Shown here: piece after piece, positions 1 to 39,545 of the stretch
How the letters are laid out: each line of letters begins with the position of its first letter
How positions within the stretch are numbered: the stretch's first letter is position 1
Virus record (IMG/VR): IMGVR_UViG_3300042383_000031
Location: 1 to 39,545 of that record
Source of the DNA: a virus
Length of the DNA stretch: 39,545 bases
Strand: one strand, 5' to 3'
Translations under genes and position numbers: made by a program
The notes under the pieces: generated by a model
The model's database searches: none
What the model saw: only the letters and a program-made list of their open reading frames with translations
Told to the model about the DNA's origin: nothing

Positions 1-127
1 CTTGTTCCTTTATTAATCTGGTCAGAATAACCAGGAAATGCGCTAGCAGAATCTCTGCGGATTAATGCTTGAATGTCATCAGTTGTTGTAGTGCCAGCAA
101 AGATACCCTGAGACCATGCGTCCAAAC
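1..127. repeat. Terminal direct repeat, left copy (circular overlap)
   Basis: These 127 bases are identical to the last 127 of the window. An overlap of exactly 127 is a commonly used assembler k-mer length, so this is best read as the overlap of a circular contig rather than a true phage terminal repeat. It lies inside a coding sequence, and joining the ends restores one open frame. Confidence 0.95.
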
Positions 128-557
128 TTCTCTGTGAGTAGGACATGCCAAAAGCATCAGCATACTCTTTAAGACTTTGTACACTACCTAATGTAGAGCC
201 ACCAATTGGCTTTCCTTTAGCAGCAATAAGAGCATTAAGGTCTAGTTGTGTATCGCTAAGTCCTTTAAGATATGCATTCTCTAGGGTAGCATCATCTACA
301 ACTACACCTTTTGCAGCAAGTCTTTTCTTCTGCTCTAACTTATATGATTCAAGTTCTTGAGCGTATACACCAGGCTGTGAAGCCTTCTTCTTTTGACGGG
401 TCTGTGCATTAGAAGTAAGATTTCTATAGTAACTAGTTTTGTAATACTCTAACTCTGCGTCAGTTGTATTGCCAGCCTTCCATAGGTCAAATACCTTTTT
501 AAGTTCTGGAAACTGTTTAATTAAATCAGCGGTAATACCAAATGCTGTCTCTGCCAT
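1..557 (-). CDS. Putative virion protein, N-terminal part (continues across the circular join)
   Basis: The start is ATG at 557, with a strong AGGAGG ribosome site just upstream. The frame is open to base 1 and continues at 39418 down to the stop at 39160, giving 271 aa in all (MAETAFGITADL... at the N-terminus). It follows the 234-aa gene by one base, which suggests coupling. The protein is hydrophilic, rich in Lys, Tyr and Ala and mostly helical in character, and I see no catalytic motif. It lies between a giant virion protein and the LysM/Ala-rich protein, both upstream of the scaffold and capsid genes, so an internal or head-associated structural role is inferred from position only. I do not recognise the family. 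Confidence 0.85.
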   Translation of the reverse strand, partial: MAETAFGITADLIKQFPELKKVFDLWKAGNTTDAELEYYKTSYYRNLTSNAQTRQKKKASQPGVYAQELESYKLEQKKRLAAKGVVVDDATLENAYLKGLSDTQLDLNALIAAKGKPIGGSTLGSVQSLKEYADAFGMSYSQRSLDAWSQGIFAGTTTTDDIQALIRRDSASAFPGYSDQINKGT

Positions 558-558
558 A

Positions 559-1263
559 TTAGCCTCCTAATCCTGATAGGAAGTCGGCAAAGTCAAGACT
601 CTGCTTCTCCGCTAAATCTTGTGGGGCCTTTTCTTCTACACTCTTCTTAATTAAGGCTTGGGCTTTTTCTTTAGTATATCCAGGCTTGGTTTCTGTAACA
701 GTTTTACCGCCAACTTTCTTGGTGGTTGTAATTGTTCCAGCATCAATCATTCCCTGAATAGCAGTATAGAATTCTTTGTTCTCGCTATCTGTAGCCTTAC
801 GGCCAAGAACGCTTTTAAGTGTATCGTCAATCAGAGATTGAATCTCTTCTGGCTGGAATAGATACTTCTGTACAGATACCTTAGGCTTATTACTATCACC
901 AACACCCTGGTTCTTAGCATACCATTGTAGGTATTGCTCAGGAGTTATTTGACGAGCACCTTTAGATTTCTGATACCAGTCACCTGCACCATCAACTGCT
1001 AACTCATAGATTGCTGCAGCCTTAAGTGGGTCAACACTACCATAACCATACTTCTGAAGAGTTCTAATCCAGTTAGCCTCAACCGCTGGGTCAGTATAAT
1101 AACTAGACTTCAAGTCGGTAACCGATGCAGTAGAGGACTCTATAGTAAGTTTTTGTCCAGTCTTCTTCATCGTAATGGTCTTTGTTTTACCTGGACCAAC
1201 GTAGACTTTTCCAGCAGTAGAACCCGTGCTGCCACCTCTTAATTTATTTAATGCGTCACTCAC
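559..1263 (-). CDS. Unknown late-operon protein, 234 aa
   Basis: GTG start at 1263, two bases beyond the stop of the 1560-aa gene, so it is probably translationally coupled. The N-terminal ~50 residues are rich in Gly, Ser, Thr and Lys and look flexible. The rest is helical and charged, with two segments (about 65-115 and 130-225) of YxQWY- and EEIQSLIDDTLK-type character and a C-terminus ending in FLSGLGG. No enzyme motif, signal peptide or membrane segment is visible. It is likely a virion-associated partner of the large protein upstream and of the 271-aa protein downstream. The function is unknown. Confidence 0.85.
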   Translation of the reverse strand: MSDALNKLRGGSTGSTAGKVYVGPGKTKTITMKKTGQKLTIESSTASVTDLKSSYYTDPAVEANWIRTLQKYGYGSVDPLKAAAIYELAVDGAGDWYQKSKGARQITPEQYLQWYAKNQGVGDSNKPKVSVQKYLFQPEEIQSLIDDTLKSVLGRKATDSENKEFYTAIQGMIDAGTITTTKKVGGKTVTETKPGYTKEKAQALIKKSVEEKAPQDLAEKQSLDFADFLSGLGG

Positions 1264-1264
1264 A

Positions 1265-4200
1265 CTACAAGCCTTTCGTCAAGTCATCATTTTCAAGAAT
1301 ACGATTGTATACTCTACTGAATGATATATATTCATCTAATAATCCACCAGTAAATGTGTCCCACATTTCCTTGATGTCTTGATTTTCTACTGCGTTAATA
1401 GACTTGCTACCTCTAGTTGCAAGAATACTACGGACATAATCTCTACCTTCTAGATAGTCAGACATGCCCTGAAGGTCTGCTCTACCTGAAACTCTAGGGT
1501 CAGATATAATTTCTTTAGCAAACTTTAGAAAGTTGTATACCTTTTGAGTATCAATCTTGCCACGAATCTCAGCCCATTCTGGGTTCTCTTGGCTAAGTTC
1601 ATCAATGAATTGACGCTTACGTTCAGCCAAATCCTCGGCAGCCTTAACATTTAGGCTAGGTAATCCTCTTCCAATACGCTCAGCCTCAAGGATATCCATA
1701 CCTTTGTTGTAGGTAATCCAACCTTTTTCTGCCTGAGTAGAAGCAATTGCATCATATGGGTCCTGTGATTCACGGAACTTCTTTGTGCTTCCAGGAGCAA
1801 CTGGTGTACCACGCTGGCTTTGATATACGCTAGGTGAAAATTCACCAGCATTAGCATCGCCTACAATGAACCAACCATACTCTGGATTCTTAGCAATCAA
1901 GTCAGATAGTTCACGAGAACGTTTCTCTGCCTCAATTGTAGCAGCAATACCAGTATTGTTCTTAGATAGACTTGTAGAGAATATAAAGTATTCGTCTCCA
2001 TATGTATCATAGAACTTCTGAGATGCATTCTCAGGGTCTTCTTCACGAAGTCTGTGCCACTCATCGATATAGAACTGATAAGGAGAACGAGTATTTGTAG
2101 CGAAAGGTAGGGTTAGTTTAGCCGCTGCTTCTAAAGCAAGGATTTGTTTAACCTTAGTATCAATCTCTTTTGCTGTAGGTGTAGTCTCACGAAGTCCGTT
2201 ATCATATCTATGGTTTTCTTCCATAGCAATAAGAACAGTTAGATTACGACGTGTTGCATCATTGTTATCAAATAGAGACCAGATACGCTTAGCGCCTGAG
2301 TTCTGAACTAACAAGTCTTTTGTAAATTCACCTGGTGTTGTACCAGTTGGACCATAAGGTAGGATTTCTTTTACTAAAGCAAGTCGTTCTGCATCTGGAA
2401 CAGCCTTAATAAAGAATGAAGTTCCGATTTGAACGAACCATCCAGCACCTGGATTCCACCATTGGTTACCCTGGAATAGTAAGTCAAGGCTTGTTTTAGG
2501 AATAGCCATTGGTCTTTCAACCTTACCAAATGACATACGCTTAACCCATTCACCAGGAATGTTAATGTATGTTTTACCATCTCGTTCTTCAGTAATACCA
2601 AGACGCTCAGGTGAGTTATAAACTATATCCATCTTACGGAAAACAGTTGGGTCATTAACTACGATACGGCTCCACTTTTCAGCCACATCACCAAATGCTC
2701 CGAAGAATGGGAATGCATAACGCATTGTGTATGCTGCATCTATACGCTCTGATGTATCATAGACTGTACGGCGTAGTTCTGCTCTAGCCCATTGGCGAGC
2801 ATTGTTCTCTAATTTGCGTATATACTCTGGCGGAATTGTATCACCAGGATATGTATCTATAGCATTGCGTACAAGTGAATCCATACGTTTACGATAGAAG
2901 TCTACGAATAATGGTTGACGAACTAGGTTTGTCTCAGGGATTTCACCGAAGTATTTGTAGAACTTATCACGGATTCCAGAAGCATATCGTATTGCTTGGT
3001 GTGTTCCATTAGCAGCACCTACCTGAGCAGCGTTAACCGCTGGGTAGTTTAGTGTATCTGTGCCAAAAGTCTTCTTAATATCATCATATGTAACCTTGCG
3101 AGTCTTGGCTATCTCTTTAAGACTTGAAGCCCATGAAGGAAATAGTTCATCTATGTTATCCATGTTTGCTTCTGCAATAGCACGGGCATCTCTACCCATA
3201 GCAAGGACACGCATAATCTTACGGCCCTCATCGGTCTTCAGTAAGAAGTATTCAGCCTCATTAATAACCTGTTCTCTTGGCTTATTCTGCAAAAGAATCT
3301 GGGTAATCTTAGAGTTACGCACCTGTCGGTTTACAACTCGCTCATATGCTTGCGCCCAGTTAGGGTCATCGCCACGAATGACTACGAAATCTCCAGTTGT
3401 CTCGAATACATTGTTTAATTTGTTACGAGTATTGGAAAGATGGTCATCTACAATACGAGCAGACTCAGCAATAAACTTCTTCTTGATAAACTCAGCCTGT
3501 TCAGGTCCAGCACCTAGGGCATCTTGGTATGTTATACCATCGATTGTTCTAAGGCCTAAACCAAACTTATCTTTTACCTCTGTTTTACCAGCAAGCATGT
3601 TATCAATATCAACGATTTGAGCATCGATTAGGTCTGGGTCATCAGCCAAATCTCTCATGGCATCTAGTTCGTCTCTATGTGCCTGGAGTTTGACATCGTC
3701 ACTCCATTGATACATATCTTCAAGGGACGCATCTTTAAACCTATTGTTAAACATCTTGCGGCTTGACTCTCGTAAGCCAGCAACAAGGGCTAACGGACCA
3801 GTTGTTGTTATGATACGAAGGAATCCTTCACTAACGTTACGAACTGGGTAACCAATACGTGCAAGAACCTCAAACTTGATAAGAGAATCTAGGCCATCAA
3901 TTAAATCTACAGCGCCAGCCCTAGTCTTATAGTATACGCCTACCTTTTCGGAACGGCGTGCTCTAGATAATCTGTTTAATGCGTTGTACATTGTATCGAT
4001 ATCAAGAACTGGCAGTTGTTTTACCAACTGAGTCTCATTCAAAGGTAGTGGGATGATGTACTTAAGGTCTTCAGAGCCAAGAACTGGGGTAGTTTTTGCA
4101 CCAACTGGTACAACTCTACCATCATCTAGTGTCTTTGTTGCTCCAGTGTAGGCACGCTCACGGATAATGTTATGCGCCTTAGAACGTCCACCAGCAAATA

Positions 4201-5947
4201 GCCCCCATGCTGCACGAACATCTGACTCATCAAATCCAAATTGCTTTGCTACAGTATTAAATAGTTCTTGTTCAATCTTCTGGAAAGCATTAGCACGCTC
4301 AGCAGCATTTGTTGCTGCAGTGTATTCATTGAATAGTTCTTGCTTGCGTTGAACCGTAAATTGAGCCTTCTTTAAATCATCTTCTAAACTTTTAATTTCA
4401 TTCTTAAGAAGTTTAACCTCGTCTGGAGCAAGAGTCTGAGTATTAAGTCTGTTCTTTGCTATGTTAATCTGGGTAGCGTAGGCTTCTTCTTGACGACCAG
4501 CAATACCACGAACACGGCTAAGCATGTTATCTACGGTTTGAACTGATTGATTGTCAGTAAAGTCAATCCATCCACGAGGACGTTTGTAGAAAAATCCTGT
4601 TAAAACTCGAACTGGTGCGCCAGCAGCGCCTGCTCTAAGGTCAATAAATTTTTGTCCTAGACCATAACCAAATGTCTTTTTATCTCCACCAAGTGCTTGG
4701 CGAACTGCAGACATTTTATTAAATTGTGGTATACGTGTTGGGTCAAGGATTGCTTCTGCACTTAACTTCATGTGAAGTTGACGAAGTTCATCCTCATAAA
4801 GCGCTGCATTCTCTACAGCCTTCTCTAAATCGGGACCCTTGTTGACAAGGTCCATAGTAAGTTGACCAGTTGCCTTGTCTAATCCTGCACCAAAAAACTT
4901 TGCGGCAGTAACCTCATCTTGCAAGTTACCAATCTTAACAGCAATATCGCGGCTGGAAGCCATAAGTCTTGTGCCAGCATCAGCATCACCCATAGCCATC
5001 TTAACAATGTCTGCTTTAGTAGAATGACGTAACGCTACATCTTCAATTTTGTTAGCATCTGCTAGGATATCTGCAAAAGAAGCAGGGTTTGCTGACTCAC
5101 GGATAGCCTTGACTCGGAATAAATCCGTAGCATCCATGCCATCAGTCTTAGTGATAAAGTCATTAAATGTTGCTTTTACTTTATTAGCCCTGAATCCAGT
5201 CTTTTCCCCAGTGAGGATAGCATTAAGTTCGTTAAGTCCCTTTACGGAATAGTTAATGGCCTTATAGCCCTTTACTATTTTACCACCAACGATAGTTGGG
5301 TCGAGAACAAATCGGGATACTACGTCAGTACCAAATGATGTGTATCGACCTACAAGTTGTTCTCTAAATGCTTTTTCTGCTTGTTGCTTATCAAAGATAT
5401 TAAAATCATTTGCAGCAAAAAGAATGTGGTCCTGTAGGAACTTATCTGCACCAGACAGTTTTCCAAAACTTACAGTCTTTGCTATACCAGAAAATACGTT
5501 TTCAATTTCATCTAATGGTCTTCCTAAAATTGTACGCTGGATTGAACGACCAGTAGAAATATCACGAGACTTATCCCAAGCCTCTTTAATATTATTGAAA
5601 GAAAAATCATCCTTGTAGATAGGATTGTTTTTCTCTGGTAGTGTAAGTCCAAATGAAACTGTCTGAGTTGTAAAGTTGTAGGCTTTTTCTAAACCAATGA
5701 ATACTTTACCCCAGAATCCTGGTTCTTCTTTAGGAGTATTAGGAGTCTTTGTATTATAAGACGCAACCGCTTCAGCCCTACTTTTAGGTGGAGTAGACTT
5801 ACCCATATCTAATGGCAGAGCCATAGATGAGTTAACATTCCATCCAGCATAGTAAGTGTTGAACGCACCCATTGTGTCAAAGGCAGAAGGATTTTTAGAT
5901 TTCTGCAAATCTTGATACGCTTTTTGCGCGGCTTCTCTTTCGCTCAT
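1265..5947 (-). CDS. Giant virion protein (putative internal/ejection protein), 1560 aa
   Basis: This is the largest gene in the genome. Its ATG overlaps the preceding stop as ATGA. The product is soluble, charged and largely helical. It has a coiled segment near residues 480-560, a middle section with RIGYPVRNVSEG (about 690), and an aromatic block around residues 1080-1200 with YAFPFFGAFGDVAEKWSR and a QWWNPGAGW-like stretch. I found no obvious lysozyme, polymerase or protease motif. Lying between the portal/peptidase genes and the capsid genes, it is most simply an internal virion or ejection protein, or a structural scaffold specific to this phage group. A tape-measure role is unlikely because the tail module looks podovirus-like. 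The role is inferred from size and position. Confidence 0.8.
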   Translation of the reverse strand: MSEREAAQKAYQDLQKSKNPSAFDTMGAFNTYYAGWNVNSSMALPLDMGKSTPPKSRAEAVASYNTKTPNTPKEEPGFWGKVFIGLEKAYNFTTQTVSFGLTLPEKNNPIYKDDFSFNNIKEAWDKSRDISTGRSIQRTILGRPLDEIENVFSGIAKTVSFGKLSGADKFLQDHILFAANDFNIFDKQQAEKAFREQLVGRYTSFGTDVVSRFVLDPTIVGGKIVKGYKAINYSVKGLNELNAILTGEKTGFRANKVKATFNDFITKTDGMDATDLFRVKAIRESANPASFADILADANKIEDVALRHSTKADIVKMAMGDADAGTRLMASSRDIAVKIGNLQDEVTAAKFFGAGLDKATGQLTMDLVNKGPDLEKAVENAALYEDELRQLHMKLSAEAILDPTRIPQFNKMSAVRQALGGDKKTFGYGLGQKFIDLRAGAAGAPVRVLTGFFYKRPRGWIDFTDNQSVQTVDNMLSRVRGIAGRQEEAYATQINIAKNRLNTQTLAPDEVKLLKNEIKSLEDDLKKAQFTVQRKQELFNEYTAATNAAERANAFQKIEQELFNTVAKQFGFDESDVRAAWGLFAGGRSKAHNIIRERAYTGATKTLDDGRVVPVGAKTTPVLGSEDLKYIIPLPLNETQLVKQLPVLDIDTMYNALNRLSRARRSEKVGVYYKTRAGAVDLIDGLDSLIKFEVLARIGYPVRNVSEGFLRIITTTGPLALVAGLRESSRKMFNNRFKDASLEDMYQWSDDVKLQAHRDELDAMRDLADDPDLIDAQIVDIDNMLAGKTEVKDKFGLGLRTIDGITYQDALGAGPEQAEFIKKKFIAESARIVDDHLSNTRNKLNNVFETTGDFVVIRGDDPNWAQAYERVVNRQVRNSKITQILLQNKPREQVINEAEYFLLKTDEGRKIMRVLAMGRDARAIAEANMDNIDELFPSWASSLKEIAKTRKVTYDDIKKTFGTDTLNYPAVNAAQVGAANGTHQAIRYASGIRDKFYKYFGEIPETNLVRQPLFVDFYRKRMDSLVRNAIDTYPGDTIPPEYIRKLENNARQWARAELRRTVYDTSERIDAAYTMRYAFPFFGAFGDVAEKWSRIVVNDPTVFRKMDIVYNSPERLGITEERDGKTYINIPGEWVKRMSFGKVERPMAIPKTSLDLLFQGNQWWNPGAGWFVQIGTSFFIKAVPDAERLALVKEILPYGPTGTTPGEFTKDLLVQNSGAKRIWSLFDNNDATRRNLTVLIAMEENHRYDNGLRETTPTAKEIDTKVKQILALEAAAKLTLPFATNTRSPYQFYIDEWHRLREEDPENASQKFYDTYGDEYFIFSTSLSKNNTGIAATIEAEKRSRELSDLIAKNPEYGWFIVGDANAGEFSPSVYQSQRGTPVAPGSTKKFRESQDPYDAIASTQAEKGWITYNKGMDILEAERIGRGLPSLNVKAAEDLAERKRQFIDELSQENPEWAEIRGKIDTQKVYNFLKFAKEIISDPRVSGRADLQGMSDYLEGRDYVRSILATRGSKSINAVENQDIKEMWDTFTGGLLDEYISFSRVYNRILENDDLTKGL

Positions 5948-6399
5948 AGCAGATTAGCCCTTAAAATTCTCACATAATTACGGAATGCTTGTGATGAATT
6001 TGGGCTTTGTGCTGCGACCTCCAGGGCTGGTAAGTAGGATAATAGTCTTTGTTTATCAGAATCTGTATCTGTACTAGTTGGCAACATTAAAGCCTCTGTT
6101 CCAGCACCAGCACCAAGTGCTGCGCCGTCAGTTACTGGCACATCTGGTTGCTCTGATGGAGCACTAAGAGGTGTCACTTGTGGCATAGAGTCAATTGGAT
6201 TCATCAAAGGAGCAGAAACATTGCCAGCCATTGGTGCTGCTTGTTGCTGTTGCATCATTGCCTGACCTTGTCCATAACCCAAACCTGAATAATATTTTGC
6301 GGATTGTGTACCGCTTTGTCCGTTTCCGCCAGTTGCAGATACATTAGCAGGATTATTTTGTGGAGCCGTTGGGCGGTAGCCGCCTCTGTTCTCTGCCAT
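5944..6399 (-). CDS. Low-complexity Gln/Pro/Ala-rich protein, 151 aa
   Basis: ATG at 6399 with a GGAGGAAATA ribosome site. The first ~120 residues are low complexity (Asn, Gln, Pro, Ala, Gly), with a run of five Met/Gln residues and repeated Pro-containing segments. Only the last ~35 residues (LLSYLPALEVAAQSPNSSQA onward) look like a folded helical tail. It overlaps the giant gene by four bases. Its place after the Ntn peptidase and before the giant protein suggests an accessory assembly or virion protein, possibly a flexible linker or a protease substrate. No family is recognised. Confidence 0.8.
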   Translation of the reverse strand: MAENRGGYRPTAPQNNPANVSATGGNGQSGTQSAKYYSGLGYGQGQAMMQQQQAAPMAGNVSAPLMNPIDSMPQVTPLSAPSEQPDVPVTDGAALGAGAGTEALMLPTSTDTDSDKQRLLSYLPALEVAAQSPNSSQAFRNYVRILRANLL

Positions 6400-6408
6400 T
6401 ATTTCCTC

Positions 6409-6978
6409 CTACTTAGAATATTGTATTTTAGTAACTATTGGTCCACCTGTATAGATGTCCCATTTAGTTGATATACTTATCGCTTTTTTAATAATTTTTT
6501 CTGCTTGTATTGCAGTTTCAACCCTGTCAACTCTAAGTGCTTCCATAACACCAATAGCGATGTCCCCACCGCTACCAGAGTAATAGATACCGCGAACATC
6601 ACGGTCCCAAGAGTAATCCTCAAAAATAGGATAAATGATTCCGCGAATGCTAATAAGAAATTGTGAATCATGCGCTGCTGCATCGCCATCTTCTTTCATG
6701 TCGTAACCTGCATCGATAAACAGTTTACGCATGGCAGGTATAAATTTCTTGGTTACAAATAAATCTAGATTTTCGCCTGCTCCTGGTCTCGGTGCTTTCC
6801 ACCCATATTGTAATAGATTTGAGCCTCGACCTGCGCCAGAGCCTGCAATTAATATTCCGTTGTTCTCAACAATCTTTGGCGTAGCCATATCAATTGGACG
6901 ACCAGAATCATCTGAAGAGCGTGAGTCGCATCCAATGACAGACCAGCCGTCGCCTTGAATAGCAGCAAGTGTTGTCAT
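6409..6978 (-). CDS. Proteasome beta/HslV-like Ntn-hydrolase peptidase
   Basis: 189 aa with ATG at 6978. After removal of Met the N-terminal residue would be Thr2, the nucleophile position in T1-family proteases (MTTLAAIQGDG...). Counting from that Thr, Asp (in IGCDSR) falls at 17 and Lys (in ATPKIVENNG) at 34. These correspond to the Thr1-Asp17-Lys33 centre of proteasome beta and HslV subunits. A GSGGDIAIG segment at residues 135-143 matches the conserved GSG turn. The gene sits between portal and structural genes, where phages usually encode the prohead maturation protease, and no other capsid protease is visible. The family call is strong; the maturation role is inferred. Confidence 0.8.
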   Translation of the reverse strand: MTTLAAIQGDGWSVIGCDSRSSDDSGRPIDMATPKIVENNGILIAGSGAGRGSNLLQYGWKAPRPGAGENLDLFVTKKFIPAMRKLFIDAGYDMKEDGDAAAHDSQFLISIRGIIYPIFEDYSWDRDVRGIYYSGSGGDIAIGVMEALRVDRVETAIQAEKIIKKAISISTKWDIYTGGPIVTKIQYSK

Positions 6979-6993
6979 TGTCCCCTCCCACCA

Positions 6994-8760
6994 CTATCGT
7001 CTACGAATTGTTCTTACGCTTGCGTTTGCCTGTCCTCCACCAGTTAGACTTGACAATAAACTTTGTACGTCAGGTGGTGCTGCTGGTGGCATTTCCATTG
7101 GAGATGGACCTCCTACTGGAGAGGAGGGAGCAGGGGACGGTTGCTCAACCTGAGGTGCTACTCCAGCAGGAGGAACTTGTTCTTTAGGTGCGAATGTTTG
7201 TTCAATCGCATCTTCGATAGCCTGTCCCTTTTGTCGTGATTTAATCACTGCGGCAATTTTAGTTACAACTTCAGATGGGTCTTGTCCTTGTGTTGCCATC
7301 TGTGGGATTGCCTGAGTGTATGCTTGGAGTGAAGCAAGAAGCGCATTGCGCATATCTTCAACTTCAATCTTCTCTTGCTCTGCGCTAACATTAACATTAA
7401 ATGGAAGTTCACGCATTGCCATATCCTTGGAGATAAGTTTACCACCAAGAGCCTGAAGCATAAATATAAGACCTTGTGCTGGGTTCAAACCTGCAAGCAT
7501 ACCATATCTAACATCAGCGGAGTAATCTCCCTTGATGTCCTTGCTTGGTTTGTATTCTAATGCGTATGGAGAACCAGCATCTACACCGCGAATTGTCTTT
7601 TGTACATCAAAAATTGTTTCGTCTAGTTCAAAACACAGACGGATTACATCTCGAAGAGCCGTCGCAAATATTGCTTGCGCACTCTTGACCTGAGTATCAA
7701 ATGCTCCCATAAGTGCCTGGACGCCTTGACCCGTAACGATAGACGCATTAACGTTACCTGTTCGTCCTTCTGGGTATCGAGCACCAATTCGGAGTTCTTG
7801 ATTGAGCAAGTTTTGTTCTGTGAACGCTCCTTGCGGAATGTTAAGTTCAACTCTTCGTACTCCTGCAGGGCTGTTTGTTCGGATAACTGAATCTCCGCCA
7901 AGTTGTAGTTCTTGTACATCCATTGGTACGACGATAGGAGACTGAACAGATTTTTCAGCCGCTTCCATAGCAAGCATAGCAAAACGATTGCGAAGCAACT
8001 GGATACCAATAACATCATCAAACTGTCCACGCATCTCTCCATCGATAGTAGGTCGCTTAGCAATAACGACCATCATCTTACCAACTGGGTTTTTAGCACG
8101 AGAAAGAACTAGGTTCTCACGGCTTGGTACATATACTAAAGATTGGTCTTTATCGTAGTAACGAACAATTTCAACTATGGTGTTGGTGTCTTTTTTGAAA
8201 CCTGAGCGACCAAGTAATTCAACTTCGTATTCAGGGAATTGAGCAGCCAACTCTCCAAGAGTTAGTGAGTATATCTTAGCAAAAGATATGCATCGTCCGT
8301 AGCGGTCAAACTCAGGATAAGCCATCCGAGGGTTTTCTACGCGGATACGAGGCATCTTTTCTTCGTCATCCATTTCAATAATGAATGGGACGAAACCATA
8401 GGTTACATAATAGTCAGCACCTGTATACATGCTAACTTGCAAATCTGAGTGATTAAAATAGTTTGATGCAATACGTGTACGATTGTCAGCAAACTTACGA
8501 GCACGGTCATTAACCTGTGAGGCGCTAGAGCAGTTAATTGCAGGTAGCGGAGCCATAACCTCAGAAAGGTCACGGGCTACGATGTCAATAAAGTTTGCTA
8601 CTACGTTTGAGTCTACGCCCTCAGGGAAGAAGTCTGGGTATACTTCAGCAATCTTGCCTTGGCGCACAGAAAGAATATCACCAGCACGAGCATCACGCTC
8701 TGATGCACGGTACTTCAGAGAAGAAACTCGTGCAGCAATCTGTTCAATATTAAGTGCCAT
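6994..8760 (-). CDS. Portal protein
   Basis: 588 aa, ATG at 8760. It lies two genes after TerL, the usual portal position. The sequence has portal character: an N-terminal helical region (FIDIVARDLSEVMAPLPAIN), a wing with aromatic residues and acidic turns (YYVTYGFVPFIIEMDDEE, IRVENPRMAYPEFDRYGR), a helical stem/crown region around residues 350-480, and a Pro/Gln/Ala-rich disordered C-terminal tail (about 520-588). In the virion it would form the dodecameric ring at the capsid vertex through which DNA is packaged and ejected and to which TerL docks. The call rests on position, length and general character rather than a diagnostic motif. Confidence 0.82.
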   Translation of the reverse strand: MALNIEQIAARVSSLKYRASERDARAGDILSVRQGKIAEVYPDFFPEGVDSNVVANFIDIVARDLSEVMAPLPAINCSSASQVNDRARKFADNRTRIASNYFNHSDLQVSMYTGADYYVTYGFVPFIIEMDDEEKMPRIRVENPRMAYPEFDRYGRCISFAKIYSLTLGELAAQFPEYEVELLGRSGFKKDTNTIVEIVRYYDKDQSLVYVPSRENLVLSRAKNPVGKMMVVIAKRPTIDGEMRGQFDDVIGIQLLRNRFAMLAMEAAEKSVQSPIVVPMDVQELQLGGDSVIRTNSPAGVRRVELNIPQGAFTEQNLLNQELRIGARYPEGRTGNVNASIVTGQGVQALMGAFDTQVKSAQAIFATALRDVIRLCFELDETIFDVQKTIRGVDAGSPYALEYKPSKDIKGDYSADVRYGMLAGLNPAQGLIFMLQALGGKLISKDMAMRELPFNVNVSAEQEKIEVEDMRNALLASLQAYTQAIPQMATQGQDPSEVVTKIAAVIKSRQKGQAIEDAIEQTFAPKEQVPPAGVAPQVEQPSPAPSSPVGGPSPMEMPPAAPPDVQSLLSSLTGGGQANASVRTIRRR

Positions 8761-8789
8761 TTATATCCTAACGTAGATTTAAAAAAAAA

Positions 8790-9044
8790 TTAAAAAATGC
8801 CCTGGTTACGGTATATTTTATTTACTTCTTTGTTGCCAATACCACCTTTAGAAATTGTAGGTTTTTTTGCACCTGGCTGGGCATTTGTAAGTTTTGGCAT
8901 ATATGGCTTATTTGCAACAGGTTTCTTTGTCATAAACTCTATTACAGGTTTTTTTGCACCTGGAGTGTCAGGTGTAAATTTCGGCATTTGTGCTAGTTTA
9001 CTTTTACTTCCAACAGGTGATTTTATTGGTTTTTTTATTTGCAT
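8790..9044 (-). CDS. Small basic Lys/Pro-rich protein, 84 aa
   Basis: I choose ATG at 9044 because AAGGA lies seven bases upstream. A longer form from ATG 9062, overlapping the TerL stop, is possible. The protein is highly basic and built from imperfect repeats of the type PGAKKP-(V/T)-I and KKPVANKPYMPKL, with no cysteines and no hydrophobic core. It lies between TerL and portal. It could be a DNA-binding packaging accessory or a small head protein. No separate small terminase is present nearby, but nothing in the sequence itself indicates that role. The gene is followed by a short T-rich stretch before the portal gene. Confidence 0.75.
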   Translation of the reverse strand: MQIKKPIKSPVGSKSKLAQMPKFTPDTPGAKKPVIEFMTKKPVANKPYMPKLTNAQPGAKKPTISKGGIGNKEVNKIYRNQGIF

Positions 9045-9054
9045 TTTATTTTCC

Positions 9055-10923
9055 TTATCCATAAGTTTCAGACCATTGCTCTGCAAAGGCCTCGTCTAAA
9101 TTCACGGAGTATCTCATGTCCTTTTGTTTACGAGTAGCCCATCGATTAGTTGAGTACTTAGTAGCAAAAGAACTTTGTTGCATTAATTCACGGACTCGGA
9201 TGATAGCAAACCAAAGTGCCATCACGCAGTCAGTTGGGTTTTTAGTATCTGGCTTCCAAGTGATTAGTTGTTGTACCAGAGATTTCAAACCTTCAGAACC
9301 TTCATTAGATGGAAGTTCTATCAAGTTGTTATCTTGAAATCTACCGTCCCTTAGACTGCCGAATAAGGCAGACATAGAGGCCACACCGAATGATGTGTCC
9401 CATTTATTCTTTCCAGTATAGTGAGGATTTAACTTACATCCATACTGGGCTAAATACTGAACTAGGTCAGTGTCCATCTGATACGCCTTTTGGTGGGCGT
9501 TGATTTCAACTCTAAACTCTTGTGGCTTATATCGTTCAACCCATTCCTCAATAAGAGCACGCTCTTTCTGTGGACTTGGGTCAACCATATTGACACAATC
9601 TAAAACATAAACTTTTCCGTCACCCTTGTTGTAGGTTACGGCTACGAATGCCGACCTACCCGTTACAGCAGGGTCAAACCCTATAACCGTGTAAGTACCT
9701 TCAACATGCTTTGGATGGCCTGGTGTTCCAGCCTTGAGGGGTCCACGCTTGCGCATTCCATTGCTACTTCCTGCGACGCAGGTTGGTGGGAAGATGGAGT
9801 CTTCAACGACATCTTCTTGTTGGTAGACCATAGCCCAGATTGACGGAGCAACCTCAGACCTGCGAGTAAAGAGCGAGGGTCCATCCCACTTTGGAAATAA
9901 TCCTTGCTCATTTGCTTTGTCCACTTCACCTTCGGCTCTATCAGTCCAAGGCCAAAGTGTTTTCCAGTTATCAGGCTTCTCGTCAAACTCCAGCACGGCT
10001 GGCTGAGAGAAGTATGTGAATGGAGATTTGCCACCTGTCCATTGGTCGCCATCTCGTATCATCTTATATAAATCTATAGGGGCGACACGGGTTCCTACTA
10101 TAAGTAGTTTTCCGTGCCGTCCCAAACGGGTGATGACTTCTTTTTGAAGCCATTCAATTTGCTTTTCCCACTCATGAGAGTTTGAGTTCATCACCACATC
10201 GTCTAGGATAATCAGGTCGGCGCGAGCACCATAAATCTGCGACCCGAATCCTAATGCTTGAACCGTAGGGTCCTTTTCGCCAGAGTCACGACCAGAGCCT
10301 AGGTAAATCATATCAGCAGACCAAGTCTGCGAGTCAGCCTTATATCCACCGTTAGGGCCAAAGCCCATCTGAAGTTTAGTCCAGTTAGGGTGGCTCATCC
10401 TTGTTTTGATGGCTGAAAGGAATTTGCGTGCCATGCCTTGAGTCTTAGAGACTACAATGATTCTGACGTTAGGGTCAGTGGCTATACGGTAGGTCACATA
10501 GTTAATCGTGATGACCGTAGATTTGGCGTGCTCAGGTGGTACGTTAATAAGAATACGGTTGCTGGCCGCAGGCTCATAGGTCATAGCAGGATGGAGCCAA
10601 CGGGGTTCCCGACCTTCAATAAGGTCCACCCAGTCTTTATGGTGGTCGAACAACTTAGTGTCTAGGAATTGCTCGGAGAACTCCTCAAACGAGATATCCT
10701 TTAGATTGGCCATGTCAGCCTTGACACCTTTACCAGCAAGTCTTGCTTTGTCAGCCTCAGCCTTGAAGTCAGGGTCAACAAGTGACCATTGGCGGAAGGT
10801 GACATCGTTGCGACCCACCGCAGCCATAGCGTCGGTGATGGTCGTGCCTTGAGATAAGAGTTCTAAAACTTGCTTTTGTGCGGCATCCTTAGGGATGTTC
10901 TGCTTGCCTGGTTTGCGTCCCAC
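9055..10923 (-). CDS. terL: Terminase large subunit (TerL)
   Basis: The motor ATPase and nuclease that packages phage DNA into proheads. I place the start at GTG 10923 (622 aa), which has TAGGAG five bases upstream. The longer ATG at 10980 is preceded only by an AT tract without a ribosome site. Residues 13-65 resemble a helix-turn-helix of the small-terminase type (ELLSQGTTITDAMAAVGR), so DNA recognition may be fused in. The ATPase follows: Walker A-like PPEHAKST (129-136) and Walker B LIILDD (237-242). The nuclease domain begins at VIGFDPAVTG. This is the first gene of the late operon, just left of the control region. Confidence 0.95.
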   Translation of the reverse strand: MGRKPGKQNIPKDAAQKQVLELLSQGTTITDAMAAVGRNDVTFRQWSLVDPDFKAEADKARLAGKGVKADMANLKDISFEEFSEQFLDTKLFDHHKDWVDLIEGREPRWLHPAMTYEPAASNRILINVPPEHAKSTVITINYVTYRIATDPNVRIIVVSKTQGMARKFLSAIKTRMSHPNWTKLQMGFGPNGGYKADSQTWSADMIYLGSGRDSGEKDPTVQALGFGSQIYGARADLIILDDVVMNSNSHEWEKQIEWLQKEVITRLGRHGKLLIVGTRVAPIDLYKMIRDGDQWTGGKSPFTYFSQPAVLEFDEKPDNWKTLWPWTDRAEGEVDKANEQGLFPKWDGPSLFTRRSEVAPSIWAMVYQQEDVVEDSIFPPTCVAGSSNGMRKRGPLKAGTPGHPKHVEGTYTVIGFDPAVTGRSAFVAVTYNKGDGKVYVLDCVNMVDPSPQKERALIEEWVERYKPQEFRVEINAHQKAYQMDTDLVQYLAQYGCKLNPHYTGKNKWDTSFGVASMSALFGSLRDGRFQDNNLIELPSNEGSEGLKSLVQQLITWKPDTKNPTDCVMALWFAIIRVRELMQQSSFATKYSTNRWATRKQKDMRYSVNLDEAFAEQWSETYG

Positions 10924-11016
10924 TACTACTCCTAAAAACGGTGTTTTAACGGTAAGGTTTAACGGACAGACCTCACCCATTATATATATTATATATAATA
11001 TATTATATAGGAGGAG

Positions 11017-11041
11017 CGGAGTCTTAAACGGAGCGACTCCG
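11017..11041. other. Inverted repeat between late and early operons
   Basis: CGGAGTC pairs with GACTCCG across an 11-base loop, flanked on both sides by AT-only sequence. It could be a weak terminator, part of the late mRNA leader or an origin element. There is no clean U-tract, so a terminator is not asserted. Confidence 0.5.
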
Positions 11042-11237
11042 TCTATATATGGAATTTATATTACATATATAGATAACCTGTTCATTTAGTAAAACCGAAC
11101 AACTTGGGTGATAATATTTTTTAAAATGTCCGATTTATACCTATATGTACCTATATATGGGGGCTATATAACAGAAAATTTATACGGGATACTATATACC
11201 TCCCCCCATACGAACCTTAATAACCCTACCCTCAAAA

Positions 11238-11271
11238 TATCGACATATCGACATATAGATATATCGACATA
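11238..11271. repeat. TATCGACATA iterons
   Basis: Three exact copies of TATCGACATA start at 11238, 11246 and 11262; the first two overlap by two bases. A partial copy (ATATCGAC) sits at about 11454, next to promoter P1. Short iterons in AT-rich DNA are typical of initiator binding or operator clusters. Which protein binds here is unknown. Confidence 0.7.
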
Positions 11272-11421
11272 TTCTAGGGGGTAAGTGTTATGTCCGATTA
11301 GTGTATTTTGTGTAGAATATAACTATTTACCCCTATTGTCTTAAATATGCGGTTCACGACTATCTGCCCTATATGTTCTATATGTCCGTATTGTCGGGCT
11401 ACCTATATTACCCACCAGTAA

Positions 11422-11437
11422 TCGAACATATGTTCTA
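11422..11437. promoter_or_regulatory. Candidate LexA (SOS) box
   Basis: TCGAACATATGTTCTA contains the perfect 12-base palindrome GAACATATGTTC. It matches the Gram-positive/actinobacterial LexA box (TCGAAC-N4-GTTCGA) at all but one of the twelve defined bases. It abuts the CRP-like dyad of early promoter P1. Binding by host LexA is inferred. Confidence 0.6.
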
Positions 11438-11490
11438 TGACCTATATCACACCATATCGACTTGACTTCTTAGGGGTCGTGTGGTATAAT
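11436..11490 (+). promoter_or_regulatory. Early promoter P1 with CRP-like dyad
   Basis: -35 TTGACT (11462-11467), 17-base spacer, -10 TATAAT (11485-11490) with an upstream TGG extended -10 element. A TATGA-N6-TCACA dyad (11436-11451, one mismatch to TGTGA-N6-TCACA) ends exactly 10 bases before the -35. It reads into the rightward early operon. Confidence 0.85.
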
Positions 11491-11505
11491 GCGCCCTAGT
11501 TTAGA

Positions 11506-11560
11506 TGTGATGTATCTCACACCGACACGACTTGACTTCCCCTAGTGAGCGTGGTAGAAT
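11506..11560 (+). promoter_or_regulatory. Early promoter P2 with perfect CRP-like dyad
   Basis: -35 TTGACT (11532-11537), 17-base spacer, -10 TAGAAT (11555-11560) with TGG extended element. A perfect TGTGA-N6-TCACA dyad (11506-11521) ends 10 bases before the -35. The ~35 bases from the -10 onward (ACGCAGTA, then ACAATTAAATAAGGTTA) recur almost exactly after P3. Confidence 0.88.
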
Positions 11561-11616
11561 ACGCAGTATCACAATTAAATAAGGTTAGTTAGTCCGAACA
11601 AGTAGGCTAGTAATGG

Positions 11617-11681
11617 TGTGATACACTTCACATAAGTTCTAGCGTGTCGGACTTGACTTACTAGATTAGGTGTGATAGAAT
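11617..11681 (+). promoter_or_regulatory. Early promoter P3 with perfect CRP-like dyad
   Basis: -35 TTGACT (11653-11658), 17-base spacer, -10 TAGAAT (11676-11681) with TGA extended element. A perfect TGTGA-N6-TCACA dyad (11617-11632) ends 20 bases before the -35, one helical turn further than at P1 and P2. It lies 121 bp from P2 and shares its downstream sequence, so P2/P3 look like a tandem duplication. It is the promoter nearest to the 11822 gene. Confidence 0.88.
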
Positions 11682-11821
11682 ACGCAGTAATACAATTAAA
11701 TAAGGTTAAGTAGTCAAGTAGTGGTTAGGCTTGATTAGATTACTAGTAGCAGTAGGTCGCCTATGGTATCACGACCCTAATCACTACTTGATTACTTAAC
11801 CCCTAGTGAAAGGATAGGATA

Positions 11822-12151
11822 GTGCCATATAACCCCTTCGGGGTTAGTGGTAGCATTATCACACCGCCTAGACAAGTTAGGGCTAGCGTAGCGTGGAAGG
11901 GTTCACGCTCACGCAAGTTTAGCGAAGTCGTGGTGCGTGATAAGTCGGGCAACATAATCGCAGTAGTCGAAGATAGCCCTGCGGTTAAGTTAGCGAAGCG
12001 TAGTCGCAAGTCTGCGCAAGTCGCTACCCCTGCTACCCCTGCCCCATTAACCGAAGCAGAATTGCGGTCTATTGCGTTAGAAGAACGCAGACTACAATTC
12101 GAAGCAGAACAAGCGCAGAATTATCGTAGATTAGTCGGTGAGTATAACTAG
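11822..12151 (+). CDS. Unknown early protein, 109 aa
   Basis: First gene of the rightward early operon, about 130 bases after promoter P3. The GTG start follows GAAAGGATAGGATA. Residues 1-50 look like a small beta-rich fold (SGSIITPPRQVRASVAWKG, FSEVVVRDKSGNIIAVVED). A basic Ala/Pro linker follows (about 55-78), then a C-terminal charged helix (LTEAELRSIALEERRLQFEAEQ). No known motif. As the first product after infection it could be a small regulatory or host-takeover protein, but nothing in the sequence proves this. Confidence 0.75.
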   Translation: MPYNPFGVSGSIITPPRQVRASVAWKGSRSRKFSEVVVRDKSGNIIAVVEDSPAVKLAKRSRKSAQVATPATPAPLTEAELRSIALEERRLQFEAEQAQNYRRLVGEYN

Positions 12152-12160
12152 ACACCGATA

Positions 12161-12211
12161 GTCGTAGCCGATAGGTTCGGGTTCTCTAGGGTTCGATACC
12201 CTACTACGACA
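12161..12211 (+). other. tRNA-like fold lacking a normal body (not a standard tRNA)
   Basis: A 7-bp stem (GTCGTAG at 12161 with CTACGAC ending 12210) encloses a perfect TpsiC-type arm (TAGGG, loop TTCGATA, CCCTA; 12187-12203), followed by one unpaired A. Only 19 bases separate the 5' strand from the T arm, too few for D and anticodon arms plus variable loop, so it is not a functional canonical tRNA. It could be a remnant, a tRNA mimic or a regulatory RNA in the leader of the next gene. Confidence 0.55.
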
Positions 12212-12230
12212 CGCCATAAGTCGGGGATAC

Positions 12231-12259
12231 TTGACTTGTAGCCGTAGGTATGATATACT
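12231..12259 (+). promoter_or_regulatory. Early promoter P4
   Basis: -35 TTGACT (12231-12236), 17-base spacer, -10 TATACT (12254-12259) with TGA extended element. It starts about 20 bases after the tRNA-like fold and drives the 12284 gene. Unlike P1-P3 and P5 it has no CRP-like dyad at the 10- or 20-base position. Confidence 0.8.
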
Positions 12260-12283
12260 TACGCCATAACGAAAGGATAAGAT

Positions 12284-12385
12284 ATGTTGCTAGAGATACT
12301 AGTAGCGGTTCAGACCTTGACTATCATAGCCCTAGTTGCTAGGGTGAATAGATTACAAGGTCGCCTAGAGTATAGGGGTCGATAA
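12284..12385 (+). CDS. Small membrane protein, 33 aa
   Basis: ATG with GAAAGGATAAGAT upstream, directly after promoter P4. The peptide has one hydrophobic helix (residues 2-20, LLEILVAVQTLTIIALVA) followed by a basic tail (RVNRLQGRLEYRGR), a single-pass layout with the basic tail probably cytoplasmic. The stop is immediately followed by the GTG of the next gene, which supports real translation. Function unknown; small early membrane peptides of phages often act on host membrane or entry functions, but that is only analogy. Confidence 0.6.
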   Translation: MLLEILVAVQTLTIIALVARVNRLQGRLEYRGR

Positions 12386-12595
12386 GTGGACGACCTATAC
12401 GAACTAGTTAATGAAGAATTGGCTAGACAAGCGCAGGATATTCTCGCACTTGACCCTAATTCTTTCATAGATTACGATACTGCTATGGCGGATATGATAG
12501 AACGCTTAACTGCGGTATGGTATAGCGGTTATGAGTTCGGTATGGAAGATAGACTAAACGAAGGTTTAGAAGTAGATGAAGAAGCCGAACTATGA
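12386..12595 (+). CDS. Unknown acidic early protein, 69 aa
   Basis: The GTG follows the previous stop without a gap. The product is strongly acidic and helical (MDDLYELVNEELARQAQDIL, ending GLEVDEEAEL) and overlaps the next gene as ATGA. No cysteines, motif or membrane segment. Acidic early phage proteins often bind host enzymes or mimic DNA, but I cannot say that here. Confidence 0.7.
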   Translation: MDDLYELVNEELARQAQDILALDPNSFIDYDTAMADMIERLTAVWYSGYEFGMEDRLNEGLEVDEEAEL

Positions 12596-12765
12596 TAACC
12601 TTAGAATTGTCTGATAGAGAACTTATAGTAATCAGACAAGCACTACGCACCGAAGAAGAACGCCACAAGCGCAACGACTTTAGGGTGCTAGAATTAGAAG
12701 CACAAGAATTGAGAAGTAAGATAGCCGATAGTGTGATTAACACCACAGTAAAGGTGCTTGACTAG
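12592..12765 (+). CDS. Unknown charged helical protein, 57 aa
   Basis: The ATG overlaps the preceding TGA. The sequence (MITLELSDRELIVIRQALRT...) is a charged, probably coiled-coil helix of about 45 residues. Its 3' end contains promoter P5 and its CRP-like site, so coding and control sequence overlap. No family recognised. Confidence 0.65.
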   Translation: MITLELSDRELIVIRQALRTEEERHKRNDFRVLELEAQELRSKIADSVINTTVKVLD

Positions 12766-12786
12766 GTTATAGCAAGGTGCTATAAT
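12732..12786 (+). promoter_or_regulatory. Early promoter P5 with CRP-like dyad
   Basis: -35 TTGACT (12758-12763), 17-base spacer, -10 TATAAT (12781-12786) with TGC extended element. TGTGA-N6-CCACA (12732-12747; one mismatch) ends exactly 10 bases before the -35, the same geometry as P1 and P2. It drives the amidoligase/amidotransferase pair. Confidence 0.85.
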
Positions 12787-12809
12787 ATAGGCTACAAGGG
12801 GGTGATGAT

Positions 12810-14021
12810 ATGCCGATAGATGATGAAGTGGAAGAATATACTTGCGCTTCTTGCGATTATACTACTACTAACGAAGATGACTTATGCTTCGTAGATGATA
12901 GCCTACTATGTGAAGATTGTAGGTCGTGGTGCGATAATTGCGAAGAATATATGAGCAACGACAGTTCCCACTATGTCGAAGGTGTCGGTGATTATTGCGA
13001 GAGTTGCTGGGAGAATAACACTTGCTACTGCGAAAGATGTAGCAATACTTATCCCGATAGTATTAGCCAATATCATATCGAAGATAGGGGTGAGTATTGG
13101 TGCGAAGGTTGCTATGAACACGAAGGTTCATACTGCGAAGATTGCGACCAATACTTTAGTAGAGAGTGTGAAGGGTGCGGTGAAGGTGGTGGTGGTAGGT
13201 CTAACCTAATCCACCAATACTCATACAAGCCTAGCCCAAAGTTCTTCGGTAATGATAAGCATAACCTATACTTCGGGCTAGAGTTAGAGATGGAGATTAG
13301 GTCGGGTAATCTGCGAGAGAGTGCGCAGTATATCCAAAGCAAGGTAGGCGATAGTATCTACCTTAAAGATGATAGTAGTATTGCTAGGGGTGGATATACT
13401 GGCTTCGAGTTAGTATCTCACCCATTATCCTTCGGTCATTGGATTAGTCAGATGTCTAACCTATGGGAAGGCTTAGAGTATCTGCGTGATAATGAGCAAG
13501 CAAGGTCGTGGGACGCAGAGAGTTGCGGTATCCATATCCACACAAGTAGGGCAGGGTTTAAGAGTGGTGCGCATACGCATAGGTGGCTAACGCTTATCTA
13601 TAAGAACGCACCAGAGATGATGAAGTTCGCTGGTCGCAAGTCTGACTATGCGAAGTTTAATGATGTATGGCAGTATGACGAATACGATAGACCATACTTC
13701 TCCGTCAAGCACAAGTTAGACGGACGAAGCCACACCGAAAGATATTCTGCGGTTAATACGCAGAACGAACACACGCTAGAACTGCGGTTCTTTAGGGGAA
13801 CTACTAAACCTAGCGGTGTTCTAAGTGCTATTGAGTTAGCACACGCAAGCATAGAATACACTAGAGATATGACCCTATCAGATGTTAAGTTAGGTATGCT
13901 AAAGTGGGATTGGTTCTATGACTATGTAGAAACTAACAATGGTTTCTACCCTAATTTATATGAGCGTATGTCCAAAGTATCTCATATAAACCTAAAGAAT
14001 ATAGAGATGATAAATGCGTAA
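12810..14021 (+). CDS. Amidoligase-family enzyme with N-terminal Cys-rich zinc fingers
   Basis: 403 aa; the ribosome site AAGGGGGTGATGAT precedes the ATG. Residues 1-125 hold 18 cysteines, mostly as CxxC pairs (12/15, 34/37, 41/44, 63/66, 74/77, 98/101, 109/112, 120/123), so several zinc ribbons for protein or nucleic-acid binding. Residues ~150-350 carry the pattern of the COOH-NH2 amidoligase family with a glutamine-synthetase-like fold: YFGLELEMEI (154-163), GIHIHTS (240-246) and HTLELRFFRGT (321-331), giving Glu and His metal/ATP ligands. Such enzymes form amide or isopeptide bonds using ATP. The next gene encodes a glutamine amidotransferase, a pairing that implies ammonia or amine transfer to a protein or peptide. 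The substrate is unknown. Confidence 0.8.
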   Translation: MPIDDEVEEYTCASCDYTTTNEDDLCFVDDSLLCEDCRSWCDNCEEYMSNDSSHYVEGVGDYCESCWENNTCYCERCSNTYPDSISQYHIEDRGEYWCEGCYEHEGSYCEDCDQYFSRECEGCGEGGGGRSNLIHQYSYKPSPKFFGNDKHNLYFGLELEMEIRSGNLRESAQYIQSKVGDSIYLKDDSSIARGGYTGFELVSHPLSFGHWISQMSNLWEGLEYLRDNEQARSWDAESCGIHIHTSRAGFKSGAHTHRWLTLIYKNAPEMMKFAGRKSDYAKFNDVWQYDEYDRPYFSVKHKLDGRSHTERYSAVNTQNEHTLELRFFRGTTKPSGVLSAIELAHASIEYTRDMTLSDVKLGMLKWDWFYDYVETNNGFYPNLYERMSKVSHINLKNIEMINA

Positions 14022-14032
14022 AGGGGGTAGGT

Positions 14033-14926
14033 ATGTGTCTATTGGTAGTATGTAATCCTAACTCGACACCGAGTAAAGATGACTTACACAATGGTGCGTG
14101 TAGTAATCCGCACGGCTTCGGCTTTGCGATACAGACACCCGAAGGTATTATATCTGAACGCAGTATGTCTGCGAAGAAGTCGGTCAAGCGGTTCTTAGAA
14201 CTGCGTGAGCAGTATCCCGAAGGCTACGCTATGTGGCACGCACGATACGCTACTCACGGAGTAAAGAACGAACAGAATTGCCACCCCTTTAGGGTGGGCG
14301 ATAGCGACTTGACTTATCTCGCTCACAATGGCGTGTTAGATATTCATATACCTAAGGGTGATAAGCGTAGCGACACTAGAATTATGGCAGAAGAATTACT
14401 GCCACGATTAGGTGGTGTATCTGCGTTAGATGACGAATATGTATATGATATGGTGTCGTCTTGGGCTAGTGGTAGTAAGGTAGCAGTTATGACCTTAGAC
14501 CCTAGTGCCAAATACACTATGTATATTATTAACGAAAGTCTAGGCACTTGGGACGATAGCGGTGTATGGTGGTCGAACCAATCACATAAGCGCACAGTAT
14601 CTACGCCACGCACTACTTCATACACTAACTACTATGGGTATGATGACTATCTCGACAAGCAGATAAGCACAAGTATGGAAGATGATACCGATATACTAAC
14701 CAAGTGTATGTGGTGTGATGAAGATATAGATATGGAAGATAATCCATACTACTGCGATATGTGTATGAACTGCTTTGATTGCGGTATGACTATGACGGAT
14801 TGTATGTGCTACAATGAAGCCGACAAGTTCTCCATAGTCCAAGAACAAGAGTATATAAATCGCTACTTATCAGATGATAATTGGTATTCAAAGAAGTGGT
14901 ATAGTAAAGAGCCACTCGACTTCTAG
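14033..14926 (+). CDS. Class II glutamine amidotransferase with C-terminal zinc ribbon
   Basis: 297 aa; AAAGGGGGTAGGT lies upstream of the ATG, 11 bases after the amidoligase. Met removal would expose Cys2, the Ntn nucleophile of class II amidotransferases (MCLLVV). The family signatures follow: HGFGFAI (27-33), HARYATHG (69-76), NCHPF (82-86), LAHNGVL (96-102) and SDTR (113-116). These enzymes release ammonia from glutamine. The usual synthetase or isomerase partner domain is absent; instead the C-terminus has a Cys-rich ribbon (225/228, 241/244, 247/250, 257/259) like that of the neighbouring amidoligase. A joint amidation system is a strong inference. Confidence 0.85.
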   Translation: MCLLVVCNPNSTPSKDDLHNGACSNPHGFGFAIQTPEGIISERSMSAKKSVKRFLELREQYPEGYAMWHARYATHGVKNEQNCHPFRVGDSDLTYLAHNGVLDIHIPKGDKRSDTRIMAEELLPRLGGVSALDDEYVYDMVSSWASGSKVAVMTLDPSAKYTMYIINESLGTWDDSGVWWSNQSHKRTVSTPRTTSYTNYYGYDDYLDKQISTSMEDDTDILTKCMWCDEDIDMEDNPYYCDMCMNCFDCGMTMTDCMCYNEADKFSIVQEQEYINRYLSDDNWYSKKWYSKEPLDF

Positions 14927-15041
14927 TATTCCTTCTAGCCCTTGATTGCGGTTAGCGGATTGTCCTGAGCACGACATTAAACTGCTCACCCTCTATCTAG
15001 TAAGGTGCTAGGTAGATAACACGACAATGAAAGGTAATGAT

Positions 15042-15320
15042 ATGTCAATCACGACAATCAATAGCGATTACCTAGCAAGTATCGCTTACTCTCTACAAGA
15101 TATTGTAGATGAACTCGCTTCACTTCCACTAGATAAGGACAATGACTTCTATCCTCGTGGAACTATTGTAAAGGCTAGCGTAGGACAGATACGCTTTAAG
15201 CCTAAGTCAGTATGGGTTTCGCTAGGCGACGGCACATACAAGCATTTAACAGGCAAGAAGGGTCTTATTGCTACCCACTCACGACTTGACGGATATGTCG
15301 ATGTCGTGTTCTCTGCCTAA
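15042..15320 (+). CDS. Unknown early protein, 92 aa
   Basis: I choose ATG 15042 because GAAAGG lies seven bases upstream, the same pattern as in the next gene; an upstream ATG at 15027 would lack a site. Residues 1-35 form a helix (SDYLASIAYSLQDIVDELAS) and residues 40-92 a beta-rich domain (GTIVKASVGQIRFKPKSVWVSLGDGTY). Before it, 14927-15041 has no gene, only short inverted repeats. Unrecognised. Confidence 0.7.
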   Translation: MSITTINSDYLASIAYSLQDIVDELASLPLDKDNDFYPRGTIVKASVGQIRFKPKSVWVSLGDGTYKHLTGKKGLIATHSRLDGYVDVVFSA

Positions 15321-15347
15321 TATATACCTAATAACCGAAAGGATACT

Positions 15348-15545
15348 ATGTCATCACAAGATATTGTAATTAATCACGAACCTACTGGTCAATGGCGAGA
15401 AGGATACATTACACTTACAGATACCGAAGATGGCATAGTATCCTATGGTTTATTTAAGACCTTAGAAGAAGCCCAAGCGTGGGCTATACAATTACGGAAC
15501 GCTACTATACAAGCAGTATGCGCACCCGTTCATAGCAGAGGATAG
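15348..15545 (+). CDS. Unknown early protein, 65 aa
   Basis: ATG with GAAAGGATACT upstream. Small alpha/beta protein: a beta part (EGYITLTDTEDGIVSYGLF) followed by the helix TLEEAQAWAIQLRNATIQAV, which resembles small DNA- or protein-binding phage folds. Two bases separate it from whiB. Function unknown. Confidence 0.7.
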   Translation: MSSQDIVINHEPTGQWREGYITLTDTEDGIVSYGLFKTLEEAQAWAIQLRNATIQAVCAPVHSRG

Positions 15546-15547
15546 AT

Positions 15548-15979
15548 ATGAAGAAGGGTCAAGCATCATTTTGGAATTACTATACTGTCAATCGTGGCAG
15601 TAAAGAGAATAAAGATATACTAAGTAAGAATGGATTGTGTCGCAATAGCGATGACCCTGACCTGTGGTTCTCTGATGAAGTAGAACAGGATAGGTCGGGC
15701 AGACCTTCTCTTAAAGAGAGTGAGATGTTAATCACTAGAACTATACAAGCACTAAAGATATGTGATATGTGTAGTGTTAAGGACTTATGTTTAGAAGAAG
15801 GTATGCGTAAGGATAACTTGGAGCACGGAGTATGGGGCGGTGTTATGGCAGGTGAAAGAATGCTTGCTGCCGAATTGCCAATACTCGGCTTCGATAGAAG
15901 CAAGAAGATTACCTTTGCCAATAAGGTGAGGAATAGAATAAAGTTCGACAGAGAGGAAAGATATGAGAAACAAGTATAG
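15548..15979 (+). CDS. whiB: WhiB-family iron-sulfur transcription regulator
   Basis: 143 aa. The four cluster-binding cysteines follow the WhiB layout: Cys31, then Cys72-x2-Cys75-x5-Cys81. DPDLWF (36-41) follows the first Cys, and the diagnostic turn GVWGG is at 94-98, followed by a basic C-terminal region (SKKITFANKVRNRIKF) for DNA contact. WhiB proteins bind a [4Fe-4S] cluster, usually contact the primary sigma factor and occur only in Actinobacteria and their phages, so this fixes the host phylum. In mycobacteriophage TM4 a WhiB homologue interferes with host WhiB2. Here it lies in the early operon, so control of host or phage transcription is likely. It overlaps the next gene by 17 bases. 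Confidence 0.93.
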   Translation: MKKGQASFWNYYTVNRGSKENKDILSKNGLCRNSDDPDLWFSDEVEQDRSGRPSLKESEMLITRTIQALKICDMCSVKDLCLEEGMRKDNLEHGVWGGVMAGERMLAAELPILGFDRSKKITFANKVRNRIKFDREERYEKQV

Positions 15980-16373
15980 AGTTATAGTATCAATCGCACT
16001 TGCTTTTGTGCTCGGCTTTGCTTCTGCGTTCCCTATAAAAGACGCAACCAATAAGTATCTAAAAGAAAATCAAGAGAAGAAGTGGACAGTAGAGGACAGT
16101 AAGTCCTACGCACTAGACCAACTACTTGATTGGCATTACAAAGAATACAAGTGCCTTGTAAAATTGTGGACTAAGGAAAGTAATTGGAGACCCGAAGCAT
16201 ACAATAAGATTAAAGTAATGGGTAAGAATGCTGGCGGTATTCCACAATTACTAGGCTTAGACCCTAACTTACCAGCAACAATTCAGATTGACAGAGGGCT
16301 TAAGTATATCTACCACAGATATGACACCCCTTGTAATGCTTGGAAGTTCTTTGAGAAGAAAGGTTATCACTAA
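15963..16373 (+). CDS. Secreted SLT/lysozyme-like transglycosylase
   Basis: 136 aa. A basic start and hydrophobic helix (residues 6-22, RVIVSIALAFVLGFASAF) give a signal peptide or membrane anchor. The rest matches the actinobacterial transglycosylase-SLT fold: LWTKESNWRPEAYN (68-81) with probable catalytic Glu72, GGIPQLLGL (91-99), and QIDRGLKYIYHRYDTPCNAW (108-127). Cys64 and Cys124 could form a disulfide. Such enzymes cleave the peptidoglycan glycan backbone. The usual GxxQ segment reads GGIPQ here. It lies in the early operon, far from the lysis genes, so a role other than final lysis is likely. Confidence 0.78.
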   Translation: MRNKYRVIVSIALAFVLGFASAFPIKDATNKYLKENQEKKWTVEDSKSYALDQLLDWHYKEYKCLVKLWTKESNWRPEAYNKIKVMGKNAGGIPQLLGLDPNLPATIQIDRGLKYIYHRYDTPCNAWKFFEKKGYH

Positions 16374-16612
16374 TGAAACCAAAGAGATACAAGAGTATCT
16401 ATGATATGAAACCAAAGGATTACAATAATGCTATGGACATACGAGGTAATCCAACTTCGGTATGCCCCTGCGGTTGTAATGTATGGTCGCTAAAGGTTAA
16501 GTTCGATAGCGATAGCGGAGATATAGAGATGTATTTCCTAGATATGGAGTGTGCTATGTGTGGCACAAGAGCAACAGCGCCGACACCAATCGACGCAGAG
16601 AGGATAGACTAA
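16373..16612 (+). CDS. Zinc-ribbon protein, 79 aa
   Basis: Its ATG shares one base with the previous stop (TAATG). It has two cysteine groups (CPCGC at 32-36 and CAMC at 60-63) around a beta-rich core, a classic zinc ribbon. The N-terminus is basic (MKPKRYKSIYDMKPKDYN). A nucleic-acid or protein-binding adaptor is plausible; no further identity can be given. Confidence 0.75.
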   Translation: MKPKRYKSIYDMKPKDYNNAMDIRGNPTSVCPCGCNVWSLKVKFDSDSGDIEMYFLDMECAMCGTRATAPTPIDAERID

Positions 16613-16767
16613 TGATAAACGCAGAAGCAAGAGTATGGGTAGATGAAATGGCTACCTTCTTATGCGCTGACGCTTGGTCAGAAGATAGAGTAAGAGAACT
16701 TCTAATTAACATATGGCTCGACGGATATAATACTAAGCAGAAAGAAATTATAGATGCCGACATATGA
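16612..16767 (+). CDS. Unknown early protein, 51 aa
   Basis: Starts at the ATG within TAATG after the zinc-ribbon gene. A short helical protein (INAEARVWVDEMATFLCADA, ELLINIWLDGYNTKQKE) that overlaps the next gene by 14 bases. Its WLDGYN segment resembles the WYSGYEFGM segment of the 69-aa protein at 12386, perhaps a shared small fold. Confidence 0.65.
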   Translation: MINAEARVWVDEMATFLCADAWSEDRVRELLINIWLDGYNTKQKEIIDADI

Positions 16768-16930
16768 GTATAGGTGTCTCGATGACAAGACACAATTAGT
16801 ATTATCTCGTAATGTAGATGACAGAGATAATGTAGTTGACTGCCCACAATGCGGTAGGGAAATGCGTAGAGAATACAACGCAGTCCCAATCAAGTTTAAT
16901 GGGACAGGCTTCTACTCGACAGGAGGATAA
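16754..16930 (+). CDS. FmdB-type zinc-ribbon protein, 58 aa
   Basis: The start MPTYEYRC and the end IKFNGTGFYSTGG match both ends of FmdB-type zinc ribbons, with Cys8 and the CPQC knuckle (30-33) binding zinc. FmdB-like proteins are small putative regulators common in Actinobacteria and their phages. It overlaps the previous gene and is followed directly by GTG of the next gene, with AGGAGG at its own 3' end serving as that gene's ribosome site. Confidence 0.75.
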   Translation: MPTYEYRCLDDKTQLVLSRNVDDRDNVVDCPQCGREMRREYNAVPIKFNGTGFYSTGG

Positions 16931-17029
16931 GTGGACACAGCAATTAAGATATTAGAAGAGGCAAACAAAATGCTCGCTGATATGTTTGGGATAGATGAAG
17001 AGGATGACAATGGTGCTGAAGTATCATAG
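16931..17029 (+). CDS. Acidic micro-protein, 32 aa
   Basis: The GTG follows AGGAGGATAA, one of the best ribosome sites in this operon. A single amphipathic helix (MDTAIKILEEANKMLADMFG) and an acidic tail (IDEEDDNGAEVS). It overlaps the next gene by 20 bases. The function is unknown, and the evidence for translation is the ribosome site and the tight packing. Confidence 0.55.
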   Translation: MDTAIKILEEANKMLADMFGIDEEDDNGAEVS

Positions 17030-17216
17030 CGATAGACACGACAAGGTTGTGGATACATTGATGGGCTTTGGCTTCAAGAAGTTAGAGTCATATCATTTAG
17101 CGCAGGAAATAATTGCTAGGTTGGACAGGTATGCTTCTGCTATGGACGCAGGACAACGGCAGTATAAAGAACTAATAGCAGTAAAGACTAAGAGTAAACC
17201 ATATTGGAAAGGATAG
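17010..17216 (+). CDS. Unknown early protein, 68 aa
   Basis: I choose ATG 17010 (GAAGAGG six bases upstream). In-frame starts at 16995 and 17004 are less well placed. A basic helical protein (KYHSDRHDKVVDTLMGFGFK, HLAQEIIARLDRYASAM) ending in KSKPYWKG. No motif recognised. Confidence 0.6.
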   Translation: MVLKYHSDRHDKVVDTLMGFGFKKLESYHLAQEIIARLDRYASAMDAGQRQYKELIAVKTKSKPYWKG

Positions 17217-17217
17217 C

Positions 17218-17394
17218 ATGACAACATTTGAAACAATTAAATTCGAACTACAATTAGATGTCGATGTAGATTTTTCTAATGAAGATTTATATGGACTGCT
17301 TGATGGTAACTTCGATAACTTATTCAGCGATAGCGAAGGTAGTGTGACTATGTATAAGTATACATTGCCTGAAAGAAGTAAGCAACATGGCTGA
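17218..17394 (+). CDS. Acidic protein, 58 aa
   Basis: ATG with GAAAGGATAGC upstream. Asp/Glu-rich (FELQLDVDVDFSNEDLYGLL, FDNLFSDSEGSVTMYKYTLP), with a probable beta-alpha-beta layout of a small binding fold. It overlaps the next gene by eight bases. Function unknown. Confidence 0.65.
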   Translation: MTTFETIKFELQLDVDVDFSNEDLYGLLDGNFDNLFSDSEGSVTMYKYTLPERSKQHG

Positions 17395-17530
17395 GCCTAG
17401 ATTAGAGGATGATGTAGCATACTATGGTAATGAAAGGTGCGATGAATGCGGTGAGCGACATGACCCTGATGAGTCACACGACTATGGTGATGACCCCGAT
17501 AGAATGTGGGATGAAATGCATGAACTCTAA
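17387..17530 (+). CDS. Acidic zinc-finger-like protein, 47 aa
   Basis: ATG with GAAAGAAG upstream. A CDEC knuckle (18-21) followed by His residues (GERHDPDESH) suggests a single zinc site; the rest is Asp/Glu-rich. It overlaps the following gene by 11 bases. No family assigned. Confidence 0.6.
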   Translation: MAEPRLEDDVAYYGNERCDECGERHDPDESHDYGDDPDRMWDEMHEL

Positions 17531-17660
17531 CAGACCTGAAGGTATTACAGATAAGGATGAAGAAGAAGAAATGCTAGCAAAGTTTTGGGCAGACTACGGC
17601 GAGAGCCTATGGGTTGACCCAATGGAACAGGAATGGATGTGGGATGAGAAGACTAACTGA
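17520..17660 (+). CDS. Acidic protein, 46 aa; last gene of the rightward operon
   Basis: I choose ATG 17520 because the preceding stretch of this frame lies inside the neighbouring gene. Acidic, Trp-rich sequence (LAKFWADYGESLWVDPMEQE). It converges with the sigma-factor gene and overlaps its 3' end by eight bases, so no terminator separates the two operons here. Confidence 0.6.
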   Translation: MNSNRPEGITDKDEEEEMLAKFWADYGESLWVDPMEQEWMWDEKTN

Positions 17661-18375
17661 CTTGCTTGTCTTCCTCGCCCCTATCATCATGCCACTCATG
17701 TTCGTTGGCGGCGTGGTTAGTTTCTTCTACTTCGTCTACTTCGGACTTCTCTTTATCGGGTGAGTCCTCTTCAAGATATGGTCTGAATCCACCTATCTTA
17801 TTTATTAATCTTTTAACTGCTCGCTTGTGTCTCATCCGAGCAGTATCCTCGCTAAACAATTCAAGGAAGTTCGCTATCTCCTTGAAGTCGAGAGACTCTG
17901 CGTGTCGCAAGAATAGTAATTTTCTATCCTCTTTACTTAACTTGTAATACGCAGAGTCAATCTCAAACATCATTACATTTAAGTTACCGCCTTCGGCTGG
18001 CGCTTGTGGACGATTAGTTCCACCTAGATTTAACTTGTGACTTACACCATACTCACCACGCAATACTCCTGGTAAGATAGCCTCAACAATTACTGGCTCA
18101 TAGTAATGTAAGTCAGCAACATCATAGCCAACTGACTTGGCTTTCCAACGCTGACAATAATCTAATGCTTGATTTCTAAGTGAACGATAGATTAAGTTCT
18201 TAGCATCCTTCTCACCTATCGCTTCCCATTCATCAAGTTTATTTGGATGCTCAACGAACCATTGATACAGTGATTGTTTAATGTCTTCCATCTCTACCAT
18301 AGTAAACTTCTTATGGTATTCAGAGGCGACAGCGACCACTACATAGTCCCACTTCTCAATGCGTTGCCAATCCAT
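17653..18375 (-). CDS. ECF-like RNA polymerase sigma factor
   Basis: 240 aa, last gene of the leftward early operon. Residues ~10-80 fit sigma region 2 (DIKQSLYQWFVEHP, NLIYRSLRNQALDYCQRW). Residues ~137-195 fit region 4 with a helix-turn-helix (LSKEDRKLLFLRHAESLDFK, EIANFLELFSEDTARMRHKR). A linker of ~55 residues joins them, and an acidic His/Glu-rich tail (200-240) follows. Region 2 is divergent, so promoter specificity is probably unusual. As the only sigma factor here, it is the natural candidate to direct RNA polymerase to late promoters in front of terL, though this is inference. Confidence 0.75.
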   Translation of the reverse strand: MDWQRIEKWDYVVVAVASEYHKKFTMVEMEDIKQSLYQWFVEHPNKLDEWEAIGEKDAKNLIYRSLRNQALDYCQRWKAKSVGYDVADLHYYEPVIVEAILPGVLRGEYGVSHKLNLGGTNRPQAPAEGGNLNVMMFEIDSAYYKLSKEDRKLLFLRHAESLDFKEIANFLELFSEDTARMRHKRAVKRLINKIGGFRPYLEEDSPDKEKSEVDEVEETNHAANEHEWHDDRGEEDKQVS

Positions 18376-18381
18376 ATTAAA

Positions 18382-19122
18382 TTATTTCCAAACCTTTCCA
18401 TCAAATACAAATGACCCGTCCATATTTACTGGAACGAGATGTGGTATAACTTTATTTCCATCTACATACAAGACACCAAAGCCCTTGTGCCATGTGAATA
18501 GCCCACCCTTTACATACTTAGCGAACTTAAAGTCCATTAAGCAGCCGACTTCCATACCCCATAAAGTCTTTGGATGACCACCGAAGTATGACTGTGTATA
18601 ATGTGTGAGACCCATGCGGTGCGTATGACCACAGACTACTGACATACCAGCACGCTTGGCTAATCCAAGAGCGGTAGCACCAGCAGTAGGCTGGACATTG
18701 CCCTCATCACCATGTAGCAACAACCAATTAGGTGCTAGTTCGTATGGTTTTTCATGATAGGTAATACCCAAGTCATCAAGTTTCAAAAAGTTCTTTAACT
18801 CTAATTCAGGTAGTCCTGCTAGTCCAGGTGCTCGCATCTTAATTGTATTAAACAATCTATCTGTATGATTGCTTCGTATCATATGTCTAATCTTTAACGA
18901 TTCAAGCACGCGATGAGTTTCATCTCTATCTTTGGCGATAGACTTTTCATGCTCCAAGTCAGTATTTTTCGCCCACTTTGAGATGGTCTGCATATCCATT
19001 TCATCTCCGACTGACACTACTTCATCAGGTTTGTAAGACTTAATGAAACGGGAAAGGACAGAGACTGCCTTCCTATCATGGTAAGGCACTTGCAAATCTG
19101 AGACGCAGACTATAACTTTCAT
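18382..19122 (-). CDS. Calcineurin-like metallophosphoesterase
   Basis: 246 aa. It has the full metal-site set of the family: SDLQVPYHD (8-16), GDEMD (39-43), RSNHTD (83-88, the GNHE-type motif), HGDEG (137-141) and GHTHR (165-169). Such enzymes hydrolyse phosphomono- or diesters with two metal ions. Phage members act on DNA ends, nucleotides or tRNA ends, and the substrate here cannot be read from the sequence. It starts one base after the Nmad1-like gene's stop and ends six bases before the sigma gene, within the replication operon. Confidence 0.88.
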   Translation of the reverse strand: MKVIVCVSDLQVPYHDRKAVSVLSRFIKSYKPDEVVSVGDEMDMQTISKWAKNTDLEHEKSIAKDRDETHRVLESLKIRHMIRSNHTDRLFNTIKMRAPGLAGLPELELKNFLKLDDLGITYHEKPYELAPNWLLLHGDEGNVQPTAGATALGLAKRAGMSVVCGHTHRMGLTHYTQSYFGGHPKTLWGMEVGCLMDFKFAKYVKGGLFTWHKGFGVLYVDGNKVIPHLVPVNMDGSFVFDGKVWK

Positions 19123-19488
19123 TTACTTATCCCATTTATCTCTCAGAACTAGCAGTCCAATGATTGCATAGTTAGCCATATCCTTGAAGGAATCTTCAAG
19201 TGATTCGTGCTCTGGATTTTTATTGTTATCAACTAAGTTATTTATCCGTGCTAGTTTGTCATGCATTCTAACACGAAGACCATTGATTGCACCGCCAGGT
19301 GCGTCAGCAATATTGCGTGGACCATAGTCCCTATGCTTTGATAGCAATAGTTTTTCTAGTTCTCTGAATGCTTTATCTACATCTCTTTCAAAAGCGGAAC
19401 TGATATCTTCACTTCTAGTTCCGATTGGTTTAGAGTTATGTCCGTTATCTTGAACCCTTGGTTTATTAAGTGTTGTATGATTTGCCAT
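19123..19488 (-). CDS. Nmad1/DUF1599-like protein
   Basis: 121 aa with a strong ribosome site (GGGGAG) before the ATG. The central part, LLLSKHRDYGPRNIADAPGG followed by GLRVRMHDKLARINNLV and ESLEDSFKDMANYAIIGLLV, is the pattern of the DUF1599/Nmad1 family. This is an all-alpha, MazG-like group linked to nucleotide handling or DNA-base modification and frequent in actinophages. Conserved Asp/Glu positions in the two helices would bind metal. The N-terminal ~35 residues are polar and variable. No recognisable base-modifying synthase lies beside it, so a nucleotide-pool role is as likely as DNA modification. Confidence 0.72.
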   Translation of the reverse strand: MANHTTLNKPRVQDNGHNSKPIGTRSEDISSAFERDVDKAFRELEKLLLSKHRDYGPRNIADAPGGAINGLRVRMHDKLARINNLVDNNKNPEHESLEDSFKDMANYAIIGLLVLRDKWDK

Positions 19489-19491
19489 TCG

Positions 19492-19833
19492 TCACTCCCC
19501 TCTTTCAAGTAGTTTTTTAAGTTCTTCATCTAAGTCCGTCATCTGTGTGTCAACTATCATATCTTCGATTATACCTGCCACTACATTAGGTTGTGTCTCT
19601 GCCGTAAACAATGTCATATAGGTGGACTCTGCTATTCCTTTAATGTTCTCAGGACTATCAGCGTATCTATATATACATCTAAGCAAAGAACCAATCATTA
19701 GTCTATACCCATTTGGTAACACCAATGCTGGGTCAAACTCTTCGTCATCTTCTAATAGATGGTCGGTTGCGTCGAAAGCATTTTCAAAGTGTTCCCCACA
19801 TTCAGGACATGGTGGAATCTTTTTCCTAGTCAT
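19492..19833 (-). CDS. Zinc-finger protein of unknown function, 113 aa
   Basis: CPECGEHF...DH near the N-terminus (residues 9-25) is a C2H2-type or ribbon zinc site (Cys9, Cys12, His15/His25). The rest is helical and acidic (NGYRLMIGSLLRCIYRYADS, DLDEELKKLLERGE). It overlaps the TOPRIM gene by eight bases, so it is probably coupled to primase. It could be a replication accessory protein; no family recognised. Confidence 0.7.
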   Translation of the reverse strand: MTRKKIPPCPECGEHFENAFDATDHLLEDDEEFDPALVLPNGYRLMIGSLLRCIYRYADSPENIKGIAESTYMTLFTAETQPNVVAGIIEDMIVDTQMTDLDEELKKLLERGE

Positions 19834-20449
19834 TTGCCCCCACCTTCTGAAGGAAGTATTGTGAACCTTCTTGTACGAACATAGAGTTCACATCTTGCCC
19901 ATCAGGTAGTTGTATAATAGTAATTGGTAACTCTCTTGCTAATGATGTAGCGAATTCTTTTCCTGGTTGGTCTCCATCAGCAAAGACAAACACTCTCTCA
20001 AAGTCAGCAAGCAATCTAGTATAATGCTTCTTCCAACTGTTAGCACCAGGCACACCAACACATGGTATACCCACTAGTGATGACATAGTAATTGTATCTA
20101 TCTCACCCTCACATATACCAATGTAATCTCCTGCTTTTTCTATATCTAAAACATTATACATCTTAGTATCTGAGCCAGTCATTCCCATGTACTTAGGTTC
20201 AACAGCAGGATTAAGAGAGCGAAAACGCAAATCGACAACGCCACTCTTGGTAATATACGGTATGGATAGTCGTCCTGTAAATGCTTCATGTCCAACCTCA
20301 GGCTCCGCGACCACGCCTAATCGTGCCAACCGTGCTGCTTCCATTGTTATACCGCGACTTTTTAGGTAGGCTTCTGCCTGATAAATGTTTGCCGCGTACT
20401 TCTGAGTTGCTTGTCCCAGCAATTCTTTCTGCGATTCCTTTTGCTTCAC
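19826..20449 (-). CDS. DnaG-type primase, TOPRIM catalytic part (split primase)
   Basis: 207 aa. The GTG start at 20449 has GAAAGGG nine bases upstream. The N-terminal AEAYLKSRGITMEAARLARL is the usual start of the primase core. ICEGEIDTITM (112-122, Glu114) and FVFADGDQPGKEFA (154-167, Asp158/Asp160) are the TOPRIM metal motifs. Thus it makes RNA primers but lacks the zinc-binding domain, which is encoded by the upstream gene in another frame. The two genes overlap by 152 bases (20298-20449). Either both frames are translated, or an ancestral primase was split by a frameshift. Confidence 0.82.
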   Translation of the reverse strand: MKQKESQKELLGQATQKYAANIYQAEAYLKSRGITMEAARLARLGVVAEPEVGHEAFTGRLSIPYITKSGVVDLRFRSLNPAVEPKYMGMTGSDTKMYNVLDIEKAGDYIGICEGEIDTITMSSLVGIPCVGVPGANSWKKHYTRLLADFERVFVFADGDQPGKEFATSLARELPITIIQLPDGQDVNSMFVQEGSQYFLQKVGAND

Positions 20450-20663
20450 GGATGTCTACCCTTTCTTGTTGCGCAACGATTTGTAACGAATTGCCCTGGA
20501 CTCCACAAGCAAAGCAGATGAAAATATTCTCATCAAGATTCGCACTCCCACTTTGGTGCGTGTCACCATGAAAAGGACACTTGAGATTGACCTGCCCATG
20601 ACCTTGACGTACACTCGCTCCATAGTGGATAAGTATTTCTCTAATGCTCGGTAAGTCATTCAC
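20298..20663 (-). CDS. DnaG-type primase, CHC2 zinc-binding part (split primase)
   Basis: 121 aa from GTG 20663, which follows GAGAGG and overlaps the nuclease stop; a TTG at 20675 is less likely. The first ~85 residues are the CHC2 zinc-binding domain of primases: LKCPFHGDTH, then IFICFACGVQGNSLQIV, giving C-x2-H...C-x2-C ligands. After residue ~85 the tail is basic and flexible (SEVRGKHLSGRSLPKKSRYN, ending RRGRGA), and it is encoded by the DNA that also encodes the start of the TOPRIM protein in the +1 frame. Together the two products would make a complete primase. Confidence 0.8.
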   Translation of the reverse strand: MNDLPSIREILIHYGASVRQGHGQVNLKCPFHGDTHQSGSANLDENIFICFACGVQGNSLQIVAQQERVDIREAKGIAERIAGTSNSEVRGKHLSGRSLPKKSRYNNGSSTVGTIRRGRGA

Positions 20664-21009
20664 AGTTCCTCTCAATCCATTGCTCCAAATTCTCTACTAC
20701 CCAGGCTTTATCTATACCAGCCATGCGTCTTTTAATTATAACATACCTAGGTGGGATTTCATCTAAGCCTCTAGCCTTGGCATAGTTCTCTGCTTCGACT
20801 GTGGCTTCTGCCCAGAACTTAGGTAAGTCAATCTTCTTTGTTGCTTTTAATTCAAAGATATAAGTTTGTCCAGCAACCATAGCAACTATGTCGCCTTCAT
20901 CTTTAGCACCTGCTTTAGTTAAGCGTTCAGCAAATACTTTCTTAGACCTTAACCATTTCATTACTGAAGTTTCAAAGGTCGCACCCTTGCGTTTACCATA
21001 ACTACTCAC
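20656..21009 (-). CDS. PD-(D/E)XK nuclease, Holliday-junction-resolvase-like
   Basis: 117 aa from GTG 21009, chosen because AAGGTGG lies six bases upstream. Motifs follow the Hjc-type resolvase and VRR-like pattern: SYGKRKGATFETSVMKWLRS (early Glu), KDEGDIVAMV (catalytic Asp), YIFELKATKK (ExK) and FWAEATVEAENYAKARG (the helix after the active site). A junction resolvase or DNA-debranching role in recombination or before packaging fits the neighbouring replication genes. The start overlaps the end of the 66-aa gene by eight bases. Confidence 0.78.
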   Translation of the reverse strand: MSSYGKRKGATFETSVMKWLRSKKVFAERLTKAGAKDEGDIVAMVAGQTYIFELKATKKIDLPKFWAEATVEAENYAKARGLDEIPPRYVIIKRRMAGIDKAWVVENLEQWIERNCE

Positions 21010-21202
21010 GCCATGCCACCTTAGGATACTTAGCAAAGTTAATGAAGAAGAATAAGAAGTCGAGTCTAGTAACCCAAGCAGTAACTGTTGCCACTCCTTC
21101 TTCCGCCCATTCTATAATAGGATATCTTTCAAACCCTATACCAAAACAATACCTAGTGTTTAACGAAACAGTTACTGTATATCTTCCGATATCTTTTTGC
21201 AT
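21002..21202 (-). CDS. Unknown protein, 66 aa
   Basis: It starts at the ATG of a TAATG junction after the helicase gene and ends inside the ribosome site/start of the nuclease gene, filling an otherwise empty gap. Beta-rich sequence (DIGRYTVTVSLNTRYCFGIG, GVATVTAWVTRLDFLFFF) with an aromatic C-terminus that may touch membrane. Unrecognised. Confidence 0.65.
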   Translation of the reverse strand: MQKDIGRYTVTVSLNTRYCFGIGFERYPIIEWAEEGVATVTAWVTRLDFLFFFINFAKYPKVAWRE

Positions 21203-21984
21203 TAGTGATTCTCTGGGATATCGTCAACGAACATATACTCAGGGTTAAAGGCAATCCATGTCATGAGGCCTCCTCCTGCGTCTGCTTTTCCGTATCTGTT
21301 TTTAACTGGCGCGACACCCATTGAGGTCCCAACAACTCCGAGAGTGCAGATGAGAGCAGGTAGTTGTGCAACCTTGCCCTGAATAGCACTTCGCGGTTGA
21401 CACGGAGAACCTGTAACTGCTTCACTAGTATGATGAAGCACAACAACAGCAGCATTAGTTGCACGAGCAAGATACTTTAACTCCTTCATAATGGCTCGCA
21501 TAGAAGCGAACTCTTCACCACCATCGGTGGCTACGTCCATTAAATTATCTACTACAATTAGAACTGGTGGGCAACCCCATAGTTCCTCAAATGCCTGCAC
21601 TTCTTCATCAATATCCTGAAGTGTTGGTGCAGATTCAAATGACCAAACAATATGATTACTCTTTGATAGAGTAGCCTTAGTCCAACCTACATCAGATGAT
21701 AACATTCCTTCTACATCTGACTGACTCTTACCCGAAATCATAGACGCTAATCGCATAGCCATCGTATGAGCGTTAGTATCTGCCGATATATACAACGTCG
21801 GCACTTTCATTTTAAGTGCTAATGCTAATGCTAAAGTTGATTTACCCACACCTGGCGCTGCTGCGAACATCGAAACTTCGGAACGACGGACAATGATTTT
21901 GTTGGAATCGAACGCCTTAAAGCAGGAAGGTAAAGGTTCCCCTCCGATACTGGCACGACCAACTGAGCGGACAAGTGTACGCAT
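21202..21984 (-). CDS. RecA-fold ATPase / DnaB- or RepA-like helicase
   Basis: 260 aa. Walker A is APGVGKST (43-50). Walker B is VLIVVDN (141-147), and a sensor-type motif VVVLHHTSE (180-188) resembles the DnaB/RadA/RepA group. LYISADTNAHTMAMRL (64-79) after the first strand is also typical. The short length means the N-terminal domain of DnaB is missing, so it is closer to RepA/AAA_25-type ATPases that act as replicative helicase or loader. It stands upstream of the primase genes, consistent with a helicase-primase pair. The ribosome site GAAAGGA is good. A structured leader of ~87 bases precedes it. Confidence 0.82.
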   Translation of the reverse strand: MRTLVRSVGRASIGGEPLPSCFKAFDSNKIIVRRSEVSMFAAAPGVGKSTLALALALKMKVPTLYISADTNAHTMAMRLASMISGKSQSDVEGMLSSDVGWTKATLSKSNHIVWSFESAPTLQDIDEEVQAFEELWGCPPVLIVVDNLMDVATDGGEEFASMRAIMKELKYLARATNAAVVVLHHTSEAVTGSPCQPRSAIQGKVAQLPALICTLGVVGTSMGVAPVKNRYGKADAGGGLMTWIAFNPEYMFVDDIPENH

Positions 21985-22007
21985 CCTGGTTCCTTTCTAT
22001 CTTGAAA

Positions 22008-22056
22008 GAAGAGTCGCAACCAAAATGCAACTGGTGTAATTCGGCTACGACTCTTC
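22008..22056 (-). other. Structured leader (9-bp inverted repeat) before the helicase gene
   Basis: GAAGAGTCG (22008-22016) and CGACTCTTC (22048-22056) form a perfect 9-bp stem around 31 bases. Read on the minus strand the first strand continues as GTCGTAGCCGA, an 11-mer also present in the tRNA-like element at 12161-12171. It may be an attenuator, RNA-binding site or operator. Confidence 0.55.
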
Positions 22057-22071
22057 CTCATTATTTAATTG

Positions 22072-22470
22072 TTAGTTTACTGGTTTGCATTGGTCAGGTG
22101 TGCCTTGTGGTGAAGGACACGCCCAGAATGCATAAGGCTTTCCGCTTGCTTTGCTAATTCCTTCTCGCCAAATACGAGCACCATGCTTACATACTGGTGA
22201 CGCTGTACCTGATGCTGGCAACACCTGGGTTGGAGGCGAGGAGGCTAAGGGCTTTGTGCCGATAGTGGAACTCGTGGTCGATAAAGGGGCTAGTGTGTAA
22301 GCACCTACTACCTTCTGTTGCACAGAGGAGATTTGTGTAGAGTAATCGCCAATGCCTTCTAACAGCACAGACAATTCATCTGCCGTGTTTGCACGGATGT
22401 TTATCATATCACCTGTTGGTGTCTTGTAGGAAACTTGTAGTTTCCAGTCTTCATTTGCCATGTTTCTCAT
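22072..22470 (-). CDS. Putative DNA-binding protein with C-terminal zinc ribbon, 132 aa
   Basis: Coupled to the nuclease gene by an ATGA overlap. Residues 1-50 form a small beta/alpha domain (DWKLQVSYKTPTGDMINIRA), then a Ser/Thr/Pro-rich linker (55-92). The C-terminus has a ribbon-like zinc site (CKHGARIW...SGKPYAFWACPS..DQC) resembling those of proteins acting with single-stranded DNA. Its position between nuclease and helicase suggests an SSB-like or recombination accessory role; this is inferred and no family is certain. Confidence 0.65.
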   Translation of the reverse strand: MRNMANEDWKLQVSYKTPTGDMINIRANTADELSVLLEGIGDYSTQISSVQQKVVGAYTLAPLSTTSSTIGTKPLASSPPTQVLPASGTASPVCKHGARIWREGISKASGKPYAFWACPSPQGTPDQCKPVN

Positions 22471-23072
22471 TTCTTAGAGGAGAACTGACAATACTCTGTC
22501 AGCCCACATCTATTGCAGTTGTTTGTATTTGGTATAAAAATTCCAGCCTTACGTGCTTTGTCAAATCCACTAACAAGATACTCTAACTTCTCATCTGTGT
22601 ATCCAGTTAAATCTATGAGTGGAGTAGTTCCTTCTTGTCTTGCCATCCAGTAGGCTCCGTACTTAACATCTACCCCTAGAACTTGTTTAAGTCCTAGGCG
22701 GTAGAAGCCAAGTTGTAGCGTGCTGAAAGGGGTTTGCTGTGAAGTCTTTAGGTCAACCACGACTAATTCACCATCAACTTCAAAGACTCTATCGATAACC
22801 ATCTTAACAGGTATATCGGCAAAGGTAGGTGTCAAACCCAATTCAACGGCAGGTGCGCCTTCTGGTGTGTGCCAGATTTTCCAGTTGTGATTAGCAATAC
22901 GCCAATCGATATATGATTGAACCCATTCAGGTCCAGTCTTTTGCCAAAAATCTACGTTCTCTTTATTAGGGAATGCTTTGGTAGCACGACCACCAACCCT
23001 AGCGAAGGTTAAATCTTTACCATCTGATTCCTTTGCCCATGCTTTATCCCAGTAGTTCTGTGCTAGTAACAT
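22467..23072 (-). CDS. RecB/Cas4-like PD-(D/E)XK nuclease, C-terminal half
   Basis: 201 aa from the ATG at 23072, which shares one base with the stop of the N-half gene (TAATG) and has GGAG eight bases upstream. It holds the catalytic core: MVIDRVFEV (91-99, Asp94), LVVVDLKTS (103-111, the D-x-K motif) and TLQLGFYRLGL (118-128, the QxxxY-type motif). The C-terminus has Cys186-x2-Cys189-x5-Cys195. In iron-sulfur nucleases such as AddB and Cas4 these three cysteines join one N-terminal Cys, which here lies in the separate upstream protein. The active site and cluster therefore seem to need both halves. Likely a DNA-end-processing exonuclease. Confidence 0.8.
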   Translation of the reverse strand: MLLAQNYWDKAWAKESDGKDLTFARVGGRATKAFPNKENVDFWQKTGPEWVQSYIDWRIANHNWKIWHTPEGAPAVELGLTPTFADIPVKMVIDRVFEVDGELVVVDLKTSQQTPFSTLQLGFYRLGLKQVLGVDVKYGAYWMARQEGTTPLIDLTGYTDEKLEYLVSGFDKARKAGIFIPNTNNCNRCGLTEYCQFSSKK

Positions 23073-23263
23073 TATAGGTTCTCCAAATCCCAAGCCTCAG
23101 TTGCTGAGTGAAAGGCGGAGCCACCCACAGACCACACCGAAGGTTCTTCGGGTAGTTGAAGTAATCGACCTAGGTAATACTGATACCCACAGTCAATGAA
23201 TGTTGTAAACGCTGAGTACGATATATGCTCAGGTAATGTGTATCCTTGCAGTTCAATTGCCAT
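23072..23263 (-). CDS. RecB/Cas4-like nuclease, N-terminal half (leaderless)
   Basis: 63 aa from ATG 23263. A TTG at 23281 is open in frame but sits upstream of the promoter -10, so it cannot be the start. HISYSAFTTFIDCGYQYYLG (13-32) and GGSAFHSATEAW (47-58) are the first motifs of RecB/Cas4-type nucleases: the N-terminal cluster Cys25 and the conserved His52/Glu56. The frame ends at TAATG, and the rest of the enzyme follows in another frame. The -10 box ends seven bases before the ATG and there is no ribosome site, so the mRNA is probably leaderless. Confidence 0.78.
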   Translation of the reverse strand: MAIELQGYTLPEHISYSAFTTFIDCGYQYYLGRLLQLPEEPSVWSVGGSAFHSATEAWDLENL

Positions 23264-23269
23264 AGGTAT

Positions 23270-23298
23270 ATTATATATCAATCAGGTAAATCTGTCAA
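23270..23298 (-). promoter_or_regulatory. Early leftward promoter (replication operon)
   Basis: On the minus strand: -35 TTGACA (23298-23293), 17-base spacer, -10 TATAAT (23275-23270), a perfect housekeeping promoter. The predicted transcription start falls at about 23263, on the ATG of the first gene, which implies leaderless translation. It is back-to-back with the rightward promoter at 23312. Confidence 0.88.
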
Positions 23299-23311
23299 CT
23301 ATAAAATATAC

Positions 23312-23340
23312 TTGACATCTATCTTTGTTAGGTGTATAAT
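23312..23340 (+). promoter_or_regulatory. Early rightward promoter of the 23418 nuclease gene
   Basis: -35 TTGACA (23312-23317), 17-base spacer, -10 TATAAT (23335-23340), a perfect consensus. The leader of about 70 bases contains a 7-bp hairpin and a long A/T tract. No CRP-like dyad is present in front of it. Confidence 0.85.
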
Positions 23341-23364
23341 TAAATACATAAGATAATATATATA

Positions 23365-23381
23365 AGACCCCTCTGGGGTCT
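23365..23381 (+). other. Leader hairpin (AGACCCC/GGGGTCT)
   Basis: A perfect 7-bp stem with a 3-base loop, followed by alternating A/T rather than a T-run. It lies between promoter and gene, so it may be an attenuator or mRNA-stabilising element. The A/T tract after it resembles the one in front of terL. Confidence 0.6.
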
Positions 23382-23417
23382 ATTATAATATATATATAAT
23401 ATATACAATAGGATATA

Positions 23418-23801
23418 ATGAGTAAACTATCTGACTTTGATTTAGACTTATCGGTAGGACAGGCTGGCGAAAGACTGGTCGAAGGGTTACTGACTGGTAA
23501 CAAAACAATAGAAGTCAAGACTGATTTAAAGTGGAAGAACACAAACAACATCTATATAGAAACCGAGTGTTGGTCTCACAATAACCAGTCTTGGTATGCC
23601 TCAGGTCTATCTGCAACGAAGGCTGAATACTGGGCATTTGTATTAGAGGGTGTGGTACTTATTGTACCTACCTCAGTATTGCGCAGAGCGGTTGAGTTGT
23701 ACGGGGAAGAGATAACCTGTGACATAGAACCAAACCCAAGCAAAGGGTATCTTGTACAACCAGGATATGTGCTCTGGGTCACAAAAGAGTTGGCTAAGTA
23801 G
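23418..23801 (+). CDS. PD-(D/E)XK nuclease-like protein, 127 aa
   Basis: ATG with ATAGGAT upstream. DLDLSVGQAGERLVEGLL (8-25) with Glu17, followed by KTIEVKTDLKWKNTNNIYIE (29-48) with the ExK motif, is the pattern of small phage PD-(D/E)XK nucleases related to resolvases. The central Asp is less clear. C-terminal part: beta strands and a helix (EGVVLIVPTSVLRRAVELYG). It is a single-gene unit with its own perfect promoter, transcribed away from the replication operon and converging on the late operon. Candidate roles are junction resolution or host DNA degradation. Confidence 0.7.
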   Translation: MSKLSDFDLDLSVGQAGERLVEGLLTGNKTIEVKTDLKWKNTNNIYIETECWSHNNQSWYASGLSATKAEYWAFVLEGVVLIVPTSVLRRAVELYGEEITCDIEPNPSKGYLVQPGYVLWVTKELAK

Positions 23802-23832
23802 CGAGGGGAAGGCTACCTAGAAAACACAAAAG

Positions 23833-23870
23833 ACCCCCCTTCCGAAGGTGATTACCTAAGGTCGGGGGGT
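23833..23870. terminator. Bidirectional terminator between convergent genes
   Basis: ACCCCCC (23833-23839) pairs with GGGGGGT (23864-23870). The flanks are A-rich on the left (AAAACACAAAAG) and begin with TTT on the right, giving a usable terminator in both directions. It lies between the rightward nuclease gene and the 3' end of the long leftward late operon. A small inner hairpin (CCTT-CCG-AAGG) sits in the loop. Confidence 0.8.
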
Positions 23871-23910
23871 TTCGTGTCTCTAAAGGCCGTTTAAAGCCGT
23901 TTAAAAGGTA

Positions 23911-24114
23911 TTACTTGGAGCCTACTCCAAAATCTTTTTCAGCCTTATCCGCCCATTTAACCAATGGACCGAACACAGCGCCGATTGCAATGGCGTACTG
24001 TGGTGCTAGGTCGGCTGCTAATGCCAATCCTAAAGTGATTGCTGAAGCAAGGACTGCTCGCAGGTAAGACTTAAATGCTGCCTTTTGCTTTGCTGATAAC
24101 TTGAACTTCTTCAT
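23911..24114 (-). CDS. Holin
   Basis: 67 aa, last gene of the late operon. The basic N-terminus (MKKFKLSAKQKAAFKSYLRA) is followed by two hydrophobic segments (about 20-36 and 38-53) and a charged end (KWADKAEKDFG). Size, topology and the ATGA overlap with the endolysin gene identify it as a holin that would make membrane lesions to time lysis. No dual start motif is evident. Confidence 0.78.
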   Translation of the reverse strand: MKKFKLSAKQKAAFKSYLRAVLASAITLGLALAADLAPQYAIAIGAVFGPLVKWADKAEKDFGVGSK

Positions 24115-24587
24115 TTGCTCTCTTTCTTTTTTGGGAGTGGCTTTAGTTTTAAGGCCATAGCCCTGGCCTGGTCTACCGTATTGTATACGGGTCTATCCAT
24201 CCAAGAGAACCAAGGAGATGTATCCTTAGCATGCTTCTCTTCAACGGAAATATGTATATGTTTTGTATGTGGGTTGGAACCAGTATAGTTTCTGTTACCC
24301 TCACCACTTCTATCTCTAGACCAAATCTTTTTATTGAATATTAAATATTTAACACGCTTGTCTGCTTTTATATTTTCAAATATCTCTTCGCAGTCTATAC
24401 CATTTTTTGGGTCATGGGTGAGGTCTACTGCTAGCCCAGTATTGTGGTCCGAAGTTGGACTCGCCTTCAGATGAGCAGCAGATGGTAGAAGACCATCGCT
24501 TGCTTTCTTGCGCTTCGGTCTTAATGCCGTCGCTTGGCGCAGCACAGCAATTGCAGCAGGTGTGGCTTTCTTGGCAACAGTTGTCAT
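24111..24587 (-). CDS. Endolysin, M15-family (VanY-like) peptidase
   Basis: 158 aa; AAGGAAAAAG lies upstream of the ATG. SDHNTGLAVDLTHDP (46-60; His48 and Asp55) and the later NPHTKHIHISV (106-115; His112) supply the two His and one Asp zinc ligands of M15 D,D- or L,D-carboxypeptidases. It has no signal peptide and no separate wall-binding domain, only short basic ends. It would cut peptide cross-links of the host wall after the holin opens the membrane. Confidence 0.85.
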   Translation of the reverse strand: MTTVAKKATPAAIAVLRQATALRPKRKKASDGLLPSAAHLKASPTSDHNTGLAVDLTHDPKNGIDCEEIFENIKADKRVKYLIFNKKIWSRDRSGEGNRNYTGSNPHTKHIHISVEEKHAKDTSPWFSWMDRPVYNTVDQARAMALKLKPLPKKKESK

Positions 24588-25172
24588 TTACTTTTTCCTT
24601 ATCCATACTTGCCATCCCTTACGTAGGATTTCGATTTCATCTTTGTGTTTGTTTAGCCAAGCATCTATTGCTGGCTTAGGGTTCTTATCTGTACCGTCTG
24701 GGTGGTCCCACTCATAGTCATCAAACGCCATGATACCCTTTGGCTTTAACAAATCCCAGGATAAATCAGCATCTAATGTCACCGATTCAGGTAGGTGGTC
24801 ACCATCAATATAGATAAAATCATACTTGAGTTCTCTGTGGTTTTTTAACCAGTCACCACTAAATGCTTTATGTGCTTGAACTTTCTTGCCATAAGAAGCA
24901 GTCTGTTCCTTGTAGGCTTCCTGTATATCATCCCAGTCATAGATTGATTCATGCTGTAGGTTACCACACCAAGGGTCTATGTCTACCAGTAATGATGATG
25001 GGTCAGTAAGTATATTCTCTAGTAGCCAAGCAGATGCGTTGCCAGTAAAGACACCTATCTGTAGGAACTTAAGATTCTTCTTACCTTTAAACTCTGCTAG
25101 TCCTGATTCAAAGTCAGAAACTGTAGCATTATCGTAGAACCATTTAGGAAATTTGTCCGCTTTTGTCCCCAT
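24588..25172 (-). CDS. Class I SAM-dependent methyltransferase
   Basis: 194 aa. Motif I FLQIGVFTGNAS (36-47) and an acidic end of the second strand (LLVDIDPWCG) form the SAM site. YDFIYIDGDHLPESV and LLKPKGIMAFDDYEWDHPDG resemble the Methyltransf_24/TylF-like group, which usually acts on small molecules or sugars and needs a metal held by Asp residues. It sits between the one-TM protein and the endolysin in the late operon. Modification of a virion or wall glycan, perhaps jointly with the glycosyltransferase at 33673, is possible. Confidence 0.82.
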   Translation of the reverse strand: MGTKADKFPKWFYDNATVSDFESGLAEFKGKKNLKFLQIGVFTGNASAWLLENILTDPSSLLVDIDPWCGNLQHESIYDWDDIQEAYKEQTASYGKKVQAHKAFSGDWLKNHRELKYDFIYIDGDHLPESVTLDADLSWDLLKPKGIMAFDDYEWDHPDGTDKNPKPAIDAWLNKHKDEIEILRKGWQVWIRKK

Positions 25173-25177
25173 TGTCC

Positions 25178-25384
25178 CTATCTTCCTATTAGTTGTTTAA
25201 CTAGGTCGGTTAGTAACTCAACCTTCTCGTCCAATTGATTGACCTTATCCCTTAAACTGGACCCTCCATTGGGTTTAAGTTCGTTAAGATAATGTTTAAC
25301 CATCCATCTAATAGATGTTGCTAGTGCTCCTATTAAGGTGGTTACGGCTACGGCTAGTCCAGCCCAATCAGTTGGTGTCATCAT
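25178..25384 (-). CDS. Small membrane protein with coiled coil (lysis accessory?), 68 aa
   Basis: One hydrophobic helix near the N-terminus (WAGLAVAVTTLIGALATSIRW, about 7-27), then a basic/Gly hinge and a C-terminal coiled coil (LRDKVNQLDEKVELLTDLVK). This is the layout of small holin-like or haemolysin XhlA-type proteins next to phage lysis genes. The role is inferred from topology and position. Confidence 0.65.
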   Translation of the reverse strand: MMTPTDWAGLAVAVTTLIGALATSIRWMVKHYLNELKPNGGSSLRDKVNQLDEKVELLTDLVKQLIGR

Positions 25385-25390
25385 GATTCC

Positions 25391-27595
25391 CTATACGGTT
25401 CTAATGGTTACCTCAAGGATACCACCGAAGCCACTGAAGCCTCTGTCTGGTGGAGTTCCACGAGTAAACGATACTTGTTCAATTACAATCTGGCGAGATT
25501 CACCAGTTGTGAAGTCTTGTAGTGTAACTACATCTCCACTCTTTTCTATATTCTCAAGTGCTTGAATTCTAGCAAATGCTCTTCCTTCATATCCGACTTG
25601 AACATTGTATCTATCTGTTTCGACATCAAAGCAATACAGTGGGAACTGCATGATTTGCTGACGAGGCGTAGCGATAGTAGCCTTTGCTTGGTATCCCTTA
25701 AATGTAGGACCCAAAGATGTGGTTGTAGCATCTCGTCCAAAGATAAACTTATATGCTACATATTCTTGCGCTGTCTCAGGCTGAGATGTTGTTACCTCAA
25801 CTGCTGGGACGGTAGGACTATAGGTAATAATTTCATACTCAGTATTGTTTCTATCTATAATATCCAAAGCAAGACTGCCATAGGAGAAGTCACCACGACC
25901 AAGGAGACGCTTAAAGTTCTTTGGCTCTAGTGTGCCGTATCGAATGAACCCTGTGGTTAGATATCCAGTAGGACGCAGAGTAGATTCAGATTCTATATTG
26001 ATAGAACCAACCTTATTGACTAGTGCTAGACTAGAAGATACTGCTGTAGACGCTACGTTAGAAGCAGTCTTAGCATAGGTAAATGTAGTTGTAGTAGGTA
26101 CAGTAGCAATTGTATACTTACCATTAAAGGTAGCATCAACACCCTCTACCCATACCTCATCGCCTACTGCAAGACCATGTACTGCAGAGGTAGTAAGAGT
26201 TGCTACGTTAGAGGTTAATGCTTTGTTGGTAATTGTGCCAGCGTTGTTGGCTGTAGTACAGAATACGAGTCTATTTAAATCACCAGCAAAAGCGCATGAT
26301 GTAGTTCTATATCCAGTTATATCATCAACATACAAATCGTTTGCGTATGCAAATCGTAATGTTTCTATTTCATTTCCTAGGTCAATACGGATAACACCAG
26401 GATTTCCAGCAACGCCAGTAGCGCACCAGACGAATTTGTCTCGTGCGGCAAAGTCATAACACGGCTGAGTAGTCTCTACAATTAGTGGACCATAGTTAAT
26501 GGAGCCGTCAGTATCTGAGACAACTGCCGCACGGATTCCCTTATTTGTCCCAATCATCATGTATCCAAGATAGTAATATATCTTGTGGATGATTTCTCCT
26601 ACAGGCATGTCTGCTGATACAACAGCGGATGTAAGTGTAGGCATCGTGCCAGATGTGCTTAATGTAAATTTAAAAATGAATGATTGAATGCCACTATAGG
26701 CAGCAACGTAAATAGATGAACCAGATGATGATATTGAAGAAAAGACTATATCGGAATCGCTATGAGTATACAAGGCTGTTGGTAAGGATGACGCTGTTGT
26801 TGGGAATTCAAAAATCTTATTATTGATAGCCATAACAATACGGTCTTTAACATATTCCATTGTACCTTTAGATACTACAAGAGAATTGCTTTTAAATAGT
26901 AAGGTGGCTGAAGTGGATGAATCACCAGTCAAAGGTTTCTTATATACGGCAGTCTTATCAACACCTGAATCAAGAATGCGTGTTACCCAATAAGCATTAA
27001 CGCCATCGTCACAGATAGCAAACACAGGGTAATCAGTACCTGCTGCGTTATCTATGAAGTGAGTTTCTGTTCCGTCTACTGCAATCTTGTCAACATCATA
27101 CTCATCATGTAGCAATACACCGTTAGTCCCACCCCATTGGATAGAACGTAGTTGTTGGAATGGACGCTTGTTAGATTCAATGTCACCAGTTGTATAGTGA
27201 GCAGTAGATGTATTCTTAAGCATTGTGACTTGTCCCTTAGTCCATACATCAACACCTTTGCTGTCAGTAAATCTGTGTGCTACAGTTTCACCAGCAGATG
27301 GGTCATAGAACTTAATACCTGCTCCGCCATGAAAGGAAGACTGAGAACGAATCCACCAACCAGTAAGTGATTGCTCGCCTGGTTCTGAACCATTATCAAA
27401 TTGGTCCTTACGAAATGGTGCTGTCTGTCGACGGTAAGGTCGAGCATCTGATATGGCATAGAAAAATGGTAGGCCACCAACAGCAATGTCATACGCCTCT
27501 GCAGTGTTCTGCCATGTAGCAGAAGACGATACAATACCTAAGTCAACCGCAATCGCTCTACTAGAACGACCTTCGGTTATATCACGACCAGCCAC
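25391..27595 (-). CDS. Tail (nozzle/hub) protein, predicted beta-propeller, 734 aa
   Basis: GTG start at 27595 with AAAGGAG four bases upstream. A predominantly beta protein. The N-terminal ~100 residues (PYRRQTAPFRKDQFDNGSEP) look like an attachment segment. Repeated strand-turn units around residues 110-420 (TTGDIESNKRPFQQLRSI and others) suggest a propeller. An Ig-like or Ser/Thr-rich insert follows (about 455-520, ATLTTSAVHGLAVGDEVWVE), then a C-terminal beta domain. Located after the fibre genes and before lysis genes, it is most likely the tail nozzle or a major tail component. No enzymatic motif seen. Confidence 0.65.
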   Translation of the reverse strand: MAGRDITEGRSSRAIAVDLGIVSSSATWQNTAEAYDIAVGGLPFFYAISDARPYRRQTAPFRKDQFDNGSEPGEQSLTGWWIRSQSSFHGGAGIKFYDPSAGETVAHRFTDSKGVDVWTKGQVTMLKNTSTAHYTTGDIESNKRPFQQLRSIQWGGTNGVLLHDEYDVDKIAVDGTETHFIDNAAGTDYPVFAICDDGVNAYWVTRILDSGVDKTAVYKKPLTGDSSTSATLLFKSNSLVVSKGTMEYVKDRIVMAINNKIFEFPTTASSLPTALYTHSDSDIVFSSISSSGSSIYVAAYSGIQSFIFKFTLSTSGTMPTLTSAVVSADMPVGEIIHKIYYYLGYMMIGTNKGIRAAVVSDTDGSINYGPLIVETTQPCYDFAARDKFVWCATGVAGNPGVIRIDLGNEIETLRFAYANDLYVDDITGYRTTSCAFAGDLNRLVFCTTANNAGTITNKALTSNVATLTTSAVHGLAVGDEVWVEGVDATFNGKYTIATVPTTTTFTYAKTASNVASTAVSSSLALVNKVGSINIESESTLRPTGYLTTGFIRYGTLEPKNFKRLLGRGDFSYGSLALDIIDRNNTEYEIITYSPTVPAVEVTTSQPETAQEYVAYKFIFGRDATTTSLGPTFKGYQAKATIATPRQQIMQFPLYCFDVETDRYNVQVGYEGRAFARIQALENIEKSGDVVTLQDFTTGESRQIVIEQVSFTRGTPPDRGFSGFGGILEVTIRTV

Positions 27596-27615
27596 AGTGC
27601 TCCTTTAAATAGTTG

Positions 27616-27738
27616 TTAAATATCTTTCCAATTACAAGTAAGACAAGCGGTACCATTAGATACTCCATAATAAATATGTTTGCCTCTGCGGCAATCAAAG
27701 TATTTTTGTTTGTATGTTCTAAAGTATTTAGTCAACAC
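27616..27738 (-). CDS. Possible zinc-binding micro-protein, 40 aa
   Basis: A weak candidate in the gap before the tail gene. The GTG overlaps the end of the 51-aa gene (GTGTTGACTAA), and no ribosome site is seen. The peptide is basic, with YFDCRRGKHIYYGVSNGTAC followed by LTC, a spacing compatible with a small zinc ribbon. Listed because it fills the gap in frame and ends 20 bases before the next start. Confidence 0.4.
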   Translation of the reverse strand: MLTKYFRTYKQKYFDCRRGKHIYYGVSNGTACLTCNWKDI

Positions 27739-27883
27739 TTGGGGTGGATTGTGCCGCTATCATCTCATCGTAAGTTGATTTAAGCATTGAGGTAAATTCC
27801 CCGTTGCCTTGGTCGATAATTGCGTGTTCTACAACCTCATTAGTTAATGGGTTTTTTACTTCGATAAAGGTTACATTTTCCAT
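27728..27883 (-). CDS. Small fibre-associated protein, 51 aa (possible fibre chaperone)
   Basis: The ATG lies one base after the stop of the second fibre gene, in the same junction (TAAAATG) as the 57-aa protein after the first fibre. Sequence: beta start (MENVTFIEVKNPLTNEVVEH) and a short helix (FTSMLKSTYDEMIAAQ). Small genes just after fibre genes are often assembly chaperones. Function inferred from the paired layout. Confidence 0.65.
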   Translation of the reverse strand: MENVTFIEVKNPLTNEVVEHAIIDQGNGEFTSMLKSTYDEMIAAQSTPSVD

Positions 27884-27884
27884 T

Positions 27885-29063
27885 TTATAACTCCGCACTG
27901 AATCCGATGTAGCCTGATGTTGTATTGTTAGTAAATAACCAATAAGGACGGAAAGATGTAGGTGCTGATGCTGGCGTTAGAGTAACACGAGAAATCCAAC
28001 GCGAACTTAAACCTAATGTTACAGATGAAGCAGATAGAATATTTGTTCCGTCATAAACCATTACAGCAGAAAAATCTACAGATGAAGGTTTAACTCGTAA
28101 TGTTGTAGGATTTCTAATTTCACAAAGAACATTTGAACCTTCTGTAATACCAGTGCCTAGAACTTGATACGCCTCATCTCCACCTGCGCGGAAATAGTAC
28201 CTTTGACACGCGGAAAGTTCTCCTTGGATTGTTCCTGTTGCAGTTTGGAAAGCGGTGGCGACTGAACCTGCCTCTAACTGCCAGCCCCAAGTGTCAAAGG
28301 TAAAAGTAGTGTTCATAAACAACTGCATATCTATTGCTAAAAATGACGATGTGCCGATTGTCTTACCGCTAATACTTGGCAAGGTTACAGTTCCTGTGTA
28401 CCTAGCCCAAGAGGTAGTTAATGCTCGTGAGTTTAGTGTGATTGTTGTATTGACTGAACTTGAACCACCTGAACCAAAGTTTTGAGTTAGTACTAAACTT
28501 GCGGACATTGTTCTGCTTGAGTCTGCCTTTGCCCAAAAACTAAAGGTGACAGTTTGACCAGCAAAGGTTGTTACATTTTCAATTCTTTGCTCAAACTCAT
28601 TGTAGTTTCCGCCTGTGCCAGCGGTTGTCTGATTAAATCTTGCAAAGAAATTTCCTTCGTATCCAGCAACAGGTGCAGTTCCTGGAGTAAATGCTTGGCG
28701 AGATACAGTTACAACTGAACCTGAACCATCGCGACTGAATAAAAATCTATCTGGACCTGTATAAGAGAAGTTGGCAATTGGTACTGTATTGCTTGTACCT
28801 CGTTGCCATACATCAAATGCGCCGTTAATAATTGCGTTTTTACCAGCAACAAACTCAGGCTTCTGGTTTAACTGTGTCTGAATAGCAGATGTAACTCCAT
28901 TGAGGTAGCCGATTTCCGTATCATCTACACCAGATACAACTGCTTGCTTTGCATTTAATTGAGTTTGGATAGCAGAGGTTACTCCATCTACATATCCTAG
29001 TTCGGTTGCTGATACAGTTGAGGGTGCAGGTGCTGCGCTTGCTATATCTCTTGCTTTAGACAT
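27885..29063 (-). CDS. Second tail fibre / receptor-binding protein, 392 aa
   Basis: The N-terminus carries two near-identical repeats (ELGYVDGVTSAIQTQLNAKQ and EIGYLNGVTSAIQTQLNQKP), a triple-helix or attachment segment seen in fibre proteins. From residue ~75 (KNAIINGAFDVWQRGT) a beta-sandwich carbohydrate-binding-like domain follows, with the QGELSACQRY motif and a C-terminus ending SAEL. The same domain, motif and ending occur at the C-terminus of the 1073-aa fibre, so the two are paralogous receptor-binding tips. Confidence 0.78.
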   Translation of the reverse strand: MSKARDIASAAPAPSTVSATELGYVDGVTSAIQTQLNAKQAVVSGVDDTEIGYLNGVTSAIQTQLNQKPEFVAGKNAIINGAFDVWQRGTSNTVPIANFSYTGPDRFLFSRDGSGSVVTVSRQAFTPGTAPVAGYEGNFFARFNQTTAGTGGNYNEFEQRIENVTTFAGQTVTFSFWAKADSSRTMSASLVLTQNFGSGGSSSVNTTITLNSRALTTSWARYTGTVTLPSISGKTIGTSSFLAIDMQLFMNTTFTFDTWGWQLEAGSVATAFQTATGTIQGELSACQRYYFRAGGDEAYQVLGTGITEGSNVLCEIRNPTTLRVKPSSVDFSAVMVYDGTNILSASSVTLGLSSRWISRVTLTPASAPTSFRPYWLFTNNTTSGYIGFSAEL

Positions 29064-29237
29064 TTAGTTGTTACCCCCGATTGGTTGGTCTGCTTCTGGA
29101 TTTAGATAGCGTTGATAGTCTGAATTGGCTGGGTCCAGTGGAACAGTTGAAATTGTTCCATTTGGTGAAATCATTTCTAAAATTTCAATTGAACCGCTTA
29201 ATGTTTCAATTGTTTTTAATGTATAAGTATTTTTCAT
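29064..29237 (-). CDS. Small fibre-associated protein, 57 aa (possible fibre chaperone)
   Basis: I choose ATG 29237, one base after the stop of the first fibre; an upstream start at 29252 lies inside that gene. Residues 30-50 (PLDPANSDYQRYLNPEAD) resemble the DPxNxDYQxYL motif of small tail-fibre assembly or tail-tip proteins in other phages. The next fibre gene begins directly at its stop. Probably a dedicated partner of the first fibre. Confidence 0.68.
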   Translation of the reverse strand: MKNTYTLKTIETLSGSIEILEMISPNGTISTVPLDPANSDYQRYLNPEADQPIGGNN

Positions 29238-29238
29238 T

Positions 29239-32200
29239 TTATAACTCCGCACTTGCAGTCCAGTGCCAACTATGTCCTGCGTTGGCAGTTGTTGATACTC
29301 CTGAGTTTATTAAAATTTGATAACGACCTTCACCAATGTTTGTTGCTGTGGTTGCTCTATCTGCTCCTGCGCCATTATCTCTAATATTTCCACTTGCACC
29401 TGTAGCAGTTGAATAAAGAGTAACTGTTGGAAGGACTCTCATTACAACAGGCAAAGATGCAGAATAATCTACAGCAAATCTATCGGTTCTGTTTGCGGAC
29501 ATCCTGCTTTCTAAACCAGCAGAAGCAACTGCGGCAGGCGCAGATGCTTGGTCGTAGGATTTAGAAAAATATCTTTGACAAGCGGCAAGTTCTCCTTGGA
29601 TGCTTCCAGCATAAGTTCGGAAAGGTAAGGCAACACTTCCAACATCTACTTGAAAGCCTGTGAATTCCAAATAGTCTGCTGCTCCTGCGGTACCCACTGG
29701 GGTAAAACTGACACCGAAAGCAAGTTCAGTTGCGGCAGCGCTTACAGTCGCTGTTGCTGTAAATCTTTGCCAAGAGGTTGTTAAAGTTATGCTTTCGTTG
29801 ATAAAGATATTTTGACCAGTATACTCAGTTCCATTTACTTGAAATTTTTGGTCTGTTCCTGTTCCACTTGCGGCAAACAATTTTGCAACACTTGAAGCAG
29901 CACTGAAATCTGCTCCTTTTCTAACATAAGCAGAGATAGTAATGGTCTTTCCTTGGTACGGAATTGAATTGACAGACTCTAGGCTTTGACTTAAACCCAT
30001 TAGAGCAGTTACAGATGCACCAGAATCTCTTTGTATTCGCATACAATACTGAAACCCATCTAAAGAAGCGGTTTGTCTTGACCAAGTTCTTGTTGTTATG
30101 GCGTTTCCAACGTTCCATCTGTCTAAGGTATAACTAGCCGCTGCTGGCGCAGCAAAAGTAGTGCCTCTTTGTGCTATTGAAAAGGCTGAGTTTAGAACTG
30201 GATTGCCTTGAACTGTTCCAGCGGTATAACGCAAGCCTGTTGAAGTAGAAGAATCTGCTACGAGTGTCTCGCCATTGTTGCCGACTGCGAGGCGTGCATC
30301 TACTGTACTAAAAGTAAATAAATCACCCTTTGTAGTAAGTGGGTCTGCTACAGCCCATTCAAGTCCTGTTGCAGTTGCTGAGTTAGCCTTTAAGACATAA
30401 CCATCTACCCCAACAGTTAGTTTGCCAGGTGTATCTGCAGCAGTTGCTACTAGTATATCACCCTTAGCATCAAAGAGTGCCTTGTCAATAGCAGTTGCTA
30501 AGTCAAAGGCTGTGAAGGTAATAATCTCTAATATATCTCCAGCAGTTAGTGCAGCCAAAGATGTAATGCTGGTTCCATTAGATGCTGTGTAATCTGTACC
30601 ACGAACTAATAGAACACCATTTAGATATACCTGCTCTTTACCAGCAATGTAAGAAAGTGTTACACCATTGTCATCAAGACCAGACTCAGATGTTTCTCCG
30701 CCAGCAGCAGTAAACTTATAACGGAAGATTGCTGCAGTTGAGGAGATTGAACCCCAAGCAGAACCATTCCAAGCAAACATAGTGTCGGATACTGAGTTCC
30801 AATATAGAGCACCTTCAATTAATGCATCGCCATCATTGTCTACAGATGGGGCAGTTGACTTAGCACCTAAGTATCTATCATCAAAGTTATCATAGGTTGT
30901 GGCAGCGGCAGCAGCAGAGGATGCAGCAGCAGTAGCAGAACCAGCCACAGCATCTACATATACCTTGGTAGCAGCATCGGCATCTGATGTTGGTGTGCCA
31001 AGTCCTGTTACTTTAAATCCGCCTGCAGCAAGGTTACCTAGTAATGTTCCAGTTGTACTATTTAGATATGTACCTGAAAGGTTAATAGCACCAGTGTTAC
31101 CATCAACAGATAGAACTGCATCTGTTGGGGTTAATAACTCTTGCCAGTTGCCTAGTGTGGTAGCAGGAGATGCTGTAAGAATAAATGATTTGTTGACATC
31201 TGTACGAACTGCAACATCACCAACCTGTGCGGTGAGTGCAAGCATTGCTGCTTGTGAAACAACTACTGATGTTTCGGTAATTGCTAATGCAGGCAACTGA
31301 TTGGTAGGAATTAATCCACTACCATCAAGGGAAGCAATACCATTTGTTGCACCTTTTTGGTCTGTAAGATATTTTAATGTTACTGCATCTTGATTAGATG
31401 TAGGGTCAGCAAGACCTGTAATCTTCTGAGAGTTTAATGCTACAGAAGCAGTAGGTGCTGCCATCTGGTCTAAACGAGATGTGCGTACCTGTGTGTCAAA
31501 GTCTGAGATAGTTGAAGCAGTTTGAGTACCTGTGTGGTTAGCACGGGCTAGTGGGTCAGTTGCTAATTTGCTAAGTGCAATAGCGGCACTAGAATTAATG
31601 TCGCCATTAACGATAGTTCCATCTACTATATCAGCAGAAGTAATAGAACTGTTAAGGCTTAACTTACCATAAGTAATACCAGCAGATGCATTAACATCTG
31701 CGTTAACGATAGCACCTGTACCAATAACAGTAGTTAGGCTTACGTTGCCAGTACCATCAAAGGATACGGCTGATGCTTCTACATCTCCAGTTAGTTGGAA
31801 GTTACGGGCTGTGCTTAAGGCACTAGCAGTAGTAGCGGTAGTTGCTGTGCTAGCAGTACCTGTAAGGTTAGCAGTAATAGTACCTGCAGAAAAGTTACCA
31901 GAAGAATCACGGGCTACAATAGCCGAGTTAGTATTGGCAGATGTAGCAGTTGTAGCAGAGTTAGATACTTTACCAGCAGTTGAGATAGTTCCCAACTTAG
32001 TGTCTGCGATAGCAGCACTTGCATTGATGTCAGCATTAACAATAGTGCCGTCAAGAATCATACCGCTTGTTACTGTACCAGTAGAACCAGTTTGAACTAT
32101 GTTAGCAAGGGTAATTCCGTGTGCAGTTGTAGTATTTTCAATGTGGTCATTAGCCTCTTGAAGGTCGCGTCCAATAACCATGTGGCGTACTGCCGCACCA

Positions 32201-32460
32201 GCGGAGTGGGCTACAGCCGTTGAGCCGTCTCTTCCGCGAGTAATAGTAAGTGTATTGCCAGAAGAGTAGTTACTTATATCTACAATTTCTTCATTGGCTG
32301 TATCTGGGTCGATAACAACTGTATATGTTTCAGTTGATGCAGGTGTCTTTCCACCCATTAGTTGCGAGCCAGAAATTACAGTCATCGTTAAATCGCCTGA
32401 TGTAATTGCTGACGCTAGTGTCGTTTGTTGAGAACGAGAGGAGTATTTGCGTATTGTCAT
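29239..32460 (-). CDS. Main tail fibre, 1073 aa
   Basis: ATG at 32460. The N-terminal ~115 residues (YSSRSQQTTLASAITSGDLT through YSSGNTLTITRGRDGSTAVA) are a conserved fibre-base domain that docks to the tail. A long Ala/Ser/Thr-rich shaft follows, with repeated units like VNADINASAAIADTKLGTIS and GTASTATTATTASAL. The C-terminal third (from about 770, VQGNPVLNSAFSIAQRGTTF) is a beta-rich receptor-binding domain containing QGELAACQRYF and ending SAEL. It is expected to bind host surface glycans. The paralogous tip of the 392-aa protein indicates domain duplication. Confidence 0.85.
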   Translation of the reverse strand: MTIRKYSSRSQQTTLASAITSGDLTMTVISGSQLMGGKTPASTETYTVVIDPDTANEEIVDISNYSSGNTLTITRGRDGSTAVAHSAGAAVRHMVIGRDLQEANDHIENTTTAHGITLANIVQTGSTGTVTSGMILDGTIVNADINASAAIADTKLGTISTAGKVSNSATTATSANTNSAIVARDSSGNFSAGTITANLTGTASTATTATTASALSTARNFQLTGDVEASAVSFDGTGNVSLTTVIGTGAIVNADVNASAGITYGKLSLNSSITSADIVDGTIVNGDINSSAAIALSKLATDPLARANHTGTQTASTISDFDTQVRTSRLDQMAAPTASVALNSQKITGLADPTSNQDAVTLKYLTDQKGATNGIASLDGSGLIPTNQLPALAITETSVVVSQAAMLALTAQVGDVAVRTDVNKSFILTASPATTLGNWQELLTPTDAVLSVDGNTGAINLSGTYLNSTTGTLLGNLAAGGFKVTGLGTPTSDADAATKVYVDAVAGSATAAASSAAAAATTYDNFDDRYLGAKSTAPSVDNDGDALIEGALYWNSVSDTMFAWNGSAWGSISSTAAIFRYKFTAAGGETSESGLDDNGVTLSYIAGKEQVYLNGVLLVRGTDYTASNGTSITSLAALTAGDILEIITFTAFDLATAIDKALFDAKGDILVATAADTPGKLTVGVDGYVLKANSATATGLEWAVADPLTTKGDLFTFSTVDARLAVGNNGETLVADSSTSTGLRYTAGTVQGNPVLNSAFSIAQRGTTFAAPAAASYTLDRWNVGNAITTRTWSRQTASLDGFQYCMRIQRDSGASVTALMGLSQSLESVNSIPYQGKTITISAYVRKGADFSAASSVAKLFAASGTGTDQKFQVNGTEYTGQNIFINESITLTTSWQRFTATATVSAAATELAFGVSFTPVGTAGAADYLEFTGFQVDVGSVALPFRTYAGSIQGELAACQRYFSKSYDQASAPAAVASAGLESRMSANRTDRFAVDYSASLPVVMRVLPTVTLYSTATGASGNIRDNGAGADRATTATNIGEGRYQILINSGVSTTANAGHSWHWTASAEL

Positions 32461-32468
32461 TTAGTTCC

Positions 32469-33392
32469 CTATCGGCTGTAGTGGACGCGGATTGGATATT
32501 GATTTTGTTGGCGTGACGTTTCTTCTTTCAAGCGTTGTGTATACAAAGCATACAACTGCTTGGTCGCAGTATTCGACGCACCAAATGGACGCTTGCTATC
32601 TGTCTCGTCTGCTTGTGGGCTGATTTGCGCAGCACGAGCAGGGTCTAGATATGTTAGCAAACGATATGCGGCCCCAAGGATTATGACATCCTTACATGAT
32701 TCTGGTAGACCAGTTTGTGTGGCAAAGTCTTGTGAGTTAGAAGTAAAGGCTTCTGCGTCTGTAGCGTAGATTACTTTAACTGTTCTTCCAGGTGTAATAT
32801 AATCACCAATAGTAATTGTTTGTGCATTAGCGGCAAAAGCAGTGGAGTCTGCTTTAGAATCCCAAGACCATCTGCGTACTGGAATCCATTCTTCAGATGG
32901 ACCAACGGACTGCCACATAATGCTTAGAACATTTGAGATAACATATCCGTCGTAAATATTATATGTTGTAACTGGTGCTTCATAGGTAAATGTCATACTC
33001 TTGACTGCAAACATGGAAGAGCCAGTAGAACGAACAGTATCGTTAATTGCTTTTTTAACTGAGTTACGTGGAAATACTGGAGAGATAGCAACCTTAGAAT
33101 CAGCAGCGTGTGTGCTGGCAGTTGTTCCTAGATATCCTCTACCGTAAGGAGATACCGTAGCAGTATTAGCAATACGGTCAAATGTATCAATCCACATTAA
33201 CTCTTCGCCAATTTCTACAATACCCTTACCGACTGATTCGGTAGAACCAAGGCTAAGAATTGTAGGTGATGTAGATGAAGATGTGGTTGTAGACACCGCA
33301 GTTTTAAGATAGGTTGTTCTTTCCTGTTGGTATGTATAGCCAGAAAGATTAATTAATACTTCATCGATAAGATTAGATAGTGTAGTTGTCAA
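32469..33392 (-). CDS. Head-tail adaptor/connector protein, 307 aa
   Basis: TTG start at 33392 overlaps the previous stop and has AAGGAG nine bases upstream. The N-terminal helix (TTTLSNLIDEVLINLSGYTY) and the beta/alpha body with SVKKAINDTVRS and a C-terminal helical bundle (GLPESCKDVIILGAAYRLLT, LYALYTQRLKEE) have the look of the adaptor that docks below the portal in podoviruses and T7-like phages. It is followed by the fibre genes. The exact family is not certain. Confidence 0.65.
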   Translation of the reverse strand: MTTTLSNLIDEVLINLSGYTYQQERTTYLKTAVSTTTSSSTSPTILSLGSTESVGKGIVEIGEELMWIDTFDRIANTATVSPYGRGYLGTTASTHAADSKVAISPVFPRNSVKKAINDTVRSTGSSMFAVKSMTFTYEAPVTTYNIYDGYVISNVLSIMWQSVGPSEEWIPVRRWSWDSKADSTAFAANAQTITIGDYITPGRTVKVIYATDAEAFTSNSQDFATQTGLPESCKDVIILGAAYRLLTYLDPARAAQISPQADETDSKRPFGASNTATKQLYALYTQRLKEETSRQQNQYPIRVHYSR

Positions 33393-33664
33393 GAGGCTAT
33401 GCTCCTTAATGCGTCAATTGCTGATTTGCCAGTAGTTCCAGCAAGTTCATTACAGATACCATTTAAATCTTTATACGCAGATGGTGCTCTACCAGCACTT
33501 GCCTTTTTATTCAAGGCTCCAATTATTCCAAGTCCTGATGTACTAGCCCAAGCGTTAGCAGCACCTTGTTCATCTTTAAATGCTGTTCTTGCTGGGTAAG
33601 TTCCACCATTGGCTAGGCGATTTAATTCAGCACATAGAGTGCTACCTGCGGTACCTGTTGGCAT
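33389..33664 (-). CDS. Small virion-region protein, 91 aa
   Basis: Compact Ala/Gly-rich protein (TAGSTLCAELNRLANGGTYP, GIIGALNKKASAG, GKSAIDALRSIAS) with helical repeats of about 40 residues, ELNRLANGGTYP and GICNELAGTTGK being related. The four-base overlap with the adaptor gene suggests coupled expression and a structural role. Unrecognised. Confidence 0.7.
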   Translation of the reverse strand: MPTGTAGSTLCAELNRLANGGTYPARTAFKDEQGAANAWASTSGLGIIGALNKKASAGRAPSAYKDLNGICNELAGTTGKSAIDALRSIAS

Positions 33665-33672
33665 TGTTTATC

Positions 33673-34413
33673 CTATCTAGGTGTAATGATTTTCTTATCA
33701 GGGGTGATAAGTTTTGACTTAGGCTCTTCCTTAGGTTTACCAAAGAATGCGTTATAATAATGTTCATCAAATGAGAACCGCTTCATATGTGGGGCTAATG
33801 CACCAGTATGAGCATATAGTGGAATCTCTGCTTTATCGCATAGGGCAAAGAAGAATATATCTTCACCTATAAATTTAGTTCCCCTACCCATTTCCATAAA
33901 AATTTGTCCGTCTTGGGATACTTCACGAACCTTTGGCACGACACTGCGGTGCATTAATACAAATCCCATACCCGCCGCATCAACCTTAATTAGTTGATTT
34001 ACTGGCATTGGGTGAACTCTAGTTAATCCAAACCCACCCTCATCTCCAACTATAAAGTTAAAGATTGTAGGCATTGGAATCATTAAAGGTTCTTCTGGGT
34101 TATCTGTAGTAAAGTATACTCCAGTAATCATAGGACGCTTTTCAGCATCTCTATTATCCCATAATAATTTAAACTTTTCTGGACTAATTACTACATCTGA
34201 GTCTACCCATAGTAGCCATTCGTAATCAGTCTTATCATACCAGTAATCAATTACTGTTTGTCGTTGTCTAGCAATTTGATTGCCTTGACTTCTTAAAGAT
34301 GTAGCAAATTCTACGCCAGACTTTAACATAACATCTGTTACGCCTTGCATAAACTTGCCATCTACCATTCCATTATCGCACCATACTAGTGCAATAGAAT
34401 CTTTTTTGCTCAT
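33673..34413 (-). CDS. GT-A-type glycosyltransferase
   Basis: 246 aa. YEWLLWVDSDVV (64-75) contains the DxD metal/nucleotide-sugar motif of GT-A enzymes. Further family features are the start of the Rossmann-like fold, the GMGFVLMHRSVV turn, and a GEDIFFF segment that would hold the catalytic acid. The C-terminal ~30 residues are basic (KPKEEPKSKLITPDKKIITP). No signal peptide or membrane anchor, so it acts in the cytoplasm. Being embedded in the virion operon between capsid accessory genes and adaptor, it probably glycosylates a virion protein; substrate unknown. Confidence 0.8.
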   Translation of the reverse strand: MSKKDSIALVWCDNGMVDGKFMQGVTDVMLKSGVEFATSLRSQGNQIARQRQTVIDYWYDKTDYEWLLWVDSDVVISPEKFKLLWDNRDAEKRPMITGVYFTTDNPEEPLMIPMPTIFNFIVGDEGGFGLTRVHPMPVNQLIKVDAAGMGFVLMHRSVVPKVREVSQDGQIFMEMGRGTKFIGEDIFFFALCDKAEIPLYAHTGALAPHMKRFSFDEHYYNAFFGKPKEEPKSKLITPDKKIITPR

Positions 34414-34427
34414 AGTCCCCTGTGTCC

Positions 34428-34664
34428 CTATCTGTACTTTGCTGCTTTTTTCGCTATTGATTTAGGTTGTTTAACAAACTGTTTACCTTTAGCATTACCT
34501 GCAGCCTTGGCTTTATTGGTAGCCGCTTTTTCAGCAGGGCTTAGTGCCGCCCATGCCTTCTCAGGTAAATATCTTTTTTTCCCCTTAGATGGCTTACCAT
34601 CAGAGGTTGTCCACTTTTGCTTAGTCCAGTCTTTTAAAGACTTTTGAGATTTGGCTAGTGCCAT
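34428..34664 (-). CDS. Very basic small protein, 78 aa (KWTTSDGKPSKGKKRYLP type)
   Basis: Lys-rich: KQKWTTSDGKPSKGKKRYLP, LSPAEKAATNKAKAAGNAKG and KQFVKQPKSIAKKAAKYR. This wording recurs in a conserved family of small phage and giant-virus proteins that I cannot name for certain. First base shared with the preceding stop (TAATG). Probably a nucleic-acid-binding virion component. Confidence 0.7.
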   Translation of the reverse strand: MALAKSQKSLKDWTKQKWTTSDGKPSKGKKRYLPEKAWAALSPAEKAATNKAKAAGNAKGKQFVKQPKSIAKKAAKYR

Positions 34665-34852
34665 TATCTATAACCTCCGCCAGCCTTCTTGTATTGAACA
34701 GCAAGTAGTTGTGCTTTACGGGCTGACCATTCTCCAGGGTCTCCACCCTTAGAACCAGCCTTAATCTTTTTAAACAACTTAGCCCTCATCTCAGGCTTAG
34801 TGTAATTGCCAGCAGCATTAACTTTAGACTTAGTCTTTTTCTTTGCTACCAT
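34664..34852 (-). CDS. Very basic small protein, 62 aa (DPGEWSARKAQLLA type)
   Basis: Lys/Gly-rich with GNYTKPEMRAKLFKKIKAGS and GDPGEWSARKAQLLAVQYKK, ending GGGYR, a pattern typical of small conserved phage and algal-virus proteins. It overlaps its neighbours by one to seven bases. Likely DNA-condensing or virion-associated; inferred. Confidence 0.7.
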   Translation of the reverse strand: MVAKKKTKSKVNAAGNYTKPEMRAKLFKKIKAGSKGGDPGEWSARKAQLLAVQYKKAGGGYR

Positions 34853-35121
34853 TTTACTTTATCCGCCCAATATGCTGCAGACATTTTACCTTTAGCAATA
34901 TTCTTTCTATGACGTGCTTTAAAAGATTTTTGTCTTGCTGTAGGTTGTCTGTCTCCAGTAACACCTTGCTGACCAAATCGAATTGTCTTTACTTGACTTC
35001 CTTCTTTGGCTACAACTACGTGTGATTTAGTAGGATGTTTAGGAGTACGCTTTGGTTTATTAAAACCAGACACTCCTGCTCTAGCGAGCCTTGAGTCCTT
35101 TTTGTTTTCCATGCTCCCCAT
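34846..35121 (-). CDS. Very basic small protein, 91 aa
   Basis: ATG 35121 with AGGAAAG upstream; ATG 35112 is an alternative. Lys/Arg-rich with KPKRTPKHPTKSHVVVAKEG and a C-terminal TARQKSFKARHRKNIAKGKM followed by AAYWADKVKW, a motif I associate with small conserved phage head proteins. It overlaps the preceding gene by 41 bases. No enzymatic signature. Confidence 0.7.
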   Translation of the reverse strand: MGSMENKKDSRLARAGVSGFNKPKRTPKHPTKSHVVVAKEGSQVKTIRFGQQGVTGDRQPTARQKSFKARHRKNIAKGKMSAAYWADKVKW

Positions 35122-35236
35122 ACTTTCCTAAGATTGACCTAATGGTTCCGTTCTTGTTCAACCGAACCACTAGACCATTCTTAATTTGAACTGGATTAAA
35201 ACCATCGTGGCGCTTATGACTACCACTAGATGACAT
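35081..35236 (-). CDS. Small basic protein, 51 aa
   Basis: ATG at the TAATG junction after the 40-aa gene. Sequence MSSSGSHKRHDGFNPVQIKN, then GLVVRLNKNGTIRSILGKYG and a basic end. The last 41 bases are shared with the start of the next gene in another frame. Beta-hairpin-like with basic ends; function unknown. Confidence 0.65.
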   Translation of the reverse strand: MSSSGSHKRHDGFNPVQIKNGLVVRLNKNGTIRSILGKYGEHGKQKGLKAR

Positions 35237-35358
35237 TACTTCTTTTTACCCATTTTCTTCATAACCATTTTCTTAGAAGCAGCCTTCTTCGCCGCTTTCT
35301 TGGCCATAGCCTTACCTTTTGGAGTGTAAGGGAATTCCATTTTTCCTACTTTTGGCAT
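35236..35358 (-). CDS. Lys/Ala-rich micro-protein, 40 aa
   Basis: ATG overlaps the preceding stop (TAATG). MPKVGKMEFPYTPKGKAMAK followed by alternating AKKAAKK and KKM repeats, about 40 percent Lys, histone-tail-like. Probably binds DNA or lines the capsid; the real evidence is the perfect coupling on both sides. Confidence 0.65.
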   Translation of the reverse strand: MPKVGKMEFPYTPKGKAMAKKAAKKAASKKMVMKKMGKKK

Positions 35359-35669
35359 TATACTTGTCCTATCTCTTTCATTACGGCTGCGGCTTTGGGT
35401 GTGATATCTTTTGTTTTAGGCATAGTGTCCGCATTATACGCTTTGCCTAAAATCTCTGATGCTTTATGCGCATCTTCTACATGACGCATAGTTGTCCCTG
35501 CTGGTTGTATACCTTGTGCTCTTGCATCTCGATAAGCCTGAAGTTCTGCATTCCATTTTTTATCTGGAATATCTCTTTTAGCATCTCCTGCATTTACTTG
35601 TAAATTCATTACCTTGCATCCAAAACATCCTTCAACTTCTGTTGGATGGTCTTGCCAGTGATATGCCAT
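35358..35669 (-). CDS. Unknown late protein, 103 aa
   Basis: Starts MAYHWQDHPTEVEGCFGCKV, with CFGC and neighbouring His residues that could bind zinc. A helical body follows (KKWNAELQAYRDARAQGIQP, MRHVEDAHKASEILGKAYNA). It lies between the 89-aa head protein and the basic cluster. I consider it a virion-region protein of unknown role. Confidence 0.7.
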   Translation of the reverse strand: MAYHWQDHPTEVEGCFGCKVMNLQVNAGDAKRDIPDKKWNAELQAYRDARAQGIQPAGTTMRHVEDAHKASEILGKAYNADTMPKTKDITPKAAAVMKEIGQV

Positions 35670-35678
35670 ACTCGTCCC

Positions 35679-35948
35679 TTACGCTGCTGTGAAATTAGCC
35701 TCAGTTATTCCTAAGCCAGATGATATTAGTGCAGCCTTAGTAGTATCATCTACTATATGTTCGTGGCCACCAATGTAGAATTCATCATAGTTTGCTATGT
35801 CTTCGTCTAGTGGAAATCTTACTTTAGAATAGGTAGCACCGCTCTTGGCAATACTAACACCCTTATTAAGTTTATAGAAGTAAAATAGTCTATGCTTACC
35901 GATAGGTGCTTCTTGTACAACTGGTGTTGTAAATGTGTAGTCTGCCAT
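35679..35948 (-). CDS. Small head-region protein, 89 aa
   Basis: ATG 35948 is chosen because AAGGAGAACA directly precedes it; the in-frame extension to 36008 crosses the hairpin. Beta-rich (YTFTTPVVQEAPIGKHRLFY, KLNKGVSIAKSGATYSKVRF) with a GGHEHIVDDTTKAALISS helix. Directly after the major capsid gene, so a cement/decoration or head-completion role is plausible but not shown. Confidence 0.7.
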   Translation of the reverse strand: MADYTFTTPVVQEAPIGKHRLFYFYKLNKGVSIAKSGATYSKVRFPLDEDIANYDEFYIGGHEHIVDDTTKAALISSGLGITEANFTAA

Positions 35949-35970
35949 TGTTCTCCTTAATGAACTTACT

Positions 35971-35998
35971 GTAAGGCTAGAGTTTCCCCTAGCCCTAC
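35971..35998 (-). other. Strong hairpin just after the capsid gene
   Basis: On the minus strand the stem pairs GTAGGGCTAGGG-type bases with the complementary CTCTAGCCTTAC side, about 12 pairs counting G-U, loop GGAAA. It lies 10 bases after the capsid stop and before the next ribosome site. There is no U-run, so it is more likely a processing or stability element, or a partial terminator, that lets capsid mRNA exceed downstream mRNA. Confidence 0.6.
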
Positions 35999-36008
35999 CG
36001 TCAATCAA

Positions 36009-36956
36009 CTAAGCGATTGATGAACCTGATTCGATTCGGAATAGTGCCTCTTCGCGGTAGCGAGCAAAGCCTAGTACGCCGTACCAACCCATTGGGCGGT
36101 GACGCATCAAGCGGTCAACTACTGGTCCGATAACTACATGTGGCTCTTCGGCAACTGCCTCAGCCAATGCCTGTTGTCCAGCGATGATTGTGCGGTACAC
36201 CTTTGCAGATGAAGAACCGTCAGTTGCTGTGTACAGACGTGGAGACTCTACGAAGTATGCACCTTCGTATGTTCCGATTTCTCCTGCCCAAATGCGGTCT
36301 TGTGAAGAACCGTATTGGTTAGGAAGCAACCATCCTGCTGAACCTGTCTCAGCACGTAGGTCATGGGATACCTCTGGGTGTAATCCAGCCCAGTATAGTG
36401 AACCCTTGCGACCATTAGCCTTGTTAGCACGTAACTTAGCAACAGCCCTACGGATGTTTGCTGAAGATAGTGTTGCGGCTGCTGTGATAGTTGCAGTTGA
36501 TGTTGCTGTTGAACCTGAGTAGATTACGTTTGAACCGCCACGCAATGTTGTCATTGCTACAGCGTCGATAGAATCTGCTAGGTTGTAAGCGATAATGTTT
36601 GCGATTGCAGGGTCAACATCTGCAAGAGAGAATAACTCTAATGCACGTGTTACCAACACTGAGTTACCGTACTCTGCAAGAGTAATGGTTACTGATGTTG
36701 GTGTTGACATTGCTACTGCATCTGGGTCAGTTGTTTCTGTTAGAGCAGTTGTTGCTGCTGAAAGGTCAACATAACGTTGTAGAACAACGGTTGAGCCAGG
36801 GATTGCTTGACGGGCTGGGCGCTTATCTGCGACTGAACGAATTAGTGGTTCAGAGCGGAGAGCGAATTCTAGAAGACGGTCATACGCCTTCTGTACTAGA
36901 CCAGCACCACCAGCGGTTCCTCCGAGATTGTCAGAGGCTGTTGATACATATGCCAT
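36009..36956 (-). CDS. Major capsid protein, N4-gp56 family
   Basis: 315 aa with the strongest ribosome site of the region (GGAGGTGACGA before ATG). The sequence has the layout of N4-gp56-family HK97-fold capsid proteins: flexible Gly-rich start (MAYVSTASDNLGGTAGGAG), a helix (AYDRLLEFALRSEPLI), KRPARQAIPGSTVVLQRYVD, the beta-rich P-domain with TITLAEYGNSVLVTRALELF, and the A-domain with YWAGLHPEVSHDLRAETG and HVVIGPVVDRLMRHRPMGWYG. It forms the icosahedral shell. No long N-terminal delta domain; the scaffold is a separate gene upstream. Confidence 0.88.
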   Translation of the reverse strand: MAYVSTASDNLGGTAGGAGLVQKAYDRLLEFALRSEPLIRSVADKRPARQAIPGSTVVLQRYVDLSAATTALTETTDPDAVAMSTPTSVTITLAEYGNSVLVTRALELFSLADVDPAIANIIAYNLADSIDAVAMTTLRGGSNVIYSGSTATSTATITAAATLSSANIRRAVAKLRANKANGRKGSLYWAGLHPEVSHDLRAETGSAGWLLPNQYGSSQDRIWAGEIGTYEGAYFVESPRLYTATDGSSSAKVYRTIIAGQQALAEAVAEEPHVVIGPVVDRLMRHRPMGWYGVLGFARYREEALFRIESGSSIA

Positions 36957-36979
36957 TCGTCACCTCCAGTGACTAGAAA

Positions 36980-37465
36980 CTATGATGATTGTTGTGAACG
37001 AAGAACATCTAACAATGCATCCATAGAATCTGCATTGTCAATTCTTGAGTTAAGTTCTTCCATTCTGTCTGGAGTAAACGCACCTTGTGTTAGAACATCC
37101 TGTTGCCTTAGGGCAGCACGGTCTTGTTCTGGCATGTTGGTTTCATCTTGCTGTACTTTAATTCCGAATAAATCTGCATTATCATCGAGCCAGTTAGAAA
37201 CTGTCTCCTCGTTAACATCATCGATATCCTTAAGAATTAAGCGTGCAGCCTTAGCGTTTACGCCTTTCTTTTCCAGGACTTCTTTGACGGTTCGCTCACG
37301 CTGCACTTTGGATAATCCTTCAAGTTGCTCAGTGAGTTCCTTAATACGCTTCTCATCGGCTCTCTTTGCTTTCCGTAACTTCTTAATCAAGTCACTTCCA
37401 TCACCAGAGAAACCTTGGTCAGTATCTAGGTCTTCGTCTTCGTCTTCCCAGTAATTGTTGCTCAT
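36980..37465 (-). CDS. Scaffold protein
   Basis: 161 aa from ATG 37465 (GGTGG eight bases upstream); a GTG at 37477 is in frame but overlaps that site. Acidic start (NNYWEDEDEDLDTDQGFSGD), then a long coiled coil (LIKKLRKAKRADEKRIKELT, EQLEGLSKVQRERTVKEVLE) and a helical C-terminus (DRMEELNSRIDNADSMDALL). The composition and position directly before the capsid gene fit an internal scaffold that guides shell assembly. It has its own promoter about 80 bases upstream. Confidence 0.78.
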   Translation of the reverse strand: MSNNYWEDEDEDLDTDQGFSGDGSDLIKKLRKAKRADEKRIKELTEQLEGLSKVQRERTVKEVLEKKGVNAKAARLILKDIDDVNEETVSNWLDDNADLFGIKVQQDETNMPEQDRAALRQQDVLTQGAFTPDRMEELNSRIDNADSMDALLDVLRSQQSS

Positions 37466-37545
37466 AGCAACTACCACCCTTCTATTCGTTGTTAGTCGCA
37501 GGCCGCAGTTCAGTTCGGGGAAACTGGCTGGCTCCTACTGTCGGT

Positions 37546-37575
37546 CTTATACGCTGCATTGGGCCGATAGGTCAA
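37546..37575 (-). promoter_or_regulatory. Internal promoter before scaffold and capsid genes
   Basis: On the minus strand: -35 TTGACC (37575-37570), 18-base spacer, -10 TATAAG (37551-37546). It lies in the only intergenic gap of more than 100 bases in the structural part of the operon outside the fibre/tail-gene gap, 5' of the scaffold gene, and would raise scaffold and capsid expression. Confidence 0.6.
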
Positions 37576-37585
37576 TGTCAGGATT

Positions 37586-39157
37586 CTAGTATTGTCCGCC
37601 TGTTGTGCTAAGTAGCGATGCTTTCGTAGTTCCAGCCTTACCAGAGAATGATGCAATTTCTCTCTCAGTAAGTGCTTTACGTTTACGCTGTGCTGAAGCC
37701 AAAGTATTAAATACTTCTTGTTCTGCCTCTGCTTGGTTATATCCAGGAAGTGTTGTTCCATAGATTTCGCTTAACTTCTGTGCGGTAGGTAGGATATCTG
37801 CAATTGTTGCATATCCCTTTTGTGCTTCGGCTTGTGTGATTCCTTGTGCTGCTAGTTGTTCTGCTACAGCAACACCAGTCTCAAGTCCTTGTACTCTTGC
37901 GGCTACGCCAATTTCGGCTGCTGCAATCTGACGCTGAATCTTAGGTAGTTGCTGGTTAGGGTCAAGAACATAGGCAACCATATCGGCTGAGCCAATTCCA
38001 TAATAATCTTTAAGTGTTCTAGCAATTGCAGGGTCAGCATTCTGGACTCTCTGAACTGCCATAGATACACGAGTTGATAACTCTGATGGAGATACGTCAT
38101 TCTCAATGAACTGTCTTACATATGCATCATTATCAAATTGAGTTAAACCATATGCTCTAAGTGTTTGACGATATGCATCTTCATTAGATAGGTACTCCGC
38201 AGGAGTAAGGACACTAAGCCCTTTCTTAATGCGCTGTGCATTAGCAGCAAATCGTTGCTGATACTCTGGAGTATTCTGTAACTCTAATGTGATGGTGTCT
38301 TCTGTATATCCCTGACGAGCAAGGTCAAGAATCTTAGCACCAAGAGTTGCGAGACCAAACTTAGCAAATCTATCTGCTACAATTTTGCCGACTGATTCTC
38401 TTTGTGCAGCAACTCGTTCTGCTTCCGCTGCAGCCTTGGCTGCATCTTCTGCCGCTTTTTGTTGTGCTGCAAGATTGGCTGCCGCTAATGCTGCTGCATT
38501 TGCATTTGCAGCATTTGCTGCTGCCGCTGCAGCCGCATCTGCTGCGGCTTGTGCTGCTGCAAGTTGAGCGAGAAGTGCCGCTCTTTCTGCTGCTGATGCT
38601 GCTTCAAGTTCTGCTTTAATTCTTGCAAGTTCTGCTGCACGTGCTGCTGCTTCTGCTTCTGCTTTAGCCAAAGCCTCTGCTGCTGCTTTATCTGCTGCTG
38701 CTTTAGCAGCCGCATCTGCTGCGGCTTTAGCCGCTGCGTCTGCTGCAGCCTTGGCTGCTGCGTCTGCAGCCGCTTTAGCGGCGGCATCTGCTGCTGCATT
38801 ACCAGTTGCTCCAGTTGCACCAACACCAGTTGTTGAACCAGATACTGGCGTAATACCAGCAGCCTTAGAAATAGTTTCAAGTTTAGCAGCGCTTACGCCA
38901 GAGGTAGGAGAGAATGGATTGGTTCCACCAGTTACTCCACCAGCATATGTGCTAGTTGCAGTCTTTGTTGCAGTATTAACAACAGGAATATTTACTTTTT
39001 GTCCGACATTAATCTTATTAAGATTAGAAATTTGTGGGTTAGCAGCCGCTACTGCAGCAACGCTAACGCCTGCTTTAGCAGCAATCGCTGAAATTGTTTG
39101 TCCAGATTTTACTGTAGTTGTACTAGCAACAGGTACTTTAGGTTTAGGAGCAGCCAC
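37586..39157 (-). CDS. LysM-domain, Ala-rich coiled virion protein, 523 aa
   Basis: GTG start at 39157, two bases after the upstream stop. Residues ~16-58 (VKSGQTISAIAAKAGVSVAA, then NPQISNLNKINVGQKVNIP) form a LysM domain, a peptidoglycan-binding fold. A Gly/Thr linker follows, then about 130 residues of Ala-rich helical repeat (units of KAAADAA with Lys or Asp at fixed spacing, about 120-255). The C-terminal half is helical with two LTPAEY-like segments (SNEDAYRQTLRAYGLTQFDN). It may be an elongated virion or ejection protein that contacts host wall. I see no lytic motif. Confidence 0.75.
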   Translation of the reverse strand: MAAPKPKVPVASTTTVKSGQTISAIAAKAGVSVAAVAAANPQISNLNKINVGQKVNIPVVNTATKTATSTYAGGVTGGTNPFSPTSGVSAAKLETISKAAGITPVSGSTTGVGATGATGNAAADAAAKAAADAAAKAAADAAAKAAADAAAKAAADKAAAEALAKAEAEAAARAAELARIKAELEAASAAERAALLAQLAAAQAAADAAAAAAANAANANAAALAAANLAAQQKAAEDAAKAAAEAERVAAQRESVGKIVADRFAKFGLATLGAKILDLARQGYTEDTITLELQNTPEYQQRFAANAQRIKKGLSVLTPAEYLSNEDAYRQTLRAYGLTQFDNDAYVRQFIENDVSPSELSTRVSMAVQRVQNADPAIARTLKDYYGIGSADMVAYVLDPNQQLPKIQRQIAAAEIGVAARVQGLETGVAVAEQLAAQGITQAEAQKGYATIADILPTAQKLSEIYGTTLPGYNQAEAEQEVFNTLASAQRKRKALTEREIASFSGKAGTTKASLLSTTGGQY

Positions 39158-39159
39158 GT

Positions 39160-39545
39160 TTACGCCAATCCAAAGTCACGGAGGACTTTTAATGATAGTG
39201 AGTCTACAGTTTTTCTAGCATTGTCTGTCTTTTCCCAACGAGGGTCTTGACGAAGTTCAGTCTCAAATTGCCAGATTGGTTTAACTGAAGGCTTACCATC
39301 AGTGCCAATATACTGTAATGCTCTACGAAGGGTAGGGTCATTAAACGAAATAGTATCTGGGTCAATCTCTAGAATGTTAGACATAGAAGATTTATAGGCT
39401 GAAGCCAATGCCTCAACACTTGTTCCTTTATTAATCTGGTCAGAATAACCAGGAAATGCGCTAGCAGAATCTCTGCGGATTAATGCTTGAATGTCATCAG
39501 TTGTTGTAGTGCCAGCAAAGATACCCTGAGACCATGCGTCCAAAC
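39160..39545 (-). CDS. Putative virion protein, C-terminal part (continues at 557-1)
   Basis: The frame is open through the right edge and is the continuation of the gene starting at ATG 557; the last 127 bases repeat the first 127. The C-terminal portion (DIQALIRRDSASAFPGYSDQ, KPIWQFETELRQDPRWEKTD) is charged and helical. The stop at 39160 is two bases before the GTG of the LysM gene. Full product 271 aa; no motif recognised. Confidence 0.85.
   Translation of the reverse strand, partial: LDAWSQGIFAGTTTTDDIQALIRRDSASAFPGYSDQINKGTSVEALASAYKSSMSNILEIDPDTISFNDPTLRRALQYIGTDGKPSVKPIWQFETELRQDPRWEKTDNARKTVDSLSLKVLRDFGLA
39419..39545. repeat. Terminal direct repeat, right copy (circular overlap)
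   Basis: Base-for-base copy of 1-127. With it removed, position 39418 joins position 1 and restores the 271-aa gene. This means the genome is circular in the assembly, so the packaged form is circularly permuted or has ends elsewhere. Confidence 0.95.

Follow-up and report, generated by a model that had tools for sequence, protein, structure and literature searches.

Gene Content and Likely Host

The window, that is, the whole stretch of DNA analyzed, is the 39.5-kb IMG/VR virus record IMGVR_UViG_3300042383_000031 (positions 1-39,545). Its early region holds many small ORFs without a family and five promoters, P1 to P5, all on the plus strand. The first larger gene past P5 is Amidoligase_2-like (12810-14021, plus strand; PF12224, E 8e-8), followed by a glutamine amidotransferase-like gene (14033-14926, plus strand; PF13522, E 4e-6); together (12810-14926), they possibly form a pair that modifies a peptide or a surface. 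Further downstream are a WhiB-like gene, an actinophage marker (15548-15979, plus strand; PF02467, E 5e-10), and a sigma factor-like phage gene on the minus strand (17653-18375), with 67% identity to its counterpart in the Planktophila phages E7 and F5. No integrase was found among the phage proteins scanned.

As for the host, PMC10202952 describes two phages isolated on Planktophila, E7 and F5, whose genomes OX376640 and OX376641 were deposited as LanE43-AprE7 and LanE43-AprF5; protein identity to these records is ∼75% for TerL, ∼78% for the major capsid protein, ∼83% for the DnaB-like protein, and ∼67% for the sigma factor. Because of this kinship, Ca. Nanopelagicales (Planktophila) is the group to which the host most likely belongs, and 46 Actinomycetes genomes of 1.0-1.9 Mb served as candidate-host proxies.

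Early Promoters and Their Dyads

All five promoters have a TTGACT box, a 17-nt spacer, and a TG ahead of the -10 (TGnTAnnnT), as the initial annotation had described; the -35 boxes start at 11462 (P1), 11532 (P2), 11653 (P3), 12231 (P4), and 12758 (P5). Four of them are preceded by a dyad that fits the CRP consensus TGTGA-N6-TCACA (PMC4117774). P1 (11462-11490, -10 TATAAT) has TATGACCTATATCACA at 11436-11451, with one mismatch (9/10), whereas the dyads of P2 (11532-11560, TAGAAT) and P3 (11653-11681, TAGAAT) are perfect (10/10) and correspond to TGTGATGTATCTCACA at 11506-11521 and TGTGATACACTTCACA at 11617-11632, respectively. The 9/10 dyad of P5 (12758-12786, TATAAT), TGTGATTAACACCACA, occupies 12732-12747, within the 3′ end of the ORF at 12592-12765. 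The gap, counted from the dyad end to the -35, is 10 bp for P1, P2, and P5 and 20 bp for P3, so that both the quality of the sites and the spacing agree with what had been annotated. P4 (12231-12259, TATACT) is without a dyad, as are the promoters of its type in relatives.

Regarding site frequency, the P2 and P3 dyads are the only exact ones in the whole record, with ∼0.05 expected at 42% GC (a hand estimate); five sites with at most one mismatch occur in the window, four of them at the gaps above. With up to two mismatches, no excess is seen (13 sites versus 22.5 expected), and therefore the signal resides in near-perfect, positioned sites. The P2 leader nearly duplicates that of P3, and the latter (11704-11801) can form a hairpin whose outer stem measures 26 bp (-50 kcal/mol, z -5.6); its sequence is kept in close relatives.

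A second motif recurs between dyad and -35, as CGACACG/CGTGTCG. It is represented by CCGACACGAC at 11522-11531, between the P2 dyad and its -35, and by GCGTGTCG at 11642-11649, adjoining the P3 -35, both on the plus strand; the forms CGACACGCC and GGCGTGTCG occur at the same place in L083, L085, L093, and others, and the motif is found in relatives and in other actinophages, too. CGACACGCC is also present at 12207-12215, upstream of the dyad-less P4, and a palindromic form, ACACGCCGTGT, occurs in gap-21 promoters of other phages.

Finally, positions 12161-12210 hold a tRNA-like RNA element that lacks the anticodon arm and consists of a 7-bp acceptor-like stem, a short D-arm-like hairpin, and a T-arm with a TTCGATA loop. 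Among relatives, its stems covary, with GTCGTAG/CTACGAC replaced by GTCCTAG/CTAGGAC and TAGGG/CCCTA by TGGGG/CCCCA. In phage E7, a counterpart of other sequence (GCCCCCC/GGGGGGC) lies 940 bases upstream of terL. ARAGORN called no tRNA at this element, and Rfam gave a sub-threshold match to the tRNA-like mascRNA; over the early region, Rfam returned sub-threshold matches only, mostly to eukaryotic microRNA models.

Conservation among terL Relatives

Eighty terL relatives were fetched, and 55 loci, including the window, E7, and F5, had usable upstream sequence. Dyads scoring at least 9/10 number 69 in 113.5 kb of early region, whereas the 262 kb examined on the terL side contain 1. Measured against 112 TTGAC promoters, over 60 gaps tested, these dyads occur only at gaps 10 (22 cases), 20 (6), 21 (2), and 22 (2), in line with the 10/20-base spacing proposed from the window alone. 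When the gap was left free and each of 34 non-redundant dyads was paired with the top-scoring promoter downstream of it, 22 were in phase versus 20% in random stretches (p ∼ 1e-8), a score that favors TTGAC-like boxes and is not independent of the promoter model.

E7 and F5 carry perfect dyads upstream of terL, and in E7 a promoter follows at gap 31. The F5 dyads have no single best promoter, one of them (offset 643) having an in-phase candidate tied for the top score; given this ambiguity, E7 alone was counted as support. For some dyads of other relatives, no promoter stands out clearly at the gap expected (e.g., L025, L067, and L078). Near-perfect dyads are absent from the terL sister clade, which carries other palindromes upstream of its TTGAC promoters, such as GTATTAAATTAATAC and GTCTGAAAATCAGAC in L025, L026, L030, L032, L038, and L039, as if the operator had been exchanged.

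Helical Phase in Viruses and Bacteria

IMG/VR was scanned twice with any gap from 4 to 34 allowed, which provided samples of further viral sites. Among the matches listed, the gaps peak at 10, 21, and 31-32, with a period of ∼10.5-11; the 41 non-redundant sites with an extended -10 pattern have a mean phase of 9.9 modulo 10.5 (Rayleigh p ∼ 1e-11). Gaps of 10, 21, and 31 place the dyad centers at ∼-53.5, -64.5, and -74.5. The placement of the dyads on one helix face, read initially from four promoters, is thus borne out by the phase shared by relatives and IMG/VR sites. Chance as the origin of the arrangement was rejected on the gap counts in relatives, the non-redundant IMG/VR phase, and the enrichment of early over terL-side sequence.

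WhiB is carried by 22 of the 50 viral contigs tested among the matches listed; all 25 sites on these 22 contigs are in phase, versus 26 of 34 on the 28 others (Fisher p 0.016). The whiB-positive contigs with phased sites span 12-116 kb, some being fragments, and in most of them no terL homologue was detected. A TerL search of 32 contigs returned a close relative for 3, a distant one for 4, and none for 25, and because of these 25, the dyad-promoter arrangement is seen not to be confined to one phage family, with the reservation that some contigs are fragments.

Bacterial genomes of many phyla yielded 116 stretches with the same pattern, at a mean phase of ∼7.5-7.6 modulo 10.5 (gaps near 7, 18, and 28) and with peaks at 6-8, 16-18, and 27-29; this is ∼2.5-3 bp off the viral phase and corresponds to E. 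coli class I positions, the lac gap of 17 included. A general bacterial CRP phase was therefore rejected as the explanation for viral peaks at 10, 21, and 31. Among 395 Actinomycetes genomes scanned, the pattern occurred in 33: of the 30 places listed out of 33, 29 share gap 20 and belong to a single recurring type of promoter sequence, and 1 is at gap 22, while the remaining three have gaps of 9, 11, and 21. The phase in Actinomycetes agrees with the viral one. In the recurring chromosomal promoter (L320-L348), the Crp dyad is perfect and the gap is 20 (TTTGACG...CCGTAATGTTCTC). One phage-type gap-21 promoter is on CANHQP010000079.1, a MAG contig labelled Flavobacteriia, which is probably a mis-binned actinophage.

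Candidate-Host Regulator and cAMP

An HTH_Crp_2 protein scored above the cut-off in 45 of the 46 small Actinomycetes genomes, and the recognition helix GASRETVNKALADF was present in all 30 GlxR/Crp proteins read. The combination of a core CRP dyad (TGTGN8CACA) with a TTGAC promoter was found in 0/46 of these genomes; therefore, no host-gene counterpart of equal strength was seen. As for position, M. tuberculosis CRP sites cluster from -60 to -40 relative to the start site (PMC4117774), and the center of the gap-10 dyad, ∼-53.5, falls within this range. The phage itself encodes no Crp-like gene, as had been noted initially, and no cNMP-binding domain was found in it.

The initial annotation had offered two readings, that the phage recruits the host regulator or that it reads the host cAMP state. 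Recruitment of a host Crp/GlxR protein is well supported by consensus, position, phase, recurrence, the presence of Crp in candidate hosts, and the lack of a phage cNMP gene, whereas the cAMP part found no support: a class III adenylate cyclase was detected in 0/26 small Actinomycetes genomes by a search that finds one in C. glutamicum, that covered class III alone, and whose hosts are inferred, and cAMP enhances DNA binding by M. tuberculosis CRP only mildly (PMC4005916).

A Candidate LexA Box at P1

The initial annotation did not include a second candidate host input, a LexA/SOS box, CGAACATATGTTCT, at 11423-11436, which shares one base with the P1 dyad and may gate this promoter. It is one mismatch away from CGAAC-N4-GTTCG, and the perfect form occurs in relatives L011, L012, L014, L056, and L073. 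The boxes of the relatives (CGAACATCTGTTCG, CGAACAGATGTTCG, and similar) abut or overlap the first dyad, at an offset of -1, 0, or +2, and GAAC-N4-GTTC is found 40 times in 137 kb of early region versus 6 times in 262 kb. Within the window by itself, a single match of this kind lacks significance (present in 37/100 shuffles), and the box is missing beside the dyads of L016, E7, and F5.

In the candidate hosts, TCGAACNNNNGTTCGA boxes, nearly all of them TCGAACANNTGTTCGA, are present in 26/26 genomes; some of the TCGAACANNTGTTCGA boxes lie upstream of lexA-like and recA-like genes, assigned by eye. The dyads touched by LexA boxes are mostly 9/10 and the next dyad downstream mostly 10/10 (exceptions L072, L079, and L080); a Crp site weakened where a LexA box adjoins it would fit competition between the two proteins, an observation that is suggestive only, the rows being related.

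Proposed Mechanism and Alternatives

From the computed sites, spacing, conservation, and phase, together with the host regulator genes and host LexA boxes, we infer binding, activation, and competition in a host taken to be Ca. Nanopelagicales (Planktophila). The main reading, to which a probability of about 0.75 is assigned, is that host Crp/GlxR is recruited as an upstream activator and that P1 is also gated by host LexA. The dyads would be putative operators for a regulator of this family, whose dimer would sit upstream of the -35, centered at ∼-53.5 (gap 10) or ∼-63.5 (gap 20), and touch the host housekeeping RNA polymerase from a single fixed helix face. P2 and P3 would be strongly activated, and P1 and P5 activated via imperfect sites. 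The mode would be class I-like, with an actinobacterial phase instead of that of E. coli; given this difference in phase, the promoters are classed as working like class I, and not as E. coli-type class I. At P1, host LexA would compete with Crp via the overlapping or abutting box, so that P1 would be low in undamaged cells and rise once the SOS response removes LexA. A more specific version, put forward tentatively and at less than even odds, is a two-input gate on the host state: host Crp, free of cAMP, might act as a general activator against LexA at one overlapping operator of the first early promoter, with start-up held in healthy cells and released upon DNA damage, the Crp part being common to many actinophage lineages with an activation phase unlike that of E. 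coli.

Other readings bear on which protein occupies the dyads and on how they arose. Phage proteins commonly bind phage early operators, and the many small family-less ORFs of the early region speak for a regulator that the phage itself encodes, either one of another fold or a repressor; this is nevertheless improbable, as the phage lacks a Crp-like gene, a repressor would be expected over the promoter and not upstream of the -35, and the consensus and phase recur in lineages with no recognizable terL relative and match those of actinobacterial chromosomal promoters, which points to a shared host protein. Hardly credible is an origin by chance, or from one duplicated ancestral promoter inherited in one family without selection on spacing: the near-copy leaders of P2 and P3, and gaps of 10 and 20 reachable by one insertion, would suit duplication, but the phase is kept in a non-redundant set across unrelated phages, and gaps 11-18 are nearly empty despite indels.

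The other two alternatives concern what Crp and LexA would do at these sites. It appears unlikely that occupancy by cAMP-Crp sets the strength of early expression: the candidate-host Crp does keep the M. tuberculosis-type cAMP-pocket residues (E...TS...R...TN; compared by eye with Table 1 of PMC4005916), and CRP/cAMP controls phage T1 promoters in E. coli (PMC6737242), against which stand the cyclase result and the mild cAMP effect on the M. tuberculosis protein. Similarly, it is doubtful that the palindrome at 11423-11436 is an ancestral or chance feature and not a functional LexA site; the shuffle result and the absence of the box beside the L016, E7, and F5 dyads would agree with this, whereas a functional site is favored by its strong enrichment in relatives, where it abuts the first dyad at a nearly constant offset, and by its identity with the candidate-host lexA/recA boxes. 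Recruitment of host Crp, with LexA acting at P1, thus remains the preferred reading.

Comparison with Known Systems

Like the phages of Alphaproteobacteria regulated by CtrA ("lytic deferment", PMC9437464), this phage has clusters of putative sites for a host master regulator in its promoter regions, and such clusters are found in several lineages: the sites are concentrated in one early regulatory region, at the densities reported above, and recur in unrelated phage lineages, some contigs being fragments. The CtrA phages differ in regulator (CtrA, of the cell cycle) and hosts, and their binding and regulation were shown experimentally, whereas those proposed here were computed from sequence; the abstract of that paper mentions no LexA partner, at variance with the LexA box of the present phage. 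In coliphage T1, host CRP acts on phage promoters, as proposed here, but its effect there is cAMP-dependent repression of pir, dam, and recE (PMC6737242); in our case, the placement of the dyads points to activation, and a dependence on cAMP is doubtful. A phage promoter with host LexA boxes is known from GIL01, a temperate phage of Bacillus thuringiensis, where LexA works together with gp7, a protein of the phage (PMC4551915); unlike in GIL01, the LexA box of the actinophage overlaps a Crp site, and no integrase is among its scanned proteins.

With regard to the architecture of the promoters, E. coli CRP class I promoters of the lac type likewise place the dyad ahead of the -35 at helically periodic distances; the lac gap is 17, with the center at -61.5, and the phage gaps of 10, 21, and 31 are ∼2.5-3 bp off this phase. 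Two actinobacterial Crp proteins, Rv3676 (M. tuberculosis CRP) and GlxR of C. glutamicum, have the same recognition consensus as the phage dyads, and act at chromosomal genes, unlike here; we know of no LexA overlap at their promoters. A literature search for CRP in actinophage promoters found no report, which does not prove its absence. Regulation of phages by a host protein is already known singly for CtrA, CRP, and LexA (PMC9437464; PMC6737242; PMC4551915), and the new element here is the putative LexA gating of P1.

In conclusion, given the recurrence of the spacing in many unrelated actinobacterial viruses, borrowing the host Crp regulator looks like a general strategy. A dyad 10, 21, or 31 bp before TTGAC provides a sequence rule that marks actinophage early promoters in metagenomes, and it predicts where an actinobacterial Crp must sit for activation, a position unlike the one given by the E. 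coli rule. Phages E7 and F5 and their cultured host make the proposed Crp/LexA wiring directly testable. If the reading is true, phages of the dominant freshwater actinobacteria would start transcription via a borrowed global regulator of the host, and their first early promoter would also sense the SOS system.
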